Assembly: GCA_019308925.1 (NCBI GenBank)
Contig: JAFDHG010000011.1
Span: 1-42,014, forward strand
DNA from: Deltaproteobacteria bacterium
GTDB taxonomy: Bacteria > Desulfobacterota > B13-G15 > RBG-16-54-18
Length of the DNA stretch: 42,014 nucleotides
Direction of reading: 5' to 3'
In this document: positions 1-42,014 of the stretch, in pieces
Layout of the letters: the number at the start of each line of letters is the position of its first letter
Position numbering within the stretch: position 1 is the stretch's first letter
Notes under the pieces: model-generated
The model's input: only the letters and a program-made list of their open reading frames with translations
What the model was told of the DNA's origin: nothing
The model's database searches: none
Position numbers and translations under genes: made by a program

Positions 1-150
1 AGTGATCAGAAGCAGCGGTGGTTGGCCACGGCACTGTTGGATATTGAGCCCCGGTTGAACAGGATCAAGGGGTATAGGTATTTACCTGCATTAAGGAAAG
101 CGATCCAGCAGGAGTTTGGGATAGAGGTGCAGGAGGTAGTAGCTGCGTAA
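1..150 (+). mobile_element. C-terminal tail of a transposase (partial, cut by window edge)
   Basis: Frame 1 is open from the first base to a TAA at 148-150 and encodes 49 residues containing the motif IEPRLNRIKGYRYLPALRKA. Tails of this pattern (acidic residue, basic stretch, 'IKGYR.L..L..A') close transposases of the mutator/IS256 type; the family call is from memory and moderate. The N-terminal bulk lies outside the window. Bases 160-200 just downstream could contain the element's right inverted repeat, but the left end is not visible, so this cannot be confirmed. No intact mobile element is shown here. Confidence 0.55.
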
Positions 151-215
151 TGGAAAAGATGGGCCGCTACAGAATTTCAACTAAAAATGGGATTGACTCA
201 TGCCGACCCCTTTCT

Positions 216-1448
216 TTAAAATGTAAGCTCAAGTCTTAATAACCTCCGTTTTAACTCCTCAACAATCTTCTTTTCTTCATCATATCCATCTGCTTCAAAT
301 GTAACTGAAAATCTTAAATATGATCCAGCCTCATCCCATGGTACTGTTGATATTAATGCCTTTTTGATTAGATACTCAGAAACCTCTCCAGCATTTTCAA
401 ATCTGATTCCTGACTTTGTTCCCTTAGGACATTGAACATAACAATAGAAAGTACCTTGGGGCTTTTGTGCTGCAAATCCCACTTCATTTAAAGCTGTACA
501 TAAGAGATCAAATCTTCTCGAATATCTTTCACAGATCCCTTTGGTAATTTCAGGATGATTCAAAGCATATATACCTGCCTTCTGGATAGCCCTAAACTGA
601 CCAGAATCCGTATTATCTTTAACAGTTCCATACGCCTTAATGATCTTTTCATTACCTACTACAAAGGCAAGTCTCCAACCAGTCATATTAAATGCTTTTG
701 ATAAAGAATGTACTTCTACTCCGACTTCTATAGCCCCCTTAACTGATAAAAAACTAAATGGTTCATACCCATCAAAAGTAATTGGTGCATAAGCTGCATC
801 AGATAGAACTACAATATTATTTTTATAAGCAAACTCAACTACTTCTTTATAAAAATCGTCAGTTGCTACTTGTCCTGTAGGATTATTGGGATAATTTATA
901 TAAAAAAGCTTGGCCCTTTTTAAGACCTCTTTTGGTATGGCTGAGAAATCGGGATAGAAGTCGTTCTCTTTAAACAGAGGAAGGTTATAAACTTCTCCAC
1001 CAATATATTTTGTATAGGTTGCTGCTACTGGATATCCAGGAGTTGTCATAAGAGCAATATCGCCTGGATTTATTAAACAGAGAGCAAGCATAGCCAAAGC
1101 AGGCTTAGATCCAATACTGTGCAAGATATTTTCATATGGATTTAACCCTCTTACATTATAGACTTTCTCAAGATAGCTGGCAGCGGCTTCTTGGAATTCT
1201 GGTATCCCATTATCTGCGTACAATCTATTTTCAGGCTTCCCCGCTTCCTGAGAAAGCACTTTTACAATACCAATATCAGCAGGTTTATCTGGTTCTCCTA
1301 CACCCATATCTATTAAAGGAATATCAGGGTTCTTTTCTTTCGCTTCTTTCTTTGCCCTTTTTATCCGTTCAAATTTGTAAACTTCTGTCCCGCTTCCAAA
1401 ATCTTTACCACCCAAACGATTTGCTATTTTATCTCTAAAAAAATCCAC
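216..1448 (-). CDS. dapL: LL-diaminopimelate aminotransferase (DapL)
   Basis: PLP-dependent class I/II aminotransferase that converts tetrahydrodipicolinate directly to LL-diaminopimelate, the one-step branch of lysine/peptidoglycan synthesis. The protein has the fold-type I signature: NYPNNPTGQ around residues 190-198, DAAYAP, the Schiff-base lysine in HSLSKAFNMTGWR, and a C-terminal substrate arginine in YLRFSVTF. About 410 residues matches the family. The frame is open to a TTG at 1463, but a GTG at 1448 has a GGAGG seven or eight bases upstream and gives the usual N-terminus (MDFFRDKIANRLGG), so I chose 1448. It is divergent from the dapF-like gene at 1774, which acts on its product. A separate asd gene lies at 7107-8156. 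Confidence 0.93.
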   Translation of the reverse strand: MDFFRDKIANRLGGKDFGSGTEVYKFERIKRAKKEAKEKNPDIPLIDMGVGEPDKPADIGIVKVLSQEAGKPENRLYADNGIPEFQEAAASYLEKVYNVRGLNPYENILHSIGSKPALAMLALCLINPGDIALMTTPGYPVAATYTKYIGGEVYNLPLFKENDFYPDFSAIPKEVLKRAKLFYINYPNNPTGQVATDDFYKEVVEFAYKNNIVVLSDAAYAPITFDGYEPFSFLSVKGAIEVGVEVHSLSKAFNMTGWRLAFVVGNEKIIKAYGTVKDNTDSGQFRAIQKAGIYALNHPEITKGICERYSRRFDLLCTALNEVGFAAQKPQGTFYCYVQCPKGTKSGIRFENAGEVSEYLIKKALISTVPWDEAGSYLRFSVTFEADGYDEEKKIVEELKRRLLRLELTF

Positions 1449-1622
1449 AGCAACTCCCTCCAATATTTTTGTCTGTATTTTTACGTACTATTTCATTTAT
1501 CCTGACAGATAGTATGTTATCACAAATCTTTTTCTCTGTCTCTGGATACATACGGTTTCATGTTTACTTAAATTTTCCTTTTTACTCATTAGTGTCCCCG
1601 CAGGTTTATGAGAACCTTTTTC

Positions 1623-1651
1623 TTGACTTTTCCTGATTATGTTTCTTTAAT
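1623..1651 (+). promoter_or_regulatory. Predicted sigma-70 promoter for the dapF-like gene
   Basis: TTGACT (1623-1628) and TTTAAT (1646-1651) are separated by 17 bases, about 120 bases before the ATG at 1774. It is the best promoter candidate in the 325-base divergent region between dapL and the dapF-like gene. I see no lysine riboswitch or other structured leader there. The call rests on consensus matching only. Confidence 0.4.
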
Positions 1652-1773
1652 CGTAAAGTAAGGTCCTTGGTAGTAGTTATGTGACCTTTTACAATGAACT
1701 GAAATTTTCTATGGTTATTGGGTTATACGGAAGTTTTTCTGTGTAAAGAATAGTTAGACGCAACGGAGGATTC

Positions 1774-2619
1774 ATGGAATTTTTCAAATATCATGCACTT
1801 GGAAATGACTATGTCGTGTTAGATCCTTCCAGTGTTGGAAGTACGTTAAGCTCGTCCCAAATTCGGCTAATTTGCCATCGCAATTATGGCGTTGGTTCTG
1901 ACGGTATTCTTCATGGTCCATTTGAAACTTCAGAATGTGACTTTGCCCTGCGCATTTTCAACCCCGACGGTAGCGAAGCAGAAAAGAGCGGCAATGGCTT
2001 GCGCATTTTTTCTCGGTATCTCTGGGACATAGGACTAGTTCAAGAGGAACAATTCACGATTCTGACGGCTGGGGGTAAGGTTAGATCCCAGGTCCACGAG
2101 GGGGGCAAAATTGTCACGGTCGAAATGGGTAGGGTCAGTTTTGATAGCAGCAAAATACCCGTCGAGGGAAAATCTCGGGAGGTCATAAACGAAAAAATCA
2201 CCCTCGATGGGCAAGAGCTACTTTTTTGTGCTGCTACTATTGGGAATCCACATTGCGTCATCCTACGCGATGAGGTTTCCGCGGAAGAAGCCCGAAAATG
2301 GGGACCCCTGGTCGAAAATGATCCTCGTTTTCCAAATCGGACGAACGTTCAGTTTATGAAAGTTTTAGATCGTGCGAACCTTCAGATCGAAATTTGGGAA
2401 CGCGGGGCAGGGTACACTTTGGCCTCGGGTAGCAGTAGCAGCGCAGCAGCAGCCGTTGCCTACCGGTTAGGGTTGTGTGGCTCTCAAATAGCTGTCCACA
2501 TGCCCGGAGGGAAAATTGACATTACCGTCTCAGACGATTTTTCTATTTCAATGACCGGGCCGGTCACAAAGATCGCCCAAGGAACCATCTCATCGGAGAT
2601 GTTTAGTCAGACCTTCTAA
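1774..2619 (+). CDS. DapF-like epimerase homologue with both catalytic cysteines replaced by serine
   Basis: 281 residues with the diaminopimelate epimerase two-lobed architecture: N-terminal FFKYHALGNDYVV, GVGSDG, FNPDGSEAEKSGNG, GNPHCV, and WERGAGYTLASGSSSSAAAA. In classical DapF the general acid/base pair is Cys in 'CGNG' and Cys in 'ACGTG'. Here both are serine: Ser72 (codon agc in KSGNG) and Ser218 (codon tcg in ASGS). The conserved Glu of 'GxGET' is Tyr214. Four other Cys exist but not at active positions. A GGAGGATTC ribosome-binding site precedes ATG 1774. Its position opposite dapL favours a role on LL-DAP, but the chemistry is uncertain; a variant epimerase, a dehydratase-like enzyme or an inactive paralogue are alternatives. 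Confidence 0.8.
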   Translation: MEFFKYHALGNDYVVLDPSSVGSTLSSSQIRLICHRNYGVGSDGILHGPFETSECDFALRIFNPDGSEAEKSGNGLRIFSRYLWDIGLVQEEQFTILTAGGKVRSQVHEGGKIVTVEMGRVSFDSSKIPVEGKSREVINEKITLDGQELLFCAATIGNPHCVILRDEVSAEEARKWGPLVENDPRFPNRTNVQFMKVLDRANLQIEIWERGAGYTLASGSSSSAAAAVAYRLGLCGSQIAVHMPGGKIDITVSDDFSISMTGPVTKIAQGTISSEMFSQTF

Positions 2620-2888
2620 ACAATCAGGCGCTGCCCTCATCGTCCTCCTGGTGCTGAACATCATGAGGCGAAGAAGAAGCCCTTAAATGGGTTTGGGGGC
2701 AAAAAACCTTGACAGCCGGTTAATTAATTGATAGAAAATTAATATAAGGCACCAGGGTGTGTCTGAAAACTGACAAGGGCGTCCACAAGGGCGTCCTTTT
2801 TTATAAACTATGAAAAATTTAAAAGGCATCACAGATGCTTTAACTTATAGAAAAGGTCTTTTTAGTTTTAACAGCATGAATATGGGAC

Positions 2889-3500
2889 ATGATTTCAATT
2901 ATTGACTACAAGGCTGGAAACCTGACATCTGTGGAGAGGGCTCTAAGGCACCTCGGTGTGTCATGTAAGATTACCGACAGAGCCGAGGAGATTATCTCAT
3001 CAAAGGGGGTAATATTTCCAGGGGTAGGTGCAGCGGGCAAGGCGATGGAGGTAATAAGATCCCAGAGACTTGATCAGGTTATTTATGATGTAATAACCCA
3101 AAATATACCATTTCTTGGAATATGCCTGGGCGCACAAATCATCCTGGATAAAAGCGAAGAGAATGACGCTACATGCCTGAAGATAATCCCCGGCGTTGCA
3201 AAGAGGTTTTCGGATATAGGGTTAAAGATCCCACATATGGGATGGAATGATGTCTCTATCGTGCATGATCACCCCATCCTTGAGGGTGTAAATCCAAAGG
3301 CGCAGTTCTATTTCGTACATTCTTTCTATCCAGAACCTGATAGCGATAAGGACATCGTAGCAACAACTCATTATGGTATTCAATTCGCGTCAATAATCGG
3401 ACGGGGTAATGTAGTTGCCACACAATTCCATCCAGAAAAGAGTGGAAGATATGGCCTACAAATCCTAAAAAATTTTACCAAGTGGGATGGTGAATTATAA
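2889..3500 (+). CDS. hisH: Imidazole glycerol phosphate synthase, glutaminase subunit HisH
   Basis: Class I glutamine amidotransferase that supplies ammonia to HisF in histidine/AICAR synthesis. It starts [15 protein letters not shown], has the oxyanion stretch FPGVGA, the nucleophile Cys in GICLGAQ (about residue 79) and the His/Glu pair in TQFHPEKSG near residue 180. At 203 residues it has normal length. It is followed after 2 bases by hisF, so the two subunits are co-translated. No other his gene is in the window. A HisH/HisF-like pair can also serve sugar amidation in O-antigen loci, but no sugar genes are nearby, so histidine synthesis is the simpler reading. Confidence 0.9.
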
Positions 3501-3502
3501 CT

Positions 3503-4282
3503 ATGCTGAGCAAAAGGATTATCATCTGCCTGGATGTCAAGGAAGGCAAGACCACTAAAGGTATCAAGTTTAAAGGAAATATAGACGTAGGCGACCCTGT
3601 GGCCATGGCCAAGGAGTATTATGAACAAGGTGTGGATGAGCTTGTCTTCTATGATATTACTGCATCATCTGATAAGAGGGATATCATTATAGATGTAGTA
3701 GAAAAGGTAGCAAGAAACATATTCATCCCATTTACTGTAGGAGGTGGGATCAGGTCACTGGATGACATGTACAATATCTTAAATGCCGGTGCAGAAAAGA
3801 TAAGTATAAATGCTGCTGCTGTCCTAAACCCGGACCTCATTGCGCAAGGTGCTAAGTTCTTTGGAAGTCAGTGTATTGTTTTGGGGATGGATGCAAAGAT
3901 GGTAAAAAGCAGTGCCAAGGTCCCCTCTGGATATGAAGTATTTATAAATGGTGGTAGGACACCCATGGGCATAGATGCTGTAGAATGGGCAAAAAAGGCC
4001 CAAAGCTTAGGTGCTGGTGAAATTTGCCTCAACTCCATTGATGCGGATGGCACAAACCAGGGATACGAACTTACCCTGACATCCATGATATCCAATGCTG
4101 TTTCCATACCTGTAATTGCATCCGGTGGTGCTGGTAAATCTGAACACCTAAGAGACGTATTTATAAAGTCTGGTGCAGATGCAGCGCTCATCGCCTCTAT
4201 GGTTCACTATAACCGGTATACTGTAGGTCAGATAAAGGCCTACCTTGCAAAGGAAGGGATACCGGTCCGGGAGGTCATATAG
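3503..4282 (+). CDS. hisF: Imidazole glycerol phosphate synthase, cyclase subunit HisF
   Basis: 259-residue (beta/alpha)8 barrel that condenses PRFAR with ammonia from HisH to give IGP and AICAR. The N-terminal catalytic Asp is in IICLDVKEG (about residue 10), and the second in VLGMDAK (about residue 129). The phosphate-binding loops are VGGGIRS and ASGGAG. The sequence [15 protein letters not shown] and [12 protein letters not shown] is, as I recall, the style of deltaproteobacterial HisF. It starts 2 bases after hisH stops. Nothing suggests degradation. Confidence 0.92.
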
Positions 4283-4310
4283 GATCTCTGAAAGGTGATA
4301 GACACCCTTC

Positions 4311-4706
4311 TTACTCCTTAGCTTGTTTCCTTAGATTCACTATGTTAAGCCCCTTTTTTCCAAAAGACTCAAGGTGCCCATCAGTGGTGTATATAACGCT
4401 GCATCCTCCTCTGAGCAGGGAGGCGAGGATTAGCGAATCCACAAGGGGCATTCCGGTTCCATGGCTGATGCGGGCTGCCTCTTCGGCCTCTCCTTCTTTC
4501 ACCGGCACCCAGACAATGGCCTCCTTCAGGAGATTCGAAAGCTCAGAGGCTACCCTTCCTCTGATGATATGCCTCAAGACCTCTGATAGCACTACGGTAG
4601 AGGATATGAGGGTTGCGTCAGAATTCATGACTCCGATGGCCTCGGTATTGCCTTCCTGGAGGGAGAAGAAAAAACCGGTATCAATGCCTATCAGCTGAGC
4701 GCTCAC
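4311..4706 (-). CDS. PIN-domain ribonuclease toxin (VapC-like)
   Basis: 131-residue PIN domain with the four acidic metal ligands in order: Asp9 (GIDTGFF), Glu42 (VLSEVLR), Asp90 (PLVDSLILAS) and Asp109 (TTDGHLE). VapC-type toxins cleave RNA with Mg2+ at such a site. The start is GTG at 4706, preceded by GGAGGAG about 8 bases upstream on the minus strand. The start lies inside the end of the antitoxin gene (26-base overlap), so translation is probably coupled. The upstream ribbon-helix-helix partner supports a toxin role; specificity cannot be read from sequence. Confidence 0.88.
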   Translation of the reverse strand: MSAQLIGIDTGFFFSLQEGNTEAIGVMNSDATLISSTVVLSEVLRHIIRGRVASELSNLLKEAIVWVPVKEGEAEEAARISHGTGMPLVDSLILASLLRGGCSVIYTTDGHLESFGKKGLNIVNLRKQAKE

Positions 4707-4920
4707 GATGGATCTCCTCCCAGGTCTCCCAGGTGCCCAAGGGCCGTGTCTCCAAGAGAAGTCTTACCACACCCTCCCTGGCCTTCCTTTTACGCTCTGC
4801 TTCCAGGTAAACCTTCACCGCTTCCCTTAGAATCCTGGAAACAGGCTTGCCTTTCAGTTGTGCCTCTGCCCTCAGCTTCTCTTCCAGATCCTTTGGCAGA
4901 TAAAAGCTCACTGCCGGCAT
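4681..4920 (-). CDS. Ribbon-helix-helix antitoxin (CopG/VapB-like)
   Basis: 79 residues. The N-terminus (AVSFYLPKDLEEKLRAEA, then GKPVSRILREAVKVYLEAE) is a typical ribbon-helix-helix: a short beta strand followed by two helices. The C-terminal third (ETRPLGTWETWEEIHRERS) is the likely toxin-binding tail. A GGAGG sits 6 bases before ATG 4920. The gene overlaps the PIN toxin start, and a strong promoter with an overlapping inverted repeat lies just upstream, as expected for an autoregulated toxin-antitoxin operon. Confidence 0.85.
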   Translation of the reverse strand: MPAVSFYLPKDLEEKLRAEAQLKGKPVSRILREAVKVYLEAERKRKAREGVVRLLLETRPLGTWETWEEIHRERSADRH

Positions 4921-4937
4921 GGCTGCCTCCTTAACAT

Positions 4938-4979
4938 ATATCTTATTATGATATTATATTAACAGCCAGATTTTGTCAA
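4938..4979 (-). promoter_or_regulatory. Promoter and overlapping operator of the PIN/RHH operon
   Basis: On the minus strand TTGACA (4979-4974) and TAATAT (4956-4951) are 17 bases apart, close to the sigma-70 optimum. An inverted repeat ATATC (4938-4942) / GATAT (4950-4954) with a 7-base spacer overlaps the -10 box. An RHH repressor binding there would block the promoter, which fits autoregulation by the antitoxin. The operator role is inference. Confidence 0.6.
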
Positions 4980-4997
4980 CCCTCGAATTCTGTAGTA

Positions 4998-5040
4998 GGG
5001 GAAACATCTATCGAAATCATCTCATCCTGCTGTTATCCAG
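4998..5040 (+). other. Short stretch resembling the 3' part of the UshA-like selenoprotein gene
   Basis: 43 bases here match 40169-40211 at 35 positions by eye, with 14 consecutive identical bases (ATCTATCGAAATCA). The same frame reads RGNIYRNHLILLLSR here and RGNIYRNQLILLSSR in the gene at 39202-40299. There is no surrounding gene: the frame closes nearby and the stretch is wedged between the toxin-antitoxin promoter and the end of glnA. A relic of a paralogue is the simplest explanation, but the match is short and chance is not excluded. Confidence 0.35.
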
Positions 5041-5072
5041 AGGAGTTCTCCATAGCGCTGCCTGCAAAAATA

Positions 5073-6407
5073 TCACAATATGGCTAGATAACGCTTTATC
5101 TCATACTCCGCCACCTGGGCCCTGTAGTCGTCCCATTCAGCCCTCTTGTTCCTGATGAAGCTATCAAAGATGTGATCGCCCAAACACTCCCGCACCAGTT
5201 CACTCTTCTCCATGAGGTCTATGGCTTCACCCAGGCTGCGGGGCAACGTAGCAATTCCCCGCTCTACCCGCTCTGCCTCTGAGAGGTGATAGACATCCAC
5301 TTCCACTGGGGGCGGCAGTTCATGTTCTTCCTCAATCCCCTTGAGCCCTGCTGCCAGCATTACACTGAAGGTAAGATAAGGATTGCAGGCAGGGTCAGGG
5401 GAGCGAAACTCCGACCGGGTGGCCTTCTCCTTTCCTGGCTTGTACTCGGGCACCCGCACAAGGGCCGAGCGGTTCCTGGTCCCCCAGGAGATATAGGCAG
5501 GGGCCTCATAACCAGGGATGAGCCTCTTGTAAGAGTTTACCCACTGAGAGGTCACCGCCGTTATCTCCGGCGCGTGCATGAGCAAACCAGCGATGAAGCA
5601 ACGGGCGGTCTTTGAGAGATGATAGGGGTCTTTTTCGTCGAAGAAGGCGTTTTTGTTCCCTTTGAACAGGGATTGATGCACATGCATCCCACTTCCGTTG
5701 ATGCCAAAGACGGGTTTGGGCATGAAGGTGGCGTACACCCCGTTCTGCAAGGCCACCTGTTTAACCACTACTTTGTAGGTCATCACATTGTCGGCCATGG
5801 TGAGGGCGTCTGTATATTTCATATCTACTTCATGCTGGCTGTAGGCCACCTCATGATGGCTGTACTCCACTGATATCCCCATCTCCTCAAGGAGAAGCAC
5901 TGTATGGCGGCGCAGATCTATGGCAAGATCGAGAGGGGTCATGTCAAAATAACCGCCCATGTCCAGAAATTCTGTCCCCTCAGAGTTCCTAAAATAGAAG
6001 TATTCGAGCTCTGGGCCCACATAGTAGGTAAAACCCTGCTCAGCGGCCTTTTTGAGGTTTCTTTTTAATACGTACCGGGGATCACCCTCAAAGGGCTCTC
6101 CCTCCGGCCTAAAGATGTCGCAGAACATCCTTGCCACTCCATACTCCTTGGGCCTCCAGGGCAGGATGCAGAAGGTAGAAGGGTCGGGCATGGCGATCAT
6201 ATCGCTTTCCTCTATCCTGACGAATCCTTCGATGGAGGAACCGTCAAATCCCACCCCTCCCTCCAAGGCATCAGGGAGCTCTTCCGCTGTTATGGTGAAA
6301 CTCTTCAAGAAGCCCAGGATATCGGTGAACCACAGCTTGATGAACTTTACCTGTTGCTCCTTCACCACGTTGAGCACATATTCCTTTGCCTCCTTGGTAT
6401 TTTCCAT
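5073..6407 (-). CDS. glnA: Glutamine synthetase, type I (GSI-alpha-like)
   Basis: 444-residue type I glutamine synthetase (glutamate + NH3 + ATP to glutamine). Visible motifs: GVGFDGSSIEGF near residue 51, the metal/glutamate ligands GPELEYFYF, HHEVAYSQHEVDMKY, the NGSGMHVHQSL signature, NRSALVRVP, and RSEFRSPDPACNPYL. The C-terminal part reads YHLSEAERVERGIATLP, not the adenylylation motif (NLYDLP type) of GSI-beta enzymes, so control by AMP addition is unlikely. An AAAGGAGGG site precedes the ATG. No sigma-54 promoter is evident upstream; the stretch 6408-6671 holds hairpin repeats and the end of a truncated GAF gene. Confidence 0.95.
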   Translation of the reverse strand: MENTKEAKEYVLNVVKEQQVKFIKLWFTDILGFLKSFTITAEELPDALEGGVGFDGSSIEGFVRIEESDMIAMPDPSTFCILPWRPKEYGVARMFCDIFRPEGEPFEGDPRYVLKRNLKKAAEQGFTYYVGPELEYFYFRNSEGTEFLDMGGYFDMTPLDLAIDLRRHTVLLLEEMGISVEYSHHEVAYSQHEVDMKYTDALTMADNVMTYKVVVKQVALQNGVYATFMPKPVFGINGSGMHVHQSLFKGNKNAFFDEKDPYHLSKTARCFIAGLLMHAPEITAVTSQWVNSYKRLIPGYEAPAYISWGTRNRSALVRVPEYKPGKEKATRSEFRSPDPACNPYLTFSVMLAAGLKGIEEEHELPPPVEVDVYHLSEAERVERGIATLPRSLGEAIDLMEKSELVRECLGDHIFDSFIRNKRAEWDDYRAQVAEYEIKRYLAIL

Positions 6408-6544
6408 ATCACGCCCTCCTTTTCAAAAATTTCTAGTTACACAATCACCAATTTATTACGGGAATATTACAGAACGAAAAAACTTTTTGGAGGTAATTAC
6501 GCACGACGGCGCGCCACCCACGAAACATGAACATTCATTATCCT

Positions 6545-6640
6545 CCTTCTCCCGCCAGCGGGAGAGGGTCGGGGTGAGGGTGGATATGGTCTCAGATGGG
6601 TTCCCCCTCACCTTCTTCCTCTCCCCGAGGGGAGAGGAAA
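6545..6640. repeat. Pair of GC-rich hairpins (REP-like intergenic repeat)
   Basis: Two strong palindromes sit about 50 bases apart. The first pairs 6545-6555 with 6558-6568 (CTCCCGC/GCGGGAG core, one G-U). The second pairs 6616-6625 with 6630-6639 (CCTCTCCC/GGGAGAGG core). The flanks GGGTGAGGG and CCCCCTCACC are also partly complementary. Such paired hairpins are typical of dispersed REP/BIME-type repeats. They immediately follow the stop of the shortened GAF gene and could also end its transcript, although no T-run follows. Confidence 0.6.
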
Positions 6641-6671
6641 CTTTGCGGTATATTTTCCAAGTGATAAAAGA

Positions 6672-7106
6672 TCAGTTTATCAGCCCGATCCCCTTCCCCC
6701 TGACTACCATGGGGACGCTCAACATAGAGCAAAGACCCTCTTTGCGGGCCAACTCCTTTTCTTTGTAGTGGGGTTCTTCCAACACGTTGTAGATCTTGGC
6801 AGATTTCTTCTCCTGGGCCACCCAACCCACCACCCCCTCCCCCAGCCGCAGGACCCTCTCCTTTAGGTACTCCTCACTTATGCTCTGGGTGGCCTTCAGG
6901 GAAAGGGTCTTTTTGCGCTCGTCCAACAACCAGAGGGAGCAGATTTTGGAGTCCATCACATTGGCCGTCACCGCCACGATCAGCCTCAAGATGTCCTCCA
7001 GGTAAAGGTCGGAAGAGATGGCCTTGCTGATCTCTGACAGGGCCTTGATCTGCTCGGCATAGGAGGGCTCCTCCCTTTGTTCTTTCCTCCTGATTCCGGA
7101 CGCCAT
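6672..7106 (-). pseudogene. GAF-domain protein, probably 3'-truncated
   Basis: 144 residues. After a short polar N-terminus there is a GAF domain: SEISKAISSDLYLEDILRLI, CSLWLLDERKKTLSLKAT, RLGEGVVGWVAQEKKSAKI and MLSVPMVVRGKGIGLIN. A GAF fold normally continues past 'GLINVY' with another strand and helix of about 25-30 residues. Here the frame stops right after GLIN, and the bases beyond lead into a hairpin repeat at 6545-6640 with no recognisable continuation in other frames. The ATG directly abuts the asd stop codon, so it is translationally coupled to asd. The ligand is unknown, and the product may be non-functional. Confidence 0.6.
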
Positions 7107-8156
7107 CTATAAGTAACCTTTCTTGTACAGATATTCGGCGTTCAGGACGGCGGCCCCGGCCGCCCCCCGAATAGTGTTGTGGCTTAGAACAAAAAACTTG
7201 TAATCTAAGATAGGACACTCCCTCACCCTTCCCACCACACAGGCCATCCCCCTTCCTTCATCCCTGTCCCGGCGTGGCTGTGGGCGGTCATTCTCCCTCC
7301 TGACCACGATAGGGGGGGAGGGGGCTGAGGGTAGTCCATAACCGGCTAGGGGATCGAACTCCTCCCAGGTCTCGATCAAATCCTCGGGCGAGGCCTCTTG
7401 TTTCAACTCCACGCTCACGCTCTCCATGTGGCCGTCCCGCACATTCACCCTGGTGCAAGAGGCGCTGACCTTGAGCTCGGCAAAGACAAAACGTCCATCC
7501 TCCAGACAGCCCAAGATCTTGAGGGGTTCTGTCTCCACCTTGGCCTCTTCCCCGCCGATGAAGGGGACTACATTATCGATGATATCCAAAGAAGCCACCC
7601 CTGGGTATCCCGCACCGCTTAAAGCTTGAAGGGTTGTCACTATGGCCTTGGTAACCCCAAACCTCTTGTGTAGGGGGGCGAGGGGCATGACCAAACCGAT
7701 GACAGAGCAGTTGGGGTTGGTGATGATATAGCCCCCCCTTGCCCAGCGTCGTTTCTGGATCGGGATGACCTCCAAATGATCGGGGTTCACCTCGGGGACC
7801 AGGAGAGGGACATCGGGGGCCATCCGGTGGTTGCGGGAGTTGCTACTCACTACATATCCTGCTTGGGCAAACTCCTCCTCGATAGGGCCGGCCACGTTGG
7901 CATCAAGGGCCGAGAAGACCAGACGACAGTCCAGCTCTGGAGTGCACTCCTTTACCAAAAGCTGGGCCACAGAAGGGGGAATGTCACCCTCCAGCTTCCA
8001 CCTCCCCTCCATCACCTCCCCATAGGGGCGACCGGCACTACGCTCTGAGGCCGCTACCTCGGTTACCTCGAACCAGGGGTGTCCATCCAGGAGCTGGATA
8101 AACCTCTGACCCACCATCCCGGTGCCCCCCAAGATCCCCACTTTAATCCTCTTCAT
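7107..8156 (-). CDS. asd: Aspartate-semialdehyde dehydrogenase (archaeal/fungal type)
   Basis: Reduces aspartyl phosphate to aspartate semialdehyde with NADPH, the branch point to lysine/DAP, threonine and methionine. 349 residues. N-terminal Rossmann motif GILGGTGMVGQRF; catalytic Cys150 in ITNPNCSVIGL; an active-site His near residue 243 in RVNVRDGHMESV; and the C-terminal HNTIRGAAGAA. The length and the 'TNPNCS' form fit the archaeal-type branch rather than the E. coli branch. It is third in a minus-strand run: ParB-like, Fe-S protein, asd, GAF. It starts 20 bases after the Fe-S gene and its stop abuts the GAF start. It supplies the pathway of dapL at the window's left end. Confidence 0.93.
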   Translation of the reverse strand: MKRIKVGILGGTGMVGQRFIQLLDGHPWFEVTEVAASERSAGRPYGEVMEGRWKLEGDIPPSVAQLLVKECTPELDCRLVFSALDANVAGPIEEEFAQAGYVVSSNSRNHRMAPDVPLLVPEVNPDHLEVIPIQKRRWARGGYIITNPNCSVIGLVMPLAPLHKRFGVTKAIVTTLQALSGAGYPGVASLDIIDNVVPFIGGEEAKVETEPLKILGCLEDGRFVFAELKVSASCTRVNVRDGHMESVSVELKQEASPEDLIETWEEFDPLAGYGLPSAPSPPIVVRRENDRPQPRRDRDEGRGMACVVGRVRECPILDYKFFVLSHNTIRGAAGAAVLNAEYLYKKGYL

Positions 8157-8176
8157 ATCTGCAGCAACCCTCCAGA

Positions 8177-9277
8177 TTAGTCCTTCAGAGAATCGAGGAC
8201 GATTTGCGAAAAATAGACCACCTCCTTACCGATCTCCTTGGCCTTAGAGGTAGAACTTAGTTGAAAGGTACAGAAGGGGCAAGGGCTTACCACCACCTCC
8301 CCCGGGGCCATCTTCAGAAGCCGGGAGGCCATCTCCGTCGAGAGATCACGGTACAGAGATCTGATCCCACTGCCTGAACCGCAGCAGGGGGCCTGCTCCC
8401 TGCTGAGCTCGGTATCTCTCACCTCAGCTCCGCACCAGGCGAGCAGTTCCCTGGGCTCCTCAGTTATCCCCTCTCCCCTGGCCAGGCGACAGGGGTCTTG
8501 GTAGACGAGGGTCCTTTTTACCTTTTGCAGGAGGGAGCGGTTCTCCTTTAAGGCTTCGTATATCACCTCCACTACATGTGAGACCTGAAAGGGGAATTCC
8601 CCAAGGACATCAGGATAAAAATACTTGAAGCACTTCAGACAGCCGTTGCAGGGGATAATAAGTCTCTTTATCCCCAGGCCCCTGAACCTATCGACGTTCT
8701 TCTGAAAGAGCTCTCCTGCAAGATCGACGTCTCCCGCCTCATAGATGTAGGTACCACAGCAACCCTCATCCTCCAGGATCATAAAGTCGACCCCCAACCG
8801 TTTTAGGGCGAGATAAGAGGCGGTGGCAGCATCTTTCACCAGGTAAGAGGGAAGGCAGCCGAGGTAGAGGAGGGTTTCCGATTCCTTTCGGGGGAACTCT
8901 TCGGGTAGCCACTCCAGGCGCTTGCTCGGGTCGCCGTTGACAGCATTCCCCTTTTTGAAGATCCCCCCGATGATCTTCTTCCCCCGCTCCAGGGGTCCTA
9001 ACCCCCTCTTCACCAGTCCTCTCCTGCCAGCGTTCACTATCTGGGTGATTTCTATCTCCACAGGGCAGACCGTCTCACACTTCATACACTTGGGACAATT
9101 GTAGAGACTCTCCACCATCTGCTCGGAGATATCACCACCTTCCAACACCTCCCGTACTGTCTGCAACCGGTGCATGGGCGAGAAGAGCTCTTCACCCGTG
9201 ATCTGGTAGGTGGGGCAGACCTCCATACATTGCTCACATTCGTTGCAGGACTCTATCTGCTCGAGGACCTTCTCCAT
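8177..9277 (-). CDS. Fe-S oxidoreductase with two 4Fe-4S motifs and two CCG domains (HdrD/GlpC-like)
   Basis: 366 residues. The N-terminus carries two ferredoxin motifs, CNECEQCMEVCP and CPKCMKCETVCP. Two cysteine-rich CCG domains follow: GCCGTYIYEAG...CNGCLKCF and APCCGSGSGIRS...CPFCTF. This arrangement is that of heterodisulfide-reductase subunit D, GlpC and related electron-transfer subunits of anaerobes. There is no membrane helix, and no flavin or thiolase partner is next to it, so the redox partner is unknown. It lies between the ParB-like gene and asd with gaps of 54 and 20 bases, probably co-transcribed. The family is clear; the substrate is not. Confidence 0.85.
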   Translation of the reverse strand: MEKVLEQIESCNECEQCMEVCPTYQITGEELFSPMHRLQTVREVLEGGDISEQMVESLYNCPKCMKCETVCPVEIEITQIVNAGRRGLVKRGLGPLERGKKIIGGIFKKGNAVNGDPSKRLEWLPEEFPRKESETLLYLGCLPSYLVKDAATASYLALKRLGVDFMILEDEGCCGTYIYEAGDVDLAGELFQKNVDRFRGLGIKRLIIPCNGCLKCFKYFYPDVLGEFPFQVSHVVEVIYEALKENRSLLQKVKRTLVYQDPCRLARGEGITEEPRELLAWCGAEVRDTELSREQAPCCGSGSGIRSLYRDLSTEMASRLLKMAPGEVVVSPCPFCTFQLSSTSKAKEIGKEVVYFSQIVLDSLKD

Positions 9278-9331
9278 CTCTTACCTTCTTTTTTAAGGCG
9301 AAGCTTACTATAACAGAAGAGTTATTAAAGA

Positions 9332-10309
9332 TCAACGACCTTGGCCGAGTTCCTTCAGGGGGTCTTTATGAGTGCCCTCCTTCTCGATGATCTGATGAAG
9401 CTTGGTAACCAGCTCCCTGAACTTTCTGAAATCTCTGAATCTGAGCTCCATCCTGAACTGATCCCCCTCGAAGAAGGCTGGAGGTTGAAAAGAGATCTGG
9501 GGGGGGAGGGAGAGGGACCGCCTATACTCAGCAAACCTCCCCTCTAACTCTGTCAGGCGGGGGTACCTCATCTCCTTGAGGACCCTCCTGGCCCTCTCGA
9601 GCCGCTGGGGCCGCGGGGTCTGCTGATCGCCAATGACTTCCTCTATCTCCCCCCTGGCCAATAGGGAGGAGATGGATACCCCATCCCTCAGAGAGATCTC
9701 CCGCAAAAAGGTGATGATCTCCTTAACGCGGTTTTCCCCCGGCCTCAAGGCCTGCAGCAGGGGGTGGATAGCCCGCTGCCCCTCCCTGTTGAGGTGGAGG
9801 AAGAGGACCGAGGCGGAGAGGGAAAGACCTTCCCTTACCAGATATTTCTTCAAGTCTTCTTCCAATCCTAAAAGGCCGGTTACCTGCTTTAAGATCCTGA
9901 TGTTGGGCTGAAGACCCAGGAGGGGGAGAAAACGGTCTATCATCTCCCTCTCATCAACCCCGAAAGAGATGAGTTTCCCCAAGGCCTGGGCCTTCTCCAT
10001 GAGGTTGAGGGGGCGCAGCAGATTGTGTCCCAAACTTAGCAGCAGGGCCTGAAGGTCGCCCAATTCGCCATGGGAATAGATGAGGGCCTCCGCCTCGGAG
10101 ATAGAGAGATGACGCAAGGCTTCGGCCCTTTTAAAGCCACAAACGAGCTGATACCATCCATCACCCCTCACCCGCACGAGGAGGGGTTCCAGGAGGCCGA
10201 CTAACTGGATGGAGGTAAGTAAGGGCTCCAGCTCTGGCATAAAGGTGATGGCAAAGGTGGTATCCTCCAGATCGATCTGGGCCAAGGAGACCCTCTCTAA
10301 TCTGCGCAT
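9332..10309 (-). CDS. ParB-like nuclease/partition-fold DNA-binding protein
   Basis: 325 residues from the ATG at 10309, chosen because GGGAGGAG precedes it and the first residues (MRRLERVSLAQIDLED) match ParB-domain starts. The frame itself is open to 10375. A ParB N-terminal domain (SIQLVGLLEPLLVRV, YQLVCGFKRAEALRHL) is followed by a KorB/ParB-like helix-turn-helix part (LMEKAQALGKLI, LGLQPNIRILKQVTGLLGL) and a long helical C-terminus. No ParA gene and no parS are evident, so this is probably one of the stand-alone ParB-like regulators rather than the chromosome-segregation ParB. It heads the run leading to asd. Confidence 0.75.
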   Translation of the reverse strand: MRRLERVSLAQIDLEDTTFAITFMPELEPLLTSIQLVGLLEPLLVRVRGDGWYQLVCGFKRAEALRHLSISEAEALIYSHGELGDLQALLLSLGHNLLRPLNLMEKAQALGKLISFGVDEREMIDRFLPLLGLQPNIRILKQVTGLLGLEEDLKKYLVREGLSLSASVLFLHLNREGQRAIHPLLQALRPGENRVKEIITFLREISLRDGVSISSLLARGEIEEVIGDQQTPRPQRLERARRVLKEMRYPRLTELEGRFAEYRRSLSLPPQISFQPPAFFEGDQFRMELRFRDFRKFRELVTKLHQIIEKEGTHKDPLKELGQGR

Positions 10310-10492
10310 TCTTCTCCTCCCATTTTCAGGATTGGCGGGCCAAAAGATTATACCCTTCCTCCTCAGGGCTGCCAAGTTTTAAAATCTCACTTTTTTCCCA
10401 TCGAAAGGCAAGGAAGGAAACAATAAATTCCTTGACGATTTCAACAACAAATGGTAAAGAGGCAAAAAATACAAATTTTGGGGGGGATAATT

Positions 10493-10975
10493 ATGGGCAA
10501 AAAAGGTCTCATCTGGTCACTGGCAATATGCATCCTTTTTATGTTTTCTATAGGCTGCGCAGAACTCACCAAATCCACCAAGACAGAAGGCGCAAAGGCC
10601 GAAGGGGGAAAAGCCGGAAAGGTTTCCCCCATGTATTCTGAATTTAAAGATGTGATGATCCCCCCCGATATGGAGTTGGACCGTAATGAATCCCTGGTTT
10701 ACGAGAGCCATAACCTGCGCATGGGGGTGTTATATTACTCCGGGCGGGCGGAATTACCCGAAGTCGTAGACTTCTTTAAAGAGAACATGAAAAATGATGG
10801 ATGGGAACTCCTCAATAGTTTCAGGCACAAGACCTATATCCTCAACTTTGTAAAAAAGGGGCGCAACTGCATCATCACCGTGGAGAAAAAGGGCGGCAAG
10901 GCAGATATCCAGATCTGGATGGGACCCTTGCAGAAGAAATTGGAATCCACAAAGAAAAAGCTCCGGCGCAGATAA
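10493..10975 (+). CDS. Conserved lipoprotein of unknown function
   Basis: 160 residues from the ATG at 10493, which has a G-rich site (GGGGGGAT) just upstream; an in-frame ATG at 10451 lacks one. The N-terminus is a lipoprotein signal: KKGLIWSLAICILFMFSIGC, with the lipobox Cys after FSIG. A lysine-rich linker follows, and then a domain of about 110 residues (IPPDMELDRNESLVYESHNLRMGVLYYSG, VVDFFKENMKNDGWELL, YILNFVKKGRNCIITVEKK). I have seen this pattern in small proteobacterial lipoproteins but cannot name a function. It is transcribed away from the ParB-like gene. Location is the inner or outer membrane, periplasmic side. Confidence 0.75.
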   Translation: MGKKGLIWSLAICILFMFSIGCAELTKSTKTEGAKAEGGKAGKVSPMYSEFKDVMIPPDMELDRNESLVYESHNLRMGVLYYSGRAELPEVVDFFKENMKNDGWELLNSFRHKTYILNFVKKGRNCIITVEKKGGKADIQIWMGPLQKKLESTKKKLRRR

Positions 10976-11135
10976 AAACCTTAACAAGGTCATCTAGTTT
11001 CGATAGCAGGCTTCAAAACATCTCACCCGCTTTTGAGTTCCGGTAGTGGTCGAAGATTATGGGATAGAAGGGCTCGAACCCCCTCTTTAAGCTCAGAGTT
11101 TAAAGGGGGCTGACAGAGTAAGAAACCCGATTTGC

Positions 11136-11843
11136 ATGGCGATGAATGGAGATCTTGAACAAAGGATTGAGGTCCTGGCCCAGTGGCTTTATGAATTGAG
11201 CTATTTGGTGGTCTTCACCGGGGCAGGGGTGAGCACGGAGTCAGGGCTCCCGGACTTCAGGGGGCCCGATGGGATCTGGACCAGACAAGAAAAGGGGTTG
11301 CCGCCGCCACCCATGCAACGTCCCTGGTCTGAGGTGGACCCCAATCCGGCCCATTACGCCATCAGAGCGCTGCAGGATCTGGGAAAACTGAAATTTCTGA
11401 TCTCCCAGAACGTGGACAATCTCCATCTCAAATCGGGGATTCGTCCAGAACTGCTGGCAGAACTGCATGGCAACATTACCAAACTGCGTTGCCAGCGCTG
11501 TGGGGCTATAGTAGATAGGGAAAAAGCAGAGTCAAGGTGCAGTTGCGGGGGGAGGTTGGTTCCCAGCGTAGTGGACTTTGGGCAGCCCCTGCCAGAGAAG
11601 GACCTGAGGGAATCATATTACCACTCGGAGCATTGCGACCTCTTTGTAGCGGTGGGCTCCAGCCTGGTGGTGACGCCCGCAGCCGACATGCCGGTGGTGG
11701 CCCTGAGGGCAGGGGCAAAACTGGTGATCATCAACCACGGTGAAACCCCCCTTGATCAGTACGCACACCTCCGCTTCCACGAGAGTGCCGGAGAAGTCCT
11801 CCCTAAGGCCGTGGTCCTGTTGAAGCAGAAATTGAGGGGATGA
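11136..11843 (+). CDS. Sir2-family NAD-dependent protein deacylase (sirtuin)
   Basis: 235 residues with all sirtuin landmarks: NAD-binding FTGAGVSTESGLPDFRG (residues 27-43), GPDGIW, SQNVDNLH (90-97), catalytic His111 in ELHGN, a zinc ribbon from Cys119/Cys122 and Cys135/Cys137, and the late GSSLVV and INHGETPLDQYA NAD contacts. It would remove acyl groups from lysines with NAD+. Start choice is weak, because neither ATG 11136 nor ATG 11142 has a clear ribosome-binding site. It is followed after 4 bases by a transglutaminase-like gene, so the two are probably one operon. Confidence 0.92.
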   Translation: MAMNGDLEQRIEVLAQWLYELSYLVVFTGAGVSTESGLPDFRGPDGIWTRQEKGLPPPPMQRPWSEVDPNPAHYAIRALQDLGKLKFLISQNVDNLHLKSGIRPELLAELHGNITKLRCQRCGAIVDREKAESRCSCGGRLVPSVVDFGQPLPEKDLRESYYHSEHCDLFVAVGSSLVVTPAADMPVVALRAGAKLVIINHGETPLDQYAHLRFHESAGEVLPKAVVLLKQKLRG

Positions 11844-11847
11844 GAAA

Positions 11848-12483
11848 ATGGATCCCTTTCTCCAGGCCACCGAGGCCATTGATTGCGATAACCCGCTGAT
11901 CCAGGACCTGGCACATAAAATAATCGAAGGTGCACCAGATGTGCCCGGACGGGCACGGCGGCTCTTCTATTTTGTCCGGGATACCATAAGATATAATCCT
12001 TATTCCCCCTTCTTCCTCATGGATCACTACAAGGCCACCACTACCCTCCGTCGGGGCAGGGGATATTGTGTCCAAAAGGCGGTCCTGCTGGTCGCCCTGG
12101 CCAGGGCGGCGGAGATCCCGGCACAACTGGTCTTCGCCGACATCCGCAACCACCAGGCCTCAGAGCGGCTGGTGGAGATGATGGGGACCGATCTCTTTGT
12201 CTTCCATGGCTATGTGGAGTGGTTCTTGGGGGGGCGAAGGGTGCAGGTGACCCCCGCATTCGAGACAGAGCTGTGTCAAGGACAAGGCTATCCCATTGTA
12301 GAGTTCAACGGGCGTAAAGACGCCATCTTTCCCCCCTATGACAGCAGAGGCCGAAAATTTGTGGAATATGTGCGACACCATGGCACCTTTTCCGATGTCC
12401 CTTTAGACCTGATCCTCCGGGGCTGGGAAGAGGCGTACGGAAGCGAGAGGGTACGAGAGTGGAAGAAGACCTTTCATGAATAG
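11848..12483 (+). CDS. Transglutaminase-like cysteine protease-fold protein
   Basis: 211 residues. It has the transglutaminase-core pattern: FYFVRDTIRYNPYSPF, then the nucleophile Cys74 in LRRGRGYCVQKAVLLVALARA, and His120 in FVFHGYVEWFLGG. Where classical members have an Asp ('VDPT'), this one reads VQVTPAFE, so the third catalytic position is altered or shifted. There is no signal peptide, so it is cytoplasmic. It may hydrolyse amide bonds, but the substrate is unknown. Four bases separate it from the sirtuin gene. No gene follows until the repeat and attC region (12613-12850). Confidence 0.8.
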   Translation: MDPFLQATEAIDCDNPLIQDLAHKIIEGAPDVPGRARRLFYFVRDTIRYNPYSPFFLMDHYKATTTLRRGRGYCVQKAVLLVALARAAEIPAQLVFADIRNHQASERLVEMMGTDLFVFHGYVEWFLGGRRVQVTPAFETELCQGQGYPIVEFNGRKDAIFPPYDSRGRKFVEYVRHHGTFSDVPLDLILRGWEEAYGSERVREWKKTFHE

Positions 12484-12612
12484 CGTTCCCGAGGTTTTTA
12501 TTGGCATCTCTTAGCGCGGGCAATAAAAAGGCCCTTTTTGGGGCTTGATTAGCAGATATTTTGTGGAGGGATGGCTCTAATTTTCTAATTTCCTTGGTTA
12601 AACTTGGTTATT

Positions 12613-12766
12613 CCCTGTAGCTTGCTACAGGGTTACCTTATCTTTTCCTCCCCCTCGATGGGGGAGGGGAGGTGGGGGTGATTCTAGGTGTCTTTTTCTC
12701 ACCCTCCCCTTTATCCCCTCCCATCAAGGGAGGGGATAATAAGATACCCCGCAGCTTGCTGCGGGG
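12613..12766. repeat. Nested palindromic repeat cluster (MITE/REP-like)
   Basis: Four hairpins are arranged nearly symmetrically. Outer pair: CCCTGTAG-CTTG-CTACAGGG (12613-12632) and CCCCGCAG-CTTG-CTGCGGGG (12747-12766), sharing the CTTG loop. Inner pair: CTCCCCC-TCGA-TGGGGGAG near 12648-12666, and a CCCCTCCC/GGGAGGGG hairpin near 12716-12735. The inner flanks (GTGGGGGTGA versus TCACCCTCCCC) also pair with each other. The whole 154-base unit could fold as one cruciform-like structure. It abuts the outer end of the integron cassette, and no gene lies in it. Confidence 0.7.
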
Positions 12767-12777
12767 AGGTTCATTGA

Positions 12778-12850
12778 ACCTTACGACTAAGCTCACCTGC
12801 TGCTATGGAGCGCCAGCGGAATAGCGGTTGGGTGGAGCGCTTTGTTGGCC
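12778..12850 (-). other. attC (59-base element) of an integron cassette
   Basis: Read on the minus strand: R'' GGCCAAC (12850-12844); an L'' arm with AAGCGCTCCACC (12842-12831); a central structured part with GCTAT (12825-12821) pairing with ATAGC (12806-12802); an L' arm GGTGAGCTTAGTC (12797-12785); and R' GTAAGGT (12784-12778). L'' and L' are complementary apart from unpaired bases (AAGC..TC.ACC against GGTGAGCTT), as in attC hairpins with extrahelical bases. R'' is the exact complement of GTTGGCC at the other cassette end (14530-14524). The MTase stop TAG overlaps R''. R' deviates from GTTRRRY at its third base, suggesting decay or an end-of-array junction. Confidence 0.85.
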
Positions 12851-13776
12851 TATACTAATACTTTCCTGGCTGGTCGCACCTCATACAAAGCACGATCTTC
12901 ACATACTTGCAGTTGCCCCATAGGTTGTTTCTCAATCTTTTCGAATTTTAACTGAACATTGTTGAACAAGGTGCTCGCTTCCGCCTTAAGTTGACGAGCA
13001 GCCATTCTGCAATACTCAGGTTCAATTTCAACACCAATACTATTCCTACCACTCCTTATAGATGCTATCATTGTTGTTCCTGTTCCGCAAAATGGATCAA
13101 GCACGGTATCACCTACGAATGAGAACATTTTTACGATTCTTAGGGCCAGCTCAAGAGGAAATGGTGCGGGATGATTTCTGGTAGAAGCACCTGGTATATT
13201 CCATATTTGTTGAAACCAATTATTAAAGTCTTTTTTGTTAATTTTACTTAGTTCGCGCTGTTTATTAGTTGGTTTACGATATCCTCTAGGTTTTCGTTGC
13301 ATCAAAATAAATTCGATATCATTTTTTATTATTGCATTTGGTTCATATGGCTTTCCAAGAAATTTAGAGCCGTTAGCAACTTCATAATTAGCATTTGTTA
13401 TTTTGTGCCATATTATTGGATTCAAATTATCAAATCCTATTTTTCTGCAAATCACGCAAATATCTGCATGCAACGGAAAAACAAGATGGCGACCGAAAGA
13501 TCGCCTGGAGACACATACATCACCAACTACACATACTAAACGTCCGCCGGGTACCAACACACGATAGACTTCCTTCCATACCTTTTTTAATTCAGATAAG
13601 AATTCCTCATATTGATCAATATGGCCGAGTTGATCTGGGTTATCTTTATATTTTTTAAGATTCCAATATGGGGGAGAGGTAAGTACAAGGTGAACACTCT
13701 CATCCTCGATGAAAGACAAATCTCGTGCATCACCTTTGACCAATTTATGTACGGTTGGTATTTGTTCATTTGTCAT
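12850..13776 (-). CDS. Beta-class DNA methyltransferase (SPPYW type, probably N4-cytosine)
   Basis: 308 residues. Motif IV is TSPPYWNLKKY (SPPYW at residues 34-38) and comes before the AdoMet motif I, DPFCGTGTTMIAS (227-238), followed by IGVEIEPEY. This order is beta class, and SPPYW is usual for N4-cytosine enzymes, although adenine methylation cannot be ruled out. The region between (RKPRGYRKPTNKQRELSKINKKDF and neighbours) likely holds target recognition. The start overlaps the end of the endonuclease gene by 4 bases, and the stop lies in the attC. Its job is to protect the host at the sequence cut by the PaeR7I-like partner. Confidence 0.9.
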   Translation of the reverse strand: MTNEQIPTVHKLVKGDARDLSFIEDESVHLVLTSPPYWNLKKYKDNPDQLGHIDQYEEFLSELKKVWKEVYRVLVPGGRLVCVVGDVCVSRRSFGRHLVFPLHADICVICRKIGFDNLNPIIWHKITNANYEVANGSKFLGKPYEPNAIIKNDIEFILMQRKPRGYRKPTNKQRELSKINKKDFNNWFQQIWNIPGASTRNHPAPFPLELALRIVKMFSFVGDTVLDPFCGTGTTMIASIRSGRNSIGVEIEPEYCRMAARQLKAEASTLFNNVQLKFEKIEKQPMGQLQVCEDRALYEVRPARKVLV

Positions 13777-14495
13777 ATAAATGACCTCACATGGGAGCTT
13801 AGAGTTTTTGCAAAATTTTTAAAAGAAAGATCATCAGCAGGCTCTCTGTAAGTTCCATGTTCTCCCCGAGAACTATCTGAAACAATAAACGATGATGCGG
13901 TATAATGCCGTTCTAATACCAGTTTACGACAAAAAATCTCATATCTCTTCAAGTAAGAGGCACCAACAAATTCTGGAAAAACTTTGAAGTGAGGTTCTTT
14001 TACGCGAACAGGCCTATTGGAGGCTTCGCAATCTTCAAGCATGAAAAAATATCCAAGAAATGGTTGTCTGCCTCCGTTGAAGGCCCCCTCTCTAAAAGCA
14101 GTCCATAAATCCAGCGCACTCCCCATTGCCTCTTCAGTTCTATTGTTAAAATTGTTGCCAAATGAAGGTCCAACTTGAGATTTTGCCTCAATAGCAACAA
14201 CCAGACATCCATCCTTAATCACGAGCAAATCCCACTCCTTTGTTGGCCTAAAAAATCCTGGAAGTTCTATGTGTCGTTTGTAAAAAACATACTCTTCTTT
14301 GATACCAGATTCGACAATTAACCTGGTAAACAGATCAATGAAGCCGTCCATTTGTGCTCCACCAGTTACAGCACTTCTTAGTCCGGCATCATTGACACCC
14401 CTTTTTTTCTGTCTTTCTCGTTGCAGCCGTCGTGTACGCCAGTAATGCGCGACAGATTTGCTGATATATTTATCAATATTATCTATTATTGCCAT
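13773..14495 (-). CDS. PaeR7I/XhoI-type type II restriction endonuclease
   Basis: 240 residues resembling the PaeR7I family: N-terminal SKSVAHYWRTRRLQRE, SAVTGGAQMDGF, LPGFFRPTKEWDLLV, IEAKSQVGPSFGNNFNNRTEEA and GSALDLWTAF. A PD-(D/E)xK site is visible as Asp89 and Glu103-x-Lys105. Family members I know of cut CTCGAG, so that is the likely target; the assignment is by resemblance. The gene is 5' of and overlaps the methyltransferase gene by 4 bases. No controller (C) protein gene is present, so timing of expression may rest on the promoter in the attI-like region. Confidence 0.88.
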   Translation of the reverse strand: MAIIDNIDKYISKSVAHYWRTRRLQRERQKKRGVNDAGLRSAVTGGAQMDGFIDLFTRLIVESGIKEEYVFYKRHIELPGFFRPTKEWDLLVIKDGCLVVAIEAKSQVGPSFGNNFNNRTEEAMGSALDLWTAFREGAFNGGRQPFLGYFFMLEDCEASNRPVRVKEPHFKVFPEFVGASYLKRYEIFCRKLVLERHYTASSFIVSDSSRGEHGTYREPADDLSFKNFAKTLSSHVRSFI

Positions 14496-14523
14496 ATATA
14501 CCCTCTGATGATCGTATTTTTAA

Positions 14524-14686
14524 GGCCAACAATTAATATACGAAATTACCGTTTGCTCTGAACATGGGTATACTATACCATATGTTAAGCATGGTGGGGA
14601 GAGAAAATTCTTTAAAAATCAAGTTGGGGAGGGTATACTACGTCGTATTTTTCGGTAATATGGACTAAAAGCGAAATTCGTATAAT
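14524..14686. promoter_or_regulatory. attI-like recombination and promoter region between cassette and integrase
   Basis: The core site GTTGGCC on the minus strand (14530-14524) marks the attI/cassette junction. Beyond it lie repeated motifs: a 10-base direct repeat GGGTATACTA at 14566-14575 and 14631-14640, the first forming the palindrome GGTATA-C-TATACC (14567-14579), and an inverted pair ATTACCG (14545-14551) / CGGTAAT (14653-14659). TATAAT lies at 14681-14686, directly before the integrase ATG. I see no clear LexA box. These could be integrase-binding sites, promoter operators, or both; the sequence alone does not separate them. Confidence 0.55.
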
Positions 14687-15430
14687 ATGGGAAATCTGTC
14701 CAATAAAGCCAAAGTGACCCTGCCGGAGTTCCAGAAGTTTCTTCTGGAGCGGAAGCTTGTGCCGGCAAAGAACATGACGTTCTTTGCCTACTGGGTGAGC
14801 CGGTTTCTCGACTATGCCAGGAAACGTGACCTTTCTGCCACGGAATATCAGGAATCGGTGGTCATCGAATTTCTGGATGTCCTGCGGTCAGAAAAGCGCA
14901 TTCATGACTGGCAACCTCGTCAGGCTGATGATGCCATACGGCTCTATTATTTCCATTACCTCGGCAAAACAGGCAATCGGGCGTCGGACGGCGATATGCC
15001 TGCTGATGTTCTAGGAACGCTTCAGGAGATCAGGCGACTGATCAGGCTGAGGCATTATTCCTACAGCACGGAACGCACCTACCTGCAGTGGGTCGAACGT
15101 TTCCTGGCCTATGCGCTAAAGCCGGCATCCAAGCTGCCGGTGGACCCGCGAAGCGGAAAGATCGGTCGTCACCATATCAGCGAAAAGGCAATCCAGGTGG
15201 CAGTGAGAAACGCCGTGAACAAGGCCAGCATCGCAAAGCATGCGACGGTGCATACATTCCGCCACAGCTTTGCGACACATCTGCTCCAAAGCGGTGTCAA
15301 TATCAGGGAGGTACAGAGTCTCCTCGGGCACAAGAATGTTGAGACGACCATGACCTACACCCATGTCCTTCGCGATATGAAAAACGCGCCGCAGAGCCCG
15401 CTCGACGCCCTCTATGGGAAGCGGGAGTAA
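14687..15430 (+). pseudogene. Integron integrase (IntI-type tyrosine recombinase) with in-frame internal deletion
   Basis: 247 residues. Residues 1-100 are an extra N-terminal SAM-like domain; residues 113-142 (EIRRLIRLRHYSYSTERTYLQWVERF) match the usual IntI N-terminus. Then KPASKLPVDPRSGKIGRHH (145-163) matches the IntI1 region just before HTLRHSFA. About 200 residues that IntI1 has between these points are missing, including catalytic Arg I ('GTGxR') and the beta-strand Lys. His189-x-x-Arg192, His215 and Tyr224 remain. The IntI-specific 'DPRSG..RRHH' and C-terminal 'SPLDAL' identify it as an integron integrase rather than a phage Xer/Int. With Arg I gone it should be inactive. It is divergent from the cassette, as in integrons. 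Confidence 0.85.
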
Positions 15431-15465
15431 AGGGACTTTACTGAGAACGATGGCCTACTTTTAGC

Positions 15466-15494
15466 TTGACAAGCGGTACATTGTGATTTATGGT
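15466..15494 (+). promoter_or_regulatory. Predicted sigma-70 promoter for the thiolase/DUF35 pair
   Basis: TTGACA (15466-15471) and TATGGT (15489-15494) are 17 bases apart, about 60 bases before the thiolase ATG. A second TTGACAAG occurs at 15510-15517, making a direct repeat that could be a regulator site. The TTGACA match is exact and the -10 is fair. Confidence 0.45.
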
Positions 15495-15555
15495 ACAAAC
15501 TGCTGCTTGTTGACAAGGATCTCTTATAAGGAAAAATCTACGAGGGGGTGTACGT

Positions 15556-16728
15556 ATGGAAAAGAAGGTTGGAATTATAGGAGTAGGGCAGAGTGCCTTT
15601 GTCCGAGGATATCCCGGTTCTATCCGGGAGTTGGCCTTTGATGGTTTTAAAGAGGCGATGGAGGATGCAAAGATATCGGTTAAGGATATAGATGCCTCCA
15701 TCATTGCCTCTGCCCCAGAGTATGATAAACAGAGATCACCTGCAGGGGTAATTGCTGAATACCTTGGGCTTGTCCCTAAACCCACATGTTATGTTGAGAC
15801 TGTCTGTTCTTCCAGCAGTATGGGAGTGATGGTGGCCTATTCCATGATTCAAGCTGGTCTCTATGATGTGATCGCAGTTGTTGGGTTCCAAAAGATGTCA
15901 GAGCTCTCCTCGATGGAGGTCCAGGAGAGGATGGGAAGGGGTGCCGATATCCAGTGGGAAGCTCCTTTTGGAACTATGATGCCGGCATATTATGCCATGT
16001 ATGCCCAGGCCTATATGGCAAAATATGGGTTAACCCTTGATGATCTGGCCAATGTCAGGGTTAAAGCAGCTACCTATGGCCAGTTAAACGAGAAGGCGGT
16101 CTACCGAAAGGCAGTAAAATTAGAAGACTTTAGTGATCCAGAAAGTCGGATCTCAGGTCCGATAGCGGATCCATTGAGGGTAGGTGACTGCTGCGCCAAT
16201 GCAGATGGTTCTTCTGCTATTATCGTAGCGAGCGAAGAAAAGGCCAAGGCCATGTGTGAGAAACCGGTCTGGATTTTGGGGGTGGGGGCCGCCTCCGAAG
16301 CGGTCAATATGGCGGGGAGACCTAATCTTACTGGTGGTTTAAGGGTAGGGATTGAGGCAGGAAAAGCGGCCTTCAAGATGGCAGGGTTGACCCCTAAGGA
16401 TATTGATGTGGCTGAGGTTCACGATTGCTTCACCATCGCTGAGCTGATGGCCTACGAAAACTTGGGGTTTGCCAAACCAGGCGAAGGTAAGGAGCTGATC
16501 CGATCAAAGGAGACTTATAAGGAAGGGAGTATCCCGATTAATGTTGATGGTGGACTCCTCTCCAAAGGCCATCCCATCGGTGCTACTGGAGGCTCTCAGA
16601 TCAGGACAATCGTTTTGCAGCTTAGGGGAGAGGCAGGAGCAATGCAGGTCAAAGACCCTGCTATTGGCCTGGTTCACAATATTGGCGGTGTGGGTCTGTA
16701 TGGAAATGTGACTATATTAGGGAGGTAA
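15556..16728 (+). CDS. Thiolase-family acyl-CoA acetyltransferase (SCP-x-like)
   Basis: 390 residues of the thiolase superfamily: nucleophile Cys in YVETVCSSSSMGVMVAY (near residue 89), EVHDCFTIAEL, GGLLSKGHPIGATGGSQI with the active-site His, and HNIGGVGLYGN. It lacks the second-cysteine motif typical of biosynthetic acetoacetyl-CoA thiolases ('CASG'-type), which fits the SCP-x/archaeal-like group. It is followed after 2 bases by a DUF35 zinc/OB-fold gene. Such thiolase-DUF35 pairs form complexes (for example BbsAB in benzylsuccinate oxidation and the archaeal acetoacetyl-CoA thiolase). An acyl-CoA chain-cleaving or chain-forming role is likely; the substrate is unknown. A GAGGGGG site lies before ATG. 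Confidence 0.88.
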   Translation: MEKKVGIIGVGQSAFVRGYPGSIRELAFDGFKEAMEDAKISVKDIDASIIASAPEYDKQRSPAGVIAEYLGLVPKPTCYVETVCSSSSMGVMVAYSMIQAGLYDVIAVVGFQKMSELSSMEVQERMGRGADIQWEAPFGTMMPAYYAMYAQAYMAKYGLTLDDLANVRVKAATYGQLNEKAVYRKAVKLEDFSDPESRISGPIADPLRVGDCCANADGSSAIIVASEEKAKAMCEKPVWILGVGAASEAVNMAGRPNLTGGLRVGIEAGKAAFKMAGLTPKDIDVAEVHDCFTIAELMAYENLGFAKPGEGKELIRSKETYKEGSIPINVDGGLLSKGHPIGATGGSQIRTIVLQLRGEAGAMQVKDPAIGLVHNIGGVGLYGNVTILGR

Positions 16729-16730
16729 AA

Positions 16731-17168
16731 ATGGCTAAAAAAGAAAAGGAAGAAGATACCAGGTTCAGCAAGTTCGGTACGGTAAGTTTTACTGCCCTTA
16801 CCAAGACTAATGACTTTATAGACTACCTGGAAGGAGGAAAGGTCATGGGGACAAGGTGCAAGAATTGTGGCAAGGCCTTCTTTCCTCCCCGTGCCGATTG
16901 CTATAATTGCCTCTCCAGTGATATGGAGTGGTTTGAAGTTTCAGGGAAGGGAAGGCTTTTGAGCCACACGAATCTGATGTATGCCCCTGTCGGTTTTGAG
17001 GATGATCTCCCCTATGCCCTGGCATTGGTTGACTACGGAGACTATAAGATCTTCGGGAGGCTGAACAAGGAGATCCCTGGAGGGGAGATCAAAGTAGGAA
17101 TGGAGGTGGTACCCAAGGTGGTAAAGCTACCTGAAGGGCACATAACCTATGAGTTCACTAAGGCATAG
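16731..17168 (+). CDS. DUF35 zinc-ribbon/OB-fold acyl-CoA-associated protein
   Basis: 145 residues. After a charged N-terminus and a helix (FIDYLEGGKVMGTRC) there is a rubredoxin-like zinc ribbon, CKNCGKAFFPPRADCYNC. An OB-fold follows (GKGRLLSHTNLMYAPVGF, PYALALVDYGDYKIFGRL, IKVGMEVVPKVV). In known complexes DUF35 proteins bridge a thiolase to its partner enzyme or bind the CoA. It is 2 bases downstream of the thiolase and clearly co-translated. No HMG-CoA synthase gene follows, so the archaeal three-gene complex is not complete here. Confidence 0.9.
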   Translation: MAKKEKEEDTRFSKFGTVSFTALTKTNDFIDYLEGGKVMGTRCKNCGKAFFPPRADCYNCLSSDMEWFEVSGKGRLLSHTNLMYAPVGFEDDLPYALALVDYGDYKIFGRLNKEIPGGEIKVGMEVVPKVVKLPEGHITYEFTKA

Positions 17169-17279
17169 GAAGAAGTGCAGGAAAAGGAGAGGTTCCTTTC
17201 GTCAAGAAGGAAATGGGTTCTCTTGACTCAGGGTTTATTTAATATGTGTGTTCGTTAAAGTTGCTGCCTTCGTCTCTTA

Positions 17280-18389
17280 CTAGAACTTAAACTCTTTCTC
17301 ATAAAAAAGCTTCAAGCAGGCATCTACAACCTTAGGATCGTAAAGGATACCCTTATTATGTAAGATCTCCTCTAGTGCATCACCTATACCGCGAGCCGCT
17401 CGGTAAGGTCGGTGAGAAGCCATGGCCTCAACAACGTCAGCTACAGCCAAGATCCTTGTCTCTAGGAGGATATCATCACCAGAGAGCCCCTGGGGATATC
17501 CAGAACCATCCTGTCTCTCGTGATGTTGCAGCACTATTTGGGCAACAGGCCATGGAAATTCCACGGTCTTCAGTATATCGTAACCAACTCGGGGATGAGT
17601 TTTAATCATATCGAATTCGATCTCGCTCAACTGCTCGGGCTTGCTGAGAATTTCGGCAGGTATATGTATCTTGCCGATATCGTGAATAGACGCTGCCAGT
17701 CGGAGCCCCTCGATCTGCTCCCCAGAAATGCCCATCTCTCTGGCGATGGCACAGGCAAGATCCATCACCCGCCGTTGATGACCAGCAGTATAAGGATCCC
17801 TTATTTCAACTATCAATGCCATAGTCTGGATGATTCCCCCCAAGATTTTTCGCACTTTCTCTAGACTATGTTGTAATTCTTTCTCTACATGCTTGCGCTC
17901 GGTGATTTCTCTTTCCAGGTCCAGCATCTTTTTCTCCAGCTTTTTCACCAGACGCTCGCTGTAGAGCTTAAAGACCTCTTTCTCCTCTGAAATCGGCTTC
18001 CTGGGCTCTACCTTGCCCTTCTCAACATCCCTAATCAAACTTTTAATGGTCTTTATGAACTCATCCGGCTCAGCGGGTTTTCGTATGAACTTATCCGCTC
18101 CCAGCTTTAAGGCGAACTCCTCATCTTTTTCATCGATATAGGTGGCTGTGTAGAAAATAAAGAGGCTATCCTTCAGTTTGTCGTCCCCCTTCACCTCCCT
18201 GCAAAGCTGAAACCCATCCATGACCGGCATGAGGATATCGGCGATTATCATACCAAAGCGCTCGGCACGAAGTTTTTCCAGGGCTTCCGCTCCATTGGTA
18301 GCCGATACCACCTCGTAATCGTTGCCTTTCAGCAAAGTCTCCAATAGGTAGAGGTTCTCTTTCTCATCGTCCACGATAAGGATTTTCAT
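17280..18389 (-). CDS. Response regulator with HD-GYP output domain
   Basis: 369 residues. Receiver domain 1-120 with acidic pocket Asp7/Asp8, phospho-acceptor Asp51 (IIADILMP) and FIRKP lysine; coiled-coil linker about 140-185; then HD-GYP: AGHQRRVMDLACAIA, the HD pair in SIHDIGKIHIP, HHERQDGSGYPQGL (GYP motif) and ILAVADVVEAM. HD-GYP enzymes hydrolyse cyclic-di-GMP, so this is a phosphorylation-controlled phosphodiesterase. All visible metal ligands are kept. It is last of the four-gene operon (binding protein, histidine kinase, receiver, HD-GYP), 13 bases after the receiver gene, and is a likely output of that kinase. Confidence 0.92.
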   Translation of the reverse strand: MKILIVDDEKENLYLLETLLKGNDYEVVSATNGAEALEKLRAERFGMIIADILMPVMDGFQLCREVKGDDKLKDSLFIFYTATYIDEKDEEFALKLGADKFIRKPAEPDEFIKTIKSLIRDVEKGKVEPRKPISEEKEVFKLYSERLVKKLEKKMLDLEREITERKHVEKELQHSLEKVRKILGGIIQTMALIVEIRDPYTAGHQRRVMDLACAIAREMGISGEQIEGLRLAASIHDIGKIHIPAEILSKPEQLSEIEFDMIKTHPRVGYDILKTVEFPWPVAQIVLQHHERQDGSGYPQGLSGDDILLETRILAVADVVEAMASHRPYRAARGIGDALEEILHNKGILYDPKVVDACLKLFYEKEFKF

Positions 18390-18402
18390 TTTCTCCCTCC
18401 GT

Positions 18403-18762
18403 TCATAGGTATTTCTCTATCTCCGCCATGAAGGTTTCAGGGTTGATGGGCTTTTCGATGTAGCCGGTGCAGCCGGCAGCCAGGGCCTTCTCCTTATCAC
18501 CTGCCATGGCGTAGGAAGTTAGAGCGATAATGGAAATCTCACTATCTGCCTCAGATGCTCTTATCCTTTTCGTGGCTTCCAGACCGTCAATGTCCGGGAG
18601 TTGAAGGTCCATGATGATCAAATCCGGCTTCTCCTTGACCGCCAATTCCACACCCTCAGCACCCTCCCTCGCCTCGATGACCTCGAACCCGTTCTTCTCA
18701 AGGATGAACCGGATCAGATAGAGATTGGTCTCGTTGTCCTCAACAACCAGCACCCTCTTCAT
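18403..18762 (-). CDS. Single-domain response regulator (receiver only)
   Basis: 119 residues of CheY-like receiver: acidic Glu8/Asp9, phospho-acceptor Asp52 (LIIMDLQLPDIDG), the Thr/Ser switch in ALTSYAM and Lys in GYIEKPIN. No output domain follows, so it may relay phosphate or bind a target. The ATG overlaps the end of the histidine-kinase gene by 4 bases (ATGA), so the two are translationally coupled and it is the kinase's probable direct partner. Confidence 0.93.
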   Translation of the reverse strand: MKRVLVVEDNETNLYLIRFILEKNGFEVIEAREGAEGVELAVKEKPDLIIMDLQLPDIDGLEATKRIRASEADSEISIIALTSYAMAGDKEKALAAGCTGYIEKPINPETFMAEIEKYL

Positions 18763-21068
18763 TTCTTTGTTCCTCCTCTTAGTGGTATGGTAAAGGTGAA
18801 CTCGCTTCCCCTGTCATATTCGCTCTTCGCAGAGATTTCGCCACCCAGAAGGGCGAGCAGCTTCTTGCAGAGGTATAGCCCCAGCCCGGTTCCTTCGTAC
18901 TTCTTCGTAAGGGACATGTCAATCTGCTGGAAAGGCTCGAAGAGCCTGTTCACGCCCTCTTTTTTTATCCCTATCCCCGTATCAGTGACGCGCATCTCCA
19001 GATTCTCATCTCTTAAAACTCTGGCGGTAATCCTTACGCTCCCCTGGTCGGTGAACTTGACGGCATTGCTCACAAGATTCATCAAGACCTGCTTCACACG
19101 TCTCCTATCGCTGAAGGGCGTGATGCCTTCGGGTACTTCTGTGAGAAGCTCCAGGCCCCTCTCCATTACCGCAGGTGAGAAGGTCTCAACCACCTCTCCC
19201 ACCACATCATCGAGCCTGAATTCCTCCAGCGAGAGTTCCACCTTTCCGGCCTCTATCTTGGATATGTCCAGAAGGTCGTTGATCAGGCTCAGAAGATGAT
19301 GGGCGCTGTTCTTCACCATGATGAGCTGTTTTCTCTGCTCCTCGCTGATTTCCCCGACCATGCCCATCAGGATTATGCCAGTGAAACCTATGATTGAGTT
19401 CAGCGGCGTCCTGAGTTCATGGCTCATGCTGGCCAGGAATATGGATTTAAGGCGGTCAGCTTCCTTAAGGCGGATATTCGCCTCTTCGAGCTGTTCTGCA
19501 GATTGCTTCAGCGCCTCCTCCGCCCGCCGGCGCTCGGTGATGTCTCTTGCGGCGGCGAACACCCCGGCTACACGCCCCTGTGCATCTTTATAAACAGAAG
19601 CATTGTAAAGGACAGGAGTAACTCTTCCATCACGGTGCTTGATCTCAAGTGGATAATCCCGGACATAATTATCTCGGAAAACCTGTTGGTAAACCTTACG
19701 AGCCGCATCAGGGTCAATGAAGTAGTTTGAAAAGTCCGTCCCGATAAGCTCCTTGCTGGATAGTCCCGTGATTAACTCCATTGCACGGTTTACATCAGTA
19801 ATCTTGCCTTCGGCTGAGAGCGTCACCAAAGCATCCAGATTGGCTTCAAAGAGCCCGCGCGTATAATCTCTGGAAACTGTTGTCCGCCGCAAGTCTTCGA
19901 TCATCTTTTTGAAAGAAGTAGCCAGTTCACCGATTTCATCATTTGACTCGACCTCAACCTGGGTATCCAGGTTCCCCCGGGCAATTTCGATTGTAGCATC
20001 TCTGAGTTTTGTAACAGGTTTAGAGATGGAACGGGAGATAAAAAAGGCAATAAGAATACTCATTGTGATCAAAATAAGAGAAGCGGCTATCATACTGTTT
20101 CTTAATACAAAAGCGGGTTTTAATACCTCTTCTGCATCATGTCTCACCACAAGCATCCATTGCAGTCCTTCAAAGTCCCTGTAACCTTTTGAGTGTGCAT
20201 AGGAAAACAATTTTTCTCTTCCGCCCTCTTCGGCAACAAAGAATCCGCTTTCACCTTTTATATTCTTGAAAAACTCTTTCTCAGATACATCTTCTAAAAA
20301 TTTGTATGGTTTTGTTGCATAAATTAGTCTCCCATCCTTTGTGATTAATTCGATTTCTGTTGTTTCATATTTTTTTGTAGCAATCACTGCCTCCTTTATA
20401 AGTCCGGTAACATCAATTGCTGCCTTTATTATCCCTATAAAGTTTCCTTTTTCATTATCAACCCTTATCCCAATACTAATGCTATATATTCCAGCACTTT
20501 CACCATATTCAACGTCACCCACATAAAGACCTCTTTCTTTTGCAATTTGCCACCATTCTTCATCCTCCTGCCTGTAATCAGAAGTCCTTCCAGTTTGAGC
20601 AACATTTGCTCCGTATTTATTCGTCACAGAAACTTCTCCAAAAACCCGGTAGCCATATTTTTTTTCATAAAGTTCAATAAATTCTTTTCTTAGATTATTT
20701 GACAATTCATTGCTAATCAGTTCTTGCATGAAAGGGGTTATTTCTTCTTTTGGTGCAGAAGTCCATTTTTTATCTTTTTTGTTAATATACTCTTGTATAT
20801 TATCTAATTTCTCAAATTCTTGATTTGATTCTGAAACGGTTTTTTGTAACCACAAACCATGGGAGCGTGCCCGAAGGTGCTCAATCCTAAAATAGATGAT
20901 ATTATCAATTCTTTTAAGCATTTCCTCAATCAATGACGTAGAACTCTCACCAACAGATTCCTGCAGCGATTTCTGGCTCCTATTAACTGAATACAGTGTA
21001 AGAGCAACCATTAGTAATACAACCAGCATAAAGCCAATAATTAATTTTGTGCTTATTTTTATTCTCAT
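18759..21068 (-). CDS. Membrane sensor histidine kinase (Cache-HAMP-PAS-HisKA-HATPase)
   Basis: 769 residues. Transmembrane helix 10-28; a large periplasmic sensor region about 45-315 with Cache features (NKYGANVAQTGRTSDYRQEDEEW, IGIIKAAIDVTG); second transmembrane helix about 323-345; HAMP about 346-395; PAS about 405-515 (TDVNRAMELITGLS...AAARDITERRRAEE); HisKA with phospho-His550 in ASMSHELRTPLNS; HATPase with NLVSNAVKF, DTGIGI and GTGLGLYLCKKL. It is complete for an autokinase. It lies 25 bases after a membrane-anchored binding protein that may present a ligand, and overlaps its receiver gene. The ligand is unknown. Confidence 0.95.
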   Translation of the reverse strand: MRIKISTKLIIGFMLVVLLMVALTLYSVNRSQKSLQESVGESSTSLIEEMLKRIDNIIYFRIEHLRARSHGLWLQKTVSESNQEFEKLDNIQEYINKKDKKWTSAPKEEITPFMQELISNELSNNLRKEFIELYEKKYGYRVFGEVSVTNKYGANVAQTGRTSDYRQEDEEWWQIAKERGLYVGDVEYGESAGIYSISIGIRVDNEKGNFIGIIKAAIDVTGLIKEAVIATKKYETTEIELITKDGRLIYATKPYKFLEDVSEKEFFKNIKGESGFFVAEEGGREKLFSYAHSKGYRDFEGLQWMLVVRHDAEEVLKPAFVLRNSMIAASLILITMSILIAFFISRSISKPVTKLRDATIEIARGNLDTQVEVESNDEIGELATSFKKMIEDLRRTTVSRDYTRGLFEANLDALVTLSAEGKITDVNRAMELITGLSSKELIGTDFSNYFIDPDAARKVYQQVFRDNYVRDYPLEIKHRDGRVTPVLYNASVYKDAQGRVAGVFAAARDITERRRAEEALKQSAEQLEEANIRLKEADRLKSIFLASMSHELRTPLNSIIGFTGIILMGMVGEISEEQRKQLIMVKNSAHHLLSLINDLLDISKIEAGKVELSLEEFRLDDVVGEVVETFSPAVMERGLELLTEVPEGITPFSDRRRVKQVLMNLVSNAVKFTDQGSVRITARVLRDENLEMRVTDTGIGIKKEGVNRLFEPFQQIDMSLTKKYEGTGLGLYLCKKLLALLGGEISAKSEYDRGSEFTFTIPLRGGTKK

Positions 21069-21093
21069 GTCTTTTATTTTTTATTCCTCCTTT

Positions 21094-22200
21094 TTATCGC
21101 AGATACTTAACCTCTCCATCTACAATCTGGGCAGTATCCAATAGAAAAGCTATACCGTGTTCTCCTCGTTTTACATCAAGATTTCCAAAAACTCCGGGGT
21201 ATATGAAACCGTCTTCCAGCAGACTCTTCACACTCTCACGAGAAATTTCTTTATCCTCCAACAGACCTGCCAGCAGTTTTATGAGGTCGTAACCGTTTGC
21301 TGCATAATGGTTGAAAGGCCTGTTGTATTCGGTCTCATATTTTTCCTTTACCTCTTTGGCAAAGAGATAGTTTGGATTGTAAATGATGGGTGCGGCTACA
21401 TATACCCCATTTGCCTCTGGCATGCTTCTGACAGAAGGCAAGGTAGCAGTGGCTGGCCCAAGTATAAACCCGCTAAAATTCTCTTTTTTCAATTGCTTAA
21501 ACACATTCTTAAGATTACTGTCAAAACCCACAGAATAGATTGCTTCCATATCTTTAAGTTTTGCTATTTGCTTTTTGAAATCAGAGTCCTTCGCCTCAAA
21601 GGTTTTACCTCTGACTATTCCCCCAGTTCTTTCAAACTCTTTCTTGAGTAATTCAAAGACAGATGTACCATAATCATCATTTAAGTAAAGTATGCCAAGC
21701 TTCTTGACCTTCAGTTCTTCCAACATTGACAGGATTGGTGGCACTTCAGCCTCTGCTGTTGCGTAATACCTGAAAACCCATTCATTTTGCTCTGTAAGTT
21801 TTGGATTTGTTACTACTAATCCAACAAGAACAACTTCATTTTCCTCTGCCAGAGGAGCTAAAGCCATCGAAACAGAACTTAAGGTTGAGACATACAAAAC
21901 AGGGTGATGAGTTGCTTCTATTTTGCTAAATGCCTCTTCACCTTTTTGTGTGCTTGTTTTGCTGTCTCCAATAATCAATTCTATTTTCTTTCCATTTATT
22001 CCACCCCAGGAATTGATTTCATCAACAGCCAAAAGCATACCACCCTTTACTTCCTCTCCCACATATGATGCAGGGCCAGAAATTGAAAGCACTGCACCTA
22101 TTTTAATTGCCTTTTCTGCTTGCGACATAAAAAATATGACAATCGCTGCAATAACAACAACTGCAAGAATTCCAGAGATTAACTTAACACTTATCTTCAT
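21094..22200 (-). CDS. Membrane-anchored periplasmic binding protein (branched-chain amino-acid/LivJ type)
   Basis: 368 residues. The N-terminus is one hydrophobic helix (LISGILAVVVIAAIVIFF, about 8-25) without a lipobox or good cleavage site, so the protein is probably tethered in the inner membrane. The rest is a type I periplasmic binding fold: IKIGAVLSISGPASYVG, AVDEINSWGGINGKKI, GILYLNDDYGTS, and YAANGYDLIKLLA. ABC permease and ATPase genes are absent; instead a Cache histidine kinase follows after 25 bases. It therefore probably acts as a ligand-presenting co-sensor. An amino acid or other small organic ligand is likely from the family; identity cannot be told. Confidence 0.88.
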   Translation of the reverse strand: MKISVKLISGILAVVVIAAIVIFFMSQAEKAIKIGAVLSISGPASYVGEEVKGGMLLAVDEINSWGGINGKKIELIIGDSKTSTQKGEEAFSKIEATHHPVLYVSTLSSVSMALAPLAEENEVVLVGLVVTNPKLTEQNEWVFRYYATAEAEVPPILSMLEELKVKKLGILYLNDDYGTSVFELLKKEFERTGGIVRGKTFEAKDSDFKKQIAKLKDMEAIYSVGFDSNLKNVFKQLKKENFSGFILGPATATLPSVRSMPEANGVYVAAPIIYNPNYLFAKEVKEKYETEYNRPFNHYAANGYDLIKLLAGLLEDKEISRESVKSLLEDGFIYPGVFGNLDVKRGEHGIAFLLDTAQIVDGEVKYLR

Positions 22201-22310
22201 TTTTTTGACCCCCTTTTTGATTATTTCGCATAGTTTGCCCTATGGATCAGGCAAAGATGATTATATGGCTTGAATCTCCCCAGCTCATTTATGAGTTGGT
22301 CTTTTGTTTT

Positions 22311-22339
22311 ACCTGCCTGTGCTAACACGACAGACAGGT
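22311..22339. repeat. REP-like hairpin next to a transposase relic
   Basis: ACCTGCCTGT (22311-22320) pairs with ACAGACAGGT (22330-22339) around a 9-base loop, with one mismatch. It lies at the 3' side of a Y1/RAYT-type transposase fragment. REP hairpins and RAYT genes commonly occur together, which supports a common origin, but the family-specific foot tetranucleotide is not obvious. Confidence 0.45.
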
Positions 22340-22341
22340 CT

Positions 22342-22605
22342 TCATAAAAGTAAAAGGGGACGGTTCTGTTTTTCTTCTTTTCCACCATTCTTCGGTCTAC
22401 CTTTTGGCTTTATTAATTCCTCTATTTTATGTTTTCTCTTTATCTCCTCTATAAAGTTTTTGTTTCCATATATCATCCTTCTGTCCATCTCACCCTTCAT
22501 CGCATTTCTTCCCTTTATCATCCCTTTTACAAATTCTCTGTCGAGCAAAAGGAGAGCAGGGAATAATGTGAATATAATGTATCCTTCTTTAGAGAAGTAT
22601 ATCTA
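22342..22605 (-). pseudogene. C-terminal relic of a Y1/RAYT-like transposase
   Basis: The minus frame is open from about 22605 to the TGA at 22342. It reads a hydrophobic stretch, then LLDREFVKGMIKGRNAM, RRMIYGNKNFIEEIKRKHKI and EELIKPKGRPKNGG. 'GN..FIEEIK...GI...IKP.GRPKK' is the usual tail of REP-associated tyrosine (Y1, IS200-like) transposases. The catalytic HUH and Tyr region is missing, so this is a decayed fragment. The rest of 22201-22712 holds the REP-like hairpin at 22311 and nothing else I can identify. Confidence 0.55.
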
Positions 22606-22712
22606 AAATAGATTTATTGTCAACAATATAGGGAAATTAGCTCACGTCCCCGGTTTGGTTGCAGGATGGGAGCGGATATATGTTCTTCGGATAGCTGAAG
22701 CGTTAAGAGGTA

Positions 22713-24425
22713 TTAAAACTCCCCGAACAAGGGGATGATCTCGAATCTTGTCACATCCACCAACCCCTTGTCTGTGATCTTTAACTCCGGGATCACAGGT
22801 AGCGCCAAAAAGGAGAGGGTCATAAAAGGGTCCTCCAACTTGCCCCCCATCTCCTTGACTGTCCGGTGCAGGAGATCAAGCCTGTCCCTCACCTCCTCTA
22901 TGGATAGATCGGCAATCAGCCCCCCGATGGGCAGGGGTAGGGAGGCCAATACCCTTCCCCCTCTTATTGCGATCAACCCTCCCTTCATCTCAACGATCCC
23001 CTGCACTGCCTGGGCCATGTCCTCATCCATCACCCCTACTACCACGATGTTGTGAGAATCATGGGCCACAGAGGAGGCGATGGCCCCATCTCGCAGGCCA
23101 AAGCCCTTGACAAAACCCAACCCCACGTTTCCTATCCCCTTATGTCTCTCTACCACCGCGATCTTCAGGATATCCCCTGAGGGGTCGGCCACAGCCACCC
23201 CTCCCTCTGTCTTGACCTCATAAAACCCCCTTTTTGTCACGATCTGGTTTGGGATGACCTCGATGACCTTCGCCGTGGTGGTCTGGGCCTTTATCTGGAA
23301 TCGCTGGGTGGAGAAACCCTGGATGTGGAAAGTATTCTCTGTTTCGATCCTCTCCTCCTCAATGGCCCCAGGGAGGACCTTTCCCTCTTCGGCCACCAGG
23401 CGGCCATCCTTGAAGACCCGCTGGATCTTGACCTCTTTGAGGTCTTCTATCACCAGGAGGTCTGCTCGATAGCCAGGGGCGATGGCCCCGATTCCTGGGA
23501 GGGGGAAGTATTCGGCAGGGTTGATTGTGGCCATCTGGATAGCGATGATTGGATCGATCCCCAACTGAATGGCCTTTCTCACACAGTGATCTATGCTTCC
23601 CTCGGAGATGAGGTCCGCGGGGTGGCGGTCGTCTGAGACGAACATGCATTGGTGGGCATTTTTCGGAGTGACCAAAGGGATGAGTTCCTCCAGGTTTTTG
23701 GCTGTGGAACCCTCTCTGATCATGATGTACATCCCCTTGGCCAGCTTCTCCTCGGCTTCTTCTCTTCGGGTGCATTCGTGATCCGAGGATATCCCGGCGA
23801 TGATATAGGCAGTGAGGTCCTTGTCGCTGAGCCCTGGGGCGTGGCCATCCACCCTTTTGCCCTGGGCCATCTGAATCTTTTTCAGCACCTCTGGCACCCT
23901 ATGGATTACCCCGGGGAAGTTCATCATCTCCCCCAGCCCCTTTACCCACTTTTCTTTCATGAGGCCTTGTAAATCCTCTGCCTTGATATCGGCCCCGGAT
24001 GTCTCCAAGGGGGTGGCCGGGACACAGGAGGGGAGCATGACATAGAGGTTTAAGGGGGTTGATTCCATCCCCTCTTGCATGAGCCTTATCCCCCTTATGC
24101 CCATGACATTGGCGATCTCGTGAAAGTCAGTCACCACCGTGGTCACCCCATGTGGGAGGATGGCCCTGGCATATTCCCTCATCCCGACCATGCTGCTCTC
24201 TATGTGGACATGGGCGTCGATGAAGCCAGGGGCAAGAAACTTCCCTTCCAAGTTCATTACCTCTCGGGTGCGATAGTGCCCGAAACCTACAACCATTCCT
24301 TGGGCGATGGCCACATCCCTGGGTTCGATCTTTCCCGAGAGGACATTGATGAGCTGGGCGTTTTTCAAAAGGAGGTCCACCTCCCTTTCACCCCTGGCGA
24401 ATGCTATGGCCTCTTTTAGCTCCAT
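22713..24425 (-). CDS. ade: Adenine deaminase
   Basis: 570 residues from ATG 24425, chosen because GGAGGAG lies just upstream; an in-frame TTG at 24437 is possible. Amidohydrolase that converts adenine to hypoxanthine in purine salvage. Metal ligands: FIDAHVHIESSM near residue 70, DFHEIANVMG, DGHAPGLSDKDL, GISSDHECT, and FVSDDRHPADL. The C-terminal AdeC domain has SSVAHDSHNIVVVGV and GGLIAIRGGRVLASLPLPIGGL. Length matches the family. It is a single-gene unit on the minus strand and is independent of its neighbours. Confidence 0.95.
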   Translation of the reverse strand: MELKEAIAFARGEREVDLLLKNAQLINVLSGKIEPRDVAIAQGMVVGFGHYRTREVMNLEGKFLAPGFIDAHVHIESSMVGMREYARAILPHGVTTVVTDFHEIANVMGIRGIRLMQEGMESTPLNLYVMLPSCVPATPLETSGADIKAEDLQGLMKEKWVKGLGEMMNFPGVIHRVPEVLKKIQMAQGKRVDGHAPGLSDKDLTAYIIAGISSDHECTRREEAEEKLAKGMYIMIREGSTAKNLEELIPLVTPKNAHQCMFVSDDRHPADLISEGSIDHCVRKAIQLGIDPIIAIQMATINPAEYFPLPGIGAIAPGYRADLLVIEDLKEVKIQRVFKDGRLVAEEGKVLPGAIEEERIETENTFHIQGFSTQRFQIKAQTTTAKVIEVIPNQIVTKRGFYEVKTEGGVAVADPSGDILKIAVVERHKGIGNVGLGFVKGFGLRDGAIASSVAHDSHNIVVVGVMDEDMAQAVQGIVEMKGGLIAIRGGRVLASLPLPIGGLIADLSIEEVRDRLDLLHRTVKEMGGKLEDPFMTLSFLALPVIPELKITDKGLVDVTRFEIIPLFGEF

Positions 24426-24654
24426 GATCTCCTCCAACTAAAGTGGTCTTTAAAATATACCCCCTTTGCAGTGGTAAGATAATTCAGGCAAATTTTACCA
24501 AGTTATACTAAGTAACATAGAGGATTAAGGAAGTGAAAATCAATAGAACTTTTTCAGTTCTCAGTTGACTCCTTCATCATCACCAAAGGAGAAAGGAGGC
24601 AGAAAAGAGGATGATAAGGAGAAGCGGGTATATGCAAGTCTACAGCTCTAATAG

Positions 24655-25494
24655 TTAATTTAAAAATCCTGCCTGTCTCAATTCTCGTAATACTGCTCGA
24701 TATGCTTGACTGAATTCAGGGAGTGTTGCTATGTGAGAAGAAAGACGTATTCGCCAAAGTTTCTTTAAGCTTGCTTCTTTTCGTAGAAACTCTTCTCTCA
24801 CATCGGTTAATTTTTTGTCCCGGAATTCACTTTTCAGCTTGATAGCTTCGGCCAACTCAGCAAGATTCATGTATCGATTGGTAGTTAGGTACCATATATC
24901 GTAAAGGTCGCGAGGTTCATTTCGTGCACGATCTAATAGAGCTATTACTTTTTCAGCAGCTATTTCAGCAAGGGAATAGACACAAACAGTTGCATCCTTA
25001 GGCAAGTCTTCATATTCATCATATCCTTTAAGGACTATTCTCTCTTCAATGGGAAAGACAATTTTTTCTCGTATTGTAATATCTACTTTGATCTCCTTAC
25101 CAGAGACGCTGGGCAAGGGACCTTCATATTCTAAGAAAAAGGTATAGCTGTTTCCATGGGTATGACGGTCATGACGGCTAAAATGTAGTATGATCCCTGA
25201 GGCTTGCTGTGTATGTTTAAAGGCAATATCGAGATCCTTTTGGATTTTTTCAATGGGAACTTCCCTTGCCAAGGTGAAATCAAGATCTTCTGAAAAACGA
25301 TAGTCTGGGAAGTAGCATTTCTTAATGGCTGTACCTCCTTTGAATAAGAAAATATTTTTAAGGGGACTTTGGGATAACCCTACTAAAAACCAGGAGATGC
25401 AATAGTCACGCTCAAGGATTGCTTCAGTAATACGGCGGTCTCCTTTTCGGGCGAGTCGATTGGATAGTAGTGAAAGATTTCGCTGGGGAATCAT
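24655..25494 (-). CDS. AbiEii-type nucleotidyltransferase toxin
   Basis: 279 residues. It carries the nucleotidyltransferase signature of AbiEii/MenT proteins: IFLFKGGTAIKKCYFPDYRFSEDLDFTL (GG[TS] followed by DLD, residues about 52-78), then KVDITIREKIVF, and VYSLAEIAAEKVIALLDRARNEPRDLYDIWYL. AbiEii enzymes act with GTP/CTP on RNA targets and belong to type IV toxin-antitoxin systems that also give phage abortive infection. The ATG overlaps the antitoxin stop by one base (TAATG). It looks complete. Confidence 0.9.
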   Translation of the reverse strand: MIPQRNLSLLSNRLARKGDRRITEAILERDYCISWFLVGLSQSPLKNIFLFKGGTAIKKCYFPDYRFSEDLDFTLAREVPIEKIQKDLDIAFKHTQQASGIILHFSRHDRHTHGNSYTFFLEYEGPLPSVSGKEIKVDITIREKIVFPIEERIVLKGYDEYEDLPKDATVCVYSLAEIAAEKVIALLDRARNEPRDLYDIWYLTTNRYMNLAELAEAIKLKSEFRDKKLTDVREEFLRKEASLKKLWRIRLSSHIATLPEFSQAYRAVLRELRQAGFLN

Positions 25495-26324
25495 TATGTT
25501 CTTACCACAGATAGAAGTTCTTCAGGAGATACATTAAGCTGAAGTCTCCATTTTCGGAGGAATTTCCCCTCAGATGGTAAAAGCGGATCTAATCGCACAT
25601 AGGTTTCTGTTAGATATGAGCGGAGAATTTCCCGGTCTTCGGGAGTACCAATCTTATAAAGTTCAAGAATATAACCCAGTCTGCGGATAACAGAACCCCT
25701 ACTCATCTTCACCGCATACTCGATAAGTCGGCTTGCATTTATATCCTGTTGGCGCATCCAAAGTCCTTTAGCTACTTCTGTCAAACCACCGCAATATTCT
25801 GGTTGTTTAAGAGCGTCAATGACTGTTCGTTCAAGATTGCTTATTTTTATTTTTTCCTGCTTTGTTACCCAGTGGTCACTCAAGCCAAAGAAAAATTTCT
25901 TTTGACTATGGATAAATCGAAATTCAATGCCCAGTGCATTAACAGGCCTGCGTGATTTTAAGGTCGTTACATAGACAACTAATTGAGGCTGAGTTACCAT
26001 CCCATGAATTTCCATAGCTGTGCCATGAGAAAGATAGTAACCCTTTCCACCTACAATCTCACGGGCCACAACGAACGGGTTTCCTATGTACTCACATTCT
26101 TTCCCGAGCTCAAACGGTATTAAGATGAAAAGACCTGATTTTAAACGTGTAACAAGCCCTCTGGCCACAAGCTTTCGGACAAAATTACGGGAGGAAGCTT
26201 CGTCCAGATGAAGGATCTTTTGTACTTCTTTCAGTCGGAAGATAGGCCTATTTTGCTCATAGAGCGTGGTAACCAAATGAGCGGATTGAGGACCCAGGGT
26301 TTTTAGTTTATTATTGTAACGCAT
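25494..26324 (-). CDS. AbiEi-type antitoxin with N-terminal winged helix
   Basis: 276 residues. The N-terminal part (RPIFRLKEVQKILHLDEASSRNFVRKLVARGLVTRLKSGLFIL) is a winged-helix DNA-binding domain. The following AbiEi domain has the pattern YYLSHGTAMEIHGMVTQP, FRFIHSQKKFFFG, and ISNLERTVIDALKQPEYCGGLTEVAKGL. It is the cognate antitoxin and probable repressor of the operon; its stop overlaps the toxin start. GGAGG lies 8 bases upstream of ATG 26324, inside an inverted repeat next to a good promoter. Confidence 0.9.
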   Translation of the reverse strand: MRYNNKLKTLGPQSAHLVTTLYEQNRPIFRLKEVQKILHLDEASSRNFVRKLVARGLVTRLKSGLFILIPFELGKECEYIGNPFVVAREIVGGKGYYLSHGTAMEIHGMVTQPQLVVYVTTLKSRRPVNALGIEFRFIHSQKKFFFGLSDHWVTKQEKIKISNLERTVIDALKQPEYCGGLTEVAKGLWMRQQDINASRLIEYAVKMSRGSVIRRLGYILELYKIGTPEDREILRSYLTETYVRLDPLLPSEGKFLRKWRLQLNVSPEELLSVVRT

Positions 26325-26327
26325 TTC

Positions 26328-26373
26328 GTGTCCTCCTAAGACACATTCTATATTAGTAACATAACATTTTCAA
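26328..26373 (-). promoter_or_regulatory. Promoter and inverted-repeat operator of the AbiE operon
   Basis: On the minus strand TTGAAA (26373-26368) and TAGAAT (26350-26345) are exactly 17 bases apart. Directly downstream lies GTGTC (26328-26332) / GACAC (26340-26344) with a 7-base centre, which contains the GGAGG ribosome-binding site and covers the expected transcription start. AbiEi antitoxins bind inverted repeats at their promoters, so this is a good candidate operator; as RNA it could also hide the ribosome-binding site. Confidence 0.6.
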
Positions 26374-26697
26374 CTATTAAATTATATTCAAAATGCATTT
26401 AATGCCTTATCAGGACATTATTTGCATTTATAATAAAATAAACTCAGATCCTAGAGAAATTGGCTGTATGTGAGGTATCAGAGAGGAGAATATCCGCATA
26501 AAATGTAATATACTCTCTTTATCCAGACCTCCCCAAGATGATCCTTCATGTTATCAATAAAAGCAAGAGTTGTAAGAGGGGATCAGAATTAAGTTGATGG
26601 CAATTGCAGTAATAGGACAATATCGCAAAAGGGGGGTAGGTGAAAAACCTTTGCCCTCGGGGATGGGTTAGAATGAGATTGCCCGCCAGGAGGGGCT
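26374..26697. other. Intergenic stretch with no gene recognised
   Basis: AT-rich near the AbiE promoter, then GC-richer toward the radical SAM gene at 26698. I searched both strands by eye for cobalamin-riboswitch boxes, since a B12-dependent gene follows, and for tRNA arms and found neither. No coding sequence with a ribosome-binding site is supported. A leader RNA of unknown type remains possible. Confidence 0.4.
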
Positions 26698-28185
26698 ATG
26701 ATATATTTTTTGAGTGGAGAGGAGAAGATGTCCCCTTTATCTTTAGATCCCCCAAGGGTACTCCTGATCAACCCCAATAAGATGAAGCCCCCGGTCACCC
26801 CCATCGGCCTCGACTATATCGCCAGTTCCCTGGAGGTGGCGGGCTTTGAGGTGGACCTGATCGATCTCTGCTTTGCTTCCTCATGGCAGGGAGAATTGGA
26901 CGCATATTTCGATGATCATGCCCCCCTGGCCATCGGGGTCACCGTGCGCAACACCGATGATTGCTTGTACCTCAGCCAGGACTTCATAGTCCCGCGGATA
27001 AAGGTGGTAATTGATTATCTCAAAGAGAAAACAACTCGTCCCCTTATCCTGGGAGGGGTTGGTTTTTCGGTGATGCCTGAGCACATACTGGCGTATTTAG
27101 GGGTGGAACTGGGGATCTGGGGGGATGGGGAGTGGAGCTTGCCTGCACTTTTGAAAAAGATGGCAAAGGGGGAGGACTTTTACGGAATCCCCGGTCTAAT
27201 CTACAGGAGGAATGGGGAATACCATAGGAATCCCTCTGAGCTTTCCGACCTCCTGGAACTCCCGCTCCCGCTGAGGGAAGCCGTGAATAACCCCAGGTAC
27301 TTTCGAGAGGGGGGCATGGGAAGTGTGGAGACCAAGAGGGGATGTGAGCAAAGGTGCATCTATTGTGCCGATCCCCTGGCCAAGGGGAGGAGGTATCGTC
27401 TGCGTCCACCGCACATAGTGGTGGATGAGATGGAGATCCTCCTAGAGATGGGGGTGGATCATCTGCACATCTGCGATAGCGAGTTCAACCTCCCCTATGA
27501 CCATGCCATAGGGGTCTGTGAGGAGATCATCAGGCGCGGTTTGGGCAAGAGGCTCTCTTGGTATGCATATCTGAGTCCAGTCCCCTTCTCTGAGGAGCTG
27601 GCCCAGTTGATGTCCCAGGCTGGGTGTAAGGGAATAGACTTTGGGGCCGACCATGGGGACGATCGGATATTGAAGAACCTGGGTCGGCAGTTCACCTCCG
27701 CTGACCTGAGAAGGACGGCCACCCTCTGTCACAGATATGGGATTCCCTTCATGTATGACCTCCTTTTGGGTGGCCCTGGAGAGGGTAAGGAGAGCCTAAC
27801 CAAGGCCATCTCTCTGATGAAGGAGATAGGGCCCTCGAGGGTGGGGATCTCGGCAGGTATCAGGATCTATTCCGGGACGAGGTTGGCCGAGATCGTCCAG
27901 AAGGAAGGAATCCACGAGGGGAATCCCAGCCTGCGGGGGGTCGTGAGGTCGGACTGTTTCGCCCCTATCTTCTATGTCTCACAAGGCTTAGGGGATGAGT
28001 TGATCCCCTTTATCACCTCTTTGGTAGAAGGAGACGAAAGGTTCTTTTTTGGGGGTGGGGAGGAGGCTGAGGCCAACTACAATTATAATGACAACAGCGT
28101 CCTCATGGAGGCCATCAAGAGGGGATATCGCGGCGCTTTCTGGGACATATTGAGGAGGTTGGTCGAAGAAGGCCGAGGTGGGTAG
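26698..28185 (+). CDS. Cobalamin-binding radical SAM protein
   Basis: 495 residues. N-terminal B12-binding domain (about 20-150: PRVLLINPN, GLDYIASSLEVAGFEVDLIDL, LILGGVGFSVMPEHIL), then the radical SAM domain with CEQRCIYC (CxxxCxxC) near residue 219, GADHGDDRILKNLGR, and LLLGGPGEGKESL. This architecture usually performs C-methylation or other carbon-centred chemistry with SAM and cobalamin. AGGAGG lies before ATG 26698, and a second in-frame ATG at 26728 also has a good site, so the start is ambiguous. It stands alone with no biosynthetic partner, and the substrate is unknown. Confidence 0.88.
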   Translation: MIYFLSGEEKMSPLSLDPPRVLLINPNKMKPPVTPIGLDYIASSLEVAGFEVDLIDLCFASSWQGELDAYFDDHAPLAIGVTVRNTDDCLYLSQDFIVPRIKVVIDYLKEKTTRPLILGGVGFSVMPEHILAYLGVELGIWGDGEWSLPALLKKMAKGEDFYGIPGLIYRRNGEYHRNPSELSDLLELPLPLREAVNNPRYFREGGMGSVETKRGCEQRCIYCADPLAKGRRYRLRPPHIVVDEMEILLEMGVDHLHICDSEFNLPYDHAIGVCEEIIRRGLGKRLSWYAYLSPVPFSEELAQLMSQAGCKGIDFGADHGDDRILKNLGRQFTSADLRRTATLCHRYGIPFMYDLLLGGPGEGKESLTKAISLMKEIGPSRVGISAGIRIYSGTRLAEIVQKEGIHEGNPSLRGVVRSDCFAPIFYVSQGLGDELIPFITSLVEGDERFFFGGGEEAEANYNYNDNSVLMEAIKRGYRGAFWDILRRLVEEGRGG

Positions 28186-28301
28186 GGCCCTCATCCTGGA
28201 TTGCTATTGAAATAGCTCGTAGCTCATGGCTGATAGCTGATTGCCCCTTGTGTCATTCAATGCGTTGACTACTTTGGAAAAGATCCTTTTGTCTAAACCT
28301 T

Positions 28302-28712
28302 TCAGCCCGTTACCTTGACATACCTCATCCGCAGGTCATAAAGGAGGCTGCTGAGCAGGTTTTCCTCATCTTGGTTGAGATTCCCTTTGGTCTTTTCCTG
28401 GAGGATCCCCAAGATATCGATGGTCTGTTTCGCCAAGGGGATATTCTTGGCCATCTTCTGGGTGGTGGGTTCTGGGATTTCCCCCAGGTGGATCAAGACG
28501 GAGGTGCTCAGGGAATAGACAAAGGTGGAGAAGGTTACCTCCGGCAAAGGAGGGATTTCCTCCTTTTCTTCTCTCTTTTCCTCTTGTTTTCGCTCCTCTC
28601 TTCTCTCTTCCTTTATCTCCTTCTTTTTCTCTCTTTTTTTCTCCCCTTCTTCGGCAGTGAACCTTTTGTCTATAACCCTGAACCCCTTTTTTTCCTCCTT
28701 TTCCTCTTCCAT
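28302..28712 (-). CDS. DUF1844 family protein
   Basis: 136 residues from ATG 28712, chosen because AAGGAGG lies about 9 bases upstream (the frame is open to 28739). Residues 1-60 are a low-complexity Lys/Glu/Arg stretch, probably a disordered or coiled segment. The C-terminal 75 residues match DUF1844: VTFSTFVYSLSTSVLIHLGEIPEP, LAKQTIDILGILQEKTKGNL and ENLLSSLLYDLRMRYVKV. The function is unknown; DUF1844 proteins are widespread in Desulfobacterota, as I recall. It follows kptA without a gap and is probably in the same operon. Confidence 0.8.
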   Translation of the reverse strand: MEEEKEEKKGFRVIDKRFTAEEGEKKREKKKEIKEERREERKQEEKREEKEEIPPLPEVTFSTFVYSLSTSVLIHLGEIPEPTTQKMAKNIPLAKQTIDILGILQEKTKGNLNQDEENLLSSLLYDLRMRYVKVTG

Positions 28713-28739
28713 TCTCCTTACCTCCTTTAATCTGGACAT

Positions 28740-29471
28740 CTAAACATGACGTTGTCTGCGGCGATATCTCCGGGAACGGTCCTTCCAGGTCTTTGCTTTT
28801 TCCTTCTGGTGAAGGGGTTCCATCCTCAAATTGAGCACTACGGAGCCAGGAAGCTCCCTCTCGACGGGGGGGCTTTTCCTTTTTGCAGGCCGCTTCTTTT
28901 CCGGCATGACCTTGGAGATGGGTGGGCCGATGACATAGGTTGGAGGAATGTGGTCCGCTAAATAGATCAAAGGGTTTGCCTGATAAAATGTTATTCCCTG
29001 CTCGTAGGCCCTCTGAGCCATGATCTCCAAGATGAGGGGGTGAGGGTCTCGACGTCTGCCGATCCGCAAGGCGAGCTCCGGGGAGGTGCTGAGGTGGATG
29101 TACTGTCTTCCCATGGGATCGAGGCCTCGTTGGATGATATGCGGATATGTCTTACGTCTGGTCCCGTGATAGAGGATCTTGGGGGGTGAGCTGGGTTCAT
29201 ACCTTATCCTTTGGGGTAGAGAATGCCCATAGGTGGCCCTAATCCTCTCCCCTTGCACATTAAATCTCTCCCGGTCGCTGGTATAAACCACCTCCAAGAT
29301 GTGAGAGCGTCTTACATAAGACCATCCCTCCTCCTCGGCAATGGCCTGTTGTAGCTCTTTAATGGAGATAAACCCGTCTTCGTCGAGGACCAATCCAAAT
29401 TCATCGGGACGGTGCCGCAAGATGTAGGCCATGAGCTTGCTCAGGGCAATTACCCTATGCCTATGGGACAT
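28740..29471 (-). CDS. kptA: RNA 2'-phosphotransferase (KptA/Tpt1) with basic C-terminal extension
   Basis: 243 residues. The N-terminal winged part has LSKLMAYILRHRPDEFGL, EDGFISIKELQ and IRATYGHS; the ADP-ribosyl-transfer part has LYHGTRRKTYPHIIQRGLDPMGRQYIHLS, and ALRIGRRRDPHPLILEI. Tpt1/KptA moves an internal RNA 2'-phosphate to NAD+, giving ADP-ribose 1'',2''-cyclic phosphate. The fold normally ends near residue 185. Here about 58 more residues rich in Lys/Arg (KKRPAKRKSPPVERE, DRSRRYRRRQRHV) follow, possibly RNA-binding. The upstream gene's stop is one base before its ATG. The usual bacterial substrate is not known, because bacterial tRNA lacks the yeast splice scar. Confidence 0.9.
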   Translation of the reverse strand: MSHRHRVIALSKLMAYILRHRPDEFGLVLDEDGFISIKELQQAIAEEEGWSYVRRSHILEVVYTSDRERFNVQGERIRATYGHSLPQRIRYEPSSPPKILYHGTRRKTYPHIIQRGLDPMGRQYIHLSTSPELALRIGRRRDPHPLILEIMAQRAYEQGITFYQANPLIYLADHIPPTYVIGPPISKVMPEKKRPAKRKSPPVERELPGSVVLNLRMEPLHQKEKAKTWKDRSRRYRRRQRHV

Positions 29472-29472
29472 C

Positions 29473-29855
29473 TCAGTTGAGCCTCCGTCGAAACTCCTCC
29501 TTGCACTCTTCCATCTCCTCTAAAAACTTCTCAATGTGTTTTAAGGCCTGTTCTTTATATCCCTTTTGGTTACTGACGGTGTACATGTACATGAGTTTGA
29601 CGATGGTTTGGTAAATCCCTTGAGGGTCCTTGCACCATTTCTCTATGGGGCAGATGAGGCAATTTTCCTGGTACTCCAGGCAGAAGGCCCCCCCATGCGG
29701 GCACTCTCGATGATGGGCCCGAGTTCGGACATCTCCTCCAGCGAGAGGAGGGACTCCTTAATCCTCATCCACTTTTCTATGGTGATGTCGAAGAGGTTTC
29801 CCCCCTTCCTGAACCTCTCCACTATCTCCTGAAAGGTCAGCAGCCTGGTCCCCAT
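29473..29855 (-). pseudogene. Cys-rich protein gene split by a frameshift
   Basis: Two overlapping frames make one plausible protein. The 5' part reads MGTRLLTFQEIVERFRKGGNLFDITIEKWMRIKESLLS, then EEMSELGPIIES. The other frame continues with ECPHGGAFCLEYQENC, LICPIEKWCKDPQG and ALKHIEKFLEEMEECKEEFRRRL, stopping TGA at 29473-29475 one base before kptA. The cysteine pattern (CPHGG.FC...C..C....C) suggests a metal site. The switch must occur between about 29690 and 29740, which contains a run of seven C. A real frameshift, slippage at the run, or a sequencing/assembly error are all possible. I do not recognise the family. Confidence 0.55.
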
Positions 29856-29965
29856 CCCTCCCCTTGCGGACAAAAAAGGGACATAAATCCCTTTTCCCAT
29901 CAATCCCTTTGCCGAGGGCTTAGTTTCATGGTTCTTCTCCAAAAAAGTTGCTAAAAAGGGTCCAC

Positions 29966-30190
29966 GGATTCGAGGATTCAAGGGTTCAAGTGTTTGTCTT
30001 CTAAGGATTTAATATTTTATAAGTGCCTCGATCATCCTTTCAACATCTCCTATATCCCTTATAGGACTCCCTCCTTATCTGTGATGCTAACTCATATATT
30101 TCCTTCCTCGGAAGACCATTGTAACCTTATAAGTTTCAACAATTCTTAAGTATTTCACTTGACCACTGGAATCCTTGACCCCTGGAATCC
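29966..30190. mobile_element. Relic of a palindrome-ended element carrying an S23/four-helix-bundle gene fragment (copy 1)
   Basis: The left arm, containing GAGGATTCAAGGGTTCAAGTG (29972-29992), and the right arm, containing CACTTGACC and GGAATCCTTGACCCCTGG (30156-30190), are largely complementary. Between them the minus strand still encodes pieces typical of four-helix-bundle (23S intervening-sequence) proteins: LPRKEIYELASQIRR (about 30065-30121) and DVERMIEALIKY followed by TAA at 30009-30011, now in different frames with the middle missing. A second copy with almost the same arms is at 33094-33215. The rest of 29856-30258 shows nothing else. Confidence 0.65.
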
Positions 30191-30258
30191 TGTCAATTCC
30201 ACCAACCAAGATGGAAAAGATCCAGTTTTATATAATAATAATCCAAGGGCTCTCTTTG

Positions 30259-30624
30259 TCAATCTCCGGATTTTACCTTGATGATCCTGTTTTCTTCATC
30301 TACGTAGATGAGCTTTGGGTGATGGTGGCTGATCTCCTCCTCATCGAGGAGGCCATAACTGGCGATAATAATCAAGTCGTCTTTGCTCGCCTGGTGGGCA
30401 GCGGCGCCGTTGATGCAGATGACACCAGACCCCCTTTCCCCTTTAAGGACATAGGTCTCAAAACGGTTCCCATTGGTCAGGTTGTAGATCTGGACTTGTT
30501 CAAGGGGGAGGATACCTGCGGCCTCCATAAGCCCTTCATCGATGGTGATACTCCCCTCGTAGTCGAGGTTGTCCTCAGTTACCTTTGCCCGATGGATCTT
30601 GGCCTTTAACATAATCCTCTGCAC
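30259..30624 (-). CDS. panD: Aspartate 1-decarboxylase precursor (PanD)
   Basis: 121 residues. Makes beta-alanine from aspartate for pantothenate. The pyruvoyl-forming self-cleavage site is Gly24-Ser25 in [18 protein letters not shown] near the N-terminus, [13 protein letters not shown], and [19 protein letters not shown] are family landmarks. It is the last gene of the pantothenate operon, one base after panC. Its C-terminus is followed by the relic element at 29966-30190. Confidence 0.95.
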
Positions 30625-30625
30625 T

Positions 30626-31474
30626 TTATCCCTCCTTTAGGATGAGGTTGTCGATCAACCTGGTTCTACCTATCCTTACGGCCAAGGCGATAACTGCCTC
30701 GTCCTCGATCTCCTCGATATCCTCCAGGGTTTGTGGATCACAAATCTTGGCGTAATCGATCTGTGCTGACTTTTCTGCCTCGATGATCTCCCTTATCTTC
30801 TGGAGGATAACCTTTGCGCTTCTGGTGCCCTGGCGAAAGAGTTCTTCGCCCATGAGCAGGGAACGATACAGGCTCTGGGCCGCCTTCCTCTTCTTTGGAT
30901 TGAGGTAGGCGTTGCGCGAGCTCATGGCCAGGCCATCGGCCTCCCTTACAGTGGGCATCCCAATGATCTCGATATCCATGTTGAGATCCCCCACCATCCT
31001 CTTGATGGTGACCAGTTGTTGGTAATCTTTCTGGCCGAAGAGGGCGAGGTGGGGCTTAACGATGTTAAATAGCTTAGCCACCACCGTGGTCACCCCGCGA
31101 AAGTGGTGGGGGCGCGAGATACCGCAGAGGTTCTTGGTGACCTTTTCTACCTCCACAGAGGTCTGAAATCTGGTGGGGTACATCTCTTGGACCGAGGGGG
31201 TGAAGACGATATCCACCCCCACCTTTTGGGCCAGTTTGAGGTCCCTTTTCATGTCACGGGGATATTTCTCATAATCCTCCCCTGGGCCGAATTGGGTGGG
31301 GTTGACAAAGATGCTAATGATCAACACATCTCCCCTCTTCCTCCCCTCCCGCATCAATGAGAGATGGCCTTCGTGCAGGTACCCCATGGTGGGGACGAAG
31401 GCGATGGTCTTTCCCTCCTTTTGGAGCTGTTGCGCCTGCCGCTGCATCTCTTTGACCCCAGCGATGATCTCCAT
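30626..31474 (-). CDS. panC: Pantothenate synthetase (PanC)
   Basis: 282 residues. Ligates pantoate to beta-alanine with ATP. Motifs: [16 protein letters not shown] (HIGH-like), [66 protein letters not shown] (KMSKS-equivalent SSRN). The length is normal. It starts 7 bases after panB stops and ends one base before panD starts, so these genes are one transcript. Confidence 0.96.
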
Positions 31475-31481
31475 CTCGCCC

Positions 31482-32288
31482 TCAGAGGTAAAAGCTGTGT
31501 TCCTCGGTGGGGAATGCCCTCTCCCTCACCTCCTTTATATATCCTCCCACTGCTTGGGAGATGACCTTTCGCAAGTCTACATAACTCTTCACGAATTTGG
31601 GGCGAAACTCCCCTAAGAGTCCCAACAGGTCATGGATCACCAGTACCTGGCCGTCACAATGCACGCCTGCCCCGATGCCGATGGTGGGGATGCTCAGCTT
31701 TTCGGTGATCTCTTGTGCCAGCTCCACAGGTATGCACTCCAGCACCAGGGAGAAGGCCCCGGCCTCCTCCACTGCCAAGGCGTCCTCCAATATCTTTCGT
31801 CTCTGTTCCTCCACCTTGCCTTGTACCTTATATCCCCCCATTTGGTGGATGGACTGGGGGGTCAGGCCAATATGGCCCATGACCGGGATGTCGATGCCGA
31901 CGATGGCCTTGATAACCTCCTTCATGTTGGACCCTCCCTCCAGCTTTATCGCCTCGGCCCCGCTTTCCTTGATCATCCGTCCTGTATTCCTCTTTGCGTC
32001 CTCAATGCTTATCTGGTAGGACATGAAGGGCATATCGATGACCACCAGGGCCCTCTTGACGCCCCTGACCACAGCCCTGGTATGGTAGATCATCTCCTCT
32101 ATGGTAACCGGGAGGGTGTTGGGATAACCTGCCACCACCGAACCAACCGAATCTCCCACCAGGAGGATGTCCACCTCGGCCTCATCTAGGATACGGGCGA
32201 AGGGGGTATCATAAGCGGTGAGCATAGCGATCTTCTCCCCCCTTTCCTTCATCTCCCTTATGCCAGGTACCGTTACCTTCTCCTTCAT
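31482..32288 (-). CDS. panB: 3-methyl-2-oxobutanoate hydroxymethyltransferase (PanB)
   Basis: 268 residues from ATG 32288, chosen because AAGGAGGGGG lies just upstream; the frame is open to 32408 but the extra part crosses a terminator hairpin. Adds a hydroxymethyl group from methylene-THF to ketoisovalerate. Motifs: [82 protein letters not shown]. It is the first pan gene after the deoxynucleoside kinase and the terminator at 32327-32360. Confidence 0.96.
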
Positions 32289-32326
32289 TTCCCCCTCCTT
32301 GATTTTGATGTTGTTGGTATTAGGAC

Positions 32327-32360
32327 AAAAGGCCTCCTGGACCGTCCCAGAAGGCCTTTT
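32327..32360. terminator. Hairpin terminator/attenuator between deoxynucleoside kinase gene and panB
   Basis: AAAAGGCCT (32327-32335) and AGGCCTTTT (32352-32360) are perfectly complementary, extended by CTGG (32337-32340) / CCAG (32347-32350) around a single mismatch. T-runs exist on both strands. It lies 35 bases after the stop of the upstream kinase gene and 39 bases before the panB start, so it may end the kinase transcript or control read-through into panBCD. Confidence 0.7.
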
Positions 32361-32394
32361 TATTCTATTTAATACCTTCCGTCTCAGTCCAGCC

Positions 32395-33039
32395 CTACCT
32401 GGATCCAAGCGGGATGTAATACCACGTCCCCTTTCTGGTCCCTTTGATTTCCCTCAATAGGTCCTCAAAATCCTCCCTGCTCTGGACAAAGTCGATCTCT
32501 GTCGTGTCCACCACCAGAAGAGGGGATTCGCTATAATAGAAGAAGTAATCCCTATATGCCTCCACCACCTCCTTCAAATACTCCAAGGAGATATCCCTCT
32601 CATAGTGCATCCCCTGTGTCCTGATCCTCTCTTTGAGGACCTCGGGCCGGGCCTGCAAAAGGATCACCAGATCAGGTCGGATGATCCTGCTGTCCAAGAG
32701 GGAATATATTCCTTCATACAACCTCAGTTCATCTTTGTCAAGATTTATGTGGGCGAAGATCCTGTTGCGGTCAAAGAGATAGTCGCTGATAATCATCTCT
32801 TGGAAGAGGTCTAGTTGGCTGAGGTCCTTTTGTTGTTGATAGCGGGTGAGGAGGAAGAACAACTGGGTTTGAAAGGCGTATCCCTTCCTGTCCTGGTAGA
32901 ACTTTTCCAAAAAGGGGTTGTCCTGCGTTCTCTCCAGGAGTAGTTCTCCCCCCAGCTCGGTGGCCAACATCTTGGCCAGGCTTGTCTTGCCCACGCCGAT
33001 GGGCCCCTCTACCGCGATATATCGCTTCTCACCTTCCAT
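32395..33039 (-). CDS. Deoxynucleoside kinase family protein
   Basis: 214 residues. P-loop [18 protein letters not shown] (residues 8-25); [15 protein letters not shown] (substrate Glu); [27 protein letters not shown] (the DRS-like motif); [21 protein letters not shown] (lid arginines) and [17 protein letters not shown]. The family phosphorylates deoxyadenosine or deoxyguanosine. It sits just upstream of panBCD, an association I recall from other Desulfobacterota-like genomes; a pantothenate-related substrate cannot be excluded. It is followed by a terminator. Confidence 0.88.
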
Positions 33040-33093
33040 ATTTTACCTAAGCCCTCATGAGGGTTTATCCTCACCCATGCCTATAAAAATACA

Positions 33094-33215
33094 GGGTTCA
33101 AGGATTCGAGGGTCCAAGGGTTCAAGTCTTTGTACTGTAACTTCTGCCTAACATTTAATCTTAATAATTCTTAACTATTTCACTTGACCCCTTGAATCCT
33201 TGACCCCTTGAATCC
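33094..33215. mobile_element. Deleted copy 2 of the palindrome-ended S23-like element
   Basis: The left arm, containing GGATTCGAGGGTCCAAGG and GGTTCAAG (33094-33126), and the right arm, containing CACTTGACCCCTTGAATCC and CTTGACCCCTTGAATCC (33181-33215), form a long inverted repeat. The interior is only about 54 bases and keeps the sequence next to the right arm that copy 1 also has (AATTCTTAA-TATTTCACTTGACC with one difference). The gene itself is gone. Both copies bracket the pantothenate operon (29966-30190 and here), so homologous recombination between them is possible. Confidence 0.65.
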
Positions 33216-33315
33216 TCCAAAAAGGGGGAATACCTTTTGGGGATTTCAGGGGGCGCAGCCCGCTGAAGCAAGCCCAATAGACCCAAAAAGTTCAAAGATG
33301 ATAAAACGCTTCTTC

Positions 33316-33340
33316 TTACCGTGAAGTATTTTCACGGTAA
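33316..33340. promoter_or_regulatory. Perfect 10-base inverted repeat upstream of the formate dehydrogenase operon
   Basis: TTACCGTGAA (33316-33325) and TTCACGGTAA (33331-33340) flank a 5-base centre. It lies about 220 bases before the fdhA start and 80 bases before a TTGACA. A T-run does not follow, so a regulator operator is more likely than a terminator. I cannot assign the regulator; a molybdate, tungstate, formate or redox regulator would make sense from context. The rest of 33040-33559 holds the element at 33094-33215 and a promoter. Confidence 0.5.
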
Positions 33341-33419
33341 AATTATCACAAGACCTCCCTCCTGTCCATCCTATACATAGTAATTTTTCCCAAAAGGATC
33401 TTTTTGCCTATTGGGGGGG

Positions 33420-33448
33420 TTGACAAACATAGGCCCTTTTGATAACTG
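33420..33448 (+). promoter_or_regulatory. Predicted promoter of the formate dehydrogenase operon
   Basis: TTGACA (33420-33425) followed after 17 bases by TAACTG (33443-33448). The -35 matches the consensus exactly and the -10 is weak, which would fit activation by a regulator. About 110 bases remain to the ATG at 33560, which has GGGGAGG ten bases upstream. Confidence 0.4.
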
Positions 33449-33559
33449 TCACACCAAGGGGAGGTGGAGATGATTTCTTTATAGGATTAATTAAAAGGAG
33501 GTGAAAGTTTAAGTCTTTTATCTAAGAGAGAATCCAAAAAGAGGGGAGGTAGATATTAA

Positions 33560-36500
33560 ATGAAGGTAACGCGAAGGGACTTCATAAAGATTTCTGGAGT
33601 TACCGCGACAAGTTTATATTTAACTCAATTGGGGTTTGATCTCTCCCCTGTGTCTGCCTACGCCAGCGGACTCCGCATCAAGGGTGCCAAAGAGACTACT
33701 ACCATTTGCCCCTACTGTGCAGTTGGGTGCGGTATTATCTGCCACTCTAGGGGAGGGAAGGTGATTAACACCGAGGGGGATCCCGACCATCCCATCAACC
33801 AGGGTGCGCTCTGCGCCAAAGGTGCAGCCCTATTTCAATGGGTGAACAACAAAGACAGGATTACTACACCCCTTTATCGGGCCCCAGGTAGCGACAGGTG
33901 GAAACAGGTCTCCTGGAACTGGGCCTTAAGCGAGATCGCCAAGAGGGTCAAGGCTGCCAGGGACGAGGGATTCACCAAGGTCAACGCCAAGGGCCAAAGG
34001 GTAAACAGGACAGAGAGCATCGCTCACATTGGCTCTGCGGCGTTGGACAATGAGGAGTGCTGGATCCTCCAGGCCATGATGAGGGCCCTGGGGCTCGTCT
34101 ATATCGAGCACCAGGCCCGTATCTGACACAGCGCTACGGTAGCGGCTCTGGCAGAGTCGTTCGGACGTGGCGCCATGACCAACCACTGGATTGATATCGG
34201 CAACAGCGATTGCATCCTCATCATGGGGAGCAATGCGGCGGAGAACCACCCTATATCCTTTAAATGGGTGACCAAGGCCATGGAACGGGGAGCCACCCTC
34301 ATTAACGTTGATCCCCGGTTTACAAAAACTTCTTCAAAGTCCGACATCTATGCACCCATCCGTTCTGGCACCGATATAGCCTTTTTGGGTGGGATGATAA
34401 AATACATCCTGGACAACAACCTCTACTTCCGGGAGTATGTGGCCGAGTACACCAACGCCCCGTTCATCCTGACTGAGAAGTACTCCTTCAAAGATGGGCT
34501 CTTTTCAGGATATAACCCCAATACCAAAAGCTACGACAAGAGCTACTGGGCCTTTGAGAAAGATGGAAAGGGTATCCCCAAAAAGGATAAATCCTTCAAG
34601 CACTCCCGCTGTGTCTATCAATTGCTCAAGAAACACTATTCACGCTATACCCTTGACAAAGTATCAGCTATCACGGGGACACCTAAAGAAGACCTTTTGA
34701 AGGTCTATAAGACCTACGCAGCCACGGGTGTCAAAGGTAAGAGTGGAACCATCATGTACGCCATGGGCTGGACCCAGCATACAGTTGGTGTCCAAAACAT
34801 CCGCACCATGGCCATAATCCAGCTCCTTTTGGGCAACATGGGGGTGGCTGGAGGCGGGGTCAACGCCCTAAGGGGTGAGTCCAACGTGCAGGGCTCCACA
34901 GACCACTGCCTGCTCTGGCACATCTGGCCCGGCTACCTCAAGACCCCCAGGGCTTCCAACACTACACTCGCCGCCTACAACAAGAGATGGACCCCCAAGA
35001 CCAATGATCCTCTGTCTGCCAACTGGTGGGGTAACTACGCTAAATACTCGGTGAGCTTCCTCAGATCCATGTTCGGCAAGGCGGCCAAGCCGGAAGACGA
35101 GTTCGGCTACCAGTGGCTCCCCAAGGTGGACGACGGGGGCACCTACACCTGGCTCGACCTATTTGACAGGATGTATAGAGGCAAGTTCACTGGGTTCTTT
35201 GCCTGGGGCCAAAACCCTGCCTGCTCCGGGGCCAACTCCAACAAGACCAGGCAGGCGTTGGCCAAATTGAAATGGCTGGTGAACGTCAACATGTTCGAGA
35301 ACGAGACGGGTTCTTTCTGGAAGGGCCCAGGGATGAACCCCAAGGAGATCAAGACCGAGGTCTTTTTCCTGCCCTGTGCGGTATCAGCGGAGAAGGAGGG
35401 CTCGATAACCAACTCCGGCCGCTGGATGCAGTGGCGATATGCCGCGGCCAAGCCGCCTGGAAAGGCCATGGGTGATGGCGAGATGATCGTCGAGCTATTC
35501 AATAAAATCAGGGGGCTCTACAAGAAGGAGGGGGGCGTTTTCCAAGAGCCGATCTTAAACCTCAAGTGGGACTACACCACCAAGGGAAAGTTTGACTCCC
35601 ACAAGGTGGCCAAGGAGATAAACGGCTACTTCTTGAAGGACGTCACCATTGAGGGCAAGACCTTCAAGAAGGGGACCCTCGTTCCTTCCTTCGCCTTTCT
35701 GAAGGCAGATGGTTCCACCTCGTCGGGCAACTGGCTCTACTGCAACTCTTACACTGAGAAGGGGAACATGGCTGCCCGCAGAGGCCTTAAAGATGCCTCC
35801 GGCATTGGGCTCTACTCCCAGTGGTCCTGGTGCTGGCCGGTGAACCGCCGGATCATCTACAACCGTGCCTCTGTAGACCTGAAAGGCCAGCCTTGGGACA
35901 GGAAACATCCGGTGATCCGCTTCGTCGGTGAAGTCAAAAATGGCAAGTACGTGACCAAGAAGTGGGTCGGTGACGTGCCAGACGGCGGATGGTACCCAAT
36001 GATGAACCCGGACGGGACACGGCGCGCTGATGCCAAATACCCCTTCATTATGAAGCCCGAGGGTCATGCCCACATCTTCGGACCAGGCCGGACAGATGGC
36101 CCTTTCCCCGAGCACTACGAGCCCTTGGAATGTCCAGTGGATAGGAACCTGATGAACTCACAGTTTATTAACCCCACGGTAAAGCTGTTCAAGACCGAAA
36201 TGGACAAGTTCCTCACCTGTGATCCTCGCTATCCATTTGTGGGCACAACCTATCGGGTAACCGAACACTGGCAGACAGGACTCATGACTCGGTGGCAGCC
36301 GTGGTTGGTTGAGGCAGAACCCCAGCAGTTCTGCGAGATGAGCGAGGAGCTGGCAGCCATGAAGGGCATTAAGAATGGCGATAAGGTTGTTGTGGAATCG
36401 GCCAGGGGCAAGGTGACTGCGATAGCCATCGTGACCAAGCGGTTCAAGCCCTTCAAAATCATGGCTCAGATTGTCCACGAGGTGGGGCTTCCGTGGTGCT

Positions 36501-36622
36501 TTGGTTGGGTGACCCCCAAAGACGGCGGTGATTCCTCCAACCTGCTTACCCCGTCGGTGGGCGATCCCAACACGAAGATACCTGAGACCAAGGCCTTCAT
36601 GGTGAACGTGCGGAAGGCATAA
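33560..36622 (+). CDS. fdhA: Formate dehydrogenase catalytic subunit, selenocysteine-containing (FdhA)
   Basis: 1020 residues when the in-frame TGA at 34124-34126 is read as selenocysteine (Sec189); the two open parts are in one frame. N-terminus MKVTRRDFIKISGV is a Tat signal, so the enzyme is exported to the periplasm. A 4Fe-4S site CPYCAVGCGII...GALCAKG (residues about 50-92) precedes the Mo/W-bisPGD domains. The Sec context EHQARI-Sec-HSATVAALAESFGRG followed by MTNHWIDIGNSD matches FdnG-type enzymes. Oxidises formate (or reduces CO2) at a Mo or W site. A SECIS-like hairpin directly follows the TGA. FdhB starts 13 bases downstream. Confidence 0.96.
34124..34173 (+). promoter_or_regulatory. 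SECIS-like hairpin of fdhA with UGA (Sec) codon
   Basis: After the TGA (34124-34126), GCGCTACG (34131-34138) pairs over eight positions with CGTGGCGC (34166-34173), one G-U. Inside, GGCTCT (34144-34149) pairs with AGAGTC (34153-34158) around a GGC loop. The apical loop lies about 23 bases after the UGA, within the usual bacterial range for SelB recognition. The codon context matches known formate dehydrogenases. Confidence 0.8.
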
Positions 36623-36635
36623 AGGAGGTGATCCC

Positions 36636-37373
36636 ATGTCTGATAAATCGTTTTTTATCGATACCACCAAGTGTACTGCCTGTCGAGGCTGTCAGATAGC
36701 CTGTAAACAGTGGAACCAACTCCCTGCCACCAAGACCAAGAACTGGGGAAGTCACCAGAACCCGGCGGATCTCTCCTTTGTAACCTACAAACTCGTTCAC
36801 TTCTCCGAGGTGGTCTCGGAGGGAGAGCTCCGCTGGTACTTCTTCCCTGAGCAGTGCCGTCACTGCGTTGAGCCTCCCTGCAGAGATATCGCCGAGGAGC
36901 TGGGATACAAGGATGCCATAAAGGTAGATAAGGCCACTGGGGCAGTGCTCTTTAACCAAAAGGTGAAGATCAAACCGGAAGACTTCAATGAGATCAAGGA
37001 ATCCTGTCCCTTCAATATTCCGAGATATGACCCAAAGCGGATGGTCATGTCCAAGTGCACCATGTGCATCGATCGGATCTCCAATGGTTTGTTGCCAGCG
37101 TGCGTCAAAGCCTGTCCCACCGGGGCCATGAACTTCGGTGATCGGGACAAGATGCTGGCCTTGGCCAATAAGCGCCTGAAGGAGTTGAGGGCCAAATACC
37201 CCAAGGCCCAACTCCTCAACGAAGAAGATGTCCGCACCATCTATCTGATCATAGATGACTCTGAGAAGTACTATGAGTTTGCCAAGGCAAAGGACACTTT
37301 GGGGATTACAAGGATGATAGCCATGAAGAAGCTTATTCGACCCCTGGTAAACCTCTGGGGAGCCAAGGGGTAG
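36636..37373 (+). CDS. fdhB: Formate dehydrogenase iron-sulfur subunit (FdhB)
   Basis: 245 residues. Ferredoxin-type cysteine groups: CTACRGCQIACKQW (Cys13-Cys23), CRHCVEPPC, CPFNIP, CTMCIDRI and CVKACPTGAM, enough for three to four 4Fe-4S clusters that carry electrons from FdhA. The C-terminus (RMIAMKKLIRPLVNLWG) has no transmembrane helix, and no cytochrome b subunit is present. The FdhAB pair is therefore probably a soluble periplasmic enzyme that gives electrons to a c-type cytochrome, as in Desulfovibrio. AAGGAGG precedes ATG. A strong terminator follows. Confidence 0.93.
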   Translation: MSDKSFFIDTTKCTACRGCQIACKQWNQLPATKTKNWGSHQNPADLSFVTYKLVHFSEVVSEGELRWYFFPEQCRHCVEPPCRDIAEELGYKDAIKVDKATGAVLFNQKVKIKPEDFNEIKESCPFNIPRYDPKRMVMSKCTMCIDRISNGLLPACVKACPTGAMNFGDRDKMLALANKRLKELRAKYPKAQLLNEEDVRTIYLIIDDSEKYYEFAKAKDTLGITRMIAMKKLIRPLVNLWGAKG

Positions 37374-37400
37374 TTTAATCATTCACGCAACGTAATGGAT

Positions 37401-37444
37401 GGGCTTGTCCCGAAGGGTTTCCTCTCGGGACAAGCCCTTTCTTT
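37401..37444 (+). terminator. Intrinsic terminator after fdhAB
   Basis: GGGCTTGTCCCGA (37401-37413) is perfectly complementary to TCGGGACAAGCCC (37425-37437); 13 base pairs with an 11-base loop, followed by TTTCTTT (37438-37444). It lies 28 bases after the fdhB stop. It separates the structural genes from fdhE-fdhD, which may get a lower level of transcription by read-through. Confidence 0.88.
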
Positions 37445-37488
37445 GCTCATCTGGATGGTATATTATCAAAACAGAGAGGGTTGCGCTT

Positions 37489-38367
37489 ATGGGGGAGTCG
37501 TTGGAGAAGATAAAAGAGCGGATCGCCTGGTTTAAGGAGGAGCGGCCCATCTATCGGGAGATCCTCGATTTTTATGCTCAGGTCCTGGAAGAGCAGGGGA
37601 GAGTTCGACCCCAGTTGAAGATTAGAGCCTTGGATCTCGATAAGAAACTGGTAAAATCCAGGCAGCATAGCGGAGTTCCCCTGCTACAAAGAGAGGAATT
37701 CGAGATAGACCTTGAGGCCGCAAAGGGGCTCTTTCATGCCCTCTGCCTGATCGGCCAAGGGGCAACGCAGAAGATGGGGGAGGAGATACCGAAGATTGTA
37801 AAGGTGTTACAGAACGATAAATTGAACTTGGAGCATCTCCTCAGCAGACATTATGATGGGGATTATCTCGACCAAGAGGCAGAGAGGTGGGGATTTGATA
37901 TGGGGATCTTTTTCTTCTTGGTCAAGGCCAGCGTCAGGCCTTCCTTGGAGGCCCAGATGGAGCAACTAAGGGGGTCTATCGATCTGGAAGAGTGGCTACA
38001 GAGGTATTGTCCCATCTGCGGTTCATCCCCCCAGATGGCAGAGTTAAGGGATGAAGGGGGAAAAAGGTATCTTCAGTGCTCCCTTTGCGGCTGCCATTGG
38101 CGGTGGGAGCGTTTGGCCTGCCCATATTGTCACAACAAGGCATTTGACTCGTTGCATTACCTCTTCTCCGAAGAGGAGGAGGCCTATCGGGTGGATCTAT
38201 GCGATCGATGCAAGGGATATATCAAGACGGTGGATTCCCGCAAACTCGACTATGAGCCCTATTTGGATCTCGAGGACGTCGTTACCATCCACCTGGACCT
38301 CCTGGCTTTGGAGAAGGGTTATAAAAGGCCTGTCCCCACCCCTTGGGGGCCGATGATCGTTAAATGA
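37489..38367 (+). CDS. fdhE: Formate dehydrogenase accessory protein FdhE
   Basis: 292 residues from ATG 37489, chosen because GAGAGGG lies upstream and the longer frame start (37399) falls in the terminator. The helical N-terminal half is followed by zinc-ribbon pairs: CPICGSSP, CSLCGCHW, CPYCHNK and CDRCKGYIKTVD, then the conserved DYEPYLDLEDVVTIHLDLLA and GYKRPVPTPWG. FdhE assists maturation of exported formate dehydrogenases. Its end overlaps the fdhD start by 4 bases (ATGA). Confidence 0.92.
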   Translation: MGESLEKIKERIAWFKEERPIYREILDFYAQVLEEQGRVRPQLKIRALDLDKKLVKSRQHSGVPLLQREEFEIDLEAAKGLFHALCLIGQGATQKMGEEIPKIVKVLQNDKLNLEHLLSRHYDGDYLDQEAERWGFDMGIFFFLVKASVRPSLEAQMEQLRGSIDLEEWLQRYCPICGSSPQMAELRDEGGKRYLQCSLCGCHWRWERLACPYCHNKAFDSLHYLFSEEEEAYRVDLCDRCKGYIKTVDSRKLDYEPYLDLEDVVTIHLDLLALEKGYKRPVPTPWGPMIVK

Positions 38368-39128
38368 GGGAAGGGGAATTGAAGACGTTAAAGAAGTACC
38401 CTGCTCTTTTGATACAGGACGGAAGGGCGCAAGAGGTCGAAGACTGGGTGGTTGCAGAGGACTCTTATGAGCTCTATCTCAACGATACCCTGGTGGATAC
38501 AATGGTGGTCTCTTTCTCGGACCTAGAGGCCCATGCCATGGGTTACGTGGTGACCGAAGGACTGGTTAAACCAGAAGAGGTAAAGGATGTCCAGCAGAAA
38601 GGACATCAGGTCTTTGTCAGCACCGTGGGTAGGAAGAAGGTTAACCCATCCAAGACCCTTTGGCGGAGCTCGGCCTATCGGGGCAGTGAAGGGGCATCGA
38701 TTCCCGTGGTTTCCTCCAGCGCAAAGATTACCCCTGCCCTGATCGTGCAGTGTGCCAAGCAGATCTCTGCCCAGGCCGAGAACTGGAGAAAGACCGGGGG
38801 GATACACATCTCCCTGCTGTTCAATCAACAGGGGGGGGTGATCAAGGTGGTCGAAGATATCGGGCGGCACAACAGCGTGGACAAGGTAGTGGGATATGCC
38901 CTCCTTCATCATATCCCTTTGACTGAGACCATCTTGGTCTGCAGCGGCAGGCAGCCTGAGGGGATGATCCTGAAGGCTGCCCGTGCAAGAATCCCCATTG
39001 TTGTCACCAAGGCCGCTGTGACCGATAGAGGGATTGAGACAGCAGAACGGTTAGGGGTGACCCTCATCGGCTTTGCCAGGAAAGGGCGTTTTACCATCTA
39101 TTCCCATCCAGAGAGGGTGAGCACGTAG
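38364..39128 (+). CDS. fdhD: FdhD-like sulfur carrier/maturation protein lacking the CxxC motif
   Basis: 254 residues. FdhD passes sulfur from a cysteine desulfurase to the Mo/W-bisPGD cofactor and depends in E. coli on a CxxC near residues 121-124. The fold landmarks are present (LNDTLVDTMVVSFSDLEAHAMGYVVTEG, EDIGRHNSVDKVVGYALL, VCSGRQPEGMILKAARARIP, GFARKGRFTIY). Where 'SSCGxCG' is expected this protein reads SSAYRGSEGAS (residues 102-112), with no cysteine. Only two Cys remain (VQCAK, LVCSG) and neither is in a pair. So the classical sulfurtransfer route cannot use this motif. It overlaps fdhE. Confidence 0.88.
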   Translation: MREGELKTLKKYPALLIQDGRAQEVEDWVVAEDSYELYLNDTLVDTMVVSFSDLEAHAMGYVVTEGLVKPEEVKDVQQKGHQVFVSTVGRKKVNPSKTLWRSSAYRGSEGASIPVVSSSAKITPALIVQCAKQISAQAENWRKTGGIHISLLFNQQGGVIKVVEDIGRHNSVDKVVGYALLHHIPLTETILVCSGRQPEGMILKAARARIPIVVTKAAVTDRGIETAERLGVTLIGFARKGRFTIYSHPERVST

Positions 39129-39201
39129 TTTTTTTCTTGTTTCCTCCTCTTCTTTGCATTAAAATGCAATAAGACTGAAACCTAAAAGGGGAGGGTGAAA
39201 A

Positions 39202-40299
39202 ATGGCTAAACGAATTTCAAGAATCGTTTTCTTTCTCCTTTTTTTCGTCGCATTAATAGTCCCCTCCGCTCGGAGTGAGGTCAGGCATGTCACCATCCTT
39301 TACAGCAACAACATCAACGGACAAGTTAATCCCAGCGGGTGAGGGGCGGCCAGGGCTGGCGGTCTGGCCAGAAGAGCAGGGTTGATAAAAGAGATAAAGA
39401 AGGCAGGGGGAGACCTCCTTATTCTCGATGCGGGGGACCTCCTCTTCAAGAGATACGTTACCCCCAGCCTTTCCGCTTCTCTTCAGAAGGAGGCCTTATT
39501 GGACGCCAAATTGATGGTCGAGGCATTCAACCTCATGGGGTGTGACGCTGTAGGGATAGGGGATTACGAGCTCACCTTGGGCGCAAAGGCCTTTGCCGAG
39601 CTGAAAAAGAGGGCCAAGTTCCCCTTTGTTTCCTCCAATGTGATCTTTAAGGATGGCCGTAGGATGCCCGTCCCCTATGTGATAAAAAGGGCAGGGGGCC
39701 TGAGATGGGGAATTTTTAGCCTCTTGAGTGCCAACCTATCTTCAACATCTAAAACCCGGGAGTGGAAGGTGCTGGACCCGCTGGAGAAGGGTAGGGAGGT
39801 GGTAAAGAAGCTGAAGAAGAAGGCTGATCTTATCATCCTTTTGGCCGACATGCCCTTGAAAGAGCTCAGGGCGCTCCTGTCCCAGCTGCAGGGGATAGCG
39901 ATAGTCGTGGCGGGGCATAGCTCATCCGGGATGAGAAGGCCCATGCAGGTGGGGCAGACCATCGTGGTTCGCAGTTATGGTTTGGGCAGATATCTGGGGA
40001 TGTTGGATCTCTATCTCAAGGACCCCAAGGCATCCTTTGTTGATGAGGCCAGGATCATGACGTTGGAGCGAGATCTGGCAGTGGTGAACAACAAGATAAA
40101 AGGGGGAGCCCCAGGGAACTTTGAAAAGGTAAAGGCAAAGATGGAGGCCCAGCTCAGGGAGTTGAAAAGGGGGAATATCTATCGAAATCAACTCATTCTC
40201 TTATCATCCAGGCTCCAGGAAGATAAAGGGGTGAAGAGACTAATGCAAGATTTCAGCGCCAAGAAAAAGGAGCTGAAAAAGAGGTGTCCTGAGAAATAG
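39202..40299 (+). CDS. Secreted UshA/5'-nucleotidase-like protein with in-frame UGA (candidate selenoprotein)
   Basis: 365 residues if TGA 39340-39342 is read as Sec47. ATG 39202 follows GGGGAGGG. Residues 1-27 are a signal peptide (RIVFFLLFFVALIVPSARS). The mature part starts like metallophosphatases: VTILYSNNINGQVNPSG-Sec-GAARAGGLARRAGLIKEI, LLILDAGDLLF, DAVGIGDYELTLGAKAF, VVAGHSSSGMRRPMQ. Homology to the family runs straight across the TGA (GGLARR is the usual sequence after 'P.G.G'), so it is not a pseudogene stop. Two metal-ligand motifs are changed (TND.HG to SNNING; GNHEFD to GDYEL). The next gene upstream is fdhD, 73 bases away. A gene caller that ignores Sec would start at 39382. Confidence 0.8.
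39340..39371 (+). promoter_or_regulatory. SECIS-like hairpin with UGA (Sec) codon of the UshA-like gene
   Basis: After TGA 39340-39342, CTGGC (39356-39360) pairs with GCCAG (39367-39371) around a GGTCTG loop. The loop begins 18 bases after the UGA. A GGU-type apical loop at this distance resembles the E. coli fdhF SECIS loop. An alternative stem, GGCCAG (39348-39353) with CTGGCC (39364-39369), also exists, so the fold needs modelling. Confidence 0.65.
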
Positions 40300-40452
40300 G
40301 TGCCGGAACGGGCCAGGCCTTACAGGGCTTGATCTGCCCGATTTTATCAAGGGGAAAATCTTTCTCTTGCCCAGGGTCTTTAATATGTGTGTGTTGGGCG
40401 ACCCGAAAGGTAAAAATCTATTGAGAATTTTGAGGTCAAACCCCACAGATTT

Positions 40453-41079
40453 TCATTTTTTGATTAGAACTCTATAACTTGTGTGATGATGTTTCCAAAA
40501 GGGTGAACCCTTAATTTGTTTCTCAGTATGAAATTTATTCCCTTCAATTAATTCAGCAGGATGTAAACCATGCATAATCCCGGAATTTCCAGTAGACAAT
40601 TTTAGAAAAATTCTGTGAAAGACATCTGTGGGGAATTCTTGGAACTCTAAAGAGATATATCTGCCATTTGGTTCAAGAACTCTGTAAATTTCTTTCAATG
40701 TTTGATCCTTTTCTCCGTGGCTTAGATGGTGATACAGCAGGCAGGTAAACACAACATCAAATTCACAGCTTTCGTAGGGTAATTTAGTAGAATTTCCAAC
40801 TCTATAATCTATGTCATACCCTCTTTCTTTTGCCTTTTCCCTTGCTATTTCTATCATTTTAGGGGCTATATCAATTCCATGGATAAAACCCTCGTCCAGA
40901 ATTTCAGCAATCATTAAATCTAAATTTCCTGGCCCGCAACCAATATCCAAGACCTTTTCGTTCCCTTTTAAATCTGCCAATTCAGTCAATCTTTTGTAAA
41001 TTTCTCTTAAATTGTGCTTCGCCCATCTGTCATAAATACCTGCGCCAAAGTTAAGGATTTTTGTTATTGAGTATTTCAT
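40453..41079 (-). CDS. Class I SAM-dependent methyltransferase
   Basis: 208 residues. Motif I VLDIGCGPGNLDLM (about 43-56), GIDIAPKMIEIAREKA, VGNSTKLPYESCEFDVVFTCLLYHHL (motif IV region) and LKEIYRVLEPNGRYISLEF. This is the UbiE/methyltransf-11 type. The substrate is unknown. It is followed upstream on the minus strand (9-base gap) by an isoprenylcysteine-methyltransferase-like gene and a small membrane protein, which suggests a lipid or membrane-linked substrate. Confidence 0.88.
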   Translation of the reverse strand: MKYSITKILNFGAGIYDRWAKHNLREIYKRLTELADLKGNEKVLDIGCGPGNLDLMIAEILDEGFIHGIDIAPKMIEIAREKAKERGYDIDYRVGNSTKLPYESCEFDVVFTCLLYHHLSHGEKDQTLKEIYRVLEPNGRYISLEFQEFPTDVFHRIFLKLSTGNSGIMHGLHPAELIEGNKFHTEKQIKGSPFWKHHHTSYRVLIKK

Positions 41080-41088
41080 ATTCGTATC

Positions 41089-41655
41089 TCACAATAATTT
41101 TGGAATCATCCGCCAGGGGACTTTTCTTTTGTACTCTTTGTATTCCTCCCCATATTTTTCCAGAAGCTCCTTCTCTTCAAAATGTATAATGGGTAGATAA
41201 AGAAGGGCATAGGGAATCGAGAACAAAAGCGCATACATTGATTTAAGGAGAACAGCCATGCCTACAGCCAATAGAAAATTACTCATGTATAAAGGATTTC
41301 TAACGGTTCCATATACGCCCCTTGTAACCAAGCTTCCTTTACTTTTTAAGGCAGGGGCTATACCTATCTCTTTTTGAGCCAATATCTTTATGATGAAATT
41401 TGATCCCAAGAGAATTATCCCCACAGTCAAGGCAGCAGGAGTTTGAATTGTTATCCTTGGTCCTTTAGTAAAGGGTAAAGCGATGATGGGTGCTATAAAA
41501 GTCAGAAAAATAAAAATTCTGACAATGGGTTTTGGTATTCTGTTTTTAACCTTGGTTTGCATACCAGGTAGACTGAGCACTACTATCGTTATCGTATAAC
41601 CCATTAGATAGGCACCTATCCAGAGAAGGGGGTTGGCCCAAAAATTATTTGACAT
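41089..41655 (-). CDS. Isoprenylcysteine/phospholipid methyltransferase-like membrane protein
   Basis: 188 residues with about five hydrophobic helices (for example LLWIGAYLMGYTITIVVLSL, PIVRIFIFLTFIAPIIALPF, FLLAVGMAVLLKSMYALLFS). The conserved C-terminal SAM-binding part reads GVYGTVRNPLYMSNF and HFEEKELLEKYGEEYKEYKRKVPWRMIP, as in ICMT/PEMT-type enzymes. Bacterial members methylate small or lipid substrates. Overlaps the next gene upstream by 11 bases. The target is unknown. Confidence 0.85.
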   Translation of the reverse strand: MSNNFWANPLLWIGAYLMGYTITIVVLSLPGMQTKVKNRIPKPIVRIFIFLTFIAPIIALPFTKGPRITIQTPAALTVGIILLGSNFIIKILAQKEIGIAPALKSKGSLVTRGVYGTVRNPLYMSNFLLAVGMAVLLKSMYALLFSIPYALLYLPIIHFEEKELLEKYGEEYKEYKRKVPWRMIPKLL

Positions 41656-42004
41656 TTTGATTGCTTTCTTTTAACGCCTTATAGGCTCGATAACTGAAAT
41701 AGATAAGTGACAAAGTTATCCAGCCATTAAAATATGGGCGATTCTGAAATGGAGCAATGCCCAATATAAGTAACACCAGCGGAAACAGATTCAAGACTCC
41801 GAGTATAACAGCGAGAAGATAACCTATCCATAGATTAGCCAGGCACAATAGACAGATGACAGCCCAGGCGATTGTAAAAATTACTATAACAGTGAATGCC
41901 GGCATAGGATGTGTTTCAGCAAAGATTTTTGAACCCTCAAATTCAAATATTATCTTGAAAAGAATCTGAGCAACGATAAAAGCGATCGCTGCTTGTGCTT
42001 CCAT
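41645..42004 (-). CDS. Small multi-pass membrane protein (5' end may lie outside the window)
   Basis: 119 residues with about four hydrophobic segments: AIAFIVAQILFKIIFEF, FTVIVIFTIAWAVICLLCLA, YLLAVILGVLNLFPLVLLILG and GWITLSLIYFSYRAY. No known motif is seen. ATG 42004 has no clear ribosome-binding site and the frame remains open to the window edge, so the true start may be further upstream. It overlaps the methyltransferase-like gene by 11 bases, so they form one operon with the SAM methyltransferase. Confidence 0.65.
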   Translation of the reverse strand: MEAQAAIAFIVAQILFKIIFEFEGSKIFAETHPMPAFTVIVIFTIAWAVICLLCLANLWIGYLLAVILGVLNLFPLVLLILGIAPFQNRPYFNGWITLSLIYFSYRAYKALKESNQNVK

Positions 42005-42014
42005 TGAAAATTTG

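Follow-up and report, generated by a model that had tools for sequence, protein, structure and literature searches.

Why does an intact restriction-modification (R-M) gene pair sit beside the remains of an integron integrase, and what brought it there? The window, a stretch of 42,014 nucleotides, forms contig C11 in a draft genome (G000) of 2.4 Mb and 120 contigs. A preliminary description saw the pair as a single complete integron cassette lying outside any long array, and supposed that a toxic addiction module might hold a dying integron in place. I consider it likely that this is indeed a real two-gene cassette of the PaeR7I/XhoI type, docked by recombination between attI and attC at an attI whose integrase is inactive. 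The same proposal, judged from sequence comparisons, takes this attI to be one of several dispersed copies, whose first cassettes were exchanged by means of an integrase encoded elsewhere. The unexpected element is the repeated attI docking site, not the R-M cassette itself.

The R-M cassette and its boundaries

The positions given in the preliminary description for the genes, the core site and the attC are all correct (Table 1). Moving away from intI along the minus strand, one meets the attI leader, G^TTGGCC, the endonuclease gene (R), the methyltransferase gene (M), a TAG running into GGCCAAC, and the remainder of the attC to 12778.

Table 1. Features of the cassette and its surroundings, in positions of the window
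Feature	Positions	Strand	Remarks
Integron integrase, truncated	14687-15430	+	In-frame internal deletion of 552 bases (184 aa), with CCGG microhomology at the joint
attI leader	14528-14690	-	Extended -10-like TGnTATAnT, could drive the cassette; repeated in genome and family
Junction of attI and cassette, core G^TTGGCC (5' edge of cassette)	14530-14524	-	From comparison of paralogous leaders
Endonuclease R	14495-13773	-	240 aa, XhoI/PaeR7I-family type II; PF04555 XhoI, E 1e-91
DNA methyltransferase M	13776-12850	-	308 aa; N6_N4_Mtase PF01555, E 2e-45
attC of R-M cassette	12850-12778	-	R'' GGCCAAC, L'' GCTCCACC, L' GGTGAGC, R' GTAAGGT (degenerate)

The two ends match as those of a closed circle should. 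The junction GTTGGCC and R'' (minus 12850-12844) are exact complements at 7 of 7 positions, and the TAG that ends M overlaps R'' by one base. L'' pairs with L', leaving one extrahelical base, which is the canonical geometry of an attC; in all three respects the earlier reading was accurate. The four attC elements are thus present with a single deviation, since R' is one base off GTTRRRY. The outer core is therefore degenerate, and re-excision of the cassette may be impaired. A palindromic CCCCTCCC...GGGAGGGG repeat (window 12600-12780) adjoins the outer end of the attC.

The hairpin anticipated in the preliminary description could not be judged by plain DNA folding. The recombining strand gives -10.0 kcal/mol, no different from shuffles (z 0.04), and the other strand -7.7. 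For this reason a covariance model (R2) was used, trained on ten other attCs from the phylum, contig C38 of the same genome supplying one, with the site in the window left out. Searched over the window, it scores minus 12850-12778 at 35.5 bits (E 5.5e-7), the next match having an E of 0.7, and so assigns one attC to the locus. The model shows covariation between L'' and L', which is partly circular because the training attCs were chosen by a scanner that requires L pairing. A home-made attC scanner was rejected as sole evidence: its scores for the window overlapped the background. When the junction was held fixed and the 4 kb downstream were shuffled by dinucleotides, an exact R'' together with an equally good L''/L' pair arose in 0 of 300 cases.

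Independent confirmation of the attI edge comes from a pair of paralogous leaders elsewhere in this genome, which are 84-91% identical as far as G^TT and unrelated beyond it, giving a sharp insertion edge. No clean empty site was found for the window locus: its transglutaminase and thiolase flanks lie on separate contigs in G003, and the upstream neighbor of the thiolase varies among genomes. On one of those contigs, G003:C100 (L135/L125), the position upstream of the thiolase holds an N-terminal fragment of what is apparently a third, shorter type of IntI, and then a DUF5677 cassette with an attC.

As for the genes themselves, a XhoI-family endonuclease linked to a methyltransferase, in frames that are both intact and overlap by 4 bases, makes a predicted type II R-M system, with CTCGAG as the putative recognition sequence. 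The G+C content of the cassette is 39%, that of neighboring genes 50-57%. Compared with relatives, pN is about 0.16 and pS exceeds 0.8, so that the differences are mainly synonymous and both frames, by this measure, are under purifying selection. From the low G+C and the mainly synonymous divergence, R and M look both functional and imported. PaeR7I relatives carried by plasmids share about 48% identity with R, while searches of the PDB sequences and of a phage collection with R gave no match. The predicted function of the pair is restriction of unmodified DNA, and it probably guards the cell against foreign DNA, phage included.

Does the pair travel as a cassette? A XhoI-family protein occurs in 22 of 395 genomes of the phylum, and eleven loci with R then M could be read on both sides. 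GTTGGCC precedes R by a few dozen bases in the window and in G025, G078, G103 and G217, and G137 has a variant core, GTTGGGC. G025 repeats the exact TAGGCCAAC overlap of stop and R'' found in the window, with a weak attC match ending on the core; in G217 M is followed by a strong attC (E 2.5e-8), and a weak one before R ends on the core. Some R-M homologues lack a cassette core. Set side by side and judged by eye, the flanks of the homologues showed no shared sequence continuing beyond the cassette boundaries. In a tree of the endonucleases, the copies that have a core belong to two subclades and to different families, a scatter to be expected of a mobile cassette. Because relatives in other families share the core, two of them with an attC, the pair is best regarded as a travelling cassette, and the view that it is a single complete cassette comes out strengthened. 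R-M cassettes are already a known kind, of which this is an additional member.

The claim that the cassette lies outside any long array stands for the window locus but not for the genome, which has at least six further attC candidates. Among them is a second two-gene R-M cassette, on contig C18 (L138, 122-1889), where a BglII-type endonuclease (PF09195) and an N6_N4_Mtase lie between two attCs. Defence is thus a repeated cargo here.

A repeated attI leader

BLAST with the leader found further copies in the same genome and in its family. Aligned, they end in a common consensus, GCAAACnGGAATTTCGTATATTAATTG^TT, preceded at about 40 bases by an extended -10-like TGnTATAAT. This promoter is a motif only, a sigma-70 scan being near chance level. 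Standing first behind the leader, the R-M cassette has only about 30 bases of upstream DNA of its own; with the promoter-like motif in that position, it is probably transcribed from the leader.

A model of the leader (R1), trained on 20 copies and finding those by construction, gives 24 attI sites that reach the junction (E <= 3e-4), in six of eight genomes of the family: three in the genome under study (C11, C7 and C38), 5 in G001, 3 in G002, 1 in G003, 4 in G004 and 8 in G006. Outside the family the same search turned up no convincing site, the best being at E 3e-5 in G018. Only 2 of the 24 have an intI attached, C11 itself and G004:C29. Near several of the sites no recognizable attC was seen.

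Could the cassettes simply have gone into non-classical attG sites dispersed over the genome, as in a CALIN, their resemblance to attI being incidental? Insertion at attG is itself established (Loot 2024, as cited in PMC11023631 and PMC12444791). The leaders, on the other hand, share 60-250 bp with the region upstream of intI, and several copies include intI codons, a likeness extending far beyond a core site. I find this explanation very improbable. The leader was also considered as a small transposon, whose far end would be fixed; this was rejected, as the edge on the intI side differs from one copy to another.

The repeated leader bears as well on the notion of addiction, under which loss of the R-M cassette would kill the cell and so keep the integron remnant in place. 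PaeR7I-type R-M has been treated as a system of post-segregational killing (PMC3031569), and the intact frames of R and M, with their signs of purifying selection, agree with it. But stubs of attI and cassette persist at C7 and C38 of the same genome without R-M, and R-M homologues occur without cassette cores too. An addiction effect of the pair in the window is possible; that it is what retains the remnant seems to me improbable.

Proposed cassette exchange and a possible source of integrase

Three loci are orthologous by their flanking genes, and in each the first cassette differs between genera: C38, G003:C55 and G006:C3; C7 and G004:C18, beside folE2; and G006:C74 and G002:C13, beside trx, where C25 of the genome under study and G004:C30 carry a type-B intI. 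At these loci the flank and leader align as far as G^TT, and divergent sequence follows.

Plain decay might account for this. By that reading several loci once held complete integrons, which exchanged cassettes for as long as their own intI worked; each then lost intI independently, and the R-M cassette was left frozen with no action in trans. The intI remnants at C11, C7 and C38 do differ in length (a few dozen codons are left at C7 and C38), the R' of the window attC is degenerate, and no intact IntI was seen in four genomes of the family, all of which plain decay would lead one to expect. Two cases fit it poorly. At G003:C55 and G006:C3 a terminator is fused to a shortened leader at apparently the same point, and the first cassettes are unlike; because the fusion point appears to be common, the change of cassettes there seems to be later than the loss of intI. 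At C29, C18 and C16 of G004 the leaders are diverged (about 82% alike mutually) and yet are followed by the same cassette head, identical at 61 of 61 bases, with two of the three sites lacking intI. The G004 contigs stop inside or just past this 61-base repeat. The simplest reading of the sequences is that one cassette was recently loaded into several G004 attI sites, two of them without integrase. Cassette differences at some loci could in part predate the loss of intI. Plain decay is to my mind possible but somewhat doubtful. Cassette turnover at intI-less sites suggests that such sites are not simply dying.

The cassette head of G004 recurs in G006:C74 as a 95% copy, whose R'' GCCCCATC complements the core, as judged by eye. 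At these four attI sites (L086 at G006:C74, and C29, C18 and C16 of G004) the cassette is apparently without an ORF; its core, G^ATGGGGC, is unusual, and it contains the inverted repeat TCACTGCCCA/TGGGCAGTGA.

Exchange at sites without intI would call for an integrase from elsewhere. That of the window is almost certainly inactive, because the 184 missing residues take in box I (YGCGLRL...RLR) and with it the catalytic arginine; along the longest stretch that aligns, it is 87% identical to that of G004:C29. The functional intI beside attI that marks a complete integron is therefore lacking at the window. A further integrase, this one full-length (412 aa) and of another type, is encoded at the end of contig C25; it has box I, HxxR and Y, and this I count in favor of exchange in trans. 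None that was intact was seen in G001, G002, G003 or G006 (MAGs 82-93% complete), so in those genomes the supposed trans integrase would have to have gone unseen, been lost or been present only for a time. This counts against the proposal, as do the R' off consensus, the attI sites with no recognizable attC nearby and the promoter known as a motif only. Three integrases (P0001, L042 and L046) have about 100 extra N-terminal residues compared with proteins of IntI1 length.

I propose, then, that an R-M lineage moves among the chromosomal integrons of one phylum as a cassette with the core GTTGGCC. In the window it would have docked through recombination of attI with attC, the local integrase being inactive now. 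Integron platforms at several loci would have lost intI and kept attI with its promoter, and these sites would have gone on swapping first cassettes by means of an integrase encoded elsewhere. The pair would be expressed from the leader promoter, probably against phage or foreign DNA. The sequence itself shows where the cassette ends, that R and M are unbroken and intI is not, that attI is dispersed and that orthologous sites hold unlike cassettes; expression, restriction activity and the action of an integrase in trans are inferred. Taken further, the sites may amount to a distributed integron: many promoter-bearing attI over the chromosome, most without intI, loaded in trans with varied cassettes, R-M among them. 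This last idea is tentative, falling short of what I would call probable.

Relation to known integrons

The integron as described has one intI beside one attI and one array. If the proposal is true, attI has multiplied and swaps cassettes without a local integrase, a different layout, in which several first-position, promoter-proximal slots could be expressed in parallel. Such a family would also let one gauge, in a natural setting, the frequency with which integrases work in trans on chromosomal attI, and the R-M cassette would exemplify defence genes travelling via such sites between families of one phylum. Annotation based on intI and attC would miss dispersed attI sites. Searching the literature for attI sites that are multiple or orphan yielded no match, weak evidence given its partial coverage.

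Papers in Science in 2025 reportedly describe defence systems in integrons. Restriction and methylation are among the common functions of cassettes, and chromosomal integrons carry R-M genes as the window does (PMC8618304). This one differs in being a two-gene PaeR7I/XhoI-type cassette, first at attI, adjoining a dead integrase and with relatives in several families of one phylum. PaeR7I itself belongs to the same endonuclease family; the plasmid copies were compared by sequence identity, while here the system is an integron cassette.

CALINs likewise hold cassettes where a functional intI is lacking, the usual threshold being two or more attCs; in Xanthomonas their positions are conserved between species, and mobilization in trans has been discussed (PMC12444791). 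Here, unlike in CALINs, several loci have each kept a copy of the attI leader, and orthologous sites differ in their first cassette. Cassettes at attG also occupy many genomic positions, but attG sites (Loot 2024, cited in PMC11023631) diverge from both attI and attC, whereas homologous attI leaders are found here. In cassettes of the deltaattI type (PMC12901181), attI recurs away from intI and inside arrays. Those belong to mobile resistance integrons of classes 1 and 2, while here the sites are chromosomal and the leaders reach about 230 bp.

The tandem attI of G001 and G006 look similar to the deltaattI arrangement. Four such pairs, 0.3-2.5 kb apart, are at G001:C3, G001:C65, G006:C7 and G006:C72 (L082, L083, L088 and L089), and at G001:C3 an apparent HicB-like ORF lies between the two leaders.

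Follow-up and report, generated by a model that had tools for sequence, protein, structure and literature searches.

Positions 39202-40299 of the 42,014-nucleotide stretch of deltaproteobacterial DNA analysed here (the window) very likely constitute a gene for a selenoprotein of the UshA-like kind. The reading frame, the conservation of the selenocysteine (Sec) codon, the hairpin linked to Sec, the Sec machinery of the genome, the loss of metal ligands and the gene order were all computed directly. The reading of the protein towards which we lean is that of an exported, metal-free selenoprotein of the UshA fold, in which Sec47 would be a redox residue resolved by Cys362 and which would serve a periplasmic formate dehydrogenase. 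The UshA-like selenoprotein family is already named and is uncharacterised; what is new here is an [S/A/V]-G-U motif that lacks a partner Cys, the invariant tail residue Cys362, the loss of the dimetal site throughout the group and, probably, the gene order with the formate dehydrogenase (fdh) genes.

The UGA codon and its hairpin

Read from its ATG at 39202, the frame contains a single in-frame TGA, at 39340, and ends at a TAG stop at 40297-40299 (Table 1). The Shine-Dalgarno-like site, the ATG and the signal-like N-terminus, which a preliminary description of this DNA had read in frame through the TGA, are all present by direct reading and translation, and the AlphaFold2 model of the protein has a helix at residues 2-18; a scan for sigma-70 promoters at the gene returned none. 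Pairs of open reading frames of this size in the window are bridged only by TGA, in five cases, and never by TAA or TAG: besides the UshA-like gene these are the Sec codon of fdhA, two cases antisense to fdh genes and the ordinary stop that ends a methyltransferase-like gene (41089-41655).

Chance as the source of the TGA is excluded by comparison with orthologues, which have the same codon in a frame under selection. Within the GTDB family of the window (f1), a search of related genomes found four orthologues, from four other genera, with identities to the window protein of 70% (G007), 60% (G006 and G004) and 56% (G001); all four have TGA at codon 47 and no other stop. The TGA is shared by all seven members of the subgroup with the [S/A/V]-G-U motif, and dozens of more distant relatives in the phylum each have a single in-frame TGA. 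Codon comparison of the five f1 orthologues indicates that the frame is under purifying selection before as well as after the TGA: pN is below pS on either side for almost every pair, with only 21 codons on the 5' side, and in the 3' part dN is 0.16-0.32 and dS 0.53-1.65.

Given the orthologous TGA and the selection flanking it, a true stop or a sequencing error is very unlikely, and we judge it extremely improbable that there is no selenoprotein here at all, whether for these reasons or because translation begins at an internal TTG (39382) that opens a frame of 305 residues. Apart from that TTG frame, such a view can point to the hairpin of the window, which taken alone is no more stable than shuffled sequences; against it stand the recurrence of TGA at this codon in independent genomes, the conservation and purifying selection upstream of the TGA, and a Sec-specific hairpin together with a full Sec pathway in the genome. 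Routine annotation of such genes would begin downstream of the UGA, and the active site would be lost.

Table 1. Features of the UshA-like gene and of the fdh genes upstream of it, in window coordinates
Feature	Position	Strand	Basis
fdhA, Sec formate dehydrogenase alpha subunit, Sec UGA at 34124	33560..36622	+	TIGR01553, 1514.8 bits
fdhB, formate dehydrogenase beta subunit (4Fe-4S)	36636..37373	+	TIGR01582, E 1.1e-41, under cut-off
fdhE-like accessory gene	37399..38367	+	PRK03564, E 4.8e-19, and TIGR01562, both under cut-off
fdhD, formate dehydrogenase accessory sulfurtransferase	38364..39128	+	TIGR00129, 180.3 bits, over cut-off
Shine-Dalgarno-like site, GGGGAGGG	39188..39195	+	direct reading
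UshA-like selenoprotein gene, 365 aa, Sec at residue 47	39202..40299	+	translation with TGA as Sec; NF041198, E 1.1e-64, under cut-off; orthologues
Signal-like N-terminus, residues 1-25, putative export signal	39202..39276	+	hydrophobic stretch and AxA-like site (L012: AWA-DS)
TGA codon 47 read as Sec, context PSG-U-G	39340..39342	+	TGA in 5/5 f1 orthologues and 2/2 f32 relatives
bSECIS-like hairpin, CUGGC-GGUCUG-GCCAG, over the GGLAR codons	39356..39371	+	Sec versus non-Sec members; covariation (see text)
Hairpin stem, CTGGC	39356..39360	+	
Hairpin loop, GGTCTG	39361..39366	+	
Hairpin stem, GCCAG	39367..39371	+	
Cys362 codon, C-terminal tail RCPEK	40285..40287	+	invariant in 7 aligned members without proximal Cys; alignment A2 and classification

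The genome to which the window belongs (2.40 Mb, 99% complete) was searched for the Sec pathway, as the preliminary description had advised, and selA, selB, selC and selD were all found: selA at 630.9 bits, selB at 399.7 bits, tRNA-Sec at 79.4 bits and two selD genes, each with an in-frame TGA. That description had also pointed to a Sec formate dehydrogenase in the window, and FdhA with its Sec UGA is indeed encoded there. Two minor features of the sel genes may be recorded. Past selD, at about 1222-1368 of one contig (L068, G000:C22), lies a short open reading frame (PGSYAFFERDFGGKGAEITLAEAKELLGIG...) with a match to the C-terminus of SelB (E 2.9e-4), which is either a small gene in its own right or the remains of one. 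The second selD (L069, G000:C3, about 3912-4748) seems to be out of frame near its 3' end, the model match covering positions 1-282 of 311; this frame loss is either real or an assembly error.

The hairpin begins 14 bases downstream of UGA47 and has its loop GG 18 bases past the TGA, where the preliminary description had placed it. Taken singly it is ordinary, with a stability z of -0.28 to 0.38 against shuffles, and the minimum-energy fold at the site is an overlapping pairing in another register; because the energy z-scores of a single hairpin are uninformative, we judged it by comparison. Alignment of homologues at residue 47, which had been suggested as a check, gave Sec in 51 of them and CGC, CxxC or CC in others, such as L082, L083, L088, L090 and L093. 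The inner stem run averages 4.6 of 6 pairs in the 51 Sec members versus 0.8 in 16 non-Sec members (Mann-Whitney P 6e-8, uncorrected for relatedness), and GGT encodes the second Gly in 40 of the 51 versus two of the 16. Across 33 distinct Sec sequences the stem is paired in 82% of cells, with a covariation score of 0.238 that was matched by no slid register and by none of 500 shuffles, which ignore relatedness. One heme-fused protein nested among PCGU Sec proteins (L087, G117:C168) has PSGR at the site, with neither Sec nor Cys, and has also lost the hairpin. These comparisons point to a hairpin tied to Sec, strong in the Sec relatives and weak or absent in those without Sec, and with its help SelB and tRNA-Sec would read UGA47 as selenocysteine.

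Family, fold and the lost phosphatase site

Among NCBIfam models, the best match of the window protein is NF041198 (UshA_like_PCGU), at 218.9 bits against a cut-off of 275 and over 5-365 of the 519 model positions, while NF049981 (UshA_like_Sel_2) gives 59.2 bits against a cut-off of 140. Since these matches lie below the cut-offs and UshA-like families have been published, we regard the window protein as a divergent relative of a known kind. A 2026 review (PMC13188914), which cites two selenoprotein-family papers by Haft and colleagues (2023, 2025), lists both NCBIfam families among the selenoproteins, and an ocean survey of 2008 (PMC2398784) had already included UshA-like CxU proteins of COG0737 in its counts; in the papers found, with surveys since at least 2008, no tested function is given for UshA-like selenoproteins. 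The preliminary description, which had mentioned UshA-like Sec families, was right that they exist and right about the selenoprotein, and had rated its novelty too high, the families being already published.

With NF041198 and the COG0737 CxU proteins the window protein shares the N-terminal domain, the position of Sec, GGLAR with the overlapping hairpin and the lost phosphatase ligands. It differs from NF041198 in having PSGU rather than PCGU, in having no C-terminal heme domain (it contains no CxxCH), in its 365 residues against 519 model positions and in its place beside fdh genes. With NF049981 it shares the heme-less form and Sec at the same place, but not the CxxU motif; three CxxU relatives that lie, like the window gene, downstream of fdhE (L071, L072 and L078) all score below the NF049981 cut-off. 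Most NF041198-type relatives are fused to a c554-type cytochrome domain. A paralogue in the window's own genome (L064, G000:C32, about 8686-9972) combines PCGU with a four-heme C-terminal Cytochrome_C554 domain, which fits electron transfer by the family at large; at 248.5 bits it, too, is under the NF041198 cut-off, and its hairpin is weak (CTG GGG GGA ATA GCT CGG).

The AlphaFold2 model (pLDDT 91.3, pTM 0.88; pLDDT 66 in the C-terminal tail) has its best PDB match in 3ivd, a 5'-nucleotidase N-terminal domain (E 7e-22, TM 0.69 by query length), and the sequence-profile match is to 2z1a (E 2e-44). Pfam gave no match for the full window protein, 5_nucleotid_C (PF02872) included, a domain that is present in L038, and, used alone as a query against genome contigs, the protein drew just one match, a distant Paenibacillus nucleotidase. 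Following the UshA metal ligands and catalytic residues through the alignment (A1), we observed that all are kept in the canonical relatives L037 and L038, and that none of the 30 Sec/Cys members shown has kept the motif I His, the NHE His or the last His of GHxH. In the window protein the UshA residues D41, H43, N116, H117 and H217 and position 254 correspond to N37, N39, D121, Y122, D216 and S241; only D79 and H239 are kept, and both vary within its subgroup. The altered metal-ligand motifs remarked on in the preliminary description are real, but they are a property of the whole Sec/Cys group, for which phosphatase chemistry is unlikely because the ligands and the catalytic His are lost group-wide. 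The window protein shares the fold of the N-domain with the UshA and CD73 5'-nucleotidases and YfkN, but has Sec and lacks their dimetal site, catalytic His and C-terminal domain, and is therefore probably not a phosphatase. In its mature form it would be exported and would have the N-terminal domain fold of UshA-type 5'-nucleotidases, free of metal.

The main rival to this reading is a selenoprotein of sulfur metabolism, in which Sec on a SoxB-like fold would bind sulfane or S-sulfonate sulfur and pass electrons to cytochromes, the proximity of the fdh genes being incidental. SoxB thiosulfohydrolase is among the best-scoring functional relatives, homologous over residues 51-277 (TIGR04486, E 4e-22), though at 78.2 bits it lies far under the cut-off of 550, and the cytochrome fusions of most NF041198-type relatives, the paralogue in the same genome among them, would fit such a role. 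However, SoxB chemistry depends on a dimetal site, which the UshA-like Sec/Cys group, the window protein included, has lost, and we consider the sulfur role unlikely.

Possible cysteine partners of selenocysteine

The Cys that accompanies Sec varies in position: it is found as CxU, mostly in members with c-type heme, as CxxU in heme-less members, and as UxxC in L102. In the last case (L102 / L131, G253:C219) the motif is GSGUKSC, with Cys three residues past Sec, an arrangement that is named in neither NCBIfam family. Because the partner Cys shifts around a fixed Sec, the whole UshA-like family may carry out redox chemistry on a former phosphatase fold. We read a redox role from the presence of Sec, the loss of the metal site and the varying position of the partner Cys; Sec47, which lies in the loop that follows the former metal motif I, would do the work in a thiol/selenol redox centre.

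No Cys lies near Sec in seven members, namely the window protein, four proteins of f1 and two of f32, whose motifs are PSGU, PAGU, PVGU, DSGU and ASGU. In these seven, Sec47 and Cys362 are the only invariant Sec/Cys columns (alignment A2), the tail being otherwise variable. Among the heme-less Sec proteins of a trimmed set, all 7 that lack a proximal Cys carry one in the tail, against 0 of 23 that possess a proximal Cys, a count from which L030 was left out as a long branch; L030 (G041:C41), with PLRLU, has Sec and neither a proximal nor a tail Cys and is an exception to the pattern. The correlation covers only two lineages, maybe one, and the tree yields at most two independent pairs, on which a test cannot reach significance. 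We considered two independent losses of the proximal Cys and did not uphold them: a single clade of the seven is not rejected (AU p 0.6), and the deep branches of the tree do not resolve. Simple compensation, in which a tail Cys was gained as the proximal Cys was lost, is weakened by L030 and by many heme-fused members that have a tail Cys alongside CxU, on whose account the tail Cys may be inherited rather than compensatory. The distribution is nevertheless suggestive of a tail Cys that replaces the proximal Cys as the partner of Sec.

Alternatively, Sec47 might be a metal ligand, or a lone selenol nucleophile that has no resolving Cys, with the tail Cys devoted to a lipid, to structure or to a partner protein. 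Enzymes with a single Sec and no resolving Cys of their own are known, the Cys adjoining Sec is gone in the [S/A/V]-G-U subgroup, and L030 does without both; yet Cys362 is invariant across seven divergent sequences in a tail that otherwise varies, and other lineages nearly always keep a Cys beside Sec. We regard this alternative as distinctly improbable and lean to a redox pair: S, A or V takes the place of the proximal Cys in this clade, and Cys362 would be the likely resolving residue for Sec47.

The formate dehydrogenase neighbourhood

The UshA-like gene lies 73 bases from fdhD, on the same strand as the upstream genes fdhA-fdhB-fdhE-fdhD, and the adjacency noted in the preliminary description recurs as a conserved gene order in several genomes. 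Linkage to fdh genes is found in four genomes of f1 (that of the window, G000, and G001, G004 and G006), in three of f9 (G195, G088 and G258) and in one of f95 (G278). The order in G001 and G006 is that of the window. In G004, fdhD is a weak partial match only, and a LysR gene, a multiheme cytochrome gene (7549-8652) and a rhodanese gene (8699-9148; L061) separate the fdh genes from the UshA-like gene. LysR adjoins the UshA-like gene in G007 as well, on a short contig that has no fdh genes, and G007 gave no fdhE match at the threshold used. The linked f9 and f95 members are of the CxxU type and follow fdhA-fdhB-fdhE, directly in G088 and G258 and some 4 kb off in G195; other f9 members have no fdh link. 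We rejected a strict fdh operon rule, since the UshA-like gene lies within about 1.5 kb at only 6 of the 30 closest fdhE loci, one of the six being a broken copy. With linkage in several f1, f9 and f95 genomes and its absence in others, the association is recurrent and not obligatory.

The rhodanese and the multiheme cytochrome of G004 would suit a protein of sulfur metabolism, but among the fdh-linked loci only that of G004 showed them. That the gene repeatedly follows fdhAB-fdhE(-fdhD) suggests service to formate dehydrogenase: as we read it, the protein would serve the periplasmic Sec enzyme, perhaps maintaining it in the reduced state or exchanging electrons with a periplasmic partner. For the fdh-linked subfamily as a whole we offer, tentatively, the broader hypothesis that a dead phosphatase fold was remade into a redox enzyme with Sec at a fixed place, that its resolving Cys shifted among CxU, CxxU, UxxC and the far C-terminal tail, and that the protein is dedicated to Sec formate dehydrogenase as a redox or protection factor in the periplasm. 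The heme-less subgroup, with its lone Sec, invariant tail Cys and fdh-adjacent place, offers a handle on the function of an uncharacterised family.

In G002, a frameshifted, broken UshA-like copy occupies the place after fdhE. This relic of a short UshA-like gene (L157, G002:C36:5866-6470) lies directly after fdhE and consists of fragments in different frames; its motif has a Cys codon (VGCG), and its tail can still be read as EKGCK.
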